Origin: Pseudomonas tritici
GTDB lineage: Bacteria; Pseudomonadota; Gammaproteobacteria; Pseudomonadales; Pseudomonadaceae
Reading direction: 5' to 3'
Assembly (NCBI RefSeq): GCF_014268275.3
Contig: NZ_CP077084.1
Location: 1,798,001-1,862,000, forward strand
Length of the DNA: 64,000 bases
The notes beneath the pieces are model-generated. The model saw nothing but the letters and a program-made list of their open reading frames with translations, did not search any database and was not told the origin of the DNA. The first letter of the stretch is position 1; every line of letters starts with the position of its first letter. This document shows, piece after piece, positions 1 through 64,000 of this stretch. A program made the position numbers and the translations under genes.

Positions 1-961
1 TGCCTGGCGGGAAGAACGGCTCCAGGGACGCCACGGTGGCGCGGATAGCCTTGGCGGTGTCCAGGGCGTTGGCGCCGGAAGCCAGTTTGATCGCCATACC
101 GGAAGCCGGGTTGCCGTTGAACTGCGCACTGATGCTGTAGTTCTGGCCACCCAGTTCGATACGGGCAACGTCATGCAGGCGAACCTGGGAACCGTCGGCA
201 TTCACCTTCATCAGGATGTTGCCGAATTGCTCGGCCGTCTGCAGACGGGTCTTGCCGATGATGGTTGCGTTCAGCTGGTTGCCGGGCAGGGCAGGCAGGC
301 CGCCCAACTGACCGGTGGCGACCTGGACGTTCTGTGCGGAGATGGCCGTGCTGACGTCGACCGGGGTCAACTGGAAGTTGTTCAGCTTGGCCGGGTCCAG
401 CCAGATACGCATGGCGTACTGCGAACCGAACACCTGGAAGTCACCGACACCCGCGGTCCGCGAGATTGGGTCCTGGATGTTGGACACGATGTAGTTGGAC
501 AGGTCGTCCTTGGTCATGCTGCCGTCTTCCGACACCAGACCAATCACCATCAGGAAGTTCTTCACCGACTTGGTCACGCGGATACCCTGCTGCTGCACTT
601 CTTGCGGCAGCAGTGGGGTCGCCAGGTTCAGCTTGTTCTGCACCTGAACCTGGGCGATGTCCGGGTTGGTACCCTGGTTGAACGTCGCGGTGATGGTCAT
701 GCTGCCGTCGGAGTTACTGTCCGAGGCGACATAACGCAGGTTGTCGATACCGTTGAGCTGTTGCTCGATCACCTGTACTACGGTGTCCTGCACGGTTTGT
801 GCGGACGCGCCTGGGTAGGTCACCTGGATGTCGATGGCGGTTGGCGCGATGGCCGGGTATTGGTTGATGGGCAACTTCAGGATCGACAGTGCCCCGACCA
901 GCATGATCACCAGGGCAATTACCCAGGCGAAAATGGGACGGTCGATAAAAAATTTCGACAT
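1..961 (-). CDS. emhB: RND efflux pump inner-membrane permease, EmhB/TtgB/MexB type (3' part missing)
   Basis: Inner-membrane proton-driven drug and solvent exporter of a tripartite RND pump. The frame runs from an ATG at 961 to the left edge without a stop, giving about 320 N-terminal residues. It opens [20 protein letters not shown], the standard HAE1 start with the first membrane helix, followed by the porter-domain stretch ([10 protein letters not shown], then [11 protein letters not shown]). The adaptor gene ends 3 bp upstream of the start, so the two are co-transcribed. The call is very secure for the family. The choice between the names emhB and ttgB is by similarity to P. fluorescens and P. 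putida pumps. The C-terminal two thirds lie outside the window, as presumably does the outer-membrane channel gene. Confidence 0.93.
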
Positions 962-964
962 GGA

Positions 965-2113
965 TTACTCCCCTTTGCCCGTAGTGGCAGCAGGAGCAGC
1001 AACCGTTCCGGCAGGCTTGGCGTTATCCGCCTCCTTGACCTTGACCTCGGCGCCCGGCTTGACGTATTGCAAGCCTTCGGTGATCACACGGTCACCGGCG
1101 TTCAAGCCTTTTTCCACCAGCCAGTAGGCGCCGGCGGTGCGGTTGGCAACCAGGACGCGCTGCTCGACCTTGTTGTCGGCATTGACGACCAGGGCCGTCG
1201 GGATGCCTTTGAGGTCGCGTGTTACGCCTTGCTGTGGAGCCAGGATCGCCTTGCTGTTCACGCCGGCTTGCAACTGGGCGTGTACAAACATGCCCGGCAG
1301 CAGGGTGTGGTCAGGGTTGGGGAACACGGCGCGCAGGGTCACGGAACCGGTGGTCTGGTCAACTGACACTTCGGAGAACTCCAGCTTGCCGTCCTGGCCG
1401 TAGTCGCTGCCGTCTTCCAGGGTCAGCTTAACCTTGGCGGCATTGGCGCCGGCTTTTTCCAGCTGGCCGCTTTCCAGGTCGCGGCGCAGTTTCAGCATTT
1501 CGGCCGAAGACTGCGTGACGTCGACGTAGATCGGGTCAAGTTGCTGGATGACGGCCATGGAGTCGGCTTGGCCGTTGCTGACCAGTGCGCCTTCGGTGAC
1601 CGAAGAACGGCCGATACGGCCGGCGATCGGCGCGTACACCTTGGTGTAGCGCACGTTGATCTGCGCGGTTTGAACGTTTGCTTCCGCAGTCATGCGATTG
1701 GCGACGGCGGTGTCGTATTCCTGACGGCTCACGGCTTGCTCATCGACCAACTGCTTGTAACGGTCGGTGATGGATTTGGTCTGGGTCAGCGTGGCTTGCG
1801 CGCTTTTCAGAGTGGCTTCATACACCGATGGGTCGATCTGGTAGAGCTGTTGCCCTTCCTTCACGTCCGCGCCTTCCTTGAACAGGCGCTTGAGAATGAT
1901 GCCGTTGACCTGCGGGCGAACTTCCGCGATGCGGTAGGCGGTGGTGCGGCCTGGCAGCTCGGTCGTCAGGGTGAAGGCTTGCGGTTGAAGGGTGACCACG
2001 CCGACCTGAGGGATTTGAGCGGGCGGAGCCGCCTCTTCCTTTTTACATCCGCTGAGCAGCGATGCCAGGGCGACGGCAGTGACCAGAGCGGTAACAGCTG
2101 GCTTAAGTTGCAT
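965..2113 (-). CDS. emhA: RND efflux periplasmic adaptor lipoprotein, EmhA/TtgA/MexA type
   Basis: Membrane-fusion protein linking the RND permease to the outer-membrane channel, 382 residues from the ATG at 2113. An upstream in-frame start would give a 20-residue extension, but the start at 2113 places a lipoprotein signal directly at the N-terminus (MQLKPAVTALVTAVALASLL then SGCKK), with the cysteine at about residue 23 as lipidation site. The lipoyl/coiled-coil hairpin region (YQIDPSVYEATLKSAQA) and the barrel part (GRIGRSSVTEGALVSNGQ) are typical. First gene of the operon with the permease. The divergent TetR gene and the operator-like sequence at 2205-2233 suggest repression relieved by toxic substrates. 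Confidence 0.93.
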   Translation of the reverse strand: MQLKPAVTALVTAVALASLLSGCKKEEAAPPAQIPQVGVVTLQPQAFTLTTELPGRTTAYRIAEVRPQVNGIILKRLFKEGADVKEGQQLYQIDPSVYEATLKSAQATLTQTKSITDRYKQLVDEQAVSRQEYDTAVANRMTAEANVQTAQINVRYTKVYAPIAGRIGRSSVTEGALVSNGQADSMAVIQQLDPIYVDVTQSSAEMLKLRRDLESGQLEKAGANAAKVKLTLEDGSDYGQDGKLEFSEVSVDQTTGSVTLRAVFPNPDHTLLPGMFVHAQLQAGVNSKAILAPQQGVTRDLKGIPTALVVNADNKVEQRVLVANRTAGAYWLVEKGLNAGDRVITEGLQYVKPGAEVKVKEADNAKPAGTVAAPAATTGKGE

Positions 2114-2204
2114 GAAGATCCTCGGGTCAGGCGCGCAGAGTGCGCACAAGCAGTGTGGAAGGGTGAAAAACAAACGGTGAGTGGATAAGTAGCTTGCTAC
2201 GCAA

Positions 2205-2233
2205 TATACTTACGTTCATGGTTGTTTGTAAAC
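2205..2233. promoter_or_regulatory. TtgR/EmhR-type operator in the emhA-emhR intergenic region
   Basis: On the minus strand the stretch reads GTTTACAAACAACCATGAA followed by CGTAAGTATA, matching from memory the P. putida TtgR operator (TTTACAAACAACCATGAATGTAAGTATA). A TTGACA hexamer follows at 2236-2241 on the plus strand and may be the -35 of the repressor gene, so one operator could control both directions. Confidence 0.75.
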
Positions 2234-2399
2234 TCTTGACAGGCTTTGCGGATTGTTGACAAAGCAACACCCAAAGCCTCGATTCCATTACGTTCGGCAC
2301 CCATGATGGTGTCGTCCCACAAATATTCAGATGATCGTTACCGGCTATTAATTCTGCGTTAACGATAGTCTCAAGTGTCCTGATTGAGGTTTTACTGCC

Positions 2400-3032
2400 A
2401 TGGTTCGTCGCACTAAAGAGGAAGCTCAGGAAACGCGCAGCCAGATCCTCCAAGCCGCCGAGCAAGCCTTCTATGAGCGCGGCGTTGCGCGCACTACGCT
2501 GGCGGACATCGCCGCGCTGGCCGGTGTGACGCGGGGGGCTATCTACTGGCATTTCAGCAACAAATCCGATTTGCTGCAGGCGCTGCTCGATACGCTGCAT
2601 GAGCCGCTGGACGAATTGGCCAGGGCCAGTGAAAGCGAGGACGAACTCGACCCGCTGGGCTGCATGCGCAAGCTGCTGATTCATTTGTTCCATCAAGTGG
2701 CCCTGGACCCGAAAACCCGGCGCATCAACGAGATCTTGTTCCATAAGTGCGAATTCACCGATGAAATGTGCGACATGCGCCGCCAGCGCCAGACCCACAG
2801 CCTGGAATGCAACCTGCGCATCGGCCTGACATTGCGTAACGCGGTCCATCGCGGGCAACTTCCGGAAAACCTCGACACCACCCGTGGCGCGGTGTGTATC
2901 CACGCCTACATCAACGGGCTGATCGGCCAGTGGCTGCTGGTCCCCGACAGCTTCCAGCTCCATCAGGAAGCCGAGCGCTGGGTGGACGCAGGGCTGGACA
3001 TGCTGCGCTGGAGCCCCAGCCTGCGCAATTGA
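2400..3032 (+). CDS. emhR: TetR-family repressor of the RND efflux operon (EmhR/TtgR)
   Basis: DNA-binding transcriptional repressor of the adjacent efflux operon, 210 residues. It starts [20 protein letters not shown]. The TetR helix-turn-helix is at residues 30-55 ([20 protein letters not shown] then FSNKSDL). The C-terminal ligand pocket region matches TtgR/AcrR-like regulators in length and style. The gene is divergent from emhA with a 286-bp intergenic region carrying the conserved operator, as in P. putida ttgR-ttgABC and P. fluorescens emhR-emhABC. It would dissociate on binding antibiotics or aromatic compounds; that is family knowledge, not visible here. Confidence 0.92.
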
Positions 3033-3224
3033 GACAAAGTGCGTAATTGCATCAGGTTGTGTCAACAGTAAAGCGTAAGGATGGTCAATCGTCCTTCTGC
3101 CTGATTGGTGGGGTGACTTTATATACGGGCTGGCGGGGGGTTGATAGGTAGCCGGCTAAGTATTTTGTAGCGATTTTGTTGCGATTCTGTGAAGCAATGT
3201 TTTCCTGGGGGCACGCGTTCAAAA

Positions 3225-3315
3225 ATGTGGGAGCGGGCTTGCTCGCGAAAGCGGTGGTTCAGTCAATTATTCAGTGACTGACACGCTGCATTCGCGAGCA
3301 AGCCCGCTCCCACAT
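3225..3315. repeat. REP/BIME-type inverted repeat pair
   Basis: Left arm ATGTGGGAGCGGGCTTGCTC with GCGAA is repeated in inverted form about 40 bp later (TTCGCGAGCAAGCCCGCTCC then CACAT), giving a hairpin with 25-bp arms. This is the common extragenic palindrome of fluorescent pseudomonads. Another copy of the same type lies at 23634-23713. Confidence 0.85.
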
Positions 3316-3345
3316 GGGTCAGCTGATGCATTCAAGATATGTGTA

Positions 3346-3379
3346 AAAAAGCCCCGGTTCCTGCGAACCGGGGCTTTTT
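3346..3379. terminator. Bidirectional rho-independent terminator between emhR and xenB
   Basis: AAAAAGCCCCGGTTC, loop CTGC, then GAACCGGGGCTTTTT: a perfect 10-bp GC-rich stem flanked by A and T runs, usable on both strands and placed just after the xenB stop. Confidence 0.9.
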
Positions 3380-3396
3380 CATTTCAGCTCGTTACC

Positions 3397-4452
3397 TCAG
3401 AGCGCCAGCGTCGGGTAGTCGATATAACCGACCGGGCCCTTGCTGTAGAAGGTGTCCGGGCGTGGATCATTCAGCGGAGCATCCGCCTTCAACCGCGCTG
3501 GCAAGTCCGGGTTGGCAATAAACGGCACGCCCCAGGCCACCGCATCAGCCTTGCCTTCAGCCAGCCAGGCATTGGCGCTGTCCTTGGTGAAGCGTTCGTT
3601 GGCGATGTAGACGCCGCCAAAGGCCTTTTTGAGGTGTGGGCCGAGGCTGTCAGGGCCTTCCTTTTCACGCGAGCAGATGAACGCGATACCACGCTTGCCC
3701 AGTTCGCTGGCCACGTAGGTGAAGGTTTCCGCCAGGTTGTCGTCGCCCATGTCGTGTGAGTCGGCGCGGGGTGCCAAGTGCACACCCACACGGCCGGCGC
3801 CCCAGACTTCGATGGCCGCGTCAGTCACTTCCAGCAGCAGGCGTGCACGGTTTTCCAGGGAGCCGCCGTACTGGTCGGTGCGCTTATTAGTGCTGCTCTG
3901 CAGGAACTGGTCGAGCAGGTAGCCGTTGGCACCGTGGATTTCCACGCCGTCAAAACCGGCGGCCTTGGCGTTCTCGGCACCGGTGCGGTAAGCGTCGACG
4001 ATGTCGGCGATTTCAGCGGTTTCCAGCGCGCGAGGGGTCGGGTAGTCGGCCAGTGGGCGCACCAGGCTGACGTGGCCTTTAGGCTGGATCGCGCTCGGTG
4101 CAACCGGGGTTTCACCGTTCAAGTACGATTCGTGGGAAATACGGCCCACATGCCACAGCTGCAGGAAGATCTTGCCGCCTGCGCCATGAATCGCCTTGGT
4201 CACGTTGGCCCAGCCGCGCACCTGGTCGTTGGACCAGATGCCTGGGGTATCCGGGTAGCCCACGCCCAGCGGCGTCACGGAGGTGGCTTCGCTGAGGATC
4301 AACCCGGCGGCAGCGCGTTGCACGTAGTACTCGGCCATCAGCGCGTTGGGTACGCGACCGGCGTCTGCACGGCAGCGGGTCAGCGGCGCCATGATGATGC
4401 GGTTCGACAGTTCCAGGTCGCCCAGTTTGATCGGATCGAAAATAGTCGTCAT
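3397..4452 (-). CDS. xenB: Xenobiotic reductase / alkene reductase, old yellow enzyme family
   Basis: FMN-dependent NADPH oxidoreductase that reduces activated C=C bonds and nitro or nitrate-ester compounds; cytoplasmic TIM barrel. 351 residues from the ATG at 4452 (MTTIFDPIKLGDLELSNRII). The in-frame stretch upstream overlaps the MFS gene in another frame and is not family sequence. OYE landmarks are APLTRCRADAGRVPN near the N-terminus, the mid-protein GANGYLLDQFLQ and RTDQYGGSLENRARL signatures, and the FMN-binding C-terminal region. It closely resembles P. fluorescens XenB. It lies 30 bp after the MFS gene, in an apparent arsR-MFS-xenB operon. Confidence 0.88.
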   Translation of the reverse strand: MTTIFDPIKLGDLELSNRIIMAPLTRCRADAGRVPNALMAEYYVQRAAAGLILSEATSVTPLGVGYPDTPGIWSNDQVRGWANVTKAIHGAGGKIFLQLWHVGRISHESYLNGETPVAPSAIQPKGHVSLVRPLADYPTPRALETAEIADIVDAYRTGAENAKAAGFDGVEIHGANGYLLDQFLQSSTNKRTDQYGGSLENRARLLLEVTDAAIEVWGAGRVGVHLAPRADSHDMGDDNLAETFTYVASELGKRGIAFICSREKEGPDSLGPHLKKAFGGVYIANERFTKDSANAWLAEGKADAVAWGVPFIANPDLPARLKADAPLNDPRPDTFYSKGPVGYIDYPTLAL

Positions 4453-4481
4453 CGGGAAAATACCTTTGTCTTTGAAGTGGA

Positions 4482-5648
4482 TCAGTTGGTCGCAGGGGCC
4501 AGGCCGGCATCGCCGCTCTGACGGAAAGTAATCAGGGTCACCACCAGCGCGAGGATCGCCAGGGCCGCTGCGGCTAACGGCACACTGGTCAAGCCGAAAC
4601 CGTGGGCTATCACACTGCCGCCAACCCAGGCACCCAGCGCGTTGCCGATGTTGAAGGCGCCGATGTTCAGGGTGGACACCAGGTTCGGTGCGGCCTTGCC
4701 GAAGGTCACCACGTTGATCTGCAACGCGGGCACGGCGGCGAACGAGGCGGTGGCCCACAGGAACAAGGTGATTTCAGTCGGGATGATGGCGACGCTGGTC
4801 CAGGTCAGCGCGGTGGAAACCACCGCCATACTGATGAACACGCCGATCAGGGTGGCCGCCAGGCGTTTATCCGCCAGCTTGCCGCCAATGATATTGCCCA
4901 CGGTGAGGCCCAGGCCGATCAGCAGCAGGGTCCAGGTCACGCCCTTGGGCGACACGCCGGTGACATCGCCGAGCAGCGGCGCAACGTAGGTGAAGAGGGT
5001 GAACATGGACGCGGCGAACAGCGCAGTCATGCTCAGCGACAGCCAGATGCCGGCGCCTTTGAGCGCGGCCAGTTCGGCGCGCATGTCGAGTTTCTCTTCA
5101 TCACGCTTGGCGGGCAGGAAGCGGATCAGGCCAATCAACGCCACCACACCAATCACCGTCACCGCCCAGAACGTCGAGCGCCAGCCGGCTTCCTGGCCCA
5201 GCGCGGTACCCAGGGGTACGCCGAGCACGTTGGCCAGGGTCAAACCGGTGAACATCAAGGCTACGGCCGAAGCACGCTTGTTAGCCGGCACAAGGTTGGC
5301 CGCTACCACTGAACCAATCCCAAAGAAAGCACCGTGGCACAGCGCCGTGACGACGCGGGCAAACATCAGCACGTTGTAGTCACTGGCCAGGGCGCAGAGC
5401 AGGTTGCCGATAATGAAGATGCCCATCAACGCTACCAGGGCGGCCTTGCGTGGCAGCTTGGCGGTGGCCAGTGCCATGAAAGGTGCACCGATGGCCACGC
5501 CCAGGGCGTAGCCGGTGACCAGCCAGCCGGCGCCGGGAATCGACACACCCAGGTCCGCCGCTACATCGGGCAGCAAGCCCATGATGACGAACTCGGTGGT
5601 GCCGATGGCGAAGGCGCTGAGTGCCAGTATGAGTAGCGAGAGGGGCAT
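4482..5648 (-). CDS. MFS transporter, DHA1 family (AraJ/YdhP-like exporter)
   Basis: Inner-membrane secondary transporter, 388 residues with about 12 hydrophobic helices. It starts MPLSLLILALSAFAIGTTEF, the typical N-terminal helix of arabinose-efflux/sugar-efflux-like DHA1 proteins, with motif A-like LPRKAALVALMG between helices 2 and 3 and FARVVTALCHGAFFGIGS in helix 4. It sits between an ArsR-type regulator (13 bp upstream) and xenB, so export of an electrophilic or xenobiotic compound is a reasonable guess. The substrate cannot be read from the sequence. Confidence 0.85.
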   Translation of the reverse strand: MPLSLLILALSAFAIGTTEFVIMGLLPDVAADLGVSIPGAGWLVTGYALGVAIGAPFMALATAKLPRKAALVALMGIFIIGNLLCALASDYNVLMFARVVTALCHGAFFGIGSVVAANLVPANKRASAVALMFTGLTLANVLGVPLGTALGQEAGWRSTFWAVTVIGVVALIGLIRFLPAKRDEEKLDMRAELAALKGAGIWLSLSMTALFAASMFTLFTYVAPLLGDVTGVSPKGVTWTLLLIGLGLTVGNIIGGKLADKRLAATLIGVFISMAVVSTALTWTSVAIIPTEITLFLWATASFAAVPALQINVVTFGKAAPNLVSTLNIGAFNIGNALGAWVGGSVIAHGFGLTSVPLAAAALAILALVVTLITFRQSGDAGLAPATN

Positions 5649-5661
5649 TATCGTTTCCTTG

Positions 5662-5988
5662 TTACAGCGCTGCGTTTTCGTCAGCGCTGAGTTCAGTGAT
5701 GAGCGCCGCGAGGAAGGCCTGGATGGTGTCCTCGTTGCGTTTGAAAAAGTGCCACTGGCCGGCCTTCTGGCTGCTGATCAGCCCTGCGCGTTGCAAGGTG
5801 GCGAGGTGGGCCGACACGGTCGACTGGGACAAGCCGCAGCGCTGGTCGATCTGCCCGGCGCAGATGCCGTACTCGTGGTTGTGCAGTTGCTCGGGGAACT
5901 GCACTTTCGGGTCTTTCAGCCAAGTGAGGATGTCTCGTCGTACTGGGTGCGCCAGGGCTTTTATTATTTCGTCGAGGTCGATGGACAT
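5662..5988 (-). CDS. ArsR-family transcriptional regulator
   Basis: Small winged-helix repressor, 108 residues from the ATG at 5988 (MSIDLDEIIKALAHPVRRDI). A longer in-frame start runs back across the operator region and is rejected. The helix-turn-helix is around residues 50-70 (CGLSQSTVSAHLATLQRAGL). The usual metal-binding ELCVC motif of arsenic sensors is absent, so it probably senses something other than arsenite or thiol metals. It is the first gene of the regulator-MFS-xenB operon, and repeated TATATC elements just upstream suggest autoregulation. Confidence 0.85.
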   Translation of the reverse strand: MSIDLDEIIKALAHPVRRDILTWLKDPKVQFPEQLHNHEYGICAGQIDQRCGLSQSTVSAHLATLQRAGLISSQKAGQWHFFKRNEDTIQAFLAALITELSADENAAL

Positions 5989-6011
5989 GGGAGGTGCTCG
6001 GTTTTTTACAG

Positions 6012-6115
6012 CGTTATATCGCGATGAGGCGAACTTTAAATCGCTATATCCCGATATGCCAATATGATTTTGATCTGAGTCTAGGCTCAATCGGTATATC
6101 GGGTTATAACGATAC
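6012..6115. promoter_or_regulatory. Repeated TATATC operator elements before the ArsR gene
   Basis: Three related stretches, CGTTATATCGCGAT (about 6012), ATCGCTATATCCCGATAT (about 6040) and ATCGGTATATCGGGTTAT (about 6090), occur in the intergenic region between the ArsR gene and acpH. Imperfect dyads of this size are typical of ArsR operators. The regulator link is inferred from position. Confidence 0.55.
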
Positions 6116-6142
6116 GTTGACGGCAGTGATAGACTGCGCGCC

Positions 6143-6727
6143 ATGAATTATCTCGCACATCTGCACCTGGGCGGCCAACTTCCTGCGCAATTGCTGGGCA
6201 GCCTGTATGGCGACTTTGTCAAAGGCCGCCTGCAGGGGCAGTTCAGCCCGCAAATCGAATCGGCGATCCAGCTGCACCGCTCGATTGACCGTTTTACCGA
6301 CAGCCACCCGTTGGTGGGGGAGGCGTTGTCACGCTTCAGCCTGACCCGCAGGCGCTATGCCGGGATCGTCCTCGATGTGTTTTTCGACCACTGCCTGGCG
6401 CGGGATTGGGCGTTGTATGCCGACCAACCGCTGGAGCGCTTCACGTCGCAGGTGTACCGCGTGCTGGCGGCCGAGCCGCAGTTGCCAGGGCGGCTGGCGC
6501 AGATTGCGCCGTATATGGCGGCGGATGATTGGTTGGGTTCTTACCGCGAGTTTGCGGTGATGGAGCAGGTGTTGCGCGGGATCTCGCGGCGGCTGACACA
6601 GCCGGAGGCGTTGGGGTTTGCGATGCAGGAGTTGCGGGTGTTGTATGAGCCTTTGAGTGAAGACTTCCGGGTGTTCTATCCAGAGCTGCAGGCCTTTGCA
6701 CGCAACCACCTGACCACTGGGGTCTAA
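6143..6727 (+). CDS. acpH: Acyl carrier protein phosphodiesterase (AcpH, DUF479)
   Basis: Hydrolyses the 4'-phosphopantetheine group from holo-ACP in the cytoplasm. 194 residues, the usual length. It begins MNYLAHLHLGGQLPAQLLGS and contains the family's GDFVKGRL and LHRSIDRFTDSHP motifs plus the helical FFDHCLARDW segment with acidic and histidine residues of the HD-like metal site. Single gene divergent from the ArsR operon. REP sequences follow its stop. Confidence 0.9.
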   Translation: MNYLAHLHLGGQLPAQLLGSLYGDFVKGRLQGQFSPQIESAIQLHRSIDRFTDSHPLVGEALSRFSLTRRRYAGIVLDVFFDHCLARDWALYADQPLERFTSQVYRVLAAEPQLPGRLAQIAPYMAADDWLGSYREFAVMEQVLRGISRRLTQPEALGFAMQELRVLYEPLSEDFRVFYPELQAFARNHLTTGV

Positions 6728-6729
6728 AG

Positions 6730-6816
6730 GTGGGAGCTGGCTAGCCTGCGATTGCAGTCTGCCAGTTGATACCTGTGTTGCTGACCCACCGCTATCGCAG
6801 GCAAGCCAGCTCCCAC
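6730..6816. repeat. REP inverted pair after acpH
   Basis: GTGGGAGCTGGCTAGCCTGC with GAT pairs with ATCGCAGGCAAGCCAGCTCC with CAC. It lies between the convergent acpH and olsA and could serve as terminator or processing site. Confidence 0.8.
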
Positions 6817-6834
6817 ATTTTGACCGTGCCCGCT

Positions 6835-7626
6835 TTATGCCGCGAATGCCGGTCGAACCGCGATCTGTTCTGCTTCCGGCAACGGCCCAAACAACGCCTT
6901 CTGCACCGCCTGCTGCGCCTGATACGCCAGCGCCGCGCGCTCCTGCCCGGCACAGGCAATCGGCTTGAGCACATGAATCTCCACATCACCTTGGTCATTG
7001 CCAAACAGACGCATCAGGTGCGACAGCAAATCATCATCGCCAATAAACGGTGCCAGCGGGTCCACTTGGCCGTCGCGCAAATAACGGATCGCCACCGGTT
7101 GCAGCGACACATCCGCATCGATCGCACTGGCCAGCAAGCGCCCGTGGAACGTGCGCAGGCTGCGGCCGTCGGTGGTGGTGCCTTCCGGGAACATCAGCAG
7201 CGGGTGCTGTTGTTCCAAGTGACGGGTCATCTGCTTGCGGATCAACTGACTGTCACCCGAACCCCTGCGGATAAACAGGCTGCCTGCTTTAGCCGCCAAC
7301 CAGCCGGCCACCGGCCAGGTGCGCACTTCGGCCTTGGACAGGAACGACATCGGCGCCACAGCGCCCAGCAGTGGAATATCGGTCCAGGACACGTGATTGC
7401 TCACCCACAGCATGGGCTGCGTCGGCAACTCGCCGTGCACCGTCACGCGAAAGGGCAGGGCATTGGTCAGGCGCGCCATGAAGAACCGCGACCAACGCTG
7501 GCGGCGCACCATCGAGTTGGCCACGCCCAAACGCTCAAACAGGCCAAACACGCTGGCCATGCTCAAGCCCAGCGCCACCACCACCAGCACGCGGGCAATG
7601 CGCCCGTAGATCCGCAGGCGGCTCAT
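6835..7626 (-). CDS. olsA: Lyso-ornithine lipid / 1-acyl-glycerol-3-phosphate O-acyltransferase (OlsA, PlsC family)
   Basis: Second step of ornithine-lipid synthesis: O-acylation of lyso-ornithine lipid at the inner membrane. 263 residues from the ATG at 7626, which overlaps the olsB stop (TGATG). An N-terminal hydrophobic anchor (VLVVVALGLSMASVFGLF) is followed by the PlsC acceptor motif NHVSWTD (NHx4D type) and FPEGTTTDG. The immediately upstream olsB sets the function; alone it could be read as a general lysophosphatidate acyltransferase. Confidence 0.85.
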   Translation of the reverse strand: MSRLRIYGRIARVLVVVALGLSMASVFGLFERLGVANSMVRRQRWSRFFMARLTNALPFRVTVHGELPTQPMLWVSNHVSWTDIPLLGAVAPMSFLSKAEVRTWPVAGWLAAKAGSLFIRRGSGDSQLIRKQMTRHLEQQHPLLMFPEGTTTDGRSLRTFHGRLLASAIDADVSLQPVAIRYLRDGQVDPLAPFIGDDDLLSHLMRLFGNDQGDVEIHVLKPIACAGQERAALAYQAQQAVQKALFGPLPEAEQIAVRPAFAA

Positions 7627-8381
7627 CACATGGCTGCCTTGAAGTGGCGGGCGTAACGCGGGCATAGCTCATCGCGCTTGAGCAGGATGAACACGTCGGC
7701 CACTTGGAAATCTTCATCCCAGCACGGCTCGCCGCAGATCTTCGCACCCAGGCGCATATAGGCCTTGAGCAGCGGTGGCATCTCGGCGATTACGTTGGAC
7801 GGCAGGTCCAGTGCCGGCAGTGGTTTCTTCGGTTCGGCACGCAGGTGTTCGTTGCACAGGTAGCGTTCGCGCAGACGCTGCATGATCGCGTGGGCCTGGA
7901 TGCCGCCGTCGTGCATCGGAATGCTTGCGCACCCCATCAGGTAGCTGTAGCCGCCTTGGTTCAACACTTCGGCCAACTCGCCCCACAACACGGCAATCGT
8001 GCCGCCGTTGCGGTAGGCGGGGTCGACGCAGGTGCGGCCGATTTCCAGGATAGGGCCCTGCAAGTGCAGCAAACCGTGCAGGCTGAATTCTTCTTCGCTG
8101 TAGAACCGGCCCAGGGTGCTCGCGGCCTGGTGGTCGAGCAAACGGGTGGTGGCGACCAATCGACCGCTGTTCAAATCCCGCACACCGATATGGCTGCAGT
8201 GAACATCATAGTCATCCATGTCCAGGCCCAGTTCCGCGCCTTTCAGCTTGGCGTTGAACTCGCCGCTGAACACGTTGAACCGCAAGGCCTGGGCTTCCTG
8301 CAAAGCCTGTGCGCCGATCAGGCGTTCGGCTTGCAGACGGCGTTCATTGCCGGTGTCGCTGATGCGGGCGATCTGAGTCAT
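7626..8381 (-). CDS. olsB: L-ornithine N(alpha)-acyltransferase (OlsB)
   Basis: GNAT-fold enzyme that transfers a 3-hydroxyacyl chain from ACP to ornithine, making lyso-ornithine lipid. 251 residues from the ATG at 8381 ([20 protein letters not shown]). The family pattern [12 protein letters not shown] near residue 40, [15 protein letters not shown], and [20 protein letters not shown] in the acyl-binding core match OlsB/hemolysin-like proteins. Translationally coupled to olsA. In P. aeruginosa this pair is phosphate-starvation-induced, and a Pho-box-like element on this strand lies about 95 bp upstream. Confidence 0.88.
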
Positions 8382-8475
8382 GGCGAGTCTCCGAGTGCCG
8401 GCCACGTTTCGGCCGGTCGACTTTGTTGTCCAAAGTCAGGCTATGTAGGCTCGGTGTCATCTCCATGAAGTTACG

Positions 8476-8493
8476 GTGACGGTTGGATGACAG
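8476..8493 (-). promoter_or_regulatory. Pho box directed toward olsBA
   Basis: Read on the minus strand: CTGTCAT-CCAA-CCGTCAC, close to the PhoB consensus CTGTCAT-N4-CTGTCAT, with one perfect and one 5/7 half-site. Confidence 0.6.
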
Positions 8494-8499
8494 CCCTCC

Positions 8500-8517
8500 C
8501 TGTCGCAAATCTGTCAT
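8500..8517 (+). promoter_or_regulatory. Pho box directed toward the serine hydrolase gene
   Basis: CTGTCGC-AAAT-CTGTCAT on the plus strand, with spacing and both half-sites close to the PhoB consensus, ending 49 bp before the ATG of the gene at 8567. It lies 6 bp from the oppositely oriented box for olsBA. Confidence 0.62.
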
Positions 8518-8566
8518 CACCCTCGGCTAGGCTCGCGGGCTTGAATGCCCCCTTGAGTTTGCGTCC

Positions 8567-9640
8567 ATGGTCAGAGGCTTGTTGTGCGTTGCCTTGCTGC
8601 TCGTCACCGTGACTGCCCACGCTGAAACCTGGCCCGATAAAGAATGGGCCAAGGGCACACCGCTCGCAGGTCCTGCCGTCGACGCTTTGGATGCTTACGC
8701 TTTCCCTGCGCGAGACGACACCACCCGCCAAGGCATTCGCACCGACGCGTTGCTGGTGATCCGCGACGGCGAGGTTATCTACGAACGCTACGCCGCACCC
8801 ACCACCGCCAGCACGCCGCACCTCACCTGGTCCATCAGTAAAAGCCTGATGGCCACCGTGCTGGGCGTGGCCTATGGCGATAACCGCTTTAAATTGACCG
8901 ACCCGGTCGCGCGCTTCTACCCGCCGATGAAGCAACACCCAACCGTGACCATGGCCGATTTGCTGCACTGGGCCTCGGGCCTGGACTGGCAGGAAGACTA
9001 CGAATACGCGCCACTGAAATCTTCAGTGGTGGCGATGCTCTACACCCGTGGCCGCGCCGATATGGCTGACTTTGCCGCGGACACGGAGGCGGCCAGCGCA
9101 CCCGGCCAGGCCTTTCGTTACTCCAGCGGCGACACCAACATCTTGTCCGCCGCTCTCAAAGGCATGCTCGGCCTCAAGGCTTATATGAGTTACCCCTGGG
9201 ATGCCCTGTTCAAGCCCTTGGGTATCCGCAGTGCCACGTGGGAAACCGACGCCGATGAAACCTTTGTCGCCTCGTCCTACGCCTACCTCACCGCCCGCGA
9301 CCTGGCGCGCGTCGGCCTGCTGATGGCGCGGGATGGTCGTTGGGGGGATCAACAGTTGCTGCCAAAGGATTGGGTGACCTTCAATCGCCAGCCGTTCGAT
9401 AAATACAAAGCCGGCCAGGACGAAGCCGTCCCCGGCGGCCATTGGTGGCTCAATCAAGGCGCCCCACGGCCCTGGCCCGACGCCCCCGCCGACACCTTTG
9501 CCGCCCTCGGCCATTGGGGCCAGGCGCTGTATGTGATGCCCGACGAACGCCTGGTGATCGTGCGCTATGGCGACGACCGCGACGGCAGCTACCGCCACAA
9601 CGAACTGCTCAAACGCGTGCTCGCGGCGGTGCAACCATGA
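8567..9640 (+). CDS. Exported serine hydrolase, beta-lactamase/6-aminohexanoate-dimer-hydrolase-like
   Basis: Penicillin-binding-protein fold hydrolase, 357 residues. N-terminal signal peptide MVRGLLCVALLLVTVTAHAE predicts periplasmic location. The nucleophile motif SxxK is SISK (about residue 89, in TWSISKSL), the second motif is YSSGDTN (about residue 185), and a C-terminal GHWGQ lies where KTG sits in beta-lactamases. This set is typical of NylB-like esterase/amidohydrolases rather than true beta-lactamases. It overlaps the next small gene by ATGA. The Pho-box-like element upstream suggests phosphate-starvation control; substrate unknown. Confidence 0.82.
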   Translation: MVRGLLCVALLLVTVTAHAETWPDKEWAKGTPLAGPAVDALDAYAFPARDDTTRQGIRTDALLVIRDGEVIYERYAAPTTASTPHLTWSISKSLMATVLGVAYGDNRFKLTDPVARFYPPMKQHPTVTMADLLHWASGLDWQEDYEYAPLKSSVVAMLYTRGRADMADFAADTEAASAPGQAFRYSSGDTNILSAALKGMLGLKAYMSYPWDALFKPLGIRSATWETDADETFVASSYAYLTARDLARVGLLMARDGRWGDQQLLPKDWVTFNRQPFDKYKAGQDEAVPGGHWWLNQGAPRPWPDAPADTFAALGHWGQALYVMPDERLVIVRYGDDRDGSYRHNELLKRVLAAVQP

Positions 9641-9951
9641 TCCGCCGTCGTCCGTTTACCAGCCTGTTTCTCCTGCTGCTTCTCGCCCTGCTGGGGTGGA
9701 TCTGGCACGAGCGCGTCAACCTGCAAGCCTTCCCCGACATCATCGCGGCGTATACGGCCAAGGAGTATTGCTCGTGTCGGTATGTGGCGAACAACCCGGC
9801 CGAGTATTGCCGGGGGTATGTGAAGCAATACGTGCCGACCAGCGCATTCAGCGACAACCCGGCGCGCAGTGAAGTGACGGCGAGTGGGTTGGGGCGTACC
9901 CACAGTGCGCGGTGGTTGGGCGACCGCCAGGGCTGCCGCCTGACGCCCTGA
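9637..9951 (+). CDS. Small membrane-anchored cysteine-containing protein of unknown function
   Basis: 104 residues, starting at an ATG that overlaps the hydrolase stop (ATGA), so the two are translationally coupled. A basic start MIRRRPF is followed by a strongly hydrophobic segment (LFLLLLLALLGWIW), predicting a single membrane anchor with a periplasmic tail. Four cysteines lie in the tail (AKEYCSCRYV, PAEYCRGY and QGCRLTP). I do not recognise a named family. The coupling suggests a partner or chaperone of the hydrolase. Confidence 0.7.
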   Translation: MIRRRPFTSLFLLLLLALLGWIWHERVNLQAFPDIIAAYTAKEYCSCRYVANNPAEYCRGYVKQYVPTSAFSDNPARSEVTASGLGRTHSARWLGDRQGCRLTP

Positions 9952-10034
9952 CGCCCAAACGTCCCCACATTGGATTTGCGCCGTTCATGAGATTGCGCTT
10001 AAGGTTCGTTCAGGTTTTTCCCCCGCGAGTCTTT

Positions 10035-10625
10035 ATGTTCAACGCTTCTCTATTCAACCCCCTGGCCTTCGCCCTCCTGGCCACCGTCGCTGTGCCTGCC
10101 CACGCCGACTGGTACCTGGATAACGAATCCTCGCGCCTATCGTTCGTTACCACCAAAAACACCGAGATTGCCGAAGTCCATCGCTTCCTGGTGTTGCACG
10201 GCAAGGTCGACAGCAAAGGTGCGGCCCAGATGGAAGTGGAAATGGAGTCGGTCAACAGCGGCATTCCCCTGCGCGATGAGCGCATGCGCAACCAGTTGTT
10301 CGAGATCAAGACCTTCCCCGAAGCGTTGATCAGCGCACAGATCAATCTGCAACCCATCAATGACCTCGCGCCCGGAGCACAGTTGGAATTGCGCATGCCG
10401 CTGTCCGTGACCCTGCATGGCAAAACCCAGACCTACAGCGCCGAATTGCTGGCCACGCGCTTGGACGACCGACGTTTCCAAGTAGTGACCCTGGAACCGG
10501 TGGTGCTGCACGCCGAGGATTTCGATCTGGCGCCGGGTGTGGCGGCGTTGCGCAAGGCGGCGGGGCTTGCGTCGATCAGTTTGTCGGTACCGGTGGGTGC
10601 GGTGCTGATCTTTACGGCACGCTGA
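10035..10625 (+). CDS. YceI-family periplasmic lipid-binding-like protein
   Basis: 196 residues from the ATG at 10035 with signal peptide MFNASLFNPLAFALLATVAV ending at PAHA-DW. The mature part has the YceI lipocalin-like pattern (WYLDNESSRLSFVTTKN at its start, DERMRNQLFEIKTFPEA in the middle, then the conserved LTLHG-like VTLHGKTQTY). YceI proteins bind isoprenoid-type lipids in a beta barrel. An earlier in-frame start lacks a signal peptide at its front. It ends 1 bp before the PLD-type gene, so the two are one unit. Confidence 0.85.
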   Translation: MFNASLFNPLAFALLATVAVPAHADWYLDNESSRLSFVTTKNTEIAEVHRFLVLHGKVDSKGAAQMEVEMESVNSGIPLRDERMRNQLFEIKTFPEALISAQINLQPINDLAPGAQLELRMPLSVTLHGKTQTYSAELLATRLDDRRFQVVTLEPVVLHAEDFDLAPGVAALRKAAGLASISLSVPVGAVLIFTAR

Positions 10626-10626
10626 C

Positions 10627-11784
10627 ATGAGCGGCGCGGTGTTTCCATGGCGCAGCGCCAATCGGTTCGAGTTGCTGATCGACGGCCCGCAATTCTTCCC
10701 GCAGATGCTGGTGGGCATCGCCCGTGCCGAGCGGCAAGTGGACCTTGAACTCTATCTGGTGGAGGCCGGAGCCTGCGCCGAAGCGCTGGTACAGGCGCTG
10801 GTGCTGGCGGCCGAGCGTGGTGTGCAGGTGCGTTGCCTGTTTGATGATTACGGCAGCCTGGCGTTTACCCTCGGCTTGCGTAAACGCCTGACCGATGCCG
10901 GTGTACAACTGCGTTTCTACAATCGCCTGAGCTGGCGCCGCTGGATGCGTAATTTTTACCGCGACCACCGCAAGCTGTTGCTGATCGACCAGAGCAGTGC
11001 GGTGGTCGGCGGTACGGGGGTGACGGATGAATTCTGGACCCCTGGCCAAGACACCGCCGACTGGCATGAAGTGATGGTGCAAATCAGCGGCCCGCTGGTG
11101 CTGGACTGGCAGGCGCTGTTCGACCGTCAATGGCACGCGAACGCGGCGCGCCGGGAATGGAAGCCCGCCACCCACTTTGGTTTACCGCGTTTGCCCAAGG
11201 TGCCGGCGACTGGGCCGGGCCTGGGCCGCGTGGCCTACGCCGACGCCCGTCAGCATCGCGATATTTTGCAATCGCTGATCCGTGCCCTGAATAACAGTCA
11301 CCAGCGCATCTGGCTGGCCACGCCCTATTTTCTGCCAACCTGGGGCGTTCGTCGCGCTTTGCGCCGTGCGGCCGGGCGCGGGGTGGATGTGCGTTTACTG
11401 CTCACCGGCCCGCGCACCGATCACCCGTCTGTACGTTACGCCGGGCACCGGTATTACCCGCGATTGCTGCGCTCGGGTGTACAGATCTTTGAGTACCAGC
11501 CGTGCTTCCTGCACCTCAAAATGGTGCTGGTGGATGACTGGGTCAGCATTGGCTCGTGCAACTTCGATCACTGGAACCTGCGTTTCAACCTGGAAGCCAA
11601 CCTGGAAGCGTTGGACCCCGAGCTGACGCTGGCGGTGAAGGGCAGTTTCGAACGCGATTTTGCCCAGAGCCAGGCAGTGAGCCTGGAGGCGTGGAAGTCG
11701 CGGCCATTGTGGCGGCGGGTGAAACAACGGGTGTGGGGGTGGATTGATCGCTTGGTGGTGAACTTGCTGGACCGACGCGGCTAG
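10627..11784 (+). CDS. clsB: Cardiolipin synthase-type phospholipase D protein (ClsB-like)
   Basis: 385 residues with two HKD (PLD) modules: RDHRKLLLIDQSSAVVGG near residue 113 and FLHLKMVLVDDWVSIGSCN near residue 297, each HxKxxxxD. It lacks the N-terminal membrane helices of ClsA, matching ClsB, which condenses phosphatidylglycerol with another lipid headgroup donor at the inner membrane. It starts 1 bp after yceI. With olsBA nearby the region is rich in membrane-lipid genes. Confidence 0.82.
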   Translation: MSGAVFPWRSANRFELLIDGPQFFPQMLVGIARAERQVDLELYLVEAGACAEALVQALVLAAERGVQVRCLFDDYGSLAFTLGLRKRLTDAGVQLRFYNRLSWRRWMRNFYRDHRKLLLIDQSSAVVGGTGVTDEFWTPGQDTADWHEVMVQISGPLVLDWQALFDRQWHANAARREWKPATHFGLPRLPKVPATGPGLGRVAYADARQHRDILQSLIRALNNSHQRIWLATPYFLPTWGVRRALRRAAGRGVDVRLLLTGPRTDHPSVRYAGHRYYPRLLRSGVQIFEYQPCFLHLKMVLVDDWVSIGSCNFDHWNLRFNLEANLEALDPELTLAVKGSFERDFAQSQAVSLEAWKSRPLWRRVKQRVWGWIDRLVVNLLDRRG

Positions 11785-11803
11785 CCAGACCACTGAGATC
11801 AAA

Positions 11804-12057
11804 TGTGGGAGCTAGCTTGTCGAATCGTCGAACCGCTGCGATAGCCATAGGTATCTACACATCTTGAGGGAGCCCTCTGCGTAGCAGCTGTCGAGCCCCG
11901 GCGAGGCTGCGTTTGCGGGCTGTCTGACACACCGCTGACGCAGCCTCGCCGGGGCTCGACAGCTGCTACGCAATTTCACTTTGAAGATGTAGATACTTAT
12001 GCTGCGATAGCGGTAGTGAATTCACCACCGCTATCGCAGGCAAGCCAGCTCCCACAC
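11804..12057. repeat. Composite extragenic palindrome: REP arms around a nested 34-bp perfect inverted repeat
   Basis: Outer REP-type ends (TGTGGGAGCTAGCTTG at 11804 and CAAGCCAGCTCCCACAC near 12057) enclose GATAGCCATAGGTATCTACA and its inverted partner AAGATGTAGATAC. These enclose a perfect 34-bp inverted repeat (11878-11911 with 11939-11972). It fills the convergent gap between clsB and bglX; no gene is seen. The AGGTATCTACACA segment recurs beside the large palindrome at 19123-19256. Confidence 0.8.
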
Positions 12058-12079
12058 TGACTGCGTTTACAGCGTTAGA

Positions 12080-14371
12080 TCAGAGCAGTTCGAACGTCTG
12101 CTGCTGCACATCCTGGGAATCCAGCCCGATCTGCACGTTGAACTCACCCGGCTCCGCCGCGAACTTGAGCTGGGTGTTGTAGAACTTCAGGTCTTCCTCG
12201 GTGATGGTGAAGTGCAGCGTGCGCTCCTCACCCGCCTTGAGCATGACCTTCTGGAAGTTTTTCAACTCCTTGATCGGGCGGATCATCGAGCCGGCCACAT
12301 CCTGGATATACAGCTGCACCACGGTTTCGCCATCCACCTTGCCGGTGTTGGTCACAGTGACACTGGCGTCGAGCTTGCCGGTCTTGTTCAGCGTAGTGGA
12401 CGACAGCGCCATGTCCGACAGGTTGAACGTGGTGTAGCTCAGGCCATAGCCAAACGGGAACAGGGGCCCGGTGGTGTCATCGAAGTACTGCGAGGTGTAG
12501 TTGCCCGGTTTGCCTGGGGTGAACGGTCGGCCGACGGTCAGGTGGTTGTAGTACGTCGGAATCTGCCCTACCGAGCGTGGGAACGTGATCGGCAGCTTGC
12601 CCGACGGGTTGTAGTCACCAAACAGCACGTCGGCAATGGCGTTGCCGCCTTCGGTGCCGGCGAACCAGGTTTCCAGGATCGCGTCGGCCTGTTGGTTCTC
12701 TTCAACAATCGACAGCGGGCGGCCGTTCATCAGCACCAGTACAAGCGGCTTGCCGGTGGCTTTCAAGGCCTTGATCAGGTCGCGCTGGCTTTGCGGGATG
12801 TTCAGGTCGGTGCGGCTCGAGGATTCGTGCGACATGCCACGGGACTCACCCACGGCAGCCACCACCACATCGGCATCCTTGGCGGCCTTTACGGCCTCGT
12901 CGATCATCACTTGGGCAGGGCGGGTGTCATCCACCACTTCCGGCGCATCGAAGTTGAGGAAGTTCAGGTAGTCGACCACGGCCTTGTCGTTGGTGATGTT
13001 GGCGCCACGGGCATAGATGATCTTGCCTTTTTCGCCGATCACCGCGTTTAAACCGTCGAGCAGCGTCACCGATTGCGCAGGCCGTCCGGCGGCGGCCCAA
13101 CTGCCCATCATGTCAATAGGCGCCTTGGCCAGCGGGCCGACCAGGGCGATGGTCGCGGATTTTTTCAGCGGCAGGGTGTTGTTCTGGTTTTTCAGCAACA
13201 CCAGGCTGCGGCGTGCGATGTCGCGTGCGTCGGCACGGTGCAGGCGGCTTTCGGCGTAGGTGTCGGCCGGGTCATCCTCGGCCTTGCCGATGCGCAGGTA
13301 CGGGTCCTTGAACAGGCCCATGTCGTATTTGGCACCGAGCACTTCGCGCACGGCGTTATCGATGTCGCTCTGTTCGATCTCGCCGGACTTGAGCAGCCCC
13401 GGCAATTCTTTGGCATACAACGAGTCGTTCATGCTCATGTCGATGCCGGCCTTGATCGCCAGCTTGGCGGCTTCGCGCCCGTCCTTGGCCACGCCGTGCT
13501 TGATCAGCTCGAAGATCGCGCCATGGTCGCTCACGGCCACGCCCTTGAAGCCCCAGTCCCGGCGCAGCAGGTCATTCATCAGCCAGGTGTTGGCGGTGGC
13601 AGGCACGCCGTTGATCGAGTTCAGCGCCACCATCACGCCGCCGGAGCCGGCCTTGATCGCCGCGTGGTACGGCGGCAGGTAGTCCTGGTACATCTTGACC
13701 GGGCTCATGTCGACCACGTTGTAGTCGCGACCGCCTTCCACCGCGCCATACAGGGCGAAATGCTTGACGCTGGCCATGATGCTGTCGGCATTCGCGGGGC
13801 TCACGCCCTGGAACGCCTTGACCATCACTTCGGCGATGCGCGAGACCAGATACGTGTCTTCACCAAAGCCTTCGGACGTACGGCCCCAGCGCGGGTCGCG
13901 GGAGATGTCGACCATCGGCGCAAAAGTGATGTCGAGGCTGTCGGCGGCGGCTTCCTGGGCAGCGACGCGCCCGGAGCGGCTGATGGCCTCCATGTCCCAG
14001 CTGGATGCCAGGGCCAGGCTGATCGGGAAGATCGTGCGGTGGCCGTGGATCACGTCGTAGGCGAAGAACATCGGGATCTTCAGCCGGCTGCGCATGGCCG
14101 CGTCCTGCATCGGACGGTTTTCCGGGCGGGTGATGGAGTTGAAGGTGCCACCGATACGGCCGGCGGCGATTTCCTTGCGGATCAGCTCGCGGGGCATCTC
14201 GGGGCCGATGCTGATCAGGCGCAATTGGCCGATCTTTTCGTCCAGGGTCATCTGCTTGAGCAGGTCGCTGACAAACGCGTCCTTGTCTTTAAGCGCAGCA
14301 GGCTTTGTTTCTGCCCATACGGGGTGACTGGCCAGAGTGGCAACAAGGCCGAGCAAACACAGCTTTTTCAT
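12080..14371 (-). CDS. bglX: Periplasmic beta-glucosidase, glycoside hydrolase family 3 (BglX)
   Basis: Exo-acting beta-glucosidase, 763 residues, the usual BglX length. From the ATG at 14371 it has a signal peptide (MKKLCLLGLVATLASHPVWA). The GH3 N-terminal barrel includes RDPRWGRTSEGFGEDTYL and KHFALYGAVEGGRDYN. The nucleophile aspartate is in GVAVSDHGAIFEL. The GH3 C-terminal domain follows, and a fibronectin-III-like domain ends the protein (SVTVTNTGKVDGETVVQLYI region). A 246-nt upstream in-frame extension is not family sequence. Apparently monocistronic, divergent from the lemA operon. Confidence 0.92.
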   Translation of the reverse strand: MKKLCLLGLVATLASHPVWAETKPAALKDKDAFVSDLLKQMTLDEKIGQLRLISIGPEMPRELIRKEIAAGRIGGTFNSITRPENRPMQDAAMRSRLKIPMFFAYDVIHGHRTIFPISLALASSWDMEAISRSGRVAAQEAAADSLDITFAPMVDISRDPRWGRTSEGFGEDTYLVSRIAEVMVKAFQGVSPANADSIMASVKHFALYGAVEGGRDYNVVDMSPVKMYQDYLPPYHAAIKAGSGGVMVALNSINGVPATANTWLMNDLLRRDWGFKGVAVSDHGAIFELIKHGVAKDGREAAKLAIKAGIDMSMNDSLYAKELPGLLKSGEIEQSDIDNAVREVLGAKYDMGLFKDPYLRIGKAEDDPADTYAESRLHRADARDIARRSLVLLKNQNNTLPLKKSATIALVGPLAKAPIDMMGSWAAAGRPAQSVTLLDGLNAVIGEKGKIIYARGANITNDKAVVDYLNFLNFDAPEVVDDTRPAQVMIDEAVKAAKDADVVVAAVGESRGMSHESSSRTDLNIPQSQRDLIKALKATGKPLVLVLMNGRPLSIVEENQQADAILETWFAGTEGGNAIADVLFGDYNPSGKLPITFPRSVGQIPTYYNHLTVGRPFTPGKPGNYTSQYFDDTTGPLFPFGYGLSYTTFNLSDMALSSTTLNKTGKLDASVTVTNTGKVDGETVVQLYIQDVAGSMIRPIKELKNFQKVMLKAGEERTLHFTITEEDLKFYNTQLKFAAEPGEFNVQIGLDSQDVQQQTFELL

Positions 14372-14615
14372 GAATATCCTTTTTCGGCTCACTGCACAGC
14401 ATTGGGGTGAATGCTGATCGGCCAAAATGTGGGGAGCGTCTATTGTTGTTCGGGTGTTGTTCAGATAAATGCAGCACACTCTGAACTCTTGTTCGCGCTG
14501 GGCATCTTTGTAGCTGATTGGCTCGATGCATTCCAGTGGTGGCGGATTATGCCCCAAGCGCGTGGTGTATAGGGTTAGTCGTAACATTCCATCAAGATTG
14601 GGCAGGAGAAACACC

Positions 14616-15227
14616 ATGCAAGCAGCACAAGGTTACCGCTGGGGCTTGAAAGCCGCGGTTTTGCTATTGATCAGCAGCGTGCTGAGCGGTTGCGGCATCA
14701 ACAACATCCCGACCCTGGACGAACAGGCCAAGGCCGCCTGGGGCCAGGTGCAGAACCAGTACCAACGCCGCGCCGACCTGATTCCCAACCTGGTGGAAGT
14801 GGTCAAGGGCTATGCTGCCCATGAGCAGGACACGCTCACCGCCGTGATTGAAGCGCGGGCCAAGGCCACGTCGATCCAGGTGGATGCCAGCACCCTCGAC
14901 AATCCGGAAAAACTCAAGCAGTTCCAGCAAGCCCAGGATGGCTTGAGTGGCGCACTCAGTCGTTTGATGGTGGTGTCCGAGCGCTACCCGGACCTGAAGG
15001 CCAACCAGAATTTCCTGGCCCTGCAATCGCAGCTTGAAGGCACCGAAAACCGTATCGCCGTGGCACGCCGCGACTTTATCCAGGCCGTACAGGCCTACAA
15101 CACCGAGATTCGCACTTTCCCTGGCCGTCTGTGGCACAGCGTGATGTACAGCGACTTGCCGGTCCGCGCCACGTTTGAGGCCACCAGTGCCGATGCCGAT
15201 AAAGCGCCGCAAGTGAAGTTCAAATAA
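14616..15227 (+). CDS. lemA: LemA family lipoprotein
   Basis: 203 residues from the ATG at 14616, preceded by an AGGAG-type site (GGCAGGAGAAACACC). Signal region WGLKAAVLLLISSVLSGCG with a lipobox cysteine is followed by the helical LemA core (RRADLIPNLVEVVKGYAAHE, then ERYPDLKANQNFLALQSQLE and ENRIAVARRDFIQAV). The function of LemA proteins is not settled; they accompany TPM-domain proteins, as here. First gene of a three-gene operon with two TPM genes. Confidence 0.9.
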   Translation: MQAAQGYRWGLKAAVLLLISSVLSGCGINNIPTLDEQAKAAWGQVQNQYQRRADLIPNLVEVVKGYAAHEQDTLTAVIEARAKATSIQVDASTLDNPEKLKQFQQAQDGLSGALSRLMVVSERYPDLKANQNFLALQSQLEGTENRIAVARRDFIQAVQAYNTEIRTFPGRLWHSVMYSDLPVRATFEATSADADKAPQVKFK

Positions 15228-15245
15228 AGCTGCATTGAGGTGTCG

Positions 15246-15974
15246 ATGCGTTTATTACGGATAGGCCTGGCGCTGTGGCTGTTGGCCTGCGTGGGCGTGG
15301 CCCAGGCAGCGCTGACCTTCCCGGCGCTGACCGGGCGGGTGGTGGATAACGCCCAGATGATCGACGCGGCCACGCGCCAGCAACTGACACAGCAGCTGCA
15401 GGCGCTGGAACAGACGTCCGGCGACCAGATCGTAGTGGTCACCGTGCCTGACTTGCAGGGCGTACCGATTGAGGACTTCGGTTATCAATTGGCTCGCCAC
15501 TGGGGTATCGGCCAGAAAGGCAAGGATAACGGCGCGCTGTTGATCGTCGCCCGCGATGAGCGCAAATTGCGCATCGAAGTCGGTTACGGCCTGGAAGGCG
15601 TGCTCACCGATGCGCAGTCGTGGGTGATCATCAATCAGGTGATTGCACCGGCGTTCAAGGCCGGTAACTACAGCAAAGGCATCAGCGACGGCGTGGCTGC
15701 GATGGTGCAAGTGGTGGGCGGTGAACCCTTGGCCGTGCCAGCCCATGTGGCGGATGGCAACTTTGCCAAGGATAATCCCGGGCTTTCCATCGGCCTGTTT
15801 GTCCTGCTGATCGGCGTGTTGTGGCTGTGCAACCGGATGGGGCTGCCAGTCGGTGCAATCCTGCTGGCGATTCTCAGCAGCAGCGGGCGCGGCGGTGGTG
15901 GCGGGGGCGGCGGTGGTGGTTTCCGGGGTGGCGGCGGCGGCTTCGGCGGCGGCGGGGCCTCGGGCGGCTGGTAA
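15246..15974 (+). CDS. TPM-domain membrane protein with glycine-rich tail (YgcG-like)
   Basis: 242 residues from the ATG at 15246; a GTG 6 nt earlier is possible, but the TGAGG ribosome site fits the ATG better. Signal peptide (LLRIGLALWLLACVGVAQA), then a periplasmic TPM domain (GRVVDNAQMIDAATRQQL, TSGDQIVVVTVPDLQG, LLIVARDERKLRIEVGYGLE), one membrane helix (LSIGLFVLLIGVLWLCN) and a poly-glycine tail ending GGGGASGGW. Typical second gene of LemA-TPM operons. The role is probably envelope-related but unproven. Confidence 0.88.
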   Translation: MRLLRIGLALWLLACVGVAQAALTFPALTGRVVDNAQMIDAATRQQLTQQLQALEQTSGDQIVVVTVPDLQGVPIEDFGYQLARHWGIGQKGKDNGALLIVARDERKLRIEVGYGLEGVLTDAQSWVIINQVIAPAFKAGNYSKGISDGVAAMVQVVGGEPLAVPAHVADGNFAKDNPGLSIGLFVLLIGVLWLCNRMGLPVGAILLAILSSSGRGGGGGGGGGGFRGGGGGFGGGGASGGW

Positions 15975-16002
15975 TGACAATAATGAGAGAGCAACTACAA
16001 CC

Positions 16003-16620
16003 ATGGCATTACTGACTGAACACGAGCAGCGCCAAGTCGCCGAAGCGATCGCCCGCGTGGAAAAAACCACCGACGCCGAACTGGTGACCGTGCTGGCCGC
16101 CCGCGCCGATGACTACGCCTATATCCCGCTGCTGTGGGCGAGCCTGATCGCGTTGGTGGTGCCGGGCGTGGTGCATTATTTGTCGGGTTACCTGACCATG
16201 TACACCTTGCTGTTGGCGCAATGGGCGACATTCATCGTGTTGTGCCTGGTGTTCCGCTTGCCCAAGGTCACCACGCGCTTGATTCCACGTTCGGTGCGCC
16301 ATTGGCGCGCGTCCAACCTGGCGCGGCGGCAGTTCCTGGAGCAGAACCTGCACCACACGCAGGGCAGCACCGGGGTGCTGATTTTTGTCAGCGAGGCCGA
16401 GCGCTATGTGGAGATTCTGGTCGACGACGGGATTTCCAGGCACCTGGATGACAGCAGTTGGGACGCCATCGTCAAGGCGTTTACCCAGCAGGTAAAGCAG
16501 GGGCAGACGTTGGCCGGGTTTATCAGTTGCATTGAGGCCTGCGGTGAATTGTTGAAGGTACATGTGCCGGTCACCCAAACCCGTAATGAACTGCCGAATC
16601 GCCTGGTCGTACTCGAATAA
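16003..16620 (+). CDS. TPM-domain membrane protein
   Basis: 205 residues from the ATG at 16003, 28 bp after the previous TPM gene. It begins MALLTEHEQRQVAEAIARVE, then two hydrophobic segments (IPLLWASLIALVVPGVVHYL and TLLLAQWATFIVLCLVF) split the TPM domain, which continues with TQGSTGVLIFVSEAERYVEI and ends near residue 205. This is the usual third partner of lemA/TPM operons. A REP pair follows immediately and may end the transcript. Confidence 0.85.
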   Translation: MALLTEHEQRQVAEAIARVEKTTDAELVTVLAARADDYAYIPLLWASLIALVVPGVVHYLSGYLTMYTLLLAQWATFIVLCLVFRLPKVTTRLIPRSVRHWRASNLARRQFLEQNLHHTQGSTGVLIFVSEAERYVEILVDDGISRHLDDSSWDAIVKAFTQQVKQGQTLAGFISCIEACGELLKVHVPVTQTRNELPNRLVVLE

Positions 16621-16640
16621 CCCAGACACCACCGGTTTAT

Positions 16641-16725
16641 GTGGGAGCTGGCTTGCCTGCGATGCGGACGACTCGGTCCACCAGGCAAACCGAGGTGATG
16701 CCATCGCAGGCAAGCCAGCTCCCAC
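16641..16725. repeat. REP inverted pair after the lemA operon
   Basis: GTGGGAGCTGGCTTGCCTGC with GAT at 16641 and its inverted copy ATCGCAGGCAAGCCAGCTCC with CAC ending at 16725, separated by about 40 bp. Confidence 0.85.
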
Positions 16726-16829
16726 AGGGTTTTGAGGTGACCAGATAACCGTTGATCAAATAACCCCGTGCCCTAAACCCCCATCCCCCCTAAAATGCCC
16801 GGCATTCCCAGCCCGAGGCGTTTTTGTTC

Positions 16830-18047
16830 ATGTCTGTCACCGCTCAACCTGCCCGCCCTGCGCCGGACCATCACGCCGAGTTCATCGAACTGCTCAGCGC
16901 AAGCCTCGCGCAAAACGCCTTTATCAAGCTGGTGCTGGCCAAATACGTCGGTGAAGAGGCCGAATTGCAGCGGCTGATCATCAAGCCGGTAGTGGTCAAG
17001 GAGCAGGCATGCCTGTCCTTCGTCTATCGCTACAAAACCCGTGACATCACCAAAAACTTCCCGTTGGCAGAGGCCGTGGCGGCGATTGCCGAGCTGCTGC
17101 CGGCGCAGTTCAAAAACGCCCACCTGCTGTCGCTGACCGACGAAGTCCAGTTGGAATACAGCAAGAAGAACAAAAGCTCGCTGTTCAAAAGCAAGCCGCA
17201 GCAACTGCGTGAGGCGCCCTCGGCCGAGCATAACCGCGAGAAAAATCGCTTCCTCGACCTGAGCCGGCCGTTTCTCGCCGACCTGGGTGTGACCGACGCC
17301 AAGCAGGCGCTGATCCCGTCGATGTCGCGCAAGTGGAAGCAGATCAACAAGTTCATCGAAGTGTTCAGCCATGCGCTGACCTCGTCACCCTTGAAGCTGG
17401 ATCAACCGGTGCGCGTGGCGGACTTTGGTTCGGGCAAGGGCTACCTGACGTTCGCCATCCACGACTACCTGCGCAACACCCTCAAGGCCGAGGGTGAAGT
17501 GACGGGCGTGGAGCTGCGTGAAGACATGGTGACCCTGTGCAACACCGCCGCCGCTCGCCTGGAACACCCGGGGCTGGTGTTCAAATGCGGCGATGTGCGC
17601 AGCGTGGCGCCGAGCGAGCTGGACGTGATGATCGCCCTGCATGCCTGCGACATTGCCACTGACTATGCGATCCACACCGGCATCCGCTCCGGCGCGTCGA
17701 TCATCATGTGCTCGCCGTGCTGCCACAAACAGATTCGCCTGCAGATCCAGAGCCCGGTGCTGCTCAAACCGATGCTGCAATACGGCCTGCACCTGGGCCA
17801 GCAGGCGGAAATGGTCACCGACAGTTTGCGCGCGCTGTTCCTGGAGGCCTGTGGTTATGAAACCAAGGTGTTCGAGTTCATCTCGCTGGAACACACCAAC
17901 AAGAACAAGATGATCCTCGCGGTGAAGCGTGCAGAGCCGATGGACAACGCGCAGTTGCTGGAGAAAATCCAGGAGCTGAAGGCGTTCTACCACATCACCG
18001 AACACTGCCTGGAAACCCTGCTGCGCGCGGATGGGTACCTGACCTGA
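16830..18047 (+). CDS. SAM-dependent methyltransferase, METTL25/GSTCD-like
   Basis: 405 residues from the ATG at 16830 (MSVTAQPARPAPDHHAEFIE). An N-terminal helical region of about 190 residues precedes a Rossmann methyltransferase domain: motif I VADFGSGKGYLTFAIHDYL near residue 195, acidic VTGVELREDM, and a catalytic-region pattern ALHACDIATD followed by CSPCCHKQ. The CSPCCHK signature is shared with a broad family that includes eukaryotic GSTCD/METTL25-like proteins; rRNA is a likely type of substrate but nothing here proves it. Its 3' end overlaps the convergent EamA gene by 53 bp. Confidence 0.8.
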   Translation: MSVTAQPARPAPDHHAEFIELLSASLAQNAFIKLVLAKYVGEEAELQRLIIKPVVVKEQACLSFVYRYKTRDITKNFPLAEAVAAIAELLPAQFKNAHLLSLTDEVQLEYSKKNKSSLFKSKPQQLREAPSAEHNREKNRFLDLSRPFLADLGVTDAKQALIPSMSRKWKQINKFIEVFSHALTSSPLKLDQPVRVADFGSGKGYLTFAIHDYLRNTLKAEGEVTGVELREDMVTLCNTAAARLEHPGLVFKCGDVRSVAPSELDVMIALHACDIATDYAIHTGIRSGASIIMCSPCCHKQIRLQIQSPVLLKPMLQYGLHLGQQAEMVTDSLRALFLEACGYETKVFEFISLEHTNKNKMILAVKRAEPMDNAQLLEKIQELKAFYHITEHCLETLLRADGYLT

Positions 18048-18948
18048 AGTGAGCACGGTCGCCTGTGGGAGCTGGCGCAGGCTGCACCGCCGTCTTGCGC
18101 CCCAGCATCACCGTCACAATCACCCCGCACGCAAACACCCAGGTAATCGGCTCGATGTGTTCACCAAAGAACAGCGCCGAGAACGCGATGGTGAAGAAGA
18201 TCTGCAACAGCTGAATCTGACTGACCCGCGCAATCCCGCCCATGGCCAACCCGGCATACCAGGCGAAGAACCCCAAAAACTGCGAGAACAGCGACACATA
18301 ACCAAACGCCCACCACGCGCGCATGGAAATCGCCTCTTGATGCTGCGCCGCCAAGTACCACACCGGGCCGATCAACACCGGCGTCGACAGTACCAGCGCC
18401 CAGCAGATCACCTGCCAGCCACCCATCTCCTTGGCCAGTCGTCCGCCTTCGGCATAACCCAGGCCGCCCACGGCAATCGCGCCAAGCATCAGCAGGTCGC
18501 CCGCCTGAATACTGCCGGCCCCGGTGATCAGCGCATAACTCAACACCAGGCCGCTGCCCAGCGCCGCGCAGGCCCAGAAGGCTTTTGACGGCCGCTCATG
18601 GGACAGCCACGCCGCATACAGCGCTACGCACAACGGTTGCAGGCCATTGACCAGCGCGCCATGGGACGCTGGCAAGGTTTGCATGGCCCAGGCCGACAGC
18701 ACCGGAAAACCCAGAATCACGCCCGCGATCACCAGGCACAGCCCGCGCACCTGACGCCAGCTCGGCCAGCGTTCACGCCGCCACAGCAACAGCGCCGCCG
18801 CCGGGATCGCCGCGAACAGAGCGCGGCCCAGGCCGTTGAGCAACGGGTGCATTTCCTGCACCACGATGCGGGTGAAGGGCAGGGTCAGGCTGAAAATGAT
18901 GACGCCCAGCAGGCCAAGGGCCATGCCGGTGTTTTCGCGCGAGCTCAT
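17995..18948 (-). CDS. EamA/DMT-family transporter
   Basis: Drug/metabolite transporter with ten predicted helices, 317 residues from the ATG at 18948 (MSSRENTGMALGLLGVIIFS). Two EamA repeats are visible: MALGLLGVIIFSLTLPFTRI through SHGALVNGLQPLCVALYAAW, and AGDLLMLGAIAVGGLGYAEG through SQIQLLQIFFTIAFSALFFG. A much longer in-frame upstream stretch covers repeat DNA and is not coding. The C-terminal 30 residues run beyond the family end into the 3' end of the convergent methyltransferase gene. Substrate unknown. Confidence 0.85.
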   Translation of the reverse strand: MSSRENTGMALGLLGVIIFSLTLPFTRIVVQEMHPLLNGLGRALFAAIPAAALLLWRRERWPSWRQVRGLCLVIAGVILGFPVLSAWAMQTLPASHGALVNGLQPLCVALYAAWLSHERPSKAFWACAALGSGLVLSYALITGAGSIQAGDLLMLGAIAVGGLGYAEGGRLAKEMGGWQVICWALVLSTPVLIGPVWYLAAQHQEAISMRAWWAFGYVSLFSQFLGFFAWYAGLAMGGIARVSQIQLLQIFFTIAFSALFFGEHIEPITWVFACGVIVTVMLGRKTAVQPAPAPTGDRAHFRSGTHPRAAGFPGSVR

Positions 18949-19329
18949 GGGGAAGAACCGAAATCTGGAGGGCTTCAAGGGAACCCATCTAGCCACAACC
19001 CCCGCTGATTGCAGGCCTACAGCTGGGCGCGGATTTATCCGTACAGTTGAGTCCCGGTGGGGGCTGGCTTGCCTGCGATAGCCACAGGTATCTACACAAC
19101 TTTCAAGGCTGCAAAATCTCCCTGTAGTGAGCGGGCTTGCCCCGCGCTGGGCTGCGAAGCGGCCCCAACAAAGGCTGCGCCGAGTTCCAGGTAGGACCAG
19201 GTCGCCTGGTTTGGGGCCGCTTCGCAGCCCAGCGCGGGGCAAGCCCGCTCACTACAAGTGCGATAGCATCACCTAGGCCTACGTGATCCACCGAGGTGTC
19301 TGCATCGCGGGCAAGCCCGGCTCCCACAT
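18949..19329. other. Repeat-filled gap between the EamA gene and the TonB receptor gene
   Basis: No gene. It holds the EamA promoter side, single REP copies near 19055 and 19301, and the long perfect palindrome at 19123-19256. Confidence 0.7.
19123..19256. repeat. Perfect 46-bp inverted repeat (large palindromic element)
   Basis: The left arm at 19123-19168 (starting TGTAGTGAGCGGGCTTGCCC) and the right arm at 19211-19256 (ending GGGCAAGCCCGCTCACTACA) are exact reverse complements over 46 bp, separated by 42 bp. It is larger than the usual REP pair and is adjoined by REP-type fragments. The transcript would form a very stable hairpin after the TonB receptor gene. Confidence 0.88.
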
Positions 19330-21894
19330 TTAGAAGAAGCGCGTGATGCTGATCTTGGCGTTGCGCCCTTCGCTGTAGACACCCTCGCCGCTGAGAGCCG
19401 GCTGGTAGCTGCGGTTGAATAGGTTGTCGACGGTGAAGTTGATCTCGGTGCCTTTGAGGCCGGCCTGCTGCGGTTTCCAATTGGCGAACAGGCCCTGGGT
19501 GTCGTAACTGGCGTTCTCGGTTTGGTCGTAGATAAAGTCGCCGATGCTGGAGTTGAATCCACCAGGGTAAATGTCGGTGGGCACCCGGTCGGTCTTGCGC
19601 ACGAACTGGCCCTGCCAGCCCACTTGTGCGTCCCAGCTCGGTATCTTGGTACCCAGCACCACCACCCATTTGGCCGGTGGAATATCCCGCGCCCACACAT
19701 GACGGTCGGTAGCCCAAGGGTTGGTGTAGGGGTTGTCGCGTTTACCTGTAGCCCAGGAGTAAGTCAGGGAGCCGAACACGTATGTCGAATCGTAGTAGCT
19801 TTCGAGCTCGACGCCCTTGATGGTCATGCCGCCGACGTTGCGATAGTTGGTTCTGGACGCCGTGTCGTTGCACACCGTATCGATATTACCCGGCACGGTC
19901 ATTTGCCGTTCGCAGCCGATGCCGGTGGCCTTCATGATCTCGTCTTCGATGCGGTTGTGAAACAGCGTGGTGCGCAGTTGCAGGTTGTCATCGCGGGTGA
20001 AAATGCGCGAGAAGTTGGTGACGTTGCCCGCGGTAATCGCCGTAATGCGCTCGGGCTTGAGGTTGAGGCTTGTGGCGCTGCGCGTGCTGGCGGCGCCCTG
20101 GACTTCATACTGTTCATCGATGACCGGCGCACGCCACGTGCGGTTCCAGCTGGCGAAGAAGGCCACATCCGGGGTCACGTTCCAGAACGCTGCCAGGCGC
20201 GGTGACCAGCCCGTGTAGGTGCGGTCGCTGTAGTCATGGCCGACGCGCGGGTCCGGGTTGCTGTAGTACGGCGCATCATTGGCTTCGCCGCGGTTGCGCA
20301 CGTGGTCATAGCGCAGGGACGGGGTGATGGTCACATCCCCAAGCGTGACCGCGTCCTGCAGGTAGAACGAATTTGTGTCGACCTTGCCGTGGGGCATGAA
20401 ATACGGCTGGAAATGCCCATAGTTGTATCTCGCGGTGTTGTAGGTGGCGCCGGGCATCCAGCTTTCGGTTTCGCGGTCGTGCTTGCGGATCTGCACGCCA
20501 GTGGTCACTGCGTGTTCCAGCGGACCGGTGGTCAACAGGCTGATATTGCGCAGCTCAAGGATGCGGTCGGCATAAGACGTTTCCATCTTGCGTCCACCGG
20601 TGCTCAGACCAATCACGGCATTTTCGGCGCGTTCGTCAGTCTGGTCGGTCTTGGAGAACGAGTAGCTGAGCTTCAAGTCGATTAATGGGTTGTTCAGCGG
20701 CTGGTACTGGTAGTTGCCCGACCAGGTGGTGTCCACGGTTTCACGGTCGGCCAGGAAACGTGTCAGCGCGCCTTTGTAGCCATACCGGTCGATCGCCGCT
20801 TGCGTCGGCGGTGACGGGTAGGATTTAGCCGAGAACGGCGCCATGCGCTCGCTTTTGGCACTGGAGTAGGACAAGCCCATGCTGTGTTCGTCGGTAAGGT
20901 GGGCATTGACCTTGAACAGTTGGCCCTCTACATCCTGTGCACTGTTGGGCAGGCGCTTGGGGTTGATCGGGTATTGATTGCGCGGGTCGGGCGGAGTGCC
21001 GGCGAGCTTCAAGTCGTCGCCGTCGCGCTTGGTCAGGTAAATCAGGCCATCCATGCGACCATCGTCGGTGCGGCCATACACCGCGCCGCTGTACACCTGC
21101 TCGTGGGTGTTGCTGGAGTAGCCATACTTGGCCATCGCCCCGGCGTTACGCCCGTCCTTGAGCAGGTCCGGCGCATCCTTGGTGGTCATGTTGACCGTGC
21201 CGCCGAAGCCGCCGTTACCGGTGAACGGCGAGTAAGGGCCTTTCTCCACCTCAATGCTTTTGATCAACTCGGGCTCGATGAAGACCGTGCCTTGTTGATA
21301 GCGCTCGAAGCCACTTTTGGTTGCGCCATCCACGGTCATCGGCACATCTTCTGCATCGCCCATGCCGCGAATGTTCATGGTCTGGCCACCTGGCTTGGGC
21401 GAGCCGCCCATGAACACACCGGGCAAAGTCTGCAACAGCGAAGGGATGTTGTCGGGCTGGTAACGGTCAATATCGGCCTGGCTCAAGGTGGAGCGGCCTA
21501 CGGTGCTGGAGTCGACCTCGTTACCGGTGCCGATCACGCTCAGGGCGTCCAACTGAATCGCACCGCTCTGGGTAGTTTTCGCCTCTTCGGGCCTTACCAC
21601 ATAGGTGTTGCCGACTTTGATCAGGGTGAACTCACCATTTTTCAGCAAGGTGCGAATCGCCACTTCCGCGGTGAAGTCACCGTCGAGTGCCGGCGCCTGC
21701 ACATTCCTGAACAGCGCTTCATCGAACAACAGCTGGATTTTCGCCTGCTGCGCCACCTGGCTCAGGGATGTCGCCAGGGCCTGGGCGGGCAGCTTGAATG
21801 GCTCCGCTTGGGCGCTGAGGCTGAATGCCAGGCAGGTGGCGATGAGGGTCGGTCGAAGCAACAGGTGCGAAGCGTGGCAAGGCGCGCGAAACAT
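19330..21894 (-). CDS. TonB-dependent outer-membrane receptor with signalling (STN) domain
   Basis: Outer-membrane transducer importing an iron chelate or heme, 854 residues from the ATG at 21894 with a GGGGG ribosome site. After a signal peptide (ending LSAQA), the STN signalling domain spans about residues 35-95 (FKLPAQALATSLSQVAQQA), then plug domain motifs (PSLLQTLPGVFMGG, NIRGMGDAEDVPMTVDGATK, IEVEKGPYSPFTGNGGFGGT) and a beta barrel ending in ISITRFF. The neighbouring sigma factor and FecR-like regulator make it a cell-surface signalling receptor. The plug style recalls heme/hemophore receptors of the HasR class, but no hemophore gene is nearby, so the ligand is open. Confidence 0.88.
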   Translation of the reverse strand: MFRAPCHASHLLLRPTLIATCLAFSLSAQAEPFKLPAQALATSLSQVAQQAKIQLLFDEALFRNVQAPALDGDFTAEVAIRTLLKNGEFTLIKVGNTYVVRPEEAKTTQSGAIQLDALSVIGTGNEVDSSTVGRSTLSQADIDRYQPDNIPSLLQTLPGVFMGGSPKPGGQTMNIRGMGDAEDVPMTVDGATKSGFERYQQGTVFIEPELIKSIEVEKGPYSPFTGNGGFGGTVNMTTKDAPDLLKDGRNAGAMAKYGYSSNTHEQVYSGAVYGRTDDGRMDGLIYLTKRDGDDLKLAGTPPDPRNQYPINPKRLPNSAQDVEGQLFKVNAHLTDEHSMGLSYSSAKSERMAPFSAKSYPSPPTQAAIDRYGYKGALTRFLADRETVDTTWSGNYQYQPLNNPLIDLKLSYSFSKTDQTDERAENAVIGLSTGGRKMETSYADRILELRNISLLTTGPLEHAVTTGVQIRKHDRETESWMPGATYNTARYNYGHFQPYFMPHGKVDTNSFYLQDAVTLGDVTITPSLRYDHVRNRGEANDAPYYSNPDPRVGHDYSDRTYTGWSPRLAAFWNVTPDVAFFASWNRTWRAPVIDEQYEVQGAASTRSATSLNLKPERITAITAGNVTNFSRIFTRDDNLQLRTTLFHNRIEDEIMKATGIGCERQMTVPGNIDTVCNDTASRTNYRNVGGMTIKGVELESYYDSTYVFGSLTYSWATGKRDNPYTNPWATDRHVWARDIPPAKWVVVLGTKIPSWDAQVGWQGQFVRKTDRVPTDIYPGGFNSSIGDFIYDQTENASYDTQGLFANWKPQQAGLKGTEINFTVDNLFNRSYQPALSGEGVYSEGRNAKISITRFF

Positions 21895-21994
21895 GAAATC
21901 CCCCGGTGTGGCCAAATGGCCAAAAAGGCGTGCGTATTGAATGCAGACCGGAGGAAGACGGGGTAGATAAAAAAATCCACACCTGCGAATGCAA

Positions 21995-22014
21995 AATATT
22001 CTCAAATAAGAATT
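21995..22014. promoter_or_regulatory. Fur-box-like palindrome before the TonB receptor gene
   Basis: AATATTCTCAAATAAGAATT: an AT-rich dyad with the GAGAAT-type half-sites of Fur boxes (minus strand AATTCTTATTTGAGAATATT), about 100 bp upstream of the receptor ATG and just after the fecR stop. Confidence 0.45.
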
Positions 22015-22021
22015 TGCGCGG

Positions 22022-22990
22022 TTATTTGCTTGGTTCGATTTTGATAATGCCGTCCGCCGACGCCACGGTTTTCACGGGCAACAGGGCGGGCAGGGCGTTG
22101 AGCAGGGCGTCTGGATCATTCACATCAAGATTGCCCGAGACCTTGAGGTGCGCCACGGCGTTGCTGACCTGCAACGGCGCCTGAGGGCGATACAGGCTCA
22201 ACTCGTCGATCAGGCTGGCGAGTTCGCGGTTGCGAAACGACAAGTGTCCGCTGCGCCAGTCAGCGACTTCCTCGAAGGGAAGGGTTTGCTGCTGCAACGA
22301 ACCATTGGCATAGCGGTAGGTAGCACGTTGCTGGGCGCCAAGCAGCGTCACCGGGCTTTTTGCATGCGGCTCGAAGGCGACCTGGCCATGGGCGACGCTG
22401 ATCACCAGTTGCTGCTGGCTGCGGCGCACGTCAAAGCCGGTGCCGACCACGCGCACGCTGGCTTCACCCGCTTGCACGAACAGCGGTCGTTCCTTGTCGG
22501 CGGCCACCTCGATGTACAGCTGGCCCTTGTCCAGGTGCACGATGCGCTGGTGCGCGGTGAAGTCCACACGCACGCGGGTGTTGGCATTCACATACAAGGT
22601 GCTGCCGTCGGGTAGGTTGAGGGTGCGCATGCCTTTGGCGTGCGCCGACAGTTGGGTGTGATAAATCTCGCGGGGCGCGCCGATGTGGGTCGCCAGCACC
22701 GCGCACAGCAAGGCGGCGGCCACGGCCAGGGCAGGGCGCCATACCGACGGTTTGCGCTTGGGCAGCGTCACGGGCTTGTTCAGTTGCTGTAACTGGGCCA
22801 GGTCGGCCCACAGCTGCTCGAATTCGGCGTAGGCGCGGGCATGGGCGGGCTCAGCCTGCCAGGCGGCAAACGCTTTGCGGTCGGCGCGCCCCATGTCATT
22901 GCGGTTGCGGGCAAACCAGCTGGCGGCTTGGGCATCGATGGCGTCGCTGGCTTCGATGTCCAAGAGCTCGGTGTCGCTCAGGCGATTCAT
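22022..22990 (-). CDS. fecR: FecR-family anti-sigma regulator
   Basis: Inner-membrane sensor that conveys receptor occupancy to the ECF sigma factor. 322 residues from the ATG at 22990, which overlaps the sigma gene stop (ATGA). N-terminal cytoplasmic DUF4880-type region (ASWFARNRNDMGRADRKAFA, AEFEQLWADLAQLQ), one membrane helix (ALAVAAALLCAVLATHIG), then the periplasmic FecR domain (RTLNLPDGSTLYVNANTRVR, HLDKGQLYIEVAADKERP). Symbol given at family level only. Confidence 0.9.
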   Translation of the reverse strand: MNRLSDTELLDIEASDAIDAQAASWFARNRNDMGRADRKAFAAWQAEPAHARAYAEFEQLWADLAQLQQLNKPVTLPKRKPSVWRPALAVAAALLCAVLATHIGAPREIYHTQLSAHAKGMRTLNLPDGSTLYVNANTRVRVDFTAHQRIVHLDKGQLYIEVAADKERPLFVQAGEASVRVVGTGFDVRRSQQQLVISVAHGQVAFEPHAKSPVTLLGAQQRATYRYANGSLQQQTLPFEEVADWRSGHLSFRNRELASLIDELSLYRPQAPLQVSNAVAHLKVSGNLDVNDPDALLNALPALLPVKTVASADGIIKIEPSK

Positions 22991-23526
22991 TCTGGCTGCT
23001 CCGTGCCGGGTTCTTGTTGAAGGCTTCGCTTGCAATGCAGCAGGGCAAAGGCGATGTGTTTTTCCACCATGCTGGTGGAAATGCCCATGCGCTCGGCGAT
23101 CTGCGCTTGGCTCAAGCCTTCGAAGCGGTGCAGCATAAGGGCTTCTCGCCGGCGGGGCGAGAGTCCGGCGAGGACTTCTTTCAACTGTTCCAGGCGTTGC
23201 AAGCGTTGCGCGGCGGCCATGGGGTCGTTTTGCTCGTCGGTGACCGGTTCCGCGTCCATGTCGGCCTGATCAACGTGAACGGAGTGCCGCACCTTCTGTT
23301 TGCGCCAGTGATCACGCAGCAGGTTGCGCGCCATCTGGAACAGAAACGCCCGTGGCTGCTCGACCTTGGCCCGGTCGCGGTAGTCCAGCCACTGGGTAAA
23401 GACATCCTGCGTCATGTCCGCCGCGTCGCTGGCGTTGTCCGTGCGTCTGCGCAGGAAATACAGGATATCTGTATAAAACCCGCGAAAGGCATCGGCCGAC
23501 AACGGGTCGGGCTTGGGACGAGACAT
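22987..23526 (-). CDS. fecI: ECF sigma factor, FecI-like (iron starvation class)
   Basis: 179 residues. Sigma-70 region 2 (YTDILYFLRRRTDNASDAAD, MTQDVFTQWL, RAFLFQMARNLLRDHWRKQK) and region 4 (LSPRRREALMLHRFEGLSQA then QIAERMGISTSMVEKHI) are complete. It heads the fecI-fecR pair with a Fur-box-like site upstream and would direct transcription of the adjacent TonB receptor gene. Symbol at family level only. Confidence 0.9.
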   Translation of the reverse strand: MSRPKPDPLSADAFRGFYTDILYFLRRRTDNASDAADMTQDVFTQWLDYRDRAKVEQPRAFLFQMARNLLRDHWRKQKVRHSVHVDQADMDAEPVTDEQNDPMAAAQRLQRLEQLKEVLAGLSPRRREALMLHRFEGLSQAQIAERMGISTSMVEKHIAFALLHCKRSLQQEPGTEQPE

Positions 23527-23569
23527 GGATATCCTTCTGGACGAAGCACGATTTGGAAAAGTCGTGAAT

Positions 23570-23590
23570 GATATCGAGAATTATTGCTAT
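23570..23590. promoter_or_regulatory. Fur-box-like site before the ECF sigma gene
   Basis: GATATCGAGAATTATTGCTA with T, containing the GAGAATTATT core common in Pseudomonas Fur boxes, 44 bp upstream of the sigma gene ATG (23526). Confidence 0.55.
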
Positions 23591-23633
23591 TTGTCTCTCT
23601 GTAACAGATGTCCTCAATCAAAAATGTGGGAGC

Positions 23634-23713
23634 GGGCTTGCTCGCGAAAGCGGTGGGTCAGACAGCGGATCTGTTGACTGTTACACCGCATTCGCGAGCA
23701 AGCCCACTCCCAC
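23634..23713. repeat. REP inverted pair between fecI and the DUF4917 gene
   Basis: ATGTGGGAGCGGGCTTGCTC with GCGAAAGCGGTGG at the left and TTCGCGAGCAAGCCCACTCC with CAC at the right, the same subtype as the pair at 3225-3315. Confidence 0.85.
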
Positions 23714-23737
23714 CGTTGATCTCCTTCGTTCAGGGGA

Positions 23738-24754
23738 TCAGCGTTCGACGGGGACTGACAGTGCAGAATTACCCAATGGATGCGTACGCGCCGCGAAGAA
23801 CTTCAGCTCCACACCAGTGCCATCAAATAACTCCGAATACCGCCGTTTCTGCTGCCGAATAAACCCATCGCTGCGCCCCGAAACCGAGATCGCCAGGGTC
23901 GTCAGTTTGGCTTGGCGAATCGCATCCACCAGATGCTTATCCTGCGGTCCCAAGTCATGGCCAAAGATGCACAGCGCGCCCTCATGCGTCAGCAACTGCT
24001 CATAGCAAAACGACAGATAGTCCGAACTGCGGATGGTCTTGAGCTTCTCCTCAACCTTGCCTTCGCTGACAAACAGCGGAACATCGTCGAGGGTCTTGAT
24101 CGTGTTGTTGATGGCAAAACTGCTGAGCAACGTGCTGTCGGTGGTCGGCAATTTGCGCACGGTGCCATCAAGGTTGCGCACCAGGTGCAGACCGCCATGC
24201 AGGTAGAGGATGCGCGTGGCGCTTGTATGGGTGTTGCGCAGGTCGAAGCTGGCGTCGGCGCTGCGGAACAAGTCGTCGATGCCCGGCGTGTGCAGGATCG
24301 CCCAATAGTTGAGCAAGTCGTAGTTGCTGGTGAACACCGTCGCGTAATTGGCCAGTTCGCTGTTGATCGTTGCCAACGTCGACGGCTGCACCAGGCGCCA
24401 TGGGATGTGCACGGTGTGGATGGTATTGATCAAGGCTTCCTTGATCGCGTAATAGCGATTACGCGGCGCCGCCGAGCTGACCGCCAGGGCCTTGTTGACC
24501 CGACTGGTGGTTTTCAATGCACCCAGCGCCTGCTCGAAACTGCGGGTTTGCAGGGCATCGAACACGCTGAGCTCGGAGGGGCTCAGGGGTTTTTCTTCGA
24601 CGGTGCGGGCGTTTTCGAACAGCGAATCGTAGGCAAAGTCTTCCCAAATCGTGCGGCTTGCGCCGTTGCCGATCAGAATCCCGCTGAAGTCGGTGCTGCT
24701 GCGCAGTGCGCTCCAGTCTTCAAGGTGGGCGTCAATATCCTGGAAATCCTTCAT
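23738..24754 (-). CDS. DUF4917 / SIR2-like family protein
   Basis: 338 residues, no signal peptide or membrane segment. Three segments recall the SIR2-like Rossmann fold: ILIGNGASRTIWEDF near residue 25 (glycine-rich GxGxS nucleotide loop), VFTSNYDLLNYWA around residue 140 (the TxNYD motif) and RILYLHGGLHLV around 185 (the LHG motif), then GALCIFGHDLGPQDKHLVDA. I assign it to DUF4917 from memory. SIR2-like proteins of this layout can cleave NAD in anti-phage systems, but no partner gene is present and the neighbours are REP DNA and metabolic genes. Confidence 0.7.
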   Translation of the reverse strand: MKDFQDIDAHLEDWSALRSSTDFSGILIGNGASRTIWEDFAYDSLFENARTVEEKPLSPSELSVFDALQTRSFEQALGALKTTSRVNKALAVSSAAPRNRYYAIKEALINTIHTVHIPWRLVQPSTLATINSELANYATVFTSNYDLLNYWAILHTPGIDDLFRSADASFDLRNTHTSATRILYLHGGLHLVRNLDGTVRKLPTTDSTLLSSFAINNTIKTLDDVPLFVSEGKVEEKLKTIRSSDYLSFCYEQLLTHEGALCIFGHDLGPQDKHLVDAIRQAKLTTLAISVSGRSDGFIRQQKRRYSELFDGTGVELKFFAARTHPLGNSALSVPVER

Positions 24755-24807
24755 TGCGGCGGGTCTACTCGAAATCGGCTGGACGGCGACTTTATCACGA
24801 GCGGGCG

Positions 24808-24821
24808 TTGATCCTGATCAA
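24808..24821 (+). promoter_or_regulatory. ANR/FNR box upstream of the iron-type alcohol dehydrogenase
   Basis: TTGATCCTGATCAA is a perfect TTGAT-N4-ATCAA site, centred about 65 bp before the ATG at 24880. A TAGGCATAAA stretch about 30-45 bp downstream could hold the -10, fitting class II activation by oxygen-sensing ANR. Confidence 0.75.
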
Positions 24822-24879
24822 GATGGCGTAGGCAGGTGAGGTCGATGCTGTAGGCATAAACGTCATCCGAGGATTCGCC

Positions 24880-26028
24880 ATGAGCAGCACCTTCTTCATT
24901 CCCGCCGTCAACATCATGGGCACCGACTGCCTCGACGAAGCCATGATCGCCATCCGCAACTACGGCTTTCACAAGGCACTGATCGTCACCGACGCCGGCC
25001 TGGCCAAGGCGGGCGTAGCGAGCATGATCGCCGAGAAACTGGCGATGCAGGACATCGACTCAGTGATCTACGACGGCGCCAAGCCCAACCCCAATGTGGA
25101 AAACGTCGAGAAAGGCCTGGCGCTGTTGCAACAGAGCGACTGCGACTTCGTGGTGTCACTGGGCGGCGGCTCGCCCCATGACTGTGCCAAGGGTATCGCC
25201 CTGTGCGCCACCAACGGCGGGCATATCGGCGACTACGAAGGCGTCGATCAGTCGAGCAAACCGCAACTGCCACTGGTGGCCATCAACACCACCGCCGGCA
25301 CCGCCAGCGAGATGACCCGTTTTTGCATCATCACCGACGAAACCCGCCACGTGAAAATGGCCATCGTCGACCGCAACGTTACACCGCTGCTGTCGGTCAA
25401 CGACCCGAGCCTGATGGTCGGCATGCCCAAGGGCCTCACTGCTGCCACCGGCATGGACGCGTTGACCCACGCGATTGAAGCCTACGTGTCCACGGCCGCT
25501 ACACCGATCACCGACGCCTGCGCGATCAAGGCCATCGAACTGATCAGCGCCAACCTGCGCCTGGCCGTACGCGACGGCAGCGACAAAGCGGCAAGGGAAA
25601 ACATGGCCTACGCGCAGTTCCTCGCCGGGATGGCGTTCAACAATGCATCGTTGGGCTTCGTGCACGCCATGGCGCACCAGTTGGGTGGTCTTTACGATCT
25701 GCCCCACGGCGTGTGCAACGCGGTGTTGCTGCCCCACGTACAAAGCTTCAACGCCAGCGTCAGCGCCAAACGCTTGAGCGACGTGGGCCGCGCATTGGGC
25801 GCCGACATCAAGGGCATCACCGACGAAGAGGGCGCACAAGCCGCCATCGCCGCGATTCGTAGCCTGGCCTCGGACGTTGAAATCCCGGCGGGCCTGCGAG
25901 AATTGGGCGCCAAGTTGCAGGACATTCCGCTGCTGGCGACCAATGCGCTCAAGGATGCCTGTGGTTTGACCAACCCACGGCGGGCGGATCAGCGTCAAAT
26001 TGAGGAGATCTTTCGTAACGCGTTCTGA
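24880..26028 (+). CDS. yiaY: Iron-containing alcohol dehydrogenase (type III, YiaY/AdhB-like)
   Basis: NAD-dependent alcohol/aldehyde interconversion, 382 residues, family length. Nucleotide-binding [16 protein letters not shown] near residue 95, [17 protein letters not shown], then metal-ligand region [15 protein letters not shown] (Asp and His) and [19 protein letters not shown] (His residues). It starts [20 protein letters not shown]. The perfect ANR box upstream points to induction under low oxygen, so a fermentative or redox-balancing role is likely; ethanol as substrate is a guess. Confidence 0.9.
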
Positions 26029-26036
26029 ATGGGGTA

Positions 26037-26118
26037 GTTATGAGCTGCAAGCGGTAAGCTACAGGCTGAACTGCATTCAACTTGAGCTTGAAGCTTGCGG
26101 CTTGCCGCTGAGGTCCCC
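26037..26118. repeat. Imperfect AGCTTGAAGCTTG-type extragenic repeat
   Basis: GAGCTGCAAGCGGTAAGCTA followed by GAGCTTGAAGCTTGCGGCTT with GCCGCTG, an imperfect inverted stretch between the alcohol dehydrogenase and epimerase genes. It resembles the AGCTTGCAGCTT class of Pseudomonas repeats. Confidence 0.5.
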
Positions 26119-26120
26119 CT

Positions 26121-26795
26121 ATGAGAGTTCTGCTATTCGGCGCCACCGGCATGGTCGGTCAGGGCGTGCTACGCGAGTGCCTGTTGGCCGCCGACGTTCA
26201 GGAAGTCATCGCCGTGGGCCGCACGCCCTTGACCCAGGAACACGGCAAGCTGCATCAGGTGTTGCACGGCGACATGCTGGATTTCCAACCTTTGGAAAAC
26301 CTGCTGCAAGGTTTTGATGCGTGCTTCTTCTGCCTCGGCGTTTCGTCGGCAGGGATGAATGAAACCAAGTACACCCACCTCACCTATGACCTCACTCTGG
26401 TCGCGGCCAGCACCCTGGCGCGGCTCAATCCGCAGATGACCTTTATCTATGTATCCGGCGCCGGGACCGATAGTTCCGAGGCGGGCAAGTCGATGTGGGC
26501 GCGGGTCAAGGGCAAGACCGAGAATGCCCTGCTGCGCCTGCCGTTCAAGGCGGTGTATCTGTTTCGACCGGGGGTGATCCAGCCCTTGCATGGCGTGCGC
26601 TCGAAGACGCCGTTGTACCAGACCTTCTATTCGGTGCTTGGGCCGTTGTTGTCGTTTGTCCGGCGGATAAAACCGGGTTGGGTGGTAAGCACCGAGACCG
26701 TCGGCCGGGCTATGTTGCAGGCGGCGAGTCATGGCGCGTCGCAGCCAGTGGTGGAGCAGGCCGAGATCAATCGGTTGGCCAGCGAGCGTCGCTGA
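26121..26795 (+). CDS. NAD(P)-binding atypical SDR / epimerase-like protein
   Basis: 224 residues, Rossmann fold: MRVLLFGATGMVGQGVLREC carries the GxxGxxG motif, followed by VIAVGRTPLTQE, DACFFCLGVSSAGM and the YVSGAGTDSSEAG segment where the catalytic region of SDRs lies (a conserved YxxxK is not clear, so it may be a non-catalytic redox sensor of the NmrA/HSCARG type). Its stop overlaps the start of the LysR gene (TGATG), which suggests co-transcription. Confidence 0.78.
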   Translation: MRVLLFGATGMVGQGVLRECLLAADVQEVIAVGRTPLTQEHGKLHQVLHGDMLDFQPLENLLQGFDACFFCLGVSSAGMNETKYTHLTYDLTLVAASTLARLNPQMTFIYVSGAGTDSSEAGKSMWARVKGKTENALLRLPFKAVYLFRPGVIQPLHGVRSKTPLYQTFYSVLGPLLSFVRRIKPGWVVSTETVGRAMLQAASHGASQPVVEQAEINRLASERR

Positions 26796-27706
26796 TGATG
26801 CACAAAAGCCTGGTGCGTCGGCTGGATCTGATCACGCTGCAATTGTTTGTCGCGGTATTTGAGGAAGGTACGCTGACCCGTGCCGCCAACCGTGAAGCCA
26901 TTGCCGTTTCGGCTGCCAGCAAGCGCTTGATGGAACTGGAGCAGGTGCTGGGCGTAAGCCTGTTTGTGCGGCGGGCCAAGGGCATGGAGCTGACCGCAGC
27001 CGGCGAAACCCTGTTGCACCATGCACGGCAGATGCTGTTCAACGTCGAAAAGATGGGCCTGGAATTGGGCGAACACAGCCACGGCGTGCGCGGCTATGTG
27101 CGGATGCTGGCCAATCTGTCGGCGATCATTCAGTTCCTTCCTGAAGATTTGCGGGACTTTTCCGAGCAGCACCCCGAAGTGAAAACCGACTTGGAAGAGC
27201 GCCCCAGCAACGGCGTGGTGCAAGGCGTTCTGGATGGCGTGGCGGACCTGGGGATTTGCTCCATTGACACCGACACCAAGGGCCTGCCGAGCGTGACGTA
27301 TCGGCACGACAAATTGGTGGTGCTGATGCCGGCGGATCATCCGTTGGCAACCCGGGAAACCCTGGCATTTGCCGAAACCCTGGACAGCGATTACGTCGGC
27401 CTGCACGCCGCCAGCTCCATCAATATGCGCACCCACGCCGCCGCGCGCGAGGCGGGCAAGATGCTGCGCCTGCGCATTCATGTGCCGGGGTTTGATGCGA
27501 TGTGCCGGATGGTCCAGGCGAATATGGGTATTGGCATCCTGCCGCAAAAGGCCTATGAACTTTTCGGTCGCGCGTTGGGGTTACATGCCGTGCCGTTGAC
27601 GGATGACTGGTCGGATCGCAGCCTGATCCTAGTGGTGCGTGATGAGGCACAGCTGTCGCCGGTCAGCCGGCTGTTGTTCGAATATCTGCGCAAGATGCCG
27701 GTGTAA
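26795..27706 (+). CDS. LysR-family transcriptional regulator of the CoA-transferase cluster
   Basis: 303 residues. The start is ATG 26795, or the next ATG at 26798; it overlaps the upstream stop. HTH near residues 20-50 (LFVAVFEEGTLTRAANREAI, AVSAASKRLMELE), LysR effector domain with RLRIHVPGFDAMCRMVQAN and MGIGILPQ. A dyad TTCGCATTTCGCGAA lies between it and the CoA-transferase gene, consistent with control of the downstream genes. The effector would be the substrate or an intermediate of that pathway. Confidence 0.85.
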   Translation: MMHKSLVRRLDLITLQLFVAVFEEGTLTRAANREAIAVSAASKRLMELEQVLGVSLFVRRAKGMELTAAGETLLHHARQMLFNVEKMGLELGEHSHGVRGYVRMLANLSAIIQFLPEDLRDFSEQHPEVKTDLEERPSNGVVQGVLDGVADLGICSIDTDTKGLPSVTYRHDKLVVLMPADHPLATRETLAFAETLDSDYVGLHAASSINMRTHAAAREAGKMLRLRIHVPGFDAMCRMVQANMGIGILPQKAYELFGRALGLHAVPLTDDWSDRSLILVVRDEAQLSPVSRLLFEYLRKMPV

Positions 27707-27719
27707 GCGAACTACAGTG

Positions 27720-27734
27720 TTCGCATTTCGCGAA
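27720..27734 (+). promoter_or_regulatory. LysR-type operator dyad before the CoA-transferase gene
   Basis: TTCGCATTTCGCGAA: perfect 5-bp arms around 5 bp, containing a T-N11-A core, 86 bp before the CoA-transferase ATG. Confidence 0.5.
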
Positions 27735-27819
27735 CGCGCCTTGCCAACTGACGGTTGGATTTCTTCTGCCCCTGTCCTCTAGCCTTGGTCGCACATTCCA
27801 AGAATAAGAGGTACACGCC

Positions 27820-29013
27820 ATGACGGCTCCCCTGAGCGGTATCAAGGTGATCGAGATCGGCACCCTGATTGCCGCGCCGTTCGCCGCCCGGCTGATGGCC
27901 GAGTTTGGCGCGGAGGTGATCAAGATCGAAGCCATGGGCCAGGGTGACCCGCTTCGCAAATGGCGAAAGCTGCACGAAGGCACGTCGCTGTGGTGGTACC
28001 TGCAATCGCGCAACAAGAAGTCCCTGGCGTTGGACCTCAAGTCGCCAGAAGGGCTGGACTTGATCAAGCAGCTGCTCGGCGACGCCGACGTCCTCATCGA
28101 AAACCTGCGCCCCGGCGGCCTGGAAAAACTCGGCCTGGGTTGGGATGTACTGCACGCCCTCAACCCCAAGCTGACGCTGGTGCGTATTTCTGGCTATGGC
28201 CAGACCGGCCCTTATCGCGACCGCCCTGGCTTCGGTGCCATCGGCGAGGCCATGGGCGGCATTCGCTACACCACCGGCAACCCGGATTCGCCGCCCGCGC
28301 GGGTCGGTGTGAGCCTCGGTGATTCCCTGGCCTCGTTGCATGGCGTGATCGGCGCGCTGATGTCGTTGTTGCGGGTCAAGACGGGGCAGGGCGATGGGCA
28401 GATTGTCGATGTGTCCCTGGCCGAAAGCGTGTTCAACCTGATGGAAAGCCTGGTGCCGGAATACGACATGCTCGGCCATGTGCGTGAACGCAGTGGCGGC
28501 GCTTTGCCGGGCATCGCACCGTCCAACACCTACCTGACGGCCGACGGCGCCTACGTGGTGATTGCCGGCAACAGCGACCCGATCTACAAACGCTTGATGA
28601 CCACCATCGGCCGCGCCGACCTGGCCGAAGCCCCAGCATTTGCCCACAACGATGGCCGCGCCGCCCAGAGCGGTTTGCTCGACGCCGCGATCACCCACTG
28701 GACCAGCAGCCTGCCCATCGACCAAGTGCTCAGCGCCCTGGAGGCCGCCGAAGTGCCGGCCGGGCGTATCTATTCGGTGGCGGACATCGTCAGCGACCCG
28801 CACTACCAGGCGCGTGACATGTTGCTCACTGCCGAGTTGCCCGGCGGTGTGTCAGTGAAGATGCCCGGCATCGTGCCCAAACTCTCGGAAACCCCGGGCG
28901 GCGTGAACTGGCAGGGCCCGACCCTGGGGCAACACACGGATGAAATTCTCGGCAGCCTGGGCCTGGCCGGTGCTGATATCCAACGTCTGAAACGCTCGGG
29001 AGTGGTGCAATGA
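27820..29013 (+). CDS. CaiB/BaiF family III CoA-transferase
   Basis: Transfers CoA, probably from succinyl-CoA or acetyl-CoA, to a carboxylic acid. 397 residues, family length. N-terminal APLSGIKVIEIGTLIAAPFA, LMAEFGAEVIKIE, NKKSLALDLKSPEG, IENLRPGGLEKLGLG and the catalytic aspartate at about residue 168 in VGVSLGDSLASLH. It overlaps the HMG-CoA-lyase gene by 4 bp (ATGA), so the product acid-CoA is probably the lyase substrate. 3-Hydroxy-3-methylglutarate or a relative such as citramalate is the most plausible acceptor; that is inference. Confidence 0.88.
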   Translation: MTAPLSGIKVIEIGTLIAAPFAARLMAEFGAEVIKIEAMGQGDPLRKWRKLHEGTSLWWYLQSRNKKSLALDLKSPEGLDLIKQLLGDADVLIENLRPGGLEKLGLGWDVLHALNPKLTLVRISGYGQTGPYRDRPGFGAIGEAMGGIRYTTGNPDSPPARVGVSLGDSLASLHGVIGALMSLLRVKTGQGDGQIVDVSLAESVFNLMESLVPEYDMLGHVRERSGGALPGIAPSNTYLTADGAYVVIAGNSDPIYKRLMTTIGRADLAEAPAFAHNDGRAAQSGLLDAAITHWTSSLPIDQVLSALEAAEVPAGRIYSVADIVSDPHYQARDMLLTAELPGGVSVKMPGIVPKLSETPGGVNWQGPTLGQHTDEILGSLGLAGADIQRLKRSGVVQ

Positions 29014-29951
29014 TTTCTGATTATTCCGACCCGCTGATTGTGCAGGAAGTGTCCCCGCGCGACGGCCTGCAAATCGAGCCGACGTGGGTCGAGACGGCCG
29101 ACAAAATCGCCTTGATCGACCAGCTTTCCCAGGCGGGCTTTTCGCGGATCGAGGCCGGTTCATTTGTCTCGCCCAAGGCCATCCCGGCATTGCGTGATGG
29201 CGAGCAAGTGTTCCAGGGCATCAGGCGCAAGCCCGGTGTCATCTATGTGGCGTTGATCCCGAATCTCAAGGGGGCGCAGCGCGCTATCGAGTCTCGCGCC
29301 GATGAACTGAACCTGGTGATGTCCGCCAGCCAGACCCACAACCTGGCCAATATGCGCATGCGCTGCGAGGCGTCGTTGGCGGCGTTTGGCGATATCGTCA
29401 GCTTTGCCGCCGACCACCCGGTGAGGCTCAACGGCAGCATCGCCACCACCTTTGGTTGCCCGTTCGAAGGCAAGATCGACGAAGACCGCGTGCTGCAGAT
29501 TATCGAGGCCTATCAAGCGCTGGGCATCCAGGGTATCAGCCTGGCCGACACCACGGGCATGGCCAACCCGCGTCAGGTGGAGCGCCTGGTCAAACGCGTG
29601 CTGCAGCGCGTCTCCGCCAGTGACCTGACCCTGCATTTTCACAACACCCGCGGCCTGGGGTTGTGCAACGTGCTGGCCGCGTACGAGGCCGGTGCCCGTC
29701 GTTTTGACGCGGCGCTCGGTGGCTTGGGCGGCTGCCCGTTTGCGCCGGGGGCGTCGGGCAATATCTGCACCGAAGATTTGGTCAACCTGTGCGAGGAAGT
29801 CGGAATTCACACCGGTATCGACCTGCCGCACCTGCTGCAAATGTCCCGCCGCTTGCCGGCCCTGTTGGGCCACGAACTTCCTGGCCAGGTGGCGAAGGCA
29901 GGGCGCAATTGCGACCTGCACTCGCCGCCGGCCTATATCGCCACGTTGTAA
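29010..29951 (+). CDS. Hydroxymethylglutaryl-CoA lyase family protein
   Basis: TIM-barrel lyase cleaving HMG-CoA or a close relative to acetyl-CoA plus a ketoacid. 313 residues. The metal/substrate motif EVSPRDGLQIEP is at the N-terminus, with AGSFVSPKAIPAL, HFHNTRGLGLCN (metal histidines) and the signature GGLGGCPFAPGASGN carrying the catalytic cysteine. Coupled to the CoA-transferase (ATGA) and followed 59 bp later by an MFS permease. Liu-type leucine-pathway genes are absent, so this is probably not the leucine degradation enzyme but a dedicated pathway. Confidence 0.88.
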   Translation: MISDYSDPLIVQEVSPRDGLQIEPTWVETADKIALIDQLSQAGFSRIEAGSFVSPKAIPALRDGEQVFQGIRRKPGVIYVALIPNLKGAQRAIESRADELNLVMSASQTHNLANMRMRCEASLAAFGDIVSFAADHPVRLNGSIATTFGCPFEGKIDEDRVLQIIEAYQALGIQGISLADTTGMANPRQVERLVKRVLQRVSASDLTLHFHNTRGLGLCNVLAAYEAGARRFDAALGGLGGCPFAPGASGNICTEDLVNLCEEVGIHTGIDLPHLLQMSRRLPALLGHELPGQVAKAGRNCDLHSPPAYIATL

Positions 29952-30010
29952 CGCTACACCAGACAACAAAAACAATTGGGCGCCTGTGAGCAGCCCGCTG
30001 GAGAGAAACC

Positions 30011-31342
30011 ATGAGCACTAATACGTTGGAGGCCGGCACGCGCCCGGCCGCTGAAATCGATGCCGAAAAAGCCCTGGTCAGCAAGGTCGCCTGGCGCCTG
30101 ATGCCGCTGATCATGGTGTGCTACCTGTTCGCGTTTTTTGACCGGATCAACATCAGCTTCGCCAAGTTTCAGTTGCAGGCAGACCTGAGCCTGAGCGACA
30201 CCGCCTACGGCCTGGGCGCCGGTTTGTTTGTGGTGGGTTATGTTATCTTCGAAGTGCCGAGCAACATGATGCTGTACAAGGTCGGCGCGCGGCGCTGGAT
30301 TGCGCGGATCATGATGTCGTGGGGCCTGGCGACGGCGGCCATGGTGTTTGTCACGGCAGAGTGGCAGTTCTATGCGCTGCGCTTTCTGATCGGGGCGATG
30401 GAGGCGGGTTTCGCGCCCGGCGTGCTGTATTACCTGACCCTGTGGTTCCCGCAGCATTTCCGTGGGCGCATCACCTCAATGCTGTTCCTGGCTTCGGCGT
30501 TTGCGGGCCTGGTGGGCGCACCGTTTTCCGGCCTGGTACTGGAACACCTCGACGGCGTGTTGCAGATGCGTGGCTGGCACTGGTTGTTCCTGCTCGGCGG
30601 CTTGCCGTGCATCGGCCTGGGGGTCCTGGTGCTGACGCGGCTCAAGGACCGCATCGAAGACGCCCATTGGCTGACGCCAGCGGAGAAAGCGTTGCTGTCG
30701 AGCCGTATCGCCAAGCATGAGCCGAACCAGCACGGTGGCTCGTTGCTGTCGGCGATCCGTATTCCGGGGTTCCTGATGCTCGGCTTTATCTACTTTTTGA
30801 TTCAGGTGGCGTCGTACGGCCTCAATTTCTGGGCACCGCAACTGATCCGCAGCGCGGGCACCCAGAGCCCGGTGATGATCGGCCTGCTCACGGCGATTCC
30901 GTATGTGTGCGGCGCCATCAGCATGGTGGTGATCGGGCGACTGTCGGATGCTACCGGCGAGCGGCGCAAGTTTGTCTGCGGCCTAGTGGTGCTCGGTGCG
31001 GTGGGCTTTTTCAGCGCCGGGATTTTCGCCGACCACACCACCTTCCTGATCATTGCCCTGGGCATGTTGGGCGCAGGCATCATTGCGTCGATCCCGACCT
31101 TCTGGACCCTGCCACCCAAATTGCTGGCGGGCGCCGGCGCAGGCGCGGCGGGCGGTATTGCAGTGATCAACACCCTCGGGCAGTTCGGTGGGATTGTCAG
31201 CCCGGTGATGGTGGGCCGCATCAAGGACCTCACGGGCAGCACCACCCCGGCGCTGTATGTGATTGGCGTGTGTGCGCTGTTGGCGGCGGCGCTCTTGCTG
31301 TGGGGCCTGCCGCAGAAGCTGCGCACACTCGACAAAGGCTGA
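30011..31342 (+). CDS. MFS transporter, anion:cation symporter (ACS) family
   Basis: 443 residues, 12 helices. The first helix carries the ACS signature (YLFAFFDRINISFAKFQLQA), then ADLSLSDTAYGLGAGLFVVG and FEVPSNMMLYKVGARRW. ACS members take up organic anions such as phthalate, tartrate or hydroxyphenylacetate. The position after CoA-transferase and HMG-CoA lyase suggests it imports the acid that these enzymes degrade. Confidence 0.87.
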   Translation: MSTNTLEAGTRPAAEIDAEKALVSKVAWRLMPLIMVCYLFAFFDRINISFAKFQLQADLSLSDTAYGLGAGLFVVGYVIFEVPSNMMLYKVGARRWIARIMMSWGLATAAMVFVTAEWQFYALRFLIGAMEAGFAPGVLYYLTLWFPQHFRGRITSMLFLASAFAGLVGAPFSGLVLEHLDGVLQMRGWHWLFLLGGLPCIGLGVLVLTRLKDRIEDAHWLTPAEKALLSSRIAKHEPNQHGGSLLSAIRIPGFLMLGFIYFLIQVASYGLNFWAPQLIRSAGTQSPVMIGLLTAIPYVCGAISMVVIGRLSDATGERRKFVCGLVVLGAVGFFSAGIFADHTTFLIIALGMLGAGIIASIPTFWTLPPKLLAGAGAGAAGGIAVINTLGQFGGIVSPVMVGRIKDLTGSTTPALYVIGVCALLAAALLLWGLPQKLRTLDKG

Positions 31343-31831
31343 TCAGCTCGCCGTTGACAATGCACGGGCGGGGGAGGCGCTGAACTGAATCAACACCACC
31401 CCGCCAATCAACAACAACGCCCCCAGCACGCGGGGCGTTGTCAGTTGGCGCTCAGCCAGGCCGAACAGGCCAAAGTGATCGAGGGCCAGTGACGCAAGAA
31501 TCTGCCCGGCCATGGCCAACGCGATAAACCCCGAGGCGCCGAGCTTAGGCAATAACATCAACGCCAGGGAAATAAAGCACACGCCGAACGCGCCACCCGC
31601 CCACGTCCACAGGGGCGCCTGGGTGACAAACGTCAGGCTCGGCAGCGGTAAACGCATCGCGATAATCACCGGCAGCAACACGATGATGCTCACCAGCAGC
31701 GACGCCAGGGTGGCCCACAACGGGTGGCCGAGCCCGCGCCCGAGGTTGGCGTTGATCGCACTCTGAAACGGCACCACGGCCCCGGCAATCACGGCCAGCG
31801 CCAATAAACCCACCCAATGCAATGTTGTCAT
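31343..31831 (-). CDS. YdcZ/DUF606-type DMT small membrane transporter
   Basis: 162 residues, five predicted helices (LHWVGLLALAVIAGAVVPFQ, WATLASLLVSIIVLLPVIIA, WTWAGGAFGVCFISLALMLL, ASGFIALAMAGQILASLALD, VLGALLLIGGVVLIQF). Matches the half-size EamA-like DUF606 family. Convergent with the MFS gene (no gap) and divergent from the LysR gene at 31918, which may regulate it. Substrate unknown. Confidence 0.82.
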   Translation of the reverse strand: MTTLHWVGLLALAVIAGAVVPFQSAINANLGRGLGHPLWATLASLLVSIIVLLPVIIAMRLPLPSLTFVTQAPLWTWAGGAFGVCFISLALMLLPKLGASGFIALAMAGQILASLALDHFGLFGLAERQLTTPRVLGALLLIGGVVLIQFSASPARALSTAS

Positions 31832-31917
31832 TTCAAATCTCCCAGAGGTTTTGCTGGACTCTAGGCTATTCGTCGCGCAAATTTAAATTCCAAGTTCTTA
31901 TGGTGAGCATGCAGCTG

Positions 31918-32826
31918 ATGAATGATCTGCGCCGCATCGACCTCAATCTGTTGGTGATCCTCGACGCCTTGCTCAGCGAGCAACACGTCACCCGTGCCGC
32001 CGAGCGTCTGCACCTGAGCCAACCGGCGGTCAGCCATGCGCTGGCGCGCTTGCGTGACCTGCTCGGCGATCCGCTGCTGGTGCGTCAGGGCGGTAGTTTG
32101 GTGCCGACCGCCCGCGCGCTGGAATTGGCCACGCCACTGGCTGAAGCCCTGGCCCAGGTGCAAGCCCTGCTGGCGCCGAATCGCTTTGAGCCGGCATCGG
32201 CCAAGCGCAGGTTCCGCGTGGCGATGTCTGACTACAGCGCGGCGATTTTGCTACCCGCTCTGGTGCGTACGCTGCGCAATGAAGCACCGGGTATCGATCT
32301 GCAAATCATCCAGGCCAGCCGTGAAGGCATGGTGGATGGGGTGCTTAATGGCGACCTCGACCTGGCGGCGGGTGTTTTCCCCGACACGCCCGCCGAGCTG
32401 CGTACTACGCCGCTGTTCGAAGAGCACTACACCTGCCTGGTGGACCGCAGCAGTCTGCCGGAGGACGGTACGCTGGATTTGCCCACCTACCTGTCACGGC
32501 CGCATGTGTTGTTGGAAATGCGCGGCAGCGGTACGCCGGAAATCGAGCGGGCGTTGACGGCGATCCGGGAACGGCGGCATGTGGCGATCAGCCTGCCGCA
32601 CTGGGGGGTGGCACCGCAGTTGATACGGGGCACGGACCTGATCCTTACGGTGTCGTCCCGTGGCGTGCTCGATATCGATCATCAGCACTTGCTGGCGGTG
32701 CTGCCGCCGTTTCATATTCCGTCGTTTGCATTTGAATTGGCGTGGCATGCACGGCGGGGTGGGGATTCGGGGTTGCAGTGGTTGATTGGGCAGGTGCAGG
32801 GTGTATTGTCCGAAGACTACCGCTGA
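31918..32826 (+). CDS. LysR-family transcriptional regulator
   Basis: 302 residues if started at the ATG at 31918 ([20 protein letters not shown], the usual start of this subgroup, with GGTGAG 10 bp upstream); ATGs at 31909 and 31900 are also in frame. [23 protein letters not shown]. Effector domain carries [20 protein letters not shown] and [18 protein letters not shown], the NodD/SyrM-like group. Divergent from the DUF606 transporter gene, the likely target. The stop is 13 bp before fosA. Confidence 0.85.
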
Positions 32827-32839
32827 CAGGAACAACAAC

Positions 32840-33250
32840 ATGCTCTCAGGCTTCAACCACCTGACCCTGGCCGTCACCGATCTGGATCGCAGCGTCTGCT
32901 TCTACCATGAGCTGTTGCAACTTCAGCTCGACGCCACCTGGGACGCCGGCGCCTACCTCTCACTGCCGGGTTTATGGCTGTGTTTATCGCTCGATCCATT
33001 GCGCGACGCGAATCCAGCCGCCGATTACACCCACTATGCGTTTACCGTCGCTGCGGCTGATTTCGCCGCGCTGATCGAGCGCCTGCGAGCGGTTGATGTT
33101 GAAGAGTGGCGCGACAACCGCAGTGAGGGCGCTTCGTTCTATTTTCTCGACCCCGATGGTCACAAGCTCGAAGCCCATGTCGGCGACCTGGCCTCACGGC
33201 TACAAGCGTGCCGCGCAAAGCCTTATGCCGGAATGACGTTTTACCCGTAG
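32840..33250 (+). CDS. fosA: Fosfomycin resistance glutathione transferase FosA
   Basis: Mn-dependent glutathione S-transferase of the glyoxalase/VOC fold that opens the epoxide of fosfomycin. 136 residues from the ATG at 32840. It opens [20 protein letters not shown]. Metal ligands are visible: His7 (FNHLTLAV), His65 (YTHYAF) and Glu111 (HKLEAHVGD); the [20 protein letters not shown] loop and the C-terminal [13 protein letters not shown] match P. aeruginosa FosA closely. Chromosomal in style, no mobile signals nearby. An in-frame start upstream overlaps the LysR gene and is rejected. Confidence 0.93.
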
Positions 33251-33436
33251 GACGGGCAGGCGCGTAAACGCTCAAGCGCACGTGTTGGCGGGTTAGGCAG
33301 GCAGCAAACCAGCCGGGCTCGAAGATGACCGTTCGTCGCACTGGAAAGTTTTTTCTAAACCTTTGCTGCCCTGAAAATTCGAATTGAGTGCGGGCTGTGT
33401 TCTCCCGCACCTATTTTTGCCCTGGAGGAACCCATC

Positions 33437-33964
33437 ATGAGCCGCATGGCTATCCGGTTACGCACCGCCAGTTTCGCGATGCTGCTGGGCCTCGGCGCCA
33501 GCAATGCTTTCGCCCAGTCGCCTGCTGAATTCATCGAGCAGGCTTCGGCCAAAGGTATGGCCGATATCGAAACCAGTCGCATGGCCCATGCCAAAACTTC
33601 GTCCCAGGAAATCAAGGACTACACCATCGAGGTGATCAACGAGCGCACCCTGGCCAACCAGCATCTGGCGGCCATTGCCAAGAAGCTCGACTTGCCCGTG
33701 GCGCCGCGGGAGAAAATCGTCGATAAAGCCGAAACCCTGATGCCTGAACTCAAGGACGGCGATTCCTTTGATGCGGCCTACACCGCGCAACAGGTGAAGG
33801 AAAACGAAGACGCCATCGCCCTGTTCAAACGGGAAGGCGCGGCATCGGATGTACCTGAAATAAAAGCCCTGGTGGACGAGACGCTGCCTAAGTTGGAGGA
33901 GCGTTTGCAGAAAGCCCGTGCCTTGGCGTCCACCTACGCCAAAGGCCATCAAGGCGACGGTTGA
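33437..33964 (+). CDS. DUF4142 periplasmic protein
   Basis: 175 residues with signal peptide (RTASFAMLLGLGASNAFA-Q). The mature part is helical and ferritin-like: SPAEFIEQASAKGMADIETS, HAKTSSQEIKDYTIEVINER, then LPKLEERLQKARALAS. DUF4142 proteins are common in pseudomonads and linked to envelope stress by association only. Followed by a strong terminator shared with the convergent permease gene. Confidence 0.85.
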   Translation: MSRMAIRLRTASFAMLLGLGASNAFAQSPAEFIEQASAKGMADIETSRMAHAKTSSQEIKDYTIEVINERTLANQHLAAIAKKLDLPVAPREKIVDKAETLMPELKDGDSFDAAYTAQQVKENEDAIALFKREGAASDVPEIKALVDETLPKLEERLQKARALASTYAKGHQGDG

Positions 33965-33982
33965 GTTCGTCACTTGAAATGA

Positions 33983-34019
33983 AAAACGGCGGTTGGATCT
34001 TCTCCAACCGCCGTTTTTT
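33983..34019. terminator. Bidirectional terminator between DUF4142 and iron permease genes
   Basis: AACGGCGGTTGGA, loop TCTTC, TCCAACCGCCGTT then TTTTT: a perfect 13-bp stem with A run before and T run after. Confidence 0.9.
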
Positions 34020-34443
34020 ATGCCTGGTTCAAATCAGTTTTTTTCGGCCCTGCATCGTCGGCAGCATGGCCACAACTGCTGTTCAGGCTCACAGTGCCAG
34101 CCTTGCCAATGCTACGGTATTCCTGGCGCAGTTTTTCCAATTCTTTACGGTCCAGGCCGTCCAGGCTGAGCACAGCGTTTTGAGCATCCTTGGACACGCG
34201 TAGCAGTTCATCGATCTTGATATGCAGGATGTCGTTGTCGCGGTTCTGCGTGTTCTGGATCAGGAACACCATCAAAAACGTGATGATGGTGGTCGAGGTA
34301 TTGATGATCAGTTGCCAGGTGTCGTTGTAGTGGAAATACGGCCCGCTCAGGCTCCACGCCAGGATCAACGCCACCGCCGCGTAGAACGTGCGTGGGCTGC
34401 CGGCCCAGCGGGACAGGGATTGGGAGACTGTGGAGAATTTCAT
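34018..34443 (-). CDS. Low-affinity iron permease family membrane protein
   Basis: 141 residues with two membrane helices (TFYAAVALILAWSLSGPYF and LIINTSTTIITFLMVFLIQN) followed by the family motif NTQNRDNDILHIKIDELLR and a soluble helical tail ending in SCGHAADDAG. This is the bacterial form of the low-affinity iron permease family (PF04120). True iron transport by bacterial members is not established. Monocistronic, ending at the bidirectional terminator. Confidence 0.85.
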   Translation of the reverse strand: MKFSTVSQSLSRWAGSPRTFYAAVALILAWSLSGPYFHYNDTWQLIINTSTTIITFLMVFLIQNTQNRDNDILHIKIDELLRVSKDAQNAVLSLDGLDRKELEKLRQEYRSIGKAGTVSLNSSCGHAADDAGPKKTDLNQA

Positions 34444-34558
34444 GACCGGTTTCCTTGGTAGGGGGTGATGAAATAATGGACCGCAGGGATTTTTTGAAAT
34501 TTCTTTTTACATTTCGCCTGATGAACAACGGTGTACGTTTTTGTCGGCGGCTGTTTTT

Positions 34559-35065
34559 TTAGAAGGCTAATTGCGCCTGGCCCGTGCCTTCCAGTGCCAG
34601 CAAATACTGCTTGGCTTGCAGCCCGCCGGCGAACCCGGTCAGCCCGCCCGACGCACCGATGACTCGATGGCACGGCGCAATGATCGAGATCGGATTCCGC
34701 CCATTGGCTGCGCCCACCGCACGTACGGCTTTCGGGTTGCCGATCTGCTGGGCGATCTGGCTGTAGCTGCGGGTTTCGCCGAAAGGAATGGTCAGCAGCG
34801 CTTGCCAGACTTGTTTCTGGAAGTCGGTGCCATCGAAGTCCAGTTCCAGCTCGAATCGGTTACGGGTACCGGCGAAGTACTCCTTGAGTTGGCGTTCGGC
34901 TTCCAACAGCACCGGGCTGTCATTGGCCTCGTGCAACTCACCCAGGCGCACACGGTTGGCGCGCTCTGTTTCCCACAGGATGGCGCCGAGTTTGCCATTG
35001 CGCGCCACCAGGGTGAGTTGGCCCACAGGGGAGGGCATGAGCTTGTATTCATAAGGCATGGGCAT
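34559..35065 (-). CDS. ogt: Methylated-DNA-[protein]-cysteine S-methyltransferase
   Basis: Suicide repair of O6-methylguanine. 168 residues. The active site IIAPCHRVIGASGGLTGFAG is intact with its cysteine near residue 133, and the DNA-binding helix region FGETRSYSQIAQQIGNPKAV RAVG is present (read as one stretch). Lacks the Ada N-terminal domain, so Ogt rather than Ada. The start MPMPYEYK or the second methionine (2 codons later) are both possible. Confidence 0.92.
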   Translation of the reverse strand: MPMPYEYKLMPSPVGQLTLVARNGKLGAILWETERANRVRLGELHEANDSPVLLEAERQLKEYFAGTRNRFELELDFDGTDFQKQVWQALLTIPFGETRSYSQIAQQIGNPKAVRAVGAANGRNPISIIAPCHRVIGASGGLTGFAGGLQAKQYLLALEGTGQAQLAF

Positions 35066-35147
35066 AATCCTTGATGCTGTAGGGCGCCATTATCCGTCCT
35101 GCGAACCGTGGGGGAACCTTGTTTCTTGCGGTGTAATTCTACGCCCG

Positions 35148-35474
35148 CTAAAAGCGCCAGTGAATCCAATTGCCCGACCCATAGACCGAGGAGACCAAGT
35201 AGACAAACCAGACTATCGAGGGCGTTGACAGTGCGACCAATGAGCCAAGATTGAGTAGAGCGATGATGGTCGCGCCGATTGTCAGGCCTCGACCGGCGTG
35301 CTGCCTTGCGTACCACGCGCCATAAATAGACCCGGCAACTGCCGCTATCAATACAAAACGGCCCAGGCCTATCGTGGGAATAGGCATCAGTGGGGCCAGC
35401 AGTGGGATGATCAGCACCAGCCCTACGACTTTTCTAAAGACCTGCGTCGACGTTTTTTGTCCGCGCGGGAGCAT
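35148..35474 (-). CDS. Small integral membrane protein, unknown function
   Basis: 108 residues with three hydrophobic segments (VVGLVLIIPLLAPLMPI, FVLIAAVAGSIYGAWYA, LTIGATIIALLNLGSLVALS) and the C-terminal YGSGNWIHWRF. No family recognised. Lies between ogt and hicB on the same strand with its own spacing. Codon use looks less GC-biased than its neighbours. Confidence 0.55.
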   Translation of the reverse strand: MLPRGQKTSTQVFRKVVGLVLIIPLLAPLMPIPTIGLGRFVLIAAVAGSIYGAWYARQHAGRGLTIGATIIALLNLGSLVALSTPSIVWFVYLVSSVYGSGNWIHWRF

Positions 35475-35551
35475 TCTGCTTTGTCCTGTTTCTGGTTAAG
35501 GTTTCCCATGGTGATAGGAGAACTTTCTGGTCCCTGTAGGGATGGGCTTAA

Positions 35552-35962
35552 TCAATGCCCCTGCTGAAGCACTTTCAGCGCTGCTGAGGCCAGAAACCCC
35601 GAACGGCTTTTTTCTTCAGGGTGATGCAGCACATATTCATCGATGCGGTTCAGCAGATAACCGGGCAGCGTGATATTGAGCTTCTGCGCTTTGCCCAGGT
35701 ACTTGGTGACATCAATGTCCACGACTGCCCAGGTGCAGCCTGCATACTGAGGATTGGCGGCATGCAAGGTGACCTTTTGCGCACTGGGAATCGCTGCACC
35801 GTCTTCCGCGAGAATCTCGAAGTGCCCTTCGATGGCTTCGCGGGCCATGGCCATGGCGTCGTCCAAATCGTCGCCGGCGGAATAGCAGCCGGGAATATCC
35901 GGCACTTCTACACCCCAGGCGTGATCGTCGTCGCCGGTTGAAATTGCAATCGGGTAAAGCAT
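35552..35962 (-). CDS. hicB: HicB-family antitoxin
   Basis: 136 residues. N-terminal degenerate RNase-H-like HicB domain (MLYPIAISTGDDDHAWGVEV, PDIPGCYSAGDDLDDAMAMA, REAIEGHFEILAEDG) and a C-terminal ribbon-helix-helix-like part (KLNITLPGYLLNRIDEYV) for DNA binding. An AGGAGG site precedes the ATG at 35962. Follows hicA by 22 bp; together they form a type II toxin-antitoxin pair with autoregulation expected. Confidence 0.9.
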   Translation of the reverse strand: MLYPIAISTGDDDHAWGVEVPDIPGCYSAGDDLDDAMAMAREAIEGHFEILAEDGAAIPSAQKVTLHAANPQYAGCTWAVVDIDVTKYLGKAQKLNITLPGYLLNRIDEYVLHHPEEKSRSGFLASAALKVLQQGH

Positions 35963-35984
35963 GTCTGTTGTCCTCCTCGGACGA

Positions 35985-36167
35985 TTAACTCAACAGAGCT
36001 TGTTTCAAAATGCTCTTGGCGGTCTTGTCCAACAGGTCCTTCTTTGGATGTGGAATCGTCACCAGCCCCGGTTTTGTCGGGTGTTTGAAGTGGTGATGAC
36101 TGCCTTTGATGCGCACCAGATACCAACCGTCCGCAACGATGTGACCTATTAAATATCGGCTATCCAC
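35985..36167 (-). CDS. hicA: HicA-family mRNA interferase toxin
   Basis: 60 residues from a GTG at 36167 preceded by a strong AAGGAGG site. dsRBD-like fold with the catalytic histidine in RIKGSHHHFKHPTKPGLVTI (GSHHH motif) and the HPKKDLLDKTAKSILKQ helix. Cleaves translated mRNA by family knowledge. First gene of the hicAB unit. Confidence 0.9.
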   Translation of the reverse strand: MDSRYLIGHIVADGWYLVRIKGSHHHFKHPTKPGLVTIPHPKKDLLDKTAKSILKQALLS

Positions 36168-36335
36168 AGCACCTCCTTGTGGTGTGTGATGGTGGTGACT
36201 ATAACCACTGAATTGGAATTATCAACACTCTACCTACCAGTGGCCGATGACCGGCTTCCTGTCAGGCGGTCAATGCAGTGTATGAGCGCCTGGGAATGGC
36301 GCCGGGGAGAGGTATTGCGGGGTTTTGCGAAGGAG

Positions 36336-37229
36336 TTACCGAGTGTGTAGGGACTGTGCAATGACAGTGAGAAACGCATCAACCAGCACACTTTTTGTTT
36401 CAGACCGGGTCAATACTAACAAGGGCGCACACGCATCCCCCTCCACCAGGGGCCTGTATGTCACACCTTTGTTCATCAAGCTCTGCGTACATTCCGGCAC
36501 CAACGCCACACCTTGCCCAGCCGCTACCAGCGCTATGATCGAGGTGATCTGCCGCCCGGTTGGCCCAAGGCGTAACGGTTGGCCGTGGTGCCGGTAAAGT
36601 TGCTCGATGGACTGGTTGAGCCCCGATCCAAAATCCGCAGGAAACAGAATCACTGGATAGGCGCTCAGCTGCGCCAGACTGACACTTGGCAGACTGGCCA
36701 TCGGGCTTTCACTGGACACTGCTGCGACCAGCCTTTCGTCACCCAAAGACAGCACTTGCACCTCTTCGCCTTGCGGTAGCAGGCGACTCAACCCGATATC
36801 CAGCCGCCCATCCGCCACGTGTGCGCCCAGGCTGCCGGAGGCGCACTCCACCAAAGTCAGCTGCACGTCGGGAAAACGTTGCGCAAACGCCTGGATCGTC
36901 TGGCTGAACAAGTCCGACAAGGCAATCGAGCTGACATACCCCAACGCCAGCTGCCCGGCGGTGCCCGCAGCCAGTTTGCTGGCAATCACCTGCGCCAGCT
37001 CCACCTGCTCCAGCACGCCGCGCGCGTAGGGCAGGAATGACCGGCCTTGAGCGGTGAGGGTGACGGTGCGGCTGGTGCGATCAAACAGCTTGAAGCCCAG
37101 CTCGGTTTCCAGCGCCGAGATCTGCCGGGTCAGCGGTGGCTGAGCCAGGTGCAGGCGAATGGCCGCGCGACCGAAGTGCAATTCTTCAGCGACCGTCAGA
37201 AAGTACCGCAGCTTGCGTAGGTCGAGCAT
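36336..37229 (-). CDS. LysR-family transcriptional regulator
   Basis: 297 residues. HTH region LHFGRAAIRLHLAQPPLTRQ with ISALETELGFKLFDRTSR is of the CatR/BenM-like group. The effector domain includes GQLALGYVSSIALSDLF and ADGRLDIGLSRLLPQGEEVQ. Divergent from a two-gene MFS operon starting at 37325, which it probably controls; the 95-bp gap has a TATAAA stretch suitable for the MFS promoter. Confidence 0.87.
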   Translation of the reverse strand: MLDLRKLRYFLTVAEELHFGRAAIRLHLAQPPLTRQISALETELGFKLFDRTSRTVTLTAQGRSFLPYARGVLEQVELAQVIASKLAAGTAGQLALGYVSSIALSDLFSQTIQAFAQRFPDVQLTLVECASGSLGAHVADGRLDIGLSRLLPQGEEVQVLSLGDERLVAAVSSESPMASLPSVSLAQLSAYPVILFPADFGSGLNQSIEQLYRHHGQPLRLGPTGRQITSIIALVAAGQGVALVPECTQSLMNKGVTYRPLVEGDACAPLLVLTRSETKSVLVDAFLTVIAQSLHTR

Positions 37230-37324
37230 CCTGATCCTTGGGTATCGATCGGTTCGAAATCGGTATTGGTTTAAGACCCGCCGGCCATTCTATAAAGACC
37301 TCACAAAATAAAACGAGAGGTTTC

Positions 37325-38488
37325 ATGAAACCGCGCCTGCATTGTGCCCGCCTTGCCCTGTTCCTGTGTGGCTGCGCGGCGTTCCTCAACCTCTATGCCA
37401 CCCAGAGCATCCTGCAGACCTTTGCCGCGAACTTTCAGGTCAGCGCCAAGGCGGCGGGGTGGAGTATCACCGTGACGACGCTGGCCGTGGCGATCACTGC
37501 ACCGTTTGTCAGCCGACTGACCGGGCGCTTTGAGCAACGCACGGTGATCAGCGTGGCGGCATTGCTGTTGGCGGTGCCGGCGCTGATGACCGCCTATGCC
37601 GACAGTTTTGCCGAAGTGCTCGTGTGGCGGTTTGTCGAAGGCATGTTGATCCCGGTGGTGTTTGCCACCAGCGTGGCTTACATCGGCGACCGCTGGAGTG
37701 GCGGCACGGTGACGGAGGTCACCAGCCTGTATGTGGCAGGCACCGTACTGGGTGGGTTCGCCGGGCGTTTTGTCACGGGTGTGATGACTGAATACGTGGG
37801 CTGGCGCGAAGCCTTTGAGTTGCTGGCGGTGCTGAGCCTGATGGTGGGTGGATTTATCCAGTTCTTGTTGCCGATCAATCGTGCGCGAACGGCGAAGGTT
37901 AAAACCTCTTTCTCAGCCGTTTTTCGCAAGCCTTTGCTGGCTGCTTACGCTGTAGGTTTTTGCGTGTTGTTCTCCCAAGTCGCAGCGTTTACCTACGCCG
38001 GTTTGTACCTCGGATTACCGCCATTCAACTTGGGGCCTGCGGCGTTGGGCACGCTTTACATCGTGTTCCTGCTGGCGCTGGTCGTGATCCCCGTCGCCGG
38101 TCGCCTCAGTAAAGCCCGACCTCACGCCGAACTGCTGTGCGTGGCTGCGGTGCTGGGCATCACCGGCTCAGCGCTGACGTTAGTGCCTTCCTTATGGTGC
38201 ATCGTTGTGGGCCTGGCCCTCAGCTCCACCGGCGTATTCCTCGCCCAGGCAGCCGCCAACGCGTTCACCACCGCTACCGCCCGTGACAACAAAGCAGGCG
38301 CCGTGGGCGTGTACCTCACGTGTTATTACCTGGGCGGAAGTTGCGGTGCGATTATCCCGGCTTTGATCTGGGAACGCTGGGGCTGGGCCGGGTGCGTGGC
38401 GCTGATTATGACCTTCCAGGTGTTGACCTTGCTGATTGCCCTGACGGGTTGGAAGCCCCTTGAACCTGAACCGACTCCGACGCCATGA
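37325..38488 (+). CDS. MFS transporter (YnfM-like)
   Basis: 387 residues from the ATG at 37325 (MKPRLHCARLALFLCGCAAF), 12 helices. Characteristic FLNLYATQSILQTFAANFQV at the first periplasmic loop and GWSITVTTLAVAITAPFVSR in helix 2 as in YnfM-type exporters. Overlaps the next MFS gene by ATGA. The pair with a divergent LysR suggests an inducible exporter set; substrates unknown. Confidence 0.86.
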   Translation: MKPRLHCARLALFLCGCAAFLNLYATQSILQTFAANFQVSAKAAGWSITVTTLAVAITAPFVSRLTGRFEQRTVISVAALLLAVPALMTAYADSFAEVLVWRFVEGMLIPVVFATSVAYIGDRWSGGTVTEVTSLYVAGTVLGGFAGRFVTGVMTEYVGWREAFELLAVLSLMVGGFIQFLLPINRARTAKVKTSFSAVFRKPLLAAYAVGFCVLFSQVAAFTYAGLYLGLPPFNLGPAALGTLYIVFLLALVVIPVAGRLSKARPHAELLCVAAVLGITGSALTLVPSLWCIVVGLALSSTGVFLAQAAANAFTTATARDNKAGAVGVYLTCYYLGGSCGAIIPALIWERWGWAGCVALIMTFQVLTLLIALTGWKPLEPEPTPTP

Positions 38489-39675
38489 ACGATACCGTCG
38501 AGGTGCCTGCTGCCGCATCATCAACCCGTCGTCGCACGCTGATCGCCGGCTGCGGTGCGCATGCCGTGCATGACGGCCTTACCGATGTCATCTACGTGTT
38601 GCTGCCGATCTGGCAGGCGCAGTTCGCGCTTTCCTACGCGCAAATCGGACTGTTGCGCGGGGCCTATTCCGGGATGATGGCGGTGTTCCAGCTCATGGCC
38701 AGTCGCGCCGCGAAGCGCTGGGGGCGTGTACCGATGCTGGTGGGCGGCACCGCGCTCGCGGGCGTGGCTTACGTGTTGGTGGGCCAGGCCAGCGGACTGG
38801 CGATGTTACTGCTGGCGCTGCTGTTGGGTGGGTGTGGCGCCAGCACCCAACACCCGCTCGCCTCCTCTATGATCAGCGATGCCTACGAGGACGGTGGTGG
38901 GATCAAGCAGGCGCTGTCTCAATACAACTTCAGCGGCGATATCGGCAAAACCCTGATCCCCGGACTGGTGGGACTGCTGCTTACGGTGATCAGTTGGCGC
39001 GCGAGTGCCACGCTTCTGGGACTGCTGGGTTTGGCGGCGGCGGGGTTGTTGTGGTGGTTGATTCCTACACAAGTATCCGAATCTGACTCCACAAAAAAGA
39101 CCAAACCCCACAGCGGAACCGGCTCCGTCATAGGCCTGCGCGCCCTGATTCTCACGGGCACCCTCGACAGCGCCGTGCGCATGGGTTTCCTCACGTTCCT
39201 GCCATTTGTGCTGCAAGCCAAGGGGGCTGGCACCGCCGGTATTGGCCTGGCCCTGACGCTGCTGTTTATCGGTGGCGCATTCGGCAAATTGCTCTGCGGT
39301 TATCTTGGTGCGCGCATCGGCATGATGAGGACGGTGTGGCTGACGGAGAGCAGCACCGCGTTGCTGATCATTGCCGCCGTGTATTTGCCACTGGCCGGGT
39401 TGATGGTGATGCTGCCGGTGCTGGGCCTGGTGCTCAATGGCACGTCCTCAGTGTTGTACGGCGCCGTGCCGGACCTGGCCGGCGCAGGGAAACGGGAGCA
39501 GGCATTTGCCGTGTTCTACACCGGCACGATTGGCGGCGGGGCACTGGCGCCGGTGGTGTTTGGTGGGGTGGGGGACGCATTGGGCGTGCCGGTGGCGATG
39601 ATGGTCTTGGCGGGGGTGTTGATGGTGACGTTGCCGTTGGCGTGGGAGGTGCAGCGGGGGATGGTTGAGGAGTGA
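38485..39675 (+). CDS. MFS transporter, Fsr (fosmidomycin resistance)-like
   Basis: 396 residues, 12 helices. GCGAHAVHDGLTDVIYVLLP in helix 1 and LSYAQIGLLRGAYSGMMAVF are the Fsr-type pattern; later GFLTFLPFVLQAKGAGTAGI and GAFGKLLCGYLGARIGMMR. Translationally coupled to the YnfM-like gene by ATGA. The actual substrate cannot be read from the sequence. Confidence 0.83.
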   Translation: MNDTVEVPAAASSTRRRTLIAGCGAHAVHDGLTDVIYVLLPIWQAQFALSYAQIGLLRGAYSGMMAVFQLMASRAAKRWGRVPMLVGGTALAGVAYVLVGQASGLAMLLLALLLGGCGASTQHPLASSMISDAYEDGGGIKQALSQYNFSGDIGKTLIPGLVGLLLTVISWRASATLLGLLGLAAAGLLWWLIPTQVSESDSTKKTKPHSGTGSVIGLRALILTGTLDSAVRMGFLTFLPFVLQAKGAGTAGIGLALTLLFIGGAFGKLLCGYLGARIGMMRTVWLTESSTALLIIAAVYLPLAGLMVMLPVLGLVLNGTSSVLYGAVPDLAGAGKREQAFAVFYTGTIGGGALAPVVFGGVGDALGVPVAMMVLAGVLMVTLPLAWEVQRGMVEE

Positions 39676-39998
39676 TCAGTGCGATGTTGGGATGTGCTTT
39701 TGCAGCTTGCGCCATTGCCTACACAACGATCAGAATCGTCCGAGTTGTGCGCCTTGGTCGACCTCTTTAAGGTTCGTTTGCCGCTGCCCATCAGCGGTCG
39801 GGTTTAGTAGCTCGATTTGATCAACGGCGTATGGCTATACCAGCGTTCAGGCATCTTGGTGTCTGTTCTCAATGGTGGCTGTACGCAGGGCACTTTCGAG
39901 TGCGCCGGTTTCGTTGATCCGCCGGTCTACTAACCTGCATACAGCCGCCACCCATTGTTTAGTAGCTGTGGAAGGTGGTCCTTACCGAGGATCAACAG
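39676..39998 (+). promoter_or_regulatory. Structured leader with competing complementary segments before the DUF6124-like gene
   Basis: No ORF. From 39781: hairpin CCGCTG-CCCAT-CAGCGG (39781-39797), segment TTAGTAG (39804-39810) and GATCAACG (39819-39826); a long stem GGTGGCTGTACGCAGG (39874-39889) with CCTGCATACAGCCGCCACC (39934-39952) whose loop holds hairpin GCACT-TTCG-AGTGC (39890-39903), CGTTGATC (39912-39919) and CTACTAA (39927-39933). Second copies of TTAGTAG (39959-39965) and GATCAAC (39990-39996) lie downstream, the latter beside the ribosome site GAGG. The loop can pair with either copy. Confidence 0.6.
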
Positions 39999-40238
39999 AT
40001 GTGCAATGACCCCTGTGACCCCTCCGTAAAACTGTTCAGCGTCCGTCCCGACGTCAACACCGAAGCGTTACTCGCCAACGCCTATGAAACCATTGCCGGC
40101 GCGGGCGCCATGACCCATGAGTTCGCCGAAACCCTACCGTCCCAACAGCGCTACCTGGCCCTTGCGATTCAGCAAATGATCGAGTTGGGGCTGATGCTGG
40201 TGGAAGCGGCGCAGGACCGCGTGGATCAAGCCGCGTAA
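39999..40238 (+). CDS. Small DUF6124/DUF3077-type protein
   Basis: 79 residues from the ATG at 39999 with CGAGG nine bases upstream; a GTG 24 nt earlier is less likely. It carries the Pseudomonas small-protein pattern LFSVRPDVNTEALLANAYET and LALAIQQMIELGLMLVEAAQ, helical and cytoplasmic, function unknown. Translation may be controlled by the structured leader upstream. Confidence 0.75.
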   Translation: MCNDPCDPSVKLFSVRPDVNTEALLANAYETIAGAGAMTHEFAETLPSQQRYLALAIQQMIELGLMLVEAAQDRVDQAA

Positions 40239-40318
40239 GGCCGTTCGCGCACTGCATAGGCTTGCCTTCCCAGGCCGCCCATACCAAGGGGGAGGGGAGC
40301 CAAAAAATGCATAGCGCT

Positions 40319-40624
40319 TTAAAGAGATGAGGCCAGCGAAAACGGAATGCGCAGCGCGCCGATCGGCCCTTCCCGAACACCGCACATTTCATCGTGCACG
40401 CACTGCTGCACCAGCACGCAGGGAAACGGCGGCACCCGTTGCAACAGGTCGCGCAAATGCGTGGTAGAACCGATGCGCAGCGGCTTGGCGTCATCGCCCA
40501 GCAATGTCATTTCAGCGTCATCCAGCCTGACGCGCGCGATGTAGAAACCACCCTCCAGCGACAGTAACTCCAGCTCGCGAATTTCACCTTTTACCGCCAA
40601 TTCAGTCAGCATGTGCATATTCAT
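40319..40624 (-). CDS. DUF6482-like small protein
   Basis: 101 residues from the ATG at 40624 (MNMHMLTELAVKGEIRELEL). Beta-rich: LEGGFYIARVRLDDAEMTLL, KPLRIGSTTHLRDLLQRV, and EGPIGALRIPFSL at the end. I recognise it as a small conserved Pseudomonas family (DUF6482) of unknown function; the assignment is from memory. Lies 23 bp after the DUF3833 gene, likely the same transcript. Confidence 0.65.
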   Translation of the reverse strand: MNMHMLTELAVKGEIRELELLSLEGGFYIARVRLDDAEMTLLGDDAKPLRIGSTTHLRDLLQRVPPFPCVLVQQCVHDEMCGVREGPIGALRIPFSLASSL

Positions 40625-40647
40625 GATTGAGCCTCGCTGCGAGTTAT

Positions 40648-41172
40648 TTATTGGCGACGAAAGAACAACGTGACCTGGCCCCATTCGACGCCGAACTTGG
40701 TCATGCTGGAGCGGTTGATCAAGGTGTCCTCGTCCATCAGGTACATCCAGTCATCAAAGCTCACCTCGTAGACCGAGCCGTCCACGGGCAGGTTGAGTCG
40801 GTAGCGCCAACGCAGTGCGTTACCCGCCACTTCGCCGATTGCCTCGCCGACCACATCACCTGCTCGGCCCCGCCAGCGCCCCGGGCCATCCGGTGTCAGC
40901 GTCCACACGCGTTGTTGACGCGTGCCATCGCTGTACAGGAAGCGCTCGTCGAGAATCAGGGCGTTCCCCTCGCGTCGGCTGGCTATGTTCACTTCAAAGC
41001 GCTTGGCGACCTCGCCGGAACGCTTTTGGAAAATCCCCCAAGCCTTGACGGGCTTGCTGAAAAAACGCTCCAAGTCCAGCTGCGGCTGCTGGTCAGCGTA
41101 GTGCTCGACCCCAACGTTGGCGCAACTGCTCAAACTCAATACCAGCCACAATGAAACCAGTAGACGAGTCAT
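40648..41172 (-). CDS. DUF3833 lipoprotein
   Basis: 174 residues. Lipoprotein signal LLVSLWLVLSLSSCAN (lipobox LSSC), then PQLDLERFFSKPVKAWGIFQ, the family hallmark, and FLYSDGTRQQRVWTLTPDGP, GNALRWRYRLNLPVDGSVYE. Lipocalin-like fold expected; function unknown. Ends 23 bp before the DUF6482-like gene. Confidence 0.86.
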   Translation of the reverse strand: MTRLLVSLWLVLSLSSCANVGVEHYADQQPQLDLERFFSKPVKAWGIFQKRSGEVAKRFEVNIASRREGNALILDERFLYSDGTRQQRVWTLTPDGPGRWRGRAGDVVGEAIGEVAGNALRWRYRLNLPVDGSVYEVSFDDWMYLMDEDTLINRSSMTKFGVEWGQVTLFFRRQ

Positions 41173-41292
41173 TGCCCGGCTCCGTGATCGCGCGCGGCGA
41201 ATTGCCAGCGTGTTGAATAGATACTTGTACAGAAATATAAATTTGTACAGGTTTTCGCGACGGGAATAACGGATGCCTCAAATCGCAGCCAT

Positions 41293-41324
41293 AAAAAAAC
41301 CGGCCTCATAGGACCGGTTTTTTA
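41293..41324. terminator. Terminator hairpin between tRNA-Gly and the DUF3833 gene
   Basis: AAAAACCGG, spacer CCTCATAGG, then ACCGGTTTTTT: a GC-rich stem flanked by A and T runs; on the minus strand it lies 46 bp after the tRNA 3' end and would end the tRNA transcript. Confidence 0.8.
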
Positions 41325-41369
41325 TACATTCCCGTCAATAACAGACCTGACGCGGAACGAGAATTTGAG

Positions 41370-41443
41370 TGGAGCGGGTAGAGGGAATCGAACCCTCGTC
41401 GGAAGCTTGGGAAGCTACTGTTCTACCATTAAACTATACCCGC
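41370..41443 (-). tRNA. tRNA-Gly (anticodon CCC)
   Basis: 74 nt including encoded CCA. On the minus strand the acceptor GCGGGTA pairs with TACCCGC, T73 then CCA. D-arm GTTTAATGGTAGAAC, anticodon loop TTCCCAA (anticodon CCC, codon GGG), T-arm GAGGGTTCGATTCCCTC. The anticodon stem GTAGC/GCTTC has a T-T mismatch at its second pair. No second tRNA adjoins. Confidence 0.93.
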
Positions 41444-41502
41444 TCAGAGCGGCTGACTTTGTACCAGATGTTCGCCTGGATTTGAAGTTTTTCTTCAAAA
41501 AT

Positions 41503-41585
41503 GTGTGGGTTACCTGCGATACCGGCACCTCGGTGTGTCAATCACACTTAGTTGATGCTATCGCAGGCAAGCCAGCTCCCACACA
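41503..41585. repeat. Degenerate REP inverted pair
   Basis: GTGTGGGTTACCTGCGATA at the left and TATCGCAGGCAAGCCAGCTC with CCACAC at the right; the left arm is diverged. Lies between tRNA-Gly and phaG. Confidence 0.7.
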
Positions 41586-41628
41586 AGCCCAGCTCCCACA
41601 CCCGCTCGCGCCTCCAGTGGATCTCATT

Positions 41629-42513
41629 TCAGATCGCAAAGGCATGCTGCGTCTGGCCTTGGTGATACCGCAACCGGCTGACCTGCCGCTCAGGTTTCAG
41701 AAAGCCCACCACCGCATCCCGACTGTCGCGGCACGCCGCCTTGTGCTCCATATCCAGAAAATGCCCGGTCGCCTGAATGGTGCTGAAGCTGCTGTGAGCC
41801 ACGTACTGACCAAACAGCTTGGCATCCTGGGCGCTGGTGTATTCGTCCCATTCGCCGTTCACAAACAACACGGGAACAGCGATTTGCCTGGCCGCTTTGA
41901 CGTAACACTGCCGGTCACTGTTCAGCACATGGCTGATGTGAAAGTGCATCTGCCCGTATTCATGCTCGGCCAGGTTGCTGACGTGTTTGTAGTTGAAGCG
42001 TTTGAACAGCGACGGCAGGTGTTTGCCGATGGTGCTGTTGACCAGATGGCCGACGCGGTCGCGGTCGAGGTTGCCGAGGTAGTCGACGCCGCGTTCAAGG
42101 TAGTCGCGCATGGGGGCGTTGATCACCGGCGAGAACGAACTGATCACGGCCTTTTCAACCCGACGAGGGCGATGGGCGAGGGCGACCAGCGCGGCGGCGC
42201 CGCCCCAGGAAAATGACAATACGTGTTCGGCGGCGAAGTGGTCGATAAGCTCCAGCAGGATCTGGCCTTCGACTTCCTTTGTCAGCATCTGCTCATGGCG
42301 GTTATGGATTTTGGAGCGGCCAGCGTAGGGCTGGTCGTACAAAACCACATTGAATTGCGGGTACAGGCTTTTCACGGTTTGAGCGAAGGATGCCGTGGTG
42401 GCCATGGAGCCGTTGACCAGGATGATGGTCTTTTCAGCAGCGTCCGCGCGATAGAACTCCGTGTAAACCCGATACTGACCCTGTATATCCAACACAGCGA
42501 TTTCTGGCCTCAT
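41629..42513 (-). CDS. phaG: (R)-3-hydroxydecanoyl-ACP:CoA transacylase / thioesterase PhaG
   Basis: Alpha/beta-hydrolase linking fatty-acid synthesis to medium-chain polyhydroxyalkanoate monomers. 294 residues from the ATG at 42513, the length of P. putida PhaG, and it starts MRPEIAVLDIQGQYRVYTEF as that protein does. Nucleophile elbow SFSWGGAAAL, acid and His region FVNGEWDEYTSAQD and ATGHFLDMEHKA. RhlA is the main alternative in this family, but the sequence fits PhaG better and no rhlB adjoins. Monocistronic. Confidence 0.9.
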   Translation of the reverse strand: MRPEIAVLDIQGQYRVYTEFYRADAAEKTIILVNGSMATTASFAQTVKSLYPQFNVVLYDQPYAGRSKIHNRHEQMLTKEVEGQILLELIDHFAAEHVLSFSWGGAAALVALAHRPRRVEKAVISSFSPVINAPMRDYLERGVDYLGNLDRDRVGHLVNSTIGKHLPSLFKRFNYKHVSNLAEHEYGQMHFHISHVLNSDRQCYVKAARQIAVPVLFVNGEWDEYTSAQDAKLFGQYVAHSSFSTIQATGHFLDMEHKAACRDSRDAVVGFLKPERQVSRLRYHQGQTQHAFAI

Positions 42514-42818
42514 GTCGTAAGACTCCTGGCAAGCGGGTAGGGCGCGCAGGTAACTCTGCACGAGCTATGTGACAGGTAGGCATACGCCTTGAAGTGGGAG
42601 GCCCATGTCGATCCGATGACGGCTGGCCGACGGGTGTTGTTATGGCGGGCTGTTTGCCGGGAAGGCCCGTAGATCAAGCGCGGGCGGGGCAATGTGTTTC
42701 TTGGAGGTTATAGGCGACTCGCCAGTCATATTTAAACTGGTGATCCTGATTCAAGCAGCAGAGATGCCAGCCCGCAAGGCGATGAGCCGATTTTTCGCCA
42801 TCACCGGCCGAACGGTCG
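42514..42818. other. Intergenic region upstream of phaG, no gene seen
   Basis: 305 bp between phaG and rsuA, both on the minus strand. No convincing ORF, REP pair or RNA seen. It should hold the phaG promoter; I could not identify a clear sigma-54 or sigma-70 site. Confidence 0.4.
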
Positions 42819-43511
42819 TCAGACTTGTCGGATTTCGTCGTCAGTCAGCGCCCGATACTGGCCCGGCGCAAGGGCCGCATCCAGCACCAAAGGGCCCATC
42901 CGCTCGCGATGCAGGTTGATCACTTTGTTATCAAAGTGCCCGAACATGCGCTTCACTTGGTGGTAGCGCCCTTCGATTATGCTGAGACGAGCGGTTCTCG
43001 GCCCTAGCAGTTCCAGCCCTGCGGGTTGCGTGGTCAGGTCTTCGAAAGCGAAATACAGGCCTTTGGCGAAGGTAATCGCGTACTCAGGGCTGATGTCTTG
43101 CTGGGTCTCCACCCGGTAGACCTTGGGCAACTTGGTCTGCGGTTGCGTCAGTCGGCGCGACCATTGGCCGTCGTTGGTGATCAGCATCAGCCCCGTAGTG
43201 TTGAAGTCCAGGCGGCCGGCGATGTGCAAGTCGGCTTTGTCGGGCTCATTCAATAAATCCAGGACGGTCGGGTGTTGCGGGTCTGCCGTGGCGCTCACAC
43301 AACCCTGGGGCTTATGCAGCATGAAGTAGCGCGCGGGTTTACCCGCCTGGAGCACTTCATCGTCGACGCAGATGCGGCTGAATTCGCGCACCTCATGATG
43401 AGGATCGCTGACAGCCACGCCATCGACCGACACGCGCCGTTCAACCAAGAGCAAACGCACTTGCTGGCGATTGAAGCGCGGCAGGTTGCTGAGGAAACGA
43501 TCAACCCGCAT
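42819..43511 (-). CDS. rsuA: rRNA small-subunit pseudouridine synthase (RsuA family)
   Basis: 230 residues from the ATG at 43511. N-terminal S4 RNA-binding domain (MRVDRFLSNLPRFNRQQVRL then LLVERRVSVDGVAV) and the catalytic domain with the aspartate in AGRLDFNTTGLMLITNDG; C-terminal EGRYHQVKRMFGHFDNKVIN is typical. Modifies 16S rRNA (U516 in E. coli). The start overlaps the stop of the CWC gene (TAATG). Confidence 0.9.
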   Translation of the reverse strand: MRVDRFLSNLPRFNRQQVRLLLVERRVSVDGVAVSDPHHEVREFSRICVDDEVLQAGKPARYFMLHKPQGCVSATADPQHPTVLDLLNEPDKADLHIAGRLDFNTTGLMLITNDGQWSRRLTQPQTKLPKVYRVETQQDISPEYAITFAKGLYFAFEDLTTQPAGLELLGPRTARLSIIEGRYHQVKRMFGHFDNKVINLHRERMGPLVLDAALAPGQYRALTDDEIRQV

Positions 43512-43723
43512 TACGTCGGCTCGGCCCCGCGCAATTGCTGATCTACCCTGGCACAGCGCGGGCACAGGCAGGCCTTGTTGCGCAATTCATCGGGCAGGGC
43601 CTGGAGCACGGCCGGGTCGATGGTGACGCTGTAGCACCAGCAGGCCTGGTCGACCGTACGTGGGTCAGCCAGGGTACAGTCGTTGCGGGCGCCGCAGGCA
43701 GGGCAGAGGGTTGGCGTGGTCAT
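43511..43723 (-). CDS. Cysteine-rich CWC family protein
   Basis: 70 residues with six cysteines in zinc-ribbon style: LCPACGARNDCTL, QACWCYSV, then KACLCPRCARVDQQL. The family (Cys_rich_CWC) is of unknown function and often sits next to rsuA in pseudomonads, as here with overlapping stop and start. Confidence 0.85.
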   Translation of the reverse strand: MTTPTLCPACGARNDCTLADPRTVDQACWCYSVTIDPAVLQALPDELRNKACLCPRCARVDQQLRGAEPT

Positions 43724-43807
43724 CGGCAGGTTCAGGCTGGATCGGGCAAGGTTCCGGACAATCCCGGGGGGCCTTGCACGATACAGGGCCGACCCCGCGC
43801 AGGCTAC

Positions 43808-45430
43808 TTAGAGCTGGAACTTGCTGACCAGTGCATTGAAGGACGTGGCCAGGCGCGACAGGTCCTGGCTGGCGGCATTGGTCTGGTTGGCACCGGCGGC
43901 CGTCTGGGTGGACAGGTCCTGGATGTTCAGCAGGTTGCGGTCCACTTCGCGAGCCACTTGGGCCTGCTCCTCCGACGCGGAGGCGATCACCAGGTTGCGT
44001 TCATTGATCATCGACACACTGGCGGTGATGCGTTGCAGCGCTTCACCGGCGTTCTGTGCCAGGGTCTGGGTATTGTTGGCCCAGGTCAGGCTCTTGTTCA
44101 TTGCCGCGACCGCACCATCAGCGCCGATTTGCACTTCGCCAATCATTTTTTCGATGTCGACGGTGGAGATCTGAGTGCGATGCGCCAGTGCACGCACCTC
44201 ATCGGCGACCACTGCAAAACCGCGACCTTGCTCGCCCGCGCGGGCCGCTTCGATGGCGGCATTGAGGGCCAGCAGGTTGGTCTGGTCGGCGATGCCACGG
44301 ATCACATCGATCACCTTGCCGATTTCCCGCACTTGCCCGGCGAGATCTGCGACCGATTGCGTGGAATCGTTGATTTCACTCACCATCGAACTCATGCCGG
44401 ACACGGCCTGTTCGACTTGCTGGCGACCGTCCTCGGCCTCGGTGGTGGCCTGGCGCGAAGCCTCCGAGGTCGATACGGCGTTGCTCGCCACTTCGTCCAC
44501 CGCAGCGGTCATCTGGTTCACCGCCGTAGCGGCCTGTTGGATTTCATCATTCTGACGGGTCAGACCACGGCTGCTTTCATCGGTGACCGCACTCAATTCT
44601 TCGGCGGCTGAAGCGAGCTGGTCGGAAGCGTTGGCGATTTCCACCAGGGTGCTCTTCAAACCGCCCTGCATATCCGCCAGTGCCATCAGCAATTGCCCGG
44701 CTTCGTCGGTGCGTTCGGTGAGGATGGCCTGGGTCAGGTCGCCCTTGGCAATGCGTTGTGCGCTTTCCACAGCCTGGGCGATAGGGCGGGTGATCAGGCG
44801 GGTGATCAACACGCCAATGGTGAGGGCAATGATGAAGGCCAGGACAATGCCACTGATCATCCACGCCAACGCACTGCCGCGCAGCTCATCGGCGGCGACG
44901 GCGCCTTCCTTGATCTGGCGGCTATTGGATTCGATCATCACGCGGATCAACTCGCGCGCCTGACGGAAGAGTTCGTTGTTGGCGGTGTTGAGCTGGGTGC
45001 GGGCCTGTTCGACCTGGCCGCTGTCGAGCAGCGCCATGATGCGTTCGGAGCTGCTGGTATAAGCGGGCCAAATCTGGTCGAGTTTGTCTCCCGCCGCCCG
45101 TTCGTCATCTTCCAGCGGTGTTGCGCGGTAGGTAGCGTAAGCCGCCTGGCTGCGCTTAAGTTCGTTGGCGATGTCCTGGCGCACGCGATCGCGGTCCTGG
45201 GCGGAGACGTCGCCTTTGCTTGCATCCATCAATCGGTACAGGCCCCGGTTATGCGCGACCAAGCCATTGAGGGTGGCCGCCGTGTTGCTGACGGACACCA
45301 GATTGTTGGAGAACGTCTGCTCCAATGCCGTGGCGAGGCGCACCACCCCTTTGATCCCCAGCAGGCCGACCCCGAGGGTGACCAGCGCACATAGAAGGAA
45401 TGAAAGCAGCAGTTTGGTAGATATTTTCAT
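43808..45430 (-). CDS. Methyl-accepting chemotaxis protein with four-helix-bundle sensor
   Basis: 540 residues from the ATG at 45430. Membrane helix 1 ([20 protein letters not shown]), a periplasmic 4HB sensor of about 150 residues, helix 2 ([20 protein letters not shown]), HAMP ([20 protein letters not shown]) and the signalling domain with the hairpin tip [20 protein letters not shown] then DEVRALAHR. No C-terminal CheR-binding pentapeptide seen. Ligand unknown; 4HB sensors commonly detect organic acids or amino acids. Confidence 0.92.
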
Positions 45431-45692
45431 GAGTCGAGTCCGGCCATAGTCGCGAAGGGCGCACGGTAGAGCCTGTCTGGTCTCGTGCGATGCCATAGTG
45501 ACATCATCGCAATTGGCAAAGTTTCGGGCTAGCTAAATTTACTGAAACGTTAAAGTGCGCGCAGATGTATCAAGCTATTGCGGAAACGCACCAGATTCGG
45601 TTTTTGATGTCAGATATTTCGTCATTCAGTGAAAGCTGAATGCCGCCCTTCAGCGTCGCTGGAGGTGCTCTTCCGCGGTCCAGGAGGCCGCC

Positions 45693-46055
45693 ATGTATCG
45701 ACGACTGCTGCTCAGTGCTTTACTCGGTCTGACCCTTTCTGCCTGTGTGCCCTATTACGATGGAGGCCAGAGCTACTACCGATCCGAGGTCTACACCTCA
45801 CCGGCGCCGGTGTACTACTACGGCGGTGGCGCGGCGTACCCTTACCGCCGTGACTACTACCCTTCGCCGCGTTATTACGCGCCACAACCGCGTTATTACT
45901 CGGCACCGCGTTATTACCAGCCAGCGCCGCGCTACTACGGGCCGCGTGCTGGCTACCGGCCTTATCCGAACCAGGGGTGGGGCGGCGATCGGTGGGGCAA
46001 TGGCGGGCATGGACGCGGCTCCGACCATGGAGGTGGCCGCGGCGGTCACCGTTGA
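45693..46055 (+). CDS. Tyrosine/arginine-rich repeat lipoprotein, unknown function
   Basis: 120 residues. Lipobox LTLSACVPYY after a short signal peptide. The mature part is a low-complexity array of PRYYxxxPRYY-type repeats (SPRYYAPQPRYYSAPRYYQP, APRYYGPRAGYRPY) and a glycine-rich tail ending GGGRGGHR. Four to five near-tandem RYY units of 7-8 residues. No known domain. Followed by a terminator. Confidence 0.75.
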   Translation: MYRRLLLSALLGLTLSACVPYYDGGQSYYRSEVYTSPAPVYYYGGGAAYPYRRDYYPSPRYYAPQPRYYSAPRYYQPAPRYYGPRAGYRPYPNQGWGGDRWGNGGHGRGSDHGGGRGGHR

Positions 46056-46070
46056 CAGGCCAGTATTGCA

Positions 46071-46098
46071 AGCGGCGCATGAAGCGCCGCTTTTTTTT
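46071..46098 (+). terminator. Terminator after the RYY-repeat lipoprotein gene
   Basis: AGCGGCGC, loop ATGAA, GCGCCGCT then seven more T. Confidence 0.9.
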
Positions 46099-46110
46099 GG
46101 GCGCCAATAA

Positions 46111-47223
46111 TCAGTAATCAGACAAGTCCGCCAACGGATGGCGGCCGTCCCACGCCTTGTTGAAATGCGCCTGCACCACCTTTTCTGGGACGGTATTGAT
46201 ATCGGGCCAATGCCAATGGGGCGTCTGGTCCTTGTCGATCAACCGTGCGCGTACCCCTTCGCTGAATTCGGGGTGACGGCAGCAATTGAGGCTCATGGTG
46301 TATTCCATCTGGAACACCTGGGCCAGCGACAGATGCCGGGCGCGCTCGATCTGTTCCCACACCAGGTGCGCGGTCAGTGGGCAGCCCTCGCTTAGCGTCT
46401 TGCCGGCACGGCTGAACAGTGGATCGGCGTGCTCACGCAGTTGGCTCAAGGCACGCCAGGCACACCGCACATCGCCTACGTCCAACCATTCGTCGATCTG
46501 CGCCCGCCGTGGCAGCCATTGCGCTTCGGGTTGTTGATCGACGGCTTCCTGGGCGAGCGACTTGAGCAGGCTATTGAGCTGCATCGAGGTCTGTTCCTGC
46601 CAGTTCAGTTGCAGCAGGCCATCGAGCAGTTCGTCTTGTTGATCATCGCGCAGGAAACGGTCGGCCAGGCCAAGGTCCAGGGCGTCGCGACCGTTGATAT
46701 GTGCGCCGGTAAGGCCCAGGAACACACCGAGCTTGCCCGGCAGGCGCGACAGGAACCCGCTGGCGCCTACGTCCGGATACAAGCCGATACTGATCTCCGG
46801 CATCGCCAACCGGCTGCTCGGGGTGACGATACGCACCGACGCGCTTTGCAGCAGGCCCATGCCGCCACCCAGCACATAGCCGTGGCCCCAGCAAATAAGC
46901 GGTTTGGGGTAGGTGTGCAGGCGGTAGTCGAGGCGGTATTCCGCGGCGAAAAACTGCGCAGCCAGTGGCGGCACCTCGCCGGGATGTTCACGGCAGGCCT
47001 GGGCCAGGCTGCGTACTTCGCCTCCAGCGCAAAAGGCTTTGGGCCCATTGCCGCGCAACAGTACGCAGACGATATTCGGATCCTTGGCCCAGGCATCCAG
47101 GCGTTCGCCCAAGGCCAAAATCATCGACAGGGAGAGGGCATTAAGGGACTTTTCAGCATCGAGGCTGGCGATGCCAATGCGGGCACCGTCGCTGCCGGTC
47201 AGCTCTTCGAAGTGCAGGTTCAT
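46111..47223 (-). CDS. 3-hydroxyisobutyryl-CoA hydrolase-like enoyl-CoA hydratase family protein
   Basis: 370 residues, longer than ordinary crotonases (about 260), matching the HIBYL-CoA hydrolase branch used in valine degradation. N-terminal ASLDAEKSLNALSLSMILAL, oxyanion region FCAGGEVRSLA and ICWGHGYVLGGGMGLLQSA, PEISIGLYPDVGASGFLSRL (with the branch's catalytic-type Glu and Asp), and the C-terminal extension with YTMSLNCCRHPEFSEGVRA and RLIDKDQTPHWHW. Substrate otherwise inferred from family. Confidence 0.85.
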   Translation of the reverse strand: MNLHFEELTGSDGARIGIASLDAEKSLNALSLSMILALGERLDAWAKDPNIVCVLLRGNGPKAFCAGGEVRSLAQACREHPGEVPPLAAQFFAAEYRLDYRLHTYPKPLICWGHGYVLGGGMGLLQSASVRIVTPSSRLAMPEISIGLYPDVGASGFLSRLPGKLGVFLGLTGAHINGRDALDLGLADRFLRDDQQDELLDGLLQLNWQEQTSMQLNSLLKSLAQEAVDQQPEAQWLPRRAQIDEWLDVGDVRCAWRALSQLREHADPLFSRAGKTLSEGCPLTAHLVWEQIERARHLSLAQVFQMEYTMSLNCCRHPEFSEGVRARLIDKDQTPHWHWPDINTVPEKVVQAHFNKAWDGRHPLADLSDY

Positions 47224-47358
47224 CGTGACCTCAATCGAGAAGGTGAAGGATCAGTATGATCGCTTCGCAGGAAAGTGCCGGTGGTGTGTCAGATCAATTG
47301 ACAAGCGGAGTCGGCTTTCCTAGGGTTCGCCTCATTCTTTTATACAAGACCATTCAAC

Positions 47359-48051
47359 ATGACCGAAGACGACCGTATCAAACTCGAACCCAGCTGGAAA
47401 CACGCCCTGCGCGAGGAATTTGAGCAGCCGTATATGGCTCAGTTGCGTGAGTTCCTGCGTCAGGAACATGCCGCCGGCAAGGAGATCTACCCGCCCGGCC
47501 CGCTGATTTTCAACGCACTCAATTCCACGCCGCTGGACAAGGTAAAAGTGGTGATCCTCGGCCAGGACCCGTACCACGGCCCCGGCCAGGCTCATGGTTT
47601 GTGTTTCTCGGTGCAACCGGGCGTGCCGGCGCCGCCGTCGCTGGTGAATATCTATAAAGAGCTCAAGCGCGATCTGAACATCGACATCCCCAACCATGGC
47701 TACTTGCAAAGCTGGGCTGACCAGGGCGTGCTGATGCTCAACACCACCATGACCGTGGAGCGCGCCAACGCCAATGCGCATGCGGGCAAGGGCTGGCAGT
47801 TCTTTACTGACCGCATTATCGAAGTGGTCAGTGAGCATCAGCCGCACTTGGTGTTCCTGCTATGGGGGGCACATGCCCAGGGCAAGCAGAAGCTGATTGA
47901 TGCCACCAAGCACCTGGTGCTGACCTCGGTGCACCCGTCGCCATTGTCGGCGTATCGCGGGTTTCTGGGTTGCGGGCATTTCAGCCGCACCAACAAGTTT
48001 CTTGAGCAGAATGGCGAGACGCCGATCAATTGGGTGTTGCCACCGCTCTGA
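47359..48051 (+). CDS. ung: Uracil-DNA glycosylase
   Basis: Removes uracil from DNA. 230 residues, family 1. Water-activating loop [20 protein letters not shown] (catalytic Asp), [10 protein letters not shown] with substrate Asn region, and the minor-groove loop [20 protein letters not shown] (catalytic His). Monocistronic, divergent from the hydrolase gene at 47223. Confidence 0.96.
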
Positions 48052-48094
48052 GTCTCTTGGGGCGGCGGACTGCCGTTCATCGGTCACGGCTCGG

Positions 48095-48114
48095 ACCTGT
48101 TATTTCTGACAGTA
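48095..48114 (+). promoter_or_regulatory. LuxR-type (CT-N12-AG) box before the 656-residue protein gene
   Basis: ACCTGTTATTTCTGACAGTA fits the 20-bp lux/rhl box pattern CT-N12-AG. Its centre is 105 bp before the ATG at 48210; TTCAAT about 30 bp downstream could be the -10. Confidence 0.6.
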
Positions 48115-48209
48115 TCCGGGCACTTTTTTTGCGCATTCAATAAGTATCCGGACCTGAGCGCGCTGATCGCCCGGGTCGATCCTCGATTGATTGCTCAAGG
48201 AGTGTGACC

Positions 48210-50180
48210 ATGTCTGATTCGAACGAGCCCTCAGGCCGGCGGCGCCCTCATTGGCCACGACCGGCCCCGAAGTGCAGATGCCCCTCGGTGCGCGATGACC
48301 CTGTGATACTTGAGCTGGACGCGCCTAACCCTACCCAGGCACTGGATTTAGAGTGGGACGAAGCGGCTCGGACCTTGCCGCTTGTACTCCATGATCAGGA
48401 TCTGGAAGTCACGATTGCACGGGTCTGGCCGTTCAACCTCCATGAGGAGGACATGGTGACAACGGTGGAGTACCGTTGGGATGACGTACCTGTGCTTTCC
48501 TATCCTATTCAAGGTCCGTACAACCCTGACGACTACTTTCCGTTAGTGCAGTATTTATCCAAGTCGATCTTGTCGCCCGAGGGCATCCACCGGCTGACTT
48601 ACAATGTCAGCGCGAGGTTGATTGGGCCGACCGACTCATTTCCAACTTTCGTTAATGTCGACAAAACCGCTCCGAATGGCGGCAACCCTGGCCCGGATGT
48701 GCAGGTGGATGACGAGGCTCGCCACAAGGTGACAGATGAGTATCTAGTGACGCACGCTGGCATACCTTTTTGGCTCGCGCGTTGGTTTGATATGCGTATT
48801 GGCGATTTGATCCACGTCTATTACGGAACACTTCCCGATGTAAGCCAGGCTGCCACCTTTTGCATTACGAGAGCGCACGTGCAAGGCGCCCCCATCGCGT
48901 TCACCGTTCCCGAGGCGCACGTGCGTGCCAGCGGTCGCGGTGACAGGTTCGTGTCCTGCCGGCTTGAGGATCGAGGCGGCAATGTGGGGCAGTTTTCTGA
49001 TGCACTCAAGCTCGAGGTCTTCCCGGTTGTATTGCCGGACCTGCCTCGTCCTTTCATTGAGTTGGCTGAGCTGACAGGTGTAGTCCTCTTTGAAGATACC
49101 TGGCCGCCGAAGGCGCTGGCGGTCACCATCCCTCGGGTAGATGACGCAGAAGCAGGGGACAAGATTTATACCTATTGGAACACTCATGCTCTTGAAGTCA
49201 AGACAGTTGGCGAAGTGCAGACATGGCCCATCCCCGTGCGTGTGCCGTGGGCCATTTTTGCTGCCGGTGGCTTCTTGGCGCGCTACCCAGTGCGTGTGCG
49301 TTATGTGTATGAGCGAGGTTCAGCCTCCAAGCCATCACCCGACAGCTTTTACGAAGTTGATGGAAGGGTAGCCGGTCCGGACCCCAGCGGGCCTGATCCA
49401 ATCAATCGCAAGCTAGCCGTCCCCACTGTAAAGGGCAAGACCGGCGACAATGTGCTGACTTCCGTTGATAGCCCCGGGCCGGTGCCTGTTGAAGTGCGAT
49501 TGTTTGAAAACCCGAAAGAAGGTGAAAGCCTTGAACTGTGTTGGAACAGCGACGACGTTATCGTCGCGGCCTATGACGTTCAGCCGGGTGACGTGGCCGG
49601 GAAGTTGATCACCCTTTGGGTGCTCTGGGCAGTGGCGTCGTCCGTCAACTTCGCTGAAGTCTATTACTGGACTGACAACGGCATAAACCGGCAGCGCAGC
49701 CCTTCGACACCTGTACGGGTGAACCTCGATACCCTGACCGGCCTGAAAAGTCCGGTATTATTGAATGACAGCGACGAGTTCTTTATTGCGTGCGGGACCA
49801 AGCCGGCACCTTATGAGGGGGTATTCATTGGCGTAGGCTGGGATTTTAATCATTTCGCCATCGATGATTACCTACATTTATATTGGACAAGTTACCCGTC
49901 GAAAAATGGCAGTGGTGAGCCTTTCAGTGGCACCGATGTGTTTTTTGAGCACCGCCTGACATTGGATGATCGTGACAGAGGCCAAGTCGAGATCCGCATC
50001 CAGCCATTCAGCCTGATCACATTGCCGGGCTTGGTGACGGATTTCGGCTCGGCGGTTGTGCGGTATCGTTTGTTCAAGGCAACAGGGGAGACCGGGTTGT
50101 CCTCCAGGAAACTTATATACGTCAATTTGAAAATACCGGGTGGTGGAACGTGCCTGGGACCGCATAGTGACGGCAATTAA
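48210..50180 (+). CDS. Large beta-rich repeat protein of unknown function, member A
   Basis: 656 residues from the ATG at 48210 (AAGGAG seven bases upstream; a GTG two codons earlier is less likely). No signal peptide or membrane helix: the start MSDSNEPSGRRRPHWPRPAP is basic and proline-rich. It reads as tandem beta-sandwich units of about 110-120 residues with a recurrent pattern GDxIxxYW ... PxxVP ... A/G ... VxYxxxR (for example AGDKIYTYWNTHALEVK, then IPVRVPWAIFAAGG, YPVRVRYVYERGS). The N-terminal unit ends FVNVDKTAPNGGNPGP, a motif shared with the proteins at 50506 and 58689. No enzyme motif seen. A lux-type box and terminator flank it. Confidence 0.72.
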   Translation: MSDSNEPSGRRRPHWPRPAPKCRCPSVRDDPVILELDAPNPTQALDLEWDEAARTLPLVLHDQDLEVTIARVWPFNLHEEDMVTTVEYRWDDVPVLSYPIQGPYNPDDYFPLVQYLSKSILSPEGIHRLTYNVSARLIGPTDSFPTFVNVDKTAPNGGNPGPDVQVDDEARHKVTDEYLVTHAGIPFWLARWFDMRIGDLIHVYYGTLPDVSQAATFCITRAHVQGAPIAFTVPEAHVRASGRGDRFVSCRLEDRGGNVGQFSDALKLEVFPVVLPDLPRPFIELAELTGVVLFEDTWPPKALAVTIPRVDDAEAGDKIYTYWNTHALEVKTVGEVQTWPIPVRVPWAIFAAGGFLARYPVRVRYVYERGSASKPSPDSFYEVDGRVAGPDPSGPDPINRKLAVPTVKGKTGDNVLTSVDSPGPVPVEVRLFENPKEGESLELCWNSDDVIVAAYDVQPGDVAGKLITLWVLWAVASSVNFAEVYYWTDNGINRQRSPSTPVRVNLDTLTGLKSPVLLNDSDEFFIACGTKPAPYEGVFIGVGWDFNHFAIDDYLHLYWTSYPSKNGSGEPFSGTDVFFEHRLTLDDRDRGQVEIRIQPFSLITLPGLVTDFGSAVVRYRLFKATGETGLSSRKLIYVNLKIPGGGTCLGPHSDGN

Positions 50181-50196
50181 AACGTTGACTCAATAA

Positions 50197-50227
50197 AAGA
50201 GGGCGAAAGCCCTCTTGTTTTTTTTTG
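50197..50227 (+). terminator. Terminator after member A
   Basis: AAGAGGGC, GAAA tetraloop, GCCCTCTT, then G and a long T run, 17 bp after the stop. Confidence 0.92.
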
Positions 50228-50387
50228 TGTGGAAACGGTGACACGATTTTTGCAGCGAAACGATTCTAAAATTTAAGGCGGTGTTTAGATTAACTGGCGT
50301 TAAAAGGATCTATTTTTCCACGGGTTTGCTATTAAGGAAGGTGTTTGTGCGCAGTGTTAGTTAGAAGCATACTTTGTGCGTTTGTGC

Positions 50388-50407
50388 AGCTGTCAAAGTT
50401 AACAGGC
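50388..50407 (+). promoter_or_regulatory. LuxR-type (CT-N12-AG) box before member B
   Basis: AGCTGTCAAAGTTAACAGGC; dyad CTGTCA/TAACAG with CT-N12-AG spacing, centre 108 bp before the ATG at 50506. Confidence 0.58.
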
Positions 50408-50505
50408 TGTGCATTCAGGGTGAACGAGGTCTAATTAAGCTGTCATTCGTCTCGCGTCTCGGGCGATGAACGCGAACAGTCCCTCATTCATTGGAGTATA
50501 AAAAC

Positions 50506-52521
50506 ATGGCTAAGTCGAACAACACGCAAAAAGCCTCAGCCGAGAAAACAAAGAAGTCAAAAGCCGAGGGCGGTACCAAAGCGTACGTCGACCCCTTGGT
50601 GAGTCCTGTTCCCCATGGTCTTGCGCCCCCCGGACCTCGGGCTTTGGATGATCCGGAAGTTATCAATGCCCTTCCTCCAGTGGACGGTTTGCCGCCTAAT
50701 CTGATGAAAACTATCGTTGCGCAAACGGAAGGCGTCAACCTTGAAGTTGGTATGTGGGAAGATGCCTTTCCGCTTCCTCAAAGCATTCCTGATGTGTTTC
50801 GGATGTATGTGAATGATGTCCCTTATGGCAAGCCTATTGAGCGAGCCAAGCCATTGGCGGATCTGGAGTGGCCATTGAAATTAACCATCAATGCCGTCGA
50901 TGTTTCGAGTCATGGAGAGTATCGTGTACGTTCTGAGGTTGCTTTGGGGTCGGGTGGTAATGAGCAATCCGGTACTACCCTGGTGAACGTCGATACTATT
51001 GGCCCTGCCGGTGGGATTTTATTGGATGCTGTGACCCTGAAGGGCGGTGCGGTGGGTGGGAAAGTCACGCTGGAGTCGTTGGCCGCGAATGGGGACAAAC
51101 TTGATGTTTCTGTTCCAGGGCGTTTGATTGCACGTCTTAAGGATGAACTGTGGTTGTATGCGGATTTAACCGATGAGCAACCAATAAAAGTTGTTACCGA
51201 TCTGCCAGTTAATAATTTGCCTGTCGTTATTTCTCTCAGTAAGGATGAGATTATCGGTAAAGGCTCACGTGTAGAACACATGTCGTTTCGCTACTTTGAC
51301 TACTCCGAGAACTCAACGATTTATCCGACAAAGTTGAGAGAGGTTGAGTATGTGTTAACGCCCCAGCCGATGAACTTGACTGACCCCGCGGCACCGGCGG
51401 CACCGTGGGACCTTCGAGAAGCGCAGTTGAAATTGGTGGAAGTGCATATTTTTGGTTGGGACAATTATAGACCTGGCCAAACCCTGAACATCGACCTGGG
51501 TGGTCACGTGTTCTCGGTTGCATTGTCATCCGAGCCGACGCTTGCAAACCCCGAAAAAATTGAAATTCCATGGCTCATTCTCTTCATGGCCTATGGAATC
51601 ACCGCTGCAGGTACAGCCAACCTTCGTTACCAAGTGGTGGATGGCGGCACTCCTTCAGCATGGTCCAACGCTATTTCGGTGGCTGCAGACTTCAGTTCAG
51701 CCGCTGGAGAACCTGGAGGTCCCGGCCCCATCCGGGATTACCTACCGCTGATTACGGTAACTTCTTCCGAAGGACTCACCAACGAAATTGGACCGGGTGA
51801 TGACGGCGACGCTACTGCAGAATTTGATGTATATACGGGAGCGGTGGCGGGGCACGAGCTTCAGCTCTACTGGGCCGGAATACCGATTTTCACCCCCACT
51901 CCTCATATCGTGACACAGGCGGAGATTGACTCAGGGACGTTTACGTTCCCTATTGCTGCGGCAATCATCGCCGCAGGCCTTAACGGAGTGGACAAGCCCG
52001 TCTGGTACAGCCTGACGAACGGTGTGAACCCCAACATGGACACCTCCCTGTCTACGCTGGTTGATGTGTTTGCCAGTGAACTGAAAAACCTGGCACTGGC
52101 GGAATTCCCTAAATCCGTAAGTGCGGGCGGCACCTTGCGCTCGATCAGTTGCAAGCAGTTTGTTGAGCTTGGCATCGACACCAGAATCAAGGATGTGGTG
52201 AATCTGAAAACAGGCGACACGATCAGGCGTTTCTGGACCCTGTATGGAGAGGGCTTGACGTCCACCAACAAATTGGTCGAAGCAGAAATTCTGCCTCCGA
52301 TTGTGGTCGCAAATGATCACAGCCTACCGGGCCACGATGGCGAAGAATTCGTCGCGGATTTCGCCACGTATGTCCAGCCAGCGGTTTTGGGGCGAGTTGA
52401 GTTCTATTACACCGTACTCAAAGCCGATGGGGTGACGATGGGCCAAGCCCTACCGACGATTCTTTATGTCAGCCGTCGTAACGCCGATAACACCGTTTGC
52501 GGTGCTCTGCCTACGCCTTGA
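50506..52521 (+). CDS. Large beta-rich repeat protein of unknown function, member B
   Basis: 671 residues from the ATG at 50506 (GGAG ten bases upstream). The N-terminus is a lysine-rich, disordered tail (MAKSNNTQKASAEKTKKSKA) rather than a signal peptide. The first beta unit (FRMYVNDVPYGKPIERAKPL ... LVNVDTIGPAGG) aligns by eye with the first unit of member A (FVNVDKTAPNGG). Later units repeat the GDxIxxFW/LYWAG ... IPW-type ... NLRYQVVDGG pattern. No cysteines of note, no membrane helix, no enzyme motif. Base composition is lower in GC than the flanking core genes. Probably a paralogue of the genes at 48210 and 58689. Confidence 0.72.
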   Translation: MAKSNNTQKASAEKTKKSKAEGGTKAYVDPLVSPVPHGLAPPGPRALDDPEVINALPPVDGLPPNLMKTIVAQTEGVNLEVGMWEDAFPLPQSIPDVFRMYVNDVPYGKPIERAKPLADLEWPLKLTINAVDVSSHGEYRVRSEVALGSGGNEQSGTTLVNVDTIGPAGGILLDAVTLKGGAVGGKVTLESLAANGDKLDVSVPGRLIARLKDELWLYADLTDEQPIKVVTDLPVNNLPVVISLSKDEIIGKGSRVEHMSFRYFDYSENSTIYPTKLREVEYVLTPQPMNLTDPAAPAAPWDLREAQLKLVEVHIFGWDNYRPGQTLNIDLGGHVFSVALSSEPTLANPEKIEIPWLILFMAYGITAAGTANLRYQVVDGGTPSAWSNAISVAADFSSAAGEPGGPGPIRDYLPLITVTSSEGLTNEIGPGDDGDATAEFDVYTGAVAGHELQLYWAGIPIFTPTPHIVTQAEIDSGTFTFPIAAAIIAAGLNGVDKPVWYSLTNGVNPNMDTSLSTLVDVFASELKNLALAEFPKSVSAGGTLRSISCKQFVELGIDTRIKDVVNLKTGDTIRRFWTLYGEGLTSTNKLVEAEILPPIVVANDHSLPGHDGEEFVADFATYVQPAVLGRVEFYYTVLKADGVTMGQALPTILYVSRRNADNTVCGALPTP

Positions 52522-52538
52522 AAGCGTCGCCAGGTATG

Positions 52539-52564
52539 AACCGTCATGGGTAGCCGTGACGGTT
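52539..52564 (+). terminator. Terminator after member B
   Basis: AACCGTCA, ten-base loop, TGACGGTT, followed nine bases later by a run of six T. Confidence 0.75.
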
Positions 52565-52762
52565 TGTACCGTTCTTTTTTCGCGAGCCATTGCCGGCTCA
52601 AACATCACGACCTGCCGTGATTAAGGAAAGTCCTACTCCGCCCCTGGACTATCCCTACATGGGCTTCCCTGCCTGATACGTACCCTTGCCGCTTCTGAAA
52701 GCCAGAGTCGATGGTCCTTTAAATCGCTTGGCTTGTTCAGTCACCGACTAGAGGTACTAAAC

Positions 52763-55015
52763 ATGTCTACTGAAAAAACATTTTGTCTTTCTCGTTTATC
52801 ACGTGCTATCAAATTACTGGCCGTCATGCCTGTGGCCTTGGCGGCGACACAGGCCCATGCGTTGAACATCTACCCTGGGCAGAACGTGGTCATTGACGCT
52901 GACACGTTGGTTGACCGCTACGACGTGAACGAGGCCACCCTGACCTCGAATGGGGCCAGGATGCTGGGCGTTAAAGCCTATGATTCGACCTTTACGATGA
53001 ACGGTGGCACGGTCAAGAACACCGCCGGTACTGAAGTGGGCGTGGCGCTTTATGGCAGTAAAGCCACCCTGCGCGATGCTTCGATCTACAGCGGCGGTGC
53101 CGAAGGCATGATTGTCGGCACCAATTCGGACCGCGGCTCTGCCGTCGAAGTGTTCGATAGCGAGGTGACGGGCGCCACAGATGGCATCGTGCTTAGCGGC
53201 TCTAGCACCTTGGCCTTGCACAACACCCAGGTCAGCGGTGCAAACGCTGGTTTGCGAGCGTACGACGGACAGTTGACCACCCAGGGCGGCCGAATTTACG
53301 GCGGCACCAACGGCATTGTGGCGTATCGCCTGCCTACGGTGGATAACCCCTCCGTGCTTAACCTCAACCAGACTGAAGTGGTGGGCGGAACAGGGGCTGC
53401 CATCCTGGTGGACTACCCCGGTGGCACCGAGATCAACATCAACAATGGCACGACCTTGGTCGGCGGCAACGGCAACATGCTTGAGCTCGCCCACGGCGGC
53501 GCGGCCGATGTCAATGTCTACAACAGTTCCTTGAACGGCAATATCCAAGTCGGCAAAGACAGCGCCCTGGATCTGAACATGGATTTCGCCTTCATGAACG
53601 GCGATATCATCAACAGCGGCGGCATCGCCAACGTTGGTCTGAACAACGGTTCAGTGCTGACCGGGCGCCTGGACAATGTCGACAAACTGTCGGTCAACAG
53701 CGACGCCACCTGGGTAATGGTGGACGGTCAACAGGCACTCAATGAGTTGTCGATGAATGGCGGTAACGTGAAGTTTGGCGACTCGGCCGCCTTTTATAAG
53801 TTGGACGTGGCCAACCTGTCCGGCACCGGCGGTACGTTCATCATGAAGGCAGATTTCGGCTCGCTGACCGGCGACTTCCTGAACGTGACGGGCACCTCAG
53901 CAGGTAACCATCAGTTGCTGCTCGCCGCCACGGGTGCCGACCCGTTGAACGAGCGCCTGCACATGGTGCACACCGCCGATGGTGTGGCGAATTTCAGCCT
54001 GGTGGGCGGTCGTGTCGATCGCGGCACCTATTCTTACGACCTGGCAGCGGATAACCAGAACCACGATTGGTACCTGGACCCGGACAGCAAGGTCATCAGT
54101 CCGAGCACCAACTCGGTGTTGGCGTTGTTCAATGCGGCGCCGAGTGTGTTGTTGGGGGAAATGACCAACCTGCGTACGCGCATGGGCGAACTGCGTTTCA
54201 ATGGCGGCCAGACCGCCGGCTTGTGGACCCGCGCCTATGGCAATAAGTATGAAGTGTCCAACAACAAGACGGGCTTGGATTATAACCAGAGTCAACGCGG
54301 TTTCACCCTGGGTGCCGATGCGCCGCTGGAAGCCGGTGACGGGCAGTGGCTGATCGGCGCGATGGCCGGCCACAGCCAATCGGACCTGGACCTGAACCTG
54401 GGCAGCAAAGCCACCATCAACAGTTACTACATGGGCGGCTATGCAACGTGGCTGGACAGCGAAAGCGGCTTCTACTTCGACGGTGTGCTCAAGTTCAACC
54501 GCTTGCACAATGAGTCCAACGTGGCCATGAGCGACGGCAAGAAGAGTAAAGGCAACTACACGCAAAACGCCATGGGCGCCTCGGCGGAGTTCGGCCGCCA
54601 TATTACGCTGGATGACGGTTACTTCGTCGAACCCTATGGCCAGTTGGCGGCGGTGATTACTCAAGCCCAAAGCTATACGCTGGACAATGGCCTGCAAGCC
54701 AAAGGTGATCGTTCGAGTTCGGTCATTGGTGAGCTGGGTGTGACTGCCGGTAATAATATCCAGCTCGACAACGGCGGCGTGCTGCAGCCTTACTTGAAAG
54801 CCGCGGTCGCCCATGAGTTTGATCAGAGCAACAAAGTGTTCGTCAACGATAACTCGTTCAACAACGACCTGTCGGGTTCACGATTGAAACTGGGGGCGGG
54901 TGTGGCGATGTCGGTGTCGCAGGCGTTGAGCCTGCATGCAGACGTGGAGCGCAGCGTGGGCAAGAATATCAAGCAACCCATGGGAGTGAATGTGGGGCTT
55001 CGCTACGCGTTCTAA
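52763..55015 (+). CDS. Autotransporter (type Va), pertactin/AIDA-like passenger
   Basis: 750 residues from the ATG at 52763 (AGAGG eight bases upstream). Signal peptide LLAVMPVALAATQAHA. The passenger from about residue 35 to 460 is a beta-helix of short T/N/G-rich turns (STFTMNGGTVKNTAGTEVGV, LHNTQVSGANAGLRAYDGQL), ending with a pertactin-like stem (NHDWYLDPDSKVISPSTNSV). The last 280 residues are the autotransporter beta-barrel, starting near TAGLWTRAYGNKYEV and ending with the terminal signature GVNVGLRYAF. No RGD motif or protease triad seen, so an adhesin is more likely than an enzyme. Secreted to the cell surface by itself. Confidence 0.9.
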   Translation: MSTEKTFCLSRLSRAIKLLAVMPVALAATQAHALNIYPGQNVVIDADTLVDRYDVNEATLTSNGARMLGVKAYDSTFTMNGGTVKNTAGTEVGVALYGSKATLRDASIYSGGAEGMIVGTNSDRGSAVEVFDSEVTGATDGIVLSGSSTLALHNTQVSGANAGLRAYDGQLTTQGGRIYGGTNGIVAYRLPTVDNPSVLNLNQTEVVGGTGAAILVDYPGGTEININNGTTLVGGNGNMLELAHGGAADVNVYNSSLNGNIQVGKDSALDLNMDFAFMNGDIINSGGIANVGLNNGSVLTGRLDNVDKLSVNSDATWVMVDGQQALNELSMNGGNVKFGDSAAFYKLDVANLSGTGGTFIMKADFGSLTGDFLNVTGTSAGNHQLLLAATGADPLNERLHMVHTADGVANFSLVGGRVDRGTYSYDLAADNQNHDWYLDPDSKVISPSTNSVLALFNAAPSVLLGEMTNLRTRMGELRFNGGQTAGLWTRAYGNKYEVSNNKTGLDYNQSQRGFTLGADAPLEAGDGQWLIGAMAGHSQSDLDLNLGSKATINSYYMGGYATWLDSESGFYFDGVLKFNRLHNESNVAMSDGKKSKGNYTQNAMGASAEFGRHITLDDGYFVEPYGQLAAVITQAQSYTLDNGLQAKGDRSSSVIGELGVTAGNNIQLDNGGVLQPYLKAAVAHEFDQSNKVFVNDNSFNNDLSGSRLKLGAGVAMSVSQALSLHADVERSVGKNIKQPMGVNVGLRYAF

Positions 55016-55047
55016 GTGTCGTCGGGGCTGATTTCCGTTCGTCAGGC

Positions 55048-55090
55048 AAACCGCTAACCTGTCAAATCTGACAGTAGGCGGTTTGTGTTT
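55048..55090 (+). terminator. Terminator-like palindrome after the autotransporter gene, enclosing a lux-type box
   Basis: AAACCGC and GCGGTTT arms enclose CTGTCA-AATC-TGACAG, followed by GTGTTTTT. It can end autotransporter transcription and at the same time contains a CT-N12-AG box facing the lipoprotein gene. Confidence 0.65.
55057..55076 (+). promoter_or_regulatory. LuxR-type (CT-N12-AG) box before the small lipoprotein gene
   Basis: ACCTGTCAAATCTGACAGTA, the most symmetric of the four; it differs at two core positions from the remembered rhlA box CCTGTGAAATCTGGCAGTT. Centre 66 bp before the ATG at 55133. Confidence 0.6.
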
Positions 55091-55132
55091 TTGGGGGCTA
55101 ACTGGATGGGCATTCCTTATCAGGAGATTCCC

Positions 55133-55420
55133 ATGCCTCATTTTATTAGTAAAAAAACTATGCGTACCGTCCCCAAGGTCTTACTGGCAGCAGGCATGGC
55201 TGTACTGCTTGCCGCTTGTTCCAGTGGACCTTCCGAGACGGTCTCAAGTGAGTACCCCGGACTTGATCCTGCCTGCACTAGCGCAGGTTATTTCAAAAGC
55301 ATATCGCCCGGTTGGTATTATCGGTGTGTGTGGAACGGCAGTATCAATCGATGGATAAAATACCCAAACCAATGCCCGGCTGGGCAAGAGTTTGATGAGG
55401 CTCTTAAACGTTGTAGATAA
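55133..55420 (+). CDS. Small lipoprotein with a chitin-binding-type-2-like cysteine pattern
   Basis: 95 residues from the ATG at 55133 (AGGAG six bases upstream). Lipoprotein signal VPKVLLAAGMAVLLAACSSG. The mature 68 residues hold four more cysteines: LDPACTSAGYF, YYRCVWNGS, YPNQCPAGQEFDEALKRC. The end CPxGxxFDxxLxxC resembles the terminal part of peritrophin/CBM14 chitin-binding modules; this resemblance is by eye. Probably outer-membrane anchored. Preceded by a lux-type box. Confidence 0.72.
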   Translation: MPHFISKKTMRTVPKVLLAAGMAVLLAACSSGPSETVSSEYPGLDPACTSAGYFKSISPGWYYRCVWNGSINRWIKYPNQCPAGQEFDEALKRCR

Positions 55421-55436
55421 GAAGTAATACATTAAT

Positions 55437-55470
55437 AGGCCTCTCTACCTGACGGTAAAGAGGCCTTTTT
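55437..55470. terminator. Bidirectional terminator between the lipoprotein gene and member C
   Basis: AGGCCTCT, spacer CTACCTGACGGTA, AAGAGGCCTTTTT. Confidence 0.88.
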
Positions 55471-55536
55471 AATGCCTGGAGAATTGCGGCGTGGGGTGGC
55501 AATATCACCACCCTGCGTCGGTGTTCAGGAATGAGT

Positions 55537-58500
55537 CTATGGCCGCTCCACAACCAAAATATCATCCAGTGAAAATTCTGCCCCTGAGTAGGTACTCTTG
55601 AAGTAGATGCGCATAGGCAAGAACTGAGAGGGAACTCCGGCAGGCAATGAAAAGGTCCTCGAATGTGAGGTCCACACACCTGGGTTAACATGGACGAACG
55701 TCTGTGACTGAGTGCCGAACTCTATGAAAACCTGGGGTTGATAGGGGCTCAGGTCCACCTTCATCTTGAAGCTCAAGTCGTAGGCTTTACCGCTCTCGAT
55801 ATAGAAAGTTTTAATGACGCCGGGAGCGACAGGGCTGCCGTTATTCAGTTTTACATACCAGAAGTTATTGTTATTTACATTTCTGATTACGCCCGTGCCG
55901 TTGATGATATTGACCCATCCGTTCCAGGACAATAATTCAAAGTCTGTCAAATCATGGAGCCGAAGCGCTCTTATGATGTAAGTGCTCAACGGAAAGGACG
56001 TGGCGTTCAGTTCATTTGAACTACCATCGAAAGTGACGGCTGCCTTTGCCGTAACCTGGCTGTCATTTGCGAGTGGGGTAAACCAACTGCGTATTGCCTT
56101 TTCATTCACTATCCCGTTGTCGGCTTGGGTTTGGTCGATCGGATGGCCGTCCAACAGTGTTAAGGGTATTGCACCAACACTATGGAGCCTGAGCCAGATC
56201 CGTTGGCCTTTTCTGCTCAACAGCCACCGCGCCAAGTCCACCCAGCAGTCGGTGTTGAATGTGTTCAAGTCCACGATTGAGCCGGGTTTCAGGCCATTGA
56301 GTCTTGGCCGCGGCAGTGGATTGCCGCCGGGTAGTTCATCGAAGTCCAGTACGCGCAGATTCAGCACCCTTGAGTCATCGGTGGCGCCGTTGGTGGTGAC
56401 GTGATACTGAAGACGCAGGACGCTCCCAACGTAGTCGCCGATCACACTGTTGGAGAACTTGAAATCGACGAAACCTGTGGTTGGGTTGCCGTATTGGGGC
56501 GTTATGGACGGCAGCGTCGCACCGGGTTTGCCCAGCAGTTCGAGTTTAATGAGATCGTTCGAAGACACCGGTGCAAACTGCACGCGCACCGTCACCTCGG
56601 GAGTGTTGTCAGCAATGACCGGGTTGATGGTCGCGTTTTCGTCGTCCACCGGCGTGCTGTTGTAAACGAAAGGCGTAGGTAGATGGCGCCCTGCGAGGAT
56701 TTTCATGGGCACGCTGTTCGAAAAGCGCGTTACAACGCCTGGGCGGGACCGGTCGTAGAAAATATTCATGAAGTGATTGAGCAGGATGTACTTGCGCTCG
56801 AGCGTGAAAGGCAGCGGCCTGTCTTCCCAAGTGTCTGAGACAAAGAAGGGTTGCGGCGGAGCGCTTCCTCCATTGCCTTCAGCATGCAGGGTGACCGTAT
56901 CCCCCACTTTGATATCGTTGTTGGGGTCGACCTCAATGGTGGCATCGCCGGGGGATTGGCTCGTATCAAACACGTAATCAGGCGGCGGCGCATCATACAC
57001 CCTCGGTTCGGGCAGTGCGGCCGCAGAGGCACCGACATAAACTGTTGTTTCCGGGGATGGCCGTGTTCCCTCGCTATTCTCACTGGTATAAGAGGCTGTC
57101 AGGCTGCCCCCTGCCAATTTGGCAATATCACCCTCGGGGCCATTGATAATCGAGAACACCACATTGCCTGCGCCTGCATTTTTGGATTCTTCGTGGTAGT
57201 AATACTTGCCGTTAGGGTAGCGGCCCAGCAGCTTCAGCGTGATGCGGTCAAAGAAATCCTGTCCGTGAGATTTACGGATGTCAATGTTAACGATGGGGGT
57301 ATCAGCAGGCAGTGTTTCACCGACAGCCTCCCGAAATATCGGGGCGTAGAGCCCGACGGGAAGGGCGGTGCCGATCACTCTGACCTGGGTAAGCTGTGAG
57401 CCTCTATTCGGCGCGCCAAAGCGAATGCGCTCATAGCGAAGTCGAGCCTGCCCTCTGATCAACGGGACCAGGTCGCTTACCGGGCATGGAATTCTAAGCT
57501 GGCGCGTCGTGGTGGATGTCAGGGGGGCGGAACTGTAGGTTTTCTTCACCGTTTGCCCATCCACCGTCCTGCCAGTGAGGGTCACCTTGATCACGTCGCC
57601 CAACAGGTAGGCGTTACCCGCGATTGGAATGATGATCGTCACGAAGGCACCAACGACCTCGTCGAGGTTGAGGATGTCTTCCGGAGCCTCATCGAAGAAG
57701 CAGTGGGGCAACAATGGCTCTGAACCATCGTTCAGGAACACCTGGATGAATTCGGGGAGCGACCAGCCTTCCGAATAGTTTCCGCATTCATCAATCACGT
57801 TGTACTCGGCGAGGTGAGAGCCGCTGCCGATCTGGCGCCACTGTTCAATGCACAGCCTGAATACAATGTCCTCAAAACCATCCGCTTCTGGCTCAGATAC
57901 CTTATGTTCGAATAATGCGTCGCCGATTTTCAGGCGAACAACATCACGCTCCGCCCGGTAGGTGCGTGGTGACAATGAGGTATCGGCGGGGTAGAAGGGG
58001 ACGCGAATCTCTATGCAGTTTTGGGCGTCGTCTTCTGAAACGCCAAAGTCGAGAAATTCTTGGGGAATGATTGGCTTGAGCATATTCGTATTTACAAAAC
58101 TGTGGCCGTTCGGGTTTTGTCCGGCGGGTACCACCTTATCGACCTTCAGCGTGAATTTTCTGGTTTCTCCTACGGCCTGGCCGAGGCTTGTGACCCTGAT
58201 GTACGCGATTGCAAAGCCATCGGTGATCGTATCCGAGGGTACGAACAGCACAATCAACTCTGCGTTATCCACTTCATGCTGGTGGATGGTGGTGGACGCG
58301 ACGGGCTTGGTCAGGTCGCCAAAGAACAGTTCCACGAGCTGCAGCGCTGCCATTTCCAGAAATGGCAGCAAGGCGATCAGTAGCCCCTCCTCGTGGGTCG
58401 TTATCGCGACGAGATTGATACCTGCATCGACGCCTTGCACCGGCTGGGTATTTGCGGGGATATACAGTACCAAGTCTTCGAGGCGAACCTTTTTGAAGGC

Positions 58501-58689
58501 TTGCGTCGAGTTGAGAGATACGTCGGAGGGGCGTGGCACCAGGTAACGAGGATCAATGAACGTACGCCGTGCAGCCTGTTTCTTTTTTTGTTGTTGCTTG
58601 GCGGCGTACGGCGCAAGCAGTGATCGCCCCTGTGCAAGCTTGATCAAGCGTTGGCCGGGTGGCGTGGAAGATTCTTCTGCGTTATCCAT
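55537..58689 (-). CDS. Very large beta-rich repeat protein of unknown function, member C
   Basis: 1050 residues from the ATG at 58689 (GAGGG seven bases upstream). No signal peptide; the N-terminus is hydrophilic with a basic stretch (AAKQQQKKKQAARRTFIDPR). The first unit ends FTLKVDKVVPAGQNPNG, matching the VNVDxxxPxGG boundary of members A and B. Six or so further beta-sandwich units follow (LLGDVIKVTLTGRTVDGQTV, VGDTVTLHAEGNGGSAPPQP, NDLIKLELLGKPGATLPSIT). The last 150 residues differ: a jelly-roll, carbohydrate-binding-like module (SFKMKVDLSPYQPQVFIEFG, SGAEFSLDDILVVER). No catalytic motif recognised. Transcribed toward the lipoprotein gene; lux-type box at 58790-58809. Confidence 0.72.
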   Translation of the reverse strand: MDNAEESSTPPGQRLIKLAQGRSLLAPYAAKQQQKKKQAARRTFIDPRYLVPRPSDVSLNSTQAFKKVRLEDLVLYIPANTQPVQGVDAGINLVAITTHEEGLLIALLPFLEMAALQLVELFFGDLTKPVASTTIHQHEVDNAELIVLFVPSDTITDGFAIAYIRVTSLGQAVGETRKFTLKVDKVVPAGQNPNGHSFVNTNMLKPIIPQEFLDFGVSEDDAQNCIEIRVPFYPADTSLSPRTYRAERDVVRLKIGDALFEHKVSEPEADGFEDIVFRLCIEQWRQIGSGSHLAEYNVIDECGNYSEGWSLPEFIQVFLNDGSEPLLPHCFFDEAPEDILNLDEVVGAFVTIIIPIAGNAYLLGDVIKVTLTGRTVDGQTVKKTYSSAPLTSTTTRQLRIPCPVSDLVPLIRGQARLRYERIRFGAPNRGSQLTQVRVIGTALPVGLYAPIFREAVGETLPADTPIVNIDIRKSHGQDFFDRITLKLLGRYPNGKYYYHEESKNAGAGNVVFSIINGPEGDIAKLAGGSLTASYTSENSEGTRPSPETTVYVGASAAALPEPRVYDAPPPDYVFDTSQSPGDATIEVDPNNDIKVGDTVTLHAEGNGGSAPPQPFFVSDTWEDRPLPFTLERKYILLNHFMNIFYDRSRPGVVTRFSNSVPMKILAGRHLPTPFVYNSTPVDDENATINPVIADNTPEVTVRVQFAPVSSNDLIKLELLGKPGATLPSITPQYGNPTTGFVDFKFSNSVIGDYVGSVLRLQYHVTTNGATDDSRVLNLRVLDFDELPGGNPLPRPRLNGLKPGSIVDLNTFNTDCWVDLARWLLSRKGQRIWLRLHSVGAIPLTLLDGHPIDQTQADNGIVNEKAIRSWFTPLANDSQVTAKAAVTFDGSSNELNATSFPLSTYIIRALRLHDLTDFELLSWNGWVNIINGTGVIRNVNNNNFWYVKLNNGSPVAPGVIKTFYIESGKAYDLSFKMKVDLSPYQPQVFIEFGTQSQTFVHVNPGVWTSHSRTFSLPAGVPSQFLPMRIYFKSTYSGAEFSLDDILVVERP

Positions 58690-58789
58690 GGTGGAACCCT
58701 CTGCAGTCAGTGAGGAACTCAATGTCTACGGCCCATTTACTGAGTGGGAGTAGCTGCGAGAGGTGTAACGCGGAACTCGGGGGGCAACC

Positions 58790-58809
58790 AGCTGTGAGAA
58801 TTGACAGTG
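58790..58809 (-). promoter_or_regulatory. LuxR-type (CT-N12-AG) box before member C
   Basis: Minus strand CACTGTCAATTCTCACAGCT, with CT-N12-AG spacing; its centre is 110 bp before the ATG at 58689, close to the distances at members A and B. Confidence 0.58.
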
Positions 58810-58829
58810 CCGACAAACGGTAACGGTTG

Positions 58830-59858
58830 TCAGGGTTGACGATTCCAATACCGGAACAATGGCTCCGCCAGAAACAGTACAAATAACAATCGCATCACCT
58901 GCATGGCCGTGACCAGTGGCACCGACAATTGCAGGGTTTCGGCGGTGAGGCTCATCTCGGCAATGCCGCCGGGCATCATGCCAAGCGTCAGCGAGCGCAG
59001 GTCCAGGTGAGTCAGGGCACTCAAGCCAACGGCTGCCAATGTCGCCAGCGCCATGGTCAAGGCGGTGCCAATCAAGGTGCGCCCCATGAACGAAGGTGCC
59101 CGGCGGAAGAACTGGCGATTGAAGTGGCAGCCCAAGCCGCTGCCGATCAGCCATTGGCCAATCTGGCTACCGCCATTAGGCAGGCCGATATGCAGGTCCC
59201 AGACAACACTGGCCGTGGCGCTCACCAGCAAGGGACCGAACAACCACGGGTTTGGCTGACGCAAACGCTGCCATCCCCAGGCCGCCAGCGCACCCATCGG
59301 AAACAGGGCTAACAACCAAGGCCAACTCACCGGCGCCGGATGAAACTGCGGCGTACCGCCTTCCAGCAGATATTTGAAGATCGCCGGCACACACAGCACG
59401 ACTACCAGCACCCGCAGACTTTGCCCCGCCGCGACCCGGCTGAGCACCGCGCCGTTACGTGCACCGAGGTTGACCATCTCACCGGAGCCGCCCGGCATGC
59501 TGGAGAAAAACGCCGTCGCGCGGTCTTCACCGCTACGGCGCATCAGCCACACGCCGACCACGCTCGACAGGCTGGTGACCAGTGCGCCAAAAAAAATCAG
59601 CCCGAAGTGGCTCATCACCTGCTCGATCACCACCGGGGTGAAGTGCAGGCCAATGCCGATGCCCACCACCCATTGGCCGCATTTGCGCCCGCCGGGAATC
59701 TCGCCCAACTGCCAAGGCGTGAGGCAACGCACCAGGATGATCGCCAGCAACGAGCCGACCATGTACGGCAAAGGCCAGCCGACCAGGCTGGCCAGGTAAC
59801 CGCCGGCCAGGCCGACCAGCGGTGTTCCCCACCATTGTCTAAAGGTGACTTCAGACAT
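58830..59858 (-). CDS. AbrB-family (membrane AbrB duplication) permease
   Basis: Integral membrane protein, 342 residues from the ATG at 59858, which overlaps tctA by 8 bp. Two homologous halves with the glycine-rich pattern: SMPGGSGEMVNLGARNGAVL in the first and GMMPGGIAEMSLTAETLQLS in the second, each followed by helices. Unrelated to the DNA-binding AbrB. The family's substrates are unsettled. Appended to tctCBA here, so a role with tricarboxylate uptake or efflux is plausible. Confidence 0.85.
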   Translation of the reverse strand: MSEVTFRQWWGTPLVGLAGGYLASLVGWPLPYMVGSLLAIILVRCLTPWQLGEIPGGRKCGQWVVGIGIGLHFTPVVIEQVMSHFGLIFFGALVTSLSSVVGVWLMRRSGEDRATAFFSSMPGGSGEMVNLGARNGAVLSRVAAGQSLRVLVVVLCVPAIFKYLLEGGTPQFHPAPVSWPWLLALFPMGALAAWGWQRLRQPNPWLFGPLLVSATASVVWDLHIGLPNGGSQIGQWLIGSGLGCHFNRQFFRRAPSFMGRTLIGTALTMALATLAAVGLSALTHLDLRSLTLGMMPGGIAEMSLTAETLQLSVPLVTAMQVMRLLFVLFLAEPLFRYWNRQP

Positions 59859-61365
59859 CGGCCACGGCACGACGCTGCAGGGCACGTTTGCGGTAGATGC
59901 GCACCAGCGGGAAGGCCAGCATCAGAGCAGTCAGCACCCACACACCAAAGGTGATCGGGCTCGACCAGAGGATTTGCAGGTCACCGTTGGAGATCGACAG
60001 CGCACGGCGCAGGTTCTGCTCCATCAAACCGCCAAGGATAAAGCCCAGCAGTACCGGCGACAGCGGGAAGTCGAGCTTGCGCAGGATGTAACCGAAGATG
60101 CCGATACCGACCATCAGGAACAGGTCGAAGGTGGTGGCGTGAACGGCGTAGACACCAATCGCCGTGATGATGGCGATCACCGGCACCAGCGCCCAGTTCG
60201 GCACGGCGAGGATACGGGTGAAGATGCGGATCATCGGGATGTTGAGGATCACCAGCATGATGTTGGCGATAAACAGCGAGGCGATCAGGCCCCAGACGAT
60301 ATCCGGTTGCTGTTGAAACAGCAGCGGGCCAGGGGTGATGTTGTACAGCGACAACGCGCCGATCATCACCGCCGTGGTGCCCGAGCCGGGTACGCCAAGC
60401 GTCAGCATCGGCACCAGCGCACCGCAGGCGGACGCGCCGATCGCGGTTTCCGGAGCGGCGAGGCCACGCATGTCGCCTTGGCCGAATTTACCGCTGGCAC
60501 CGGCCAGGCGTTTTTCGGTCATGTAGGCAACCGCCGAGGCCAGGGTTGCACCGGCACCCGGCAAAACGCCCATGATGAAACCCAGCAGGCCGCAACGGAT
60601 GTTTACTACAAAGACAGAAGACGCTTCCTTCAGGTTGAACATCATCCGTCCGGTGGCTTTCACGGCTTCCTGGCCACGATGGGTTTTTTCCAGCAGCAAC
60701 AGGATCTCGCTGATGGAGAACAGGCCCAGCACCAACACCACAAACTGGATGCCGTCGGTGAGGTGAATGTTATCGCCGGTAAAACGGTACACACCGCTGT
60801 TGGCGTCGATGCCTACCGCCGAGAGGAACAGGCCGATCAGTGCCGCCACAAACGTCTTCAGGGGTTTATCACCCGCCATGCCGCCGAGACAGACAATCGC
60901 GAATACCATCAGTACGAAGTATTCCGCCGGGCCGAAGGCAATCGCCCATTTGGCCAGCAGCGGCGCAAACAGCACCATGCCGCAGGTAGCGATAAACGCA
61001 CCGATAAATGAGCTCCAGGCCGACAACGACAGCGCTACACCCGCCAGGCCTTTGCGGGCCATCGGGTAGCCGTCGAGGGTGGTCATCACGGTGGACGCTT
61101 CGCCCGGAATGTTGAGCAGGATCGAGCTGATCCGGCCGCCGTACTCGCAGCCCAGGTACACGGCGGCCAGCAGGATCAACGCCGATTCCGGCGGCAGGCC
61201 GAGGGCGAAGGCGATGGGGATCAACAGCGCCACACCATTGATGGGGCCCAGGCCCGGCAACAGGCCGACCACAGTGCCGATCAGGGTGCCGCACAGCGCG
61301 GTTATCAGGTTGTAGGGGGACAGTGCAACGCCGAAGCCCTGGCCCAAGTAGCCGAAAGTATCCAT
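59851..61365 (-). CDS. tctA: Tripartite tricarboxylate transporter large permease TctA
   Basis: 504 residues from the ATG at 61365, one base after the tctB stop. About 12 helices. The family motifs GTLIGTVVGLLPGLGPINGV and GVLPGAGATLASAVAYMTEK are present, as is ISSILLNIPGEASTVMTTLD. Works with TctB and the periplasmic TctC to import citrate-like tricarboxylates with Na+ or H+. Last part overlaps the AbrB-like gene. Confidence 0.93.
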   Translation of the reverse strand: MDTFGYLGQGFGVALSPYNLITALCGTLIGTVVGLLPGLGPINGVALLIPIAFALGLPPESALILLAAVYLGCEYGGRISSILLNIPGEASTVMTTLDGYPMARKGLAGVALSLSAWSSFIGAFIATCGMVLFAPLLAKWAIAFGPAEYFVLMVFAIVCLGGMAGDKPLKTFVAALIGLFLSAVGIDANSGVYRFTGDNIHLTDGIQFVVLVLGLFSISEILLLLEKTHRGQEAVKATGRMMFNLKEASSVFVVNIRCGLLGFIMGVLPGAGATLASAVAYMTEKRLAGASGKFGQGDMRGLAAPETAIGASACGALVPMLTLGVPGSGTTAVMIGALSLYNITPGPLLFQQQPDIVWGLIASLFIANIMLVILNIPMIRIFTRILAVPNWALVPVIAIITAIGVYAVHATTFDLFLMVGIGIFGYILRKLDFPLSPVLLGFILGGLMEQNLRRALSISNGDLQILWSSPITFGVWVLTALMLAFPLVRIYRKRALQRRAVADV

Positions 61366-61366
61366 A

Positions 61367-61825
61367 TCAGTTCTCCAGAACGGCGAGCAGGCCAAGGGGC
61401 AGCGGCACATCCATGACTTTATCGAACAGCAGGTAAAGACCAATCGCCATCAGGCTGACGATCACCACACTGGGCAACCAGCGGCCGCCGTACAGGCGTG
61501 CCATCGGGATGCCGATCAGCATGCTGCTGAGGATGAAGCCCAGGGGTTCGAAGGTGCCGGCGAACACGATCAACAGCGCGACGCATACGCCGATCTTGAT
61601 CAAGGTGTCGCGGTCCAGAGCCGGTTCTTCTTCGGTGTGTTTGGTTGGCTGCGGGCGAATCAGCATATAGACCAGCGCCAGGCTCATCAGCCCGAGCATC
61701 AGCAGCGGGAAGGCGCGAGGCCCGACTGGCTCGTAGGAAAATGCTGCTTGATACGGCCAGGCCATCAGCGCGAGGCCAGCGCAGACCAGCAGCAACACGG
61801 CGGCGAAAATGCGTTGTAAGAGCAT
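61367..61825 (-). CDS. tctB: Tripartite tricarboxylate transporter small permease TctB
   Basis: 152 residues from the ATG at 61825 (GGAG six bases upstream). Four helices: FAAVLLLVCAGLALMAWPYQ, AFPLLMLGLMSLALVYMLI, LIKIGVCVALLIVFAGTFEP, SVVIVSLMAIGLYLLF. Variable sequence but typical of TctB in length and position between tctC and tctA. Confidence 0.88.
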   Translation of the reverse strand: MLLQRIFAAVLLLVCAGLALMAWPYQAAFSYEPVGPRAFPLLMLGLMSLALVYMLIRPQPTKHTEEEPALDRDTLIKIGVCVALLIVFAGTFEPLGFILSSMLIGIPMARLYGGRWLPSVVIVSLMAIGLYLLFDKVMDVPLPLGLLAVLEN

Positions 61826-61849
61826 AGGAAACTCCAGAGCCACCTTTTG

Positions 61850-61945
61850 CAGGAGCGAGCTTGCTCGCGAAGAACGTCAACGATAACGCGTGCTGTCTGG
61901 ATGCACGGGGTGTCTTTGAGTTCTTCGCGAGCGAGCTCGCTCCTA
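61850..61945. repeat. REP-like hairpin between tctC and tctB
   Basis: CAGGAGCGAGCTTGCTCGCG with AAGAACGTCAA at the left and TTCTTCGCGAGCGAGCTCGC with TCCTA at the right. It lies inside the operon and may stabilise the upstream tctC mRNA or lower tctBA expression. Confidence 0.78.
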
Positions 61946-61975
61946 CAGTTACAGTGGCATTGTGTGGCGGGGCGA

Positions 61976-62959
61976 TTACTGGATCAGGCCAAACTCTTTG
62001 GCCAGCACTTTGTAGTCAGCCACCTGTTTCTTCACGTAGGTGTCCAGTTCCGGGCCGGTCATGGCAAACGGGAACAGCTCGCGCTGGTCACGCAGCTTGG
62101 CGAACTCGTCGGAGGCCAGCAGCTTGTCGAAGGCGTCTTTCCACCAGGCGTAGTCGGCATCGCTGACTTTTGGCCCCAGGTAGAAACCGCGAACCACCGG
62201 CCAGACGATGTCGTAGCCTTGCTCTTTGGCGGTCGGAATATTCTTCATTTCCGGCTCATCCAGGCGCTGTTCGGAGAACACCGCCAGCAGGCGCATGTCG
62301 CCGCTCAAGATGTGCGGCATGGAGTCGGAGATGTCGGTACTGCCCACTTGGATGTGGCCGCCGAGCAGGGCGGTGGCGATTTCACCGCCGCCTTCCAAGG
62401 CCACATACCGCAGTTCGCGCGGGTTGATTCCGGCGGCTTTGGCGATCAGCGCGGTTTGCATCCAGTCCTGGCTGCCCACGGTACCGCCGGAACCGATCAC
62501 TACGCTGCCTGGATCTTTCTTCAAGGCTTTGACGAGATCGTCGAGGTTCTTGTAGGGCGAATCGGCTTTCACCGCGATGGCGCCGTAGCTGGTGCCGACC
62601 GCTGCCAACCAACGCACGGCGCTTTCATCGAAGCGACCGAACTTGCCTTGGGCCAGGTTCAACAGCGAACCGCTGGACCACGCAACCAGGGTGCCGCCGT
62701 CCGCAGGGCGTTGGGCGACCACCGCGTTATAGGCCACGGCACCCACGCCGCCAGGCATGTAGGTGACGCGCATCGGCTTGCTCAGCAGCTTCTGGTTGAC
62801 CAGCGCGCTTTGCGCCAGTTTGCAAGTAAGGTCAAAGCCGCCGCCAGGCGATGCTGGGGCGATACATTCCGGGCGCTTGGGTTCATCAGCGGCTAACAGT
62901 TGGCCGGCAAACAGCATGCAGCCAGCGGCGAGCGCGAATTTACGAAGGGAAGGGGTCAT
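61976..62959 (-). CDS. tctC: Tricarboxylate-binding periplasmic protein TctC
   Basis: 327 residues from the ATG at 62959 with GGAG upstream. Signal peptide LRKFALAAGCMLFAGQLLAA. Ligand-binding lobes show CIAPASPGGGFDLTCKLAQS, YMPGGVGAVAYNAVVAQRPA and GSGGTVGSQDWMQTALIAKA, the last being the TctC dicarboxylate/tricarboxylate signature. First gene of tctCBA-abrB, divergent from tctD, with a 232-bp regulatory gap. Confidence 0.92.
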   Translation of the reverse strand: MTPSLRKFALAAGCMLFAGQLLAADEPKRPECIAPASPGGGFDLTCKLAQSALVNQKLLSKPMRVTYMPGGVGAVAYNAVVAQRPADGGTLVAWSSGSLLNLAQGKFGRFDESAVRWLAAVGTSYGAIAVKADSPYKNLDDLVKALKKDPGSVVIGSGGTVGSQDWMQTALIAKAAGINPRELRYVALEGGGEIATALLGGHIQVGSTDISDSMPHILSGDMRLLAVFSEQRLDEPEMKNIPTAKEQGYDIVWPVVRGFYLGPKVSDADYAWWKDAFDKLLASDEFAKLRDQRELFPFAMTGPELDTYVKKQVADYKVLAKEFGLIQ

Positions 62960-63191
62960 GCCTGTCTCCATTATTGTTCTTATTGGGACGAAAACGCTTC
63001 GAGGCGTTTTTCGGCTGCTATCACTCAAATAGCTTGGCAGGCGTAACCTGCCGTAGCCGAATGCTAAAGCGCGAAGCTTTCACTAACCTTTCAGTCACCT
63101 TTCAATGTCTTCGGGCTTCACAGGGCAGGCGGCGCCTGTAAACTGCCCGGCAATGCGTGGTGCCGACCACGCCTGAATGAGGTAGAAATCC

Positions 63192-63863
63192 ATGCGTGTC
63201 TTGCTGGTTGAAGACCATCTGCAACTCGCCGAAAGTGTTGCGCAAGCGCTCAAGAGCACGGGTTTGACCGTTGACGTGCTGCACGACGGCGTGGCGGCGG
63301 ACCTGGCCCTGAGCAGCGAGGAATACGCGGCGGCGATACTCGATGTGGGGCTGCCACGCATGGATGGTTTCGAGGTGCTCGCGCGTTTGCGCGCCCGTGG
63401 AAAAAACCTGCCGGTGCTGATGTTGACGGCACGCAGTGATGTGAAGGACCGCGTACATGGCCTGAACCTGGGGGCTGACGACTACCTCGCCAAACCTTTC
63501 GAATTGACGGAGCTGGAGGCGCGGGTCAAGGCGTTGCTGCGGCGCAGCGTGTTGGGTGGCGAGCGTCAGCAGGCCTGCGGTGTGCTGGTCTACGACCTCG
63601 ACACCCGGCGTTTCACCGCGGGTGGCGAGCTGATGACGCTCACGTCCCGTGAGCAAGCAGTGCTCGAAGCGCTGATCGCTCGCCCGGGTCGGGTGATGAG
63701 CAAGGAGCAGTTAGCCTCCCAGGTGTTCGGCCTAGATGAGGAGGCTAGCCCGGATGCCATCGAAATCTACGTGCACCGCCTGCGCAAGAAACTCGACGGC
63801 CAGCCCATCGCTATCGTGACCTTTCGTGGCCTTGGGTACTTGCTGGAAGCTCGCGATGCATAA
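63192..63863 (+). CDS. tctD: Response regulator TctD (OmpR family)
   Basis: 223 residues. Receiver domain with the acidic pocket (LLVEDH) and phospho-acceptor Asp51 in AAILDVGLPRMDGFEVLARL, K in YLAKPFELTELE, then the winged helix (TLTSREQAVLEALIARPGRV, DAIEIYVHRLRKKLDGQPIA, TFRGLGYLLEA). Overlaps tctE by 8 bp. Expected to activate the divergent tctCBA operon in response to tricarboxylates. Confidence 0.92.
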   Translation: MRVLLVEDHLQLAESVAQALKSTGLTVDVLHDGVAADLALSSEEYAAAILDVGLPRMDGFEVLARLRARGKNLPVLMLTARSDVKDRVHGLNLGADDYLAKPFELTELEARVKALLRRSVLGGERQQACGVLVYDLDTRRFTAGGELMTLTSREQAVLEALIARPGRVMSKEQLASQVFGLDEEASPDAIEIYVHRLRKKLDGQPIAIVTFRGLGYLLEARDA

Positions 63864-64000
63864 GCCCAGCAGCCTGCGCTGGCGCCTGCTGTGGAACCTG
63901 GCGCTGCTGCTGGTGTTGTTGATGTTCGCCAGCGGCATGAGCGCCTACTGGAATGGCCGCGAGGCCGCTGATACCGCCTACGACCGCACACTGCTGGCGT
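63856..64000 (+). CDS. tctE: Sensor histidine kinase TctE (N-terminal fragment)
   Basis: Starts at the ATG at 63856 (MHKPSSLRWRLLWNLALLLV) inside the end of tctD and runs off the right edge. The visible 48 residues form the first membrane helix (LLWNLALLLVLLMFASGMSA) and the start of a periplasmic sensor. Assignment rests on position after tctD and the helix pattern. Confidence 0.85.
   Translation, partial: MHKPSSLRWRLLWNLALLLVLLMFASGMSAYWNGREAADTAYDRTLLA

Follow-up and report, generated by a model that had tools for sequence, protein, structure and literature searches.

The window, that is, the whole 64,000-nucleotide stretch of Pseudomonas tritici DNA that we analyzed, carries three genes for large proteins and one for a small protein, each preceded by a 16-bp dyad of the LuxR-box type (Table 1). 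The four elements listed in a first-pass annotation are present as 16-bp cores at these positions, and the distances of their centers from the start codons of the three large genes are as it gave them. Its description of that spacing as constant holds within this gene type, with 108, 108, and 110 bp found again in three homologues (L286, L287, and L305) and other values in the remaining homologues, and does not extend to the other targets in the genome, where the distances differ. The three large genes had also been taken for paralogues, which is partly right: a distant relation links 48204-50180 to 50491-52521 (BLASTP E value of 9e-7), but between 55537-58722 and 50491-52521 no relation was detected by BLASTP (E value of 0.5) or hhalign (probability of 4.5). 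The gene 55537-58722 is instead related to one at 4.54 Mb that also bears a box (BLASTP E value of 4e-14). For 50491-52521, a search of named genomes, from which near records were possibly left out, returned zero relatives, a sequence search for a relative of solved structure found none, and a structure model was weak (mean pLDDT of 56.7). An autotransporter gene with a pertactin-like passenger (PF03797 and PF03212; 52733-55015) is flanked by two of the box-bearing genes; it has no box of its own and is possibly cotranscribed with the preceding gene.

Table 1. Boxes, promoter elements, and genes in the window (window positions) and box-bearing targets elsewhere in the genome
Feature	Position	Strand	Remarks
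Large protein, function not known, no Pfam match	48204-50180, ATG 48210	+	Box 48097 upstream
LuxR-type box CTGTTATTTCTGACAG	48097-48112	+	Center 105 bp 5' of ATG at 48210
-10-like TTCAAT	48136-48141	+	23 bp 3' of box 48097
Large protein, function not known	50491-52521, ATG 50506	+	Homologues in 22/199 genomes
LuxR-type box CTGTCAAAGTTAACAG	50390-50405	+	Center 108 bp 5' of ATG at 50506
-10-like TCTAAT	50430-50435	+	24 bp 3' of box 50390
Small protein, weak CBM_14 match	55133-55420	+	Lipoprotein-like N terminus (by eye)
LuxR-type box CTGTCAAATCTGACAG	55059-55074	+	Center 66 bp 5' of ATG at 55133; weak -10, best 3/6
Large protein, function not known	55537-58722, ATG 58689	-	Box-bearing relatives at 4.54 Mb
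LuxR-type box CTGTCAATTCTCACAG	58792-58807	-	Center 110 bp 5' of ATG at 58689; weak -10, best 3/6
Three ~900-aa proteins	4.54 Mb		Box upstream; one compared, related to 55537-58722
657-aa protein			Box target
Several small proteins			Box targets; one DUF6252, one DUF3757 below cutoff
Thioredoxin-like protein			Box target
NRPS-like adenylation-carrier-reductase gene, stand-alone	L033 1959-4976, genome about 3.872 Mb		Two boxes upstream
Small genes			Two boxes ahead; one gene with subthreshold cold-shock match
BvgA-like regulator, then BvgS-like sensor	L031 5011-9924, genome about 2.506 Mb		Own box

The pattern CTGTNANNNNTNACAG is matched four times in the window against 0.07 matches expected, and none of 100 shuffled sequences held four or more; the loose form CT-N12-AG shows no excess over chance there (151 seen against 168 expected), so the signal resides in the specific sequence. 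Across the 6.24-Mb genome there are 20 matches, against 1 for a reversed control pattern, a frequency unlike that of chance, and since the window holds just 4 of the 20, the idea of a self-contained island has to be given up. Gene starts at the other 16 sites are our own reading of the open frames. One site (G000:2442702; L030 4703) was dropped from the regulon because it lies inside a longer palindrome and its -10 match is at best 3/6; with it set aside, about 19 regulon sites remain, 4 of which make up the window island. That site, a perfect 24-bp palindrome (ATTCCTGTCATCGGTGACAGGAAT) upstream of a hydantoinase-like gene (named by eye), probably belongs to another regulator, and cores similar to it (CTGTCATCGGTGACAG) were found again in other genomes. 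With two mismatches allowed, matches to the pattern exceeded the reversed control in 10 of 10 genomes, motif-negative ones included (195 against 101 in G000; 139 against 104 in G007), so that the pattern does not discriminate at this stringency. A small receiver-like protein is encoded downstream of the BvgA/BvgS-like pair.

Promoter geometry was read in both directions at 73 distinct sites from this genome and other retrieved loci, some of which may be orthologous promoters and hence nonindependent. The sequence TAnnnT stands exactly 23 bp 3' of the core 17 times, and at each of the 59 other offsets it is seen 0 to 5 times (mean of 0.9), giving a Poisson probability of 7e-16 with a mean of 0.97. 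This peak puts the box center near -43, and LuxR boxes are expected near -42.5, the position from which LuxR-type proteins activate; by its sequence geometry, then, the box would lie near -42.5 of a sigma-70 promoter. Once the -10 element sets the orientation, the core is followed by the flank T-A-G-N-C. Two of the four window boxes, those at 48097 and 50390, have a fitting -10 element. The excess over chance and the -10 spacing together support the original description of these elements as LuxR-type boxes.

Known systems show a similar arrangement. The lux box of Vibrio fischeri luxI has the core CTGT-N8-ACAG and lies 23 bp from its -10 element, sharing both features with the present box, but its inner bases differ and it serves luxI-linked quorum sensing. 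The afe-box of AfeR in Acidithiobacillus ferrooxidans, as described in the accessible part of its report (PMC3759942), is AHL dependent and overlaps the -35 element of a sigma-70 promoter, and its core, GCTGTCAA-NN-TTGACAGC, fits the present box at 12 of 12 fixed positions; unlike the present box, it is the site of a LuxI/LuxR pair from a different genus and lies inside a 30-bp palindrome. The sequence CTGTCAGATCTGACAG had zero matches in the literature searched, and among the matches listed for half-sites and LuxR, we recognized no description of the present regulon.

As the first-pass annotation had supposed, the receptor would be encoded outside the window: LuxR-family proteins are present, and three with an autoinducer domain are encoded elsewhere in the genome, at 2.04, 3.69, and 5.60 Mb. 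The only luxI adjoins the luxR at 3.69 Mb, the 2.04-Mb gene adjoins a proline-iminopeptidase-like gene (by eye), and the gene at 5.60 Mb lies between fpr and rsmC and encodes a solo of 236 aa (PF03472 and PF00196) with no adjoining luxI. None of the three, the solo included, has a box nearby. The residues that we take, by TraR numbering, to line the ligand pocket of the solo are kept in 93 to 100 of 100 solo rows, and the P. tritici protein has A in the place of G113, as do 4 of the 100 rows; its relatives belong to the P. fluorescens group and include proteins of P. trivialis (92%), P. cedrina (80%), and P. extremorientalis (77%). Gene position, domains, and luxI-free neighborhood place it in the PpoR family, or subgroup A, of LuxR solos, which Bez et al. 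(2021), in the available portion of their report, define by the neighbors fpr and rsmC (PMC8546723). According to the portions available, PpoR (PMC2703642) and PplR (PMC11543582) bind AHLs, no target was found for P. putida Ppu16R (PMC8546723), and 79 of the 84 genes changed in a pplR mutant were down; the authors propose an AHL-independent role (PMC11543582). These three proteins resemble the 5.60-Mb solo in location, in pairing an autoinducer domain with a LuxR HTH, and in the absence of luxI alongside; the available texts of those papers (PMC2703642, PMC11543582, and PMC8546723) give no binding site for them, whereas a box is predicted here.

The distribution of the motif points to this solo. 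In 199 Pseudomonas-type genomes, sampled evenly from a bigger collection, CTGTCA-N4-TGACAG is either abundant or nearly absent: it occurs in 139, with a maximum of 35 copies and 0 to 2 for reversed controls, and by our count 110 genomes have at least three sites. The stretch from fpr to rsmC, located through a match to fpr or to LuxR, could be read in 165 of the 199 (118, 20, and 25, plus G115 and G038 by eye); G093, where the LuxR match had neither neighbor in view, was left out of the count, and the unread genomes comprise G022, the sole positive among them, and 33 others with 0 to 2 sites each. A LuxR-type gene lies between fpr and rsmC in all 109 read genomes with at least three sites, and none of the 18 genomes lacking such a gene reaches three sites (0 to 2 copies each, with no rsmC seen next to fpr in two of the 18, G001 and G177). 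Fisher's test of the association gives 2e-25 over 163 genomes with kinship ignored; a tree of rsmC (118 genomes) yields just five supported independent pairs, on average 1.1 agreeing and 0 opposing.

The recognition helix varies along with the box. At least three sites are found in 104 of the 113 genomes with an xRT helix (93 of 96 with a full-length receptor and 11 of 17 with the HTH-only form described below, so that six of the nine exceptions are HTH-only), in 1 of the 30 with Q/T/K-ST (G070, three sites), and in 4 of the 4 with E/P-ST. Since these last four ST genomes (G096, G097, G127, and G196) are rich in sites, a single residue is not decisive, and many other HTH positions differ between the helix groups. 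Homologues of 50491-52521 (25 matches in 22 of 199 genomes) allow the same promoter to be compared: a box of at least 11/12 stands at 15 of 15 homologues in 14 xRT genomes and at 0 of 8 in Q/K-ST genomes, where the best match is 10/12. Five of those eight have CTNNYA-N4-TGYCAG, a count that is descriptive, the form having been defined on those very promoters, and four of the five have TNNAAT at 23 bp, a spacing that is independent support for this putative variant box. Presumed putida-type genomes, with Q/T/K-ST, differ from xRT genomes in both helix and box. Two HTH-only genomes carry a 50491-52521 homologue; in one, CTAGTAGTTCTGCTAG is followed by TTTAAT at 23 bp, and in the other there is no box.

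Other readers of the box have to be weighed against the solo. The luxI-paired LuxR at 3.69 Mb, which would make this classical quorum sensing, and the LuxR at 2.04 Mb are both encoded in this genome, as is LuxI, but of 25 genomes of the same genus just 4 have luxI, among them G003, which lacks any site, so luxI does not track the motif. The 2.04-Mb type, found in 42 of 199 genomes, does not track it either, occurring in the site-free G007, G009, and G143, and with no box near either luxR, we regard a reading by one of these two proteins as very unlikely. The BvgA-like response regulator at 2.506 Mb has a LuxR-type HTH and a box in its own promoter, centered 59 bp 5' of the ATG; its orthologues (at least 77% identity), however, occur in just 33 of 199 genomes against the 110 rich in sites, do not track the motif, and make it an extremely improbable reader. 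Finally, an unrelated palindrome-binding regulator might merely share its history with the fpr-rsmC LuxR gene. The LexA site, CTG-N10-CAG, has a dyad length that also fits the box, and the rsmC tree controls kinship incompletely; against this, the geometry and core match LuxR boxes, the regulon is absent from all 18 genomes in which the fpr-rsmC stretch was read and found to lack the gene, and the box diverges where the helix diverges, all of which, over the regulators considered here, render such a reader very unlikely. A genuine LuxR-type regulon, with the fpr-adjacent solo at 5.60 Mb as the likeliest reader by predicted binding, is in our judgment highly probable. Quorum sensing proper is a candidate reading, the leading receptor candidate being a solo that lacks an adjoining luxI.

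We therefore favor a model built on sequence comparison, in which a LuxR-family regulator, the subgroup A solo, would bind the 16-bp dyad with consensus CTGTCA-N4-TGACAG, centered near -43 with the sigma-70 -10 element 23 bp 3' of it, and would activate from there. It would control about 19 sites, and its putative targets are large and small proteins of no assigned function, an NRPS-like reductase, a cold-shock-like protein, and a BvgA/BvgS-like two-component system. The motif excess, the -10 geometry, the co-occurrence of gene and motif, and the parallel difference in helix and box are computed results, from which we infer direct binding, activation, and a response to an AHL signal, the cell's own or a neighbor's. 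The predicted box, the target list, and the helix difference make the function of subgroup A solos directly testable, including any sensing of neighbors' AHLs, and the regulon would give a widespread receptor family concrete target genes.

In 17 genomes (G018, G020, G081, G098, and 13 more; loci L048, L049, L059, L094, and others), only a LuxR-type HTH of about 80 residues is encoded between fpr and rsmC. From the first ATG, it measures 77 to 87 residues in 14 of the 17 and 59, 108, and 112 in the rest; GGAG lies at most 18 bases upstream of that ATG in 13, and 11 of these genomes still have at least three boxes. G018 and G020, and also G022, have a LuxR gene adjoining methionine-salvage-like genes (named by eye); because this arrangement resembles subgroup F of Bez et al. 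(PMC8546723), we infer that the HTH-only genomes form a P. syringae/viridiflava-like clade. More tentatively, and as a real possibility rather than an expectation, the solo may govern a genus-wide regulon whose receptor and DNA recognition code changed in concert (Q/T/K-ST with CTNNYA-N4-TGYCAG, xRT with CTGTCA-N4-TGACAG), while another clade lost the ligand domain and its DNA-binding protein of about 80 residues runs the remaining regulon as a signal-free switch. If true, loss of the ligand domain with persistence of the boxes would mark a route from a quorum-sensing protein to signal independence. The receptor is shortened in G139, and five genomes (G087 [L118], G191 [L121], G101 [L135], G103 [L313], and G199 [L327]), which keep 5 to 30 boxes, have an interruption in the full-length solo; such shortened or interrupted receptors may be decay or assembly faults, and the five interrupted solos may be further steps to the HTH-only form.
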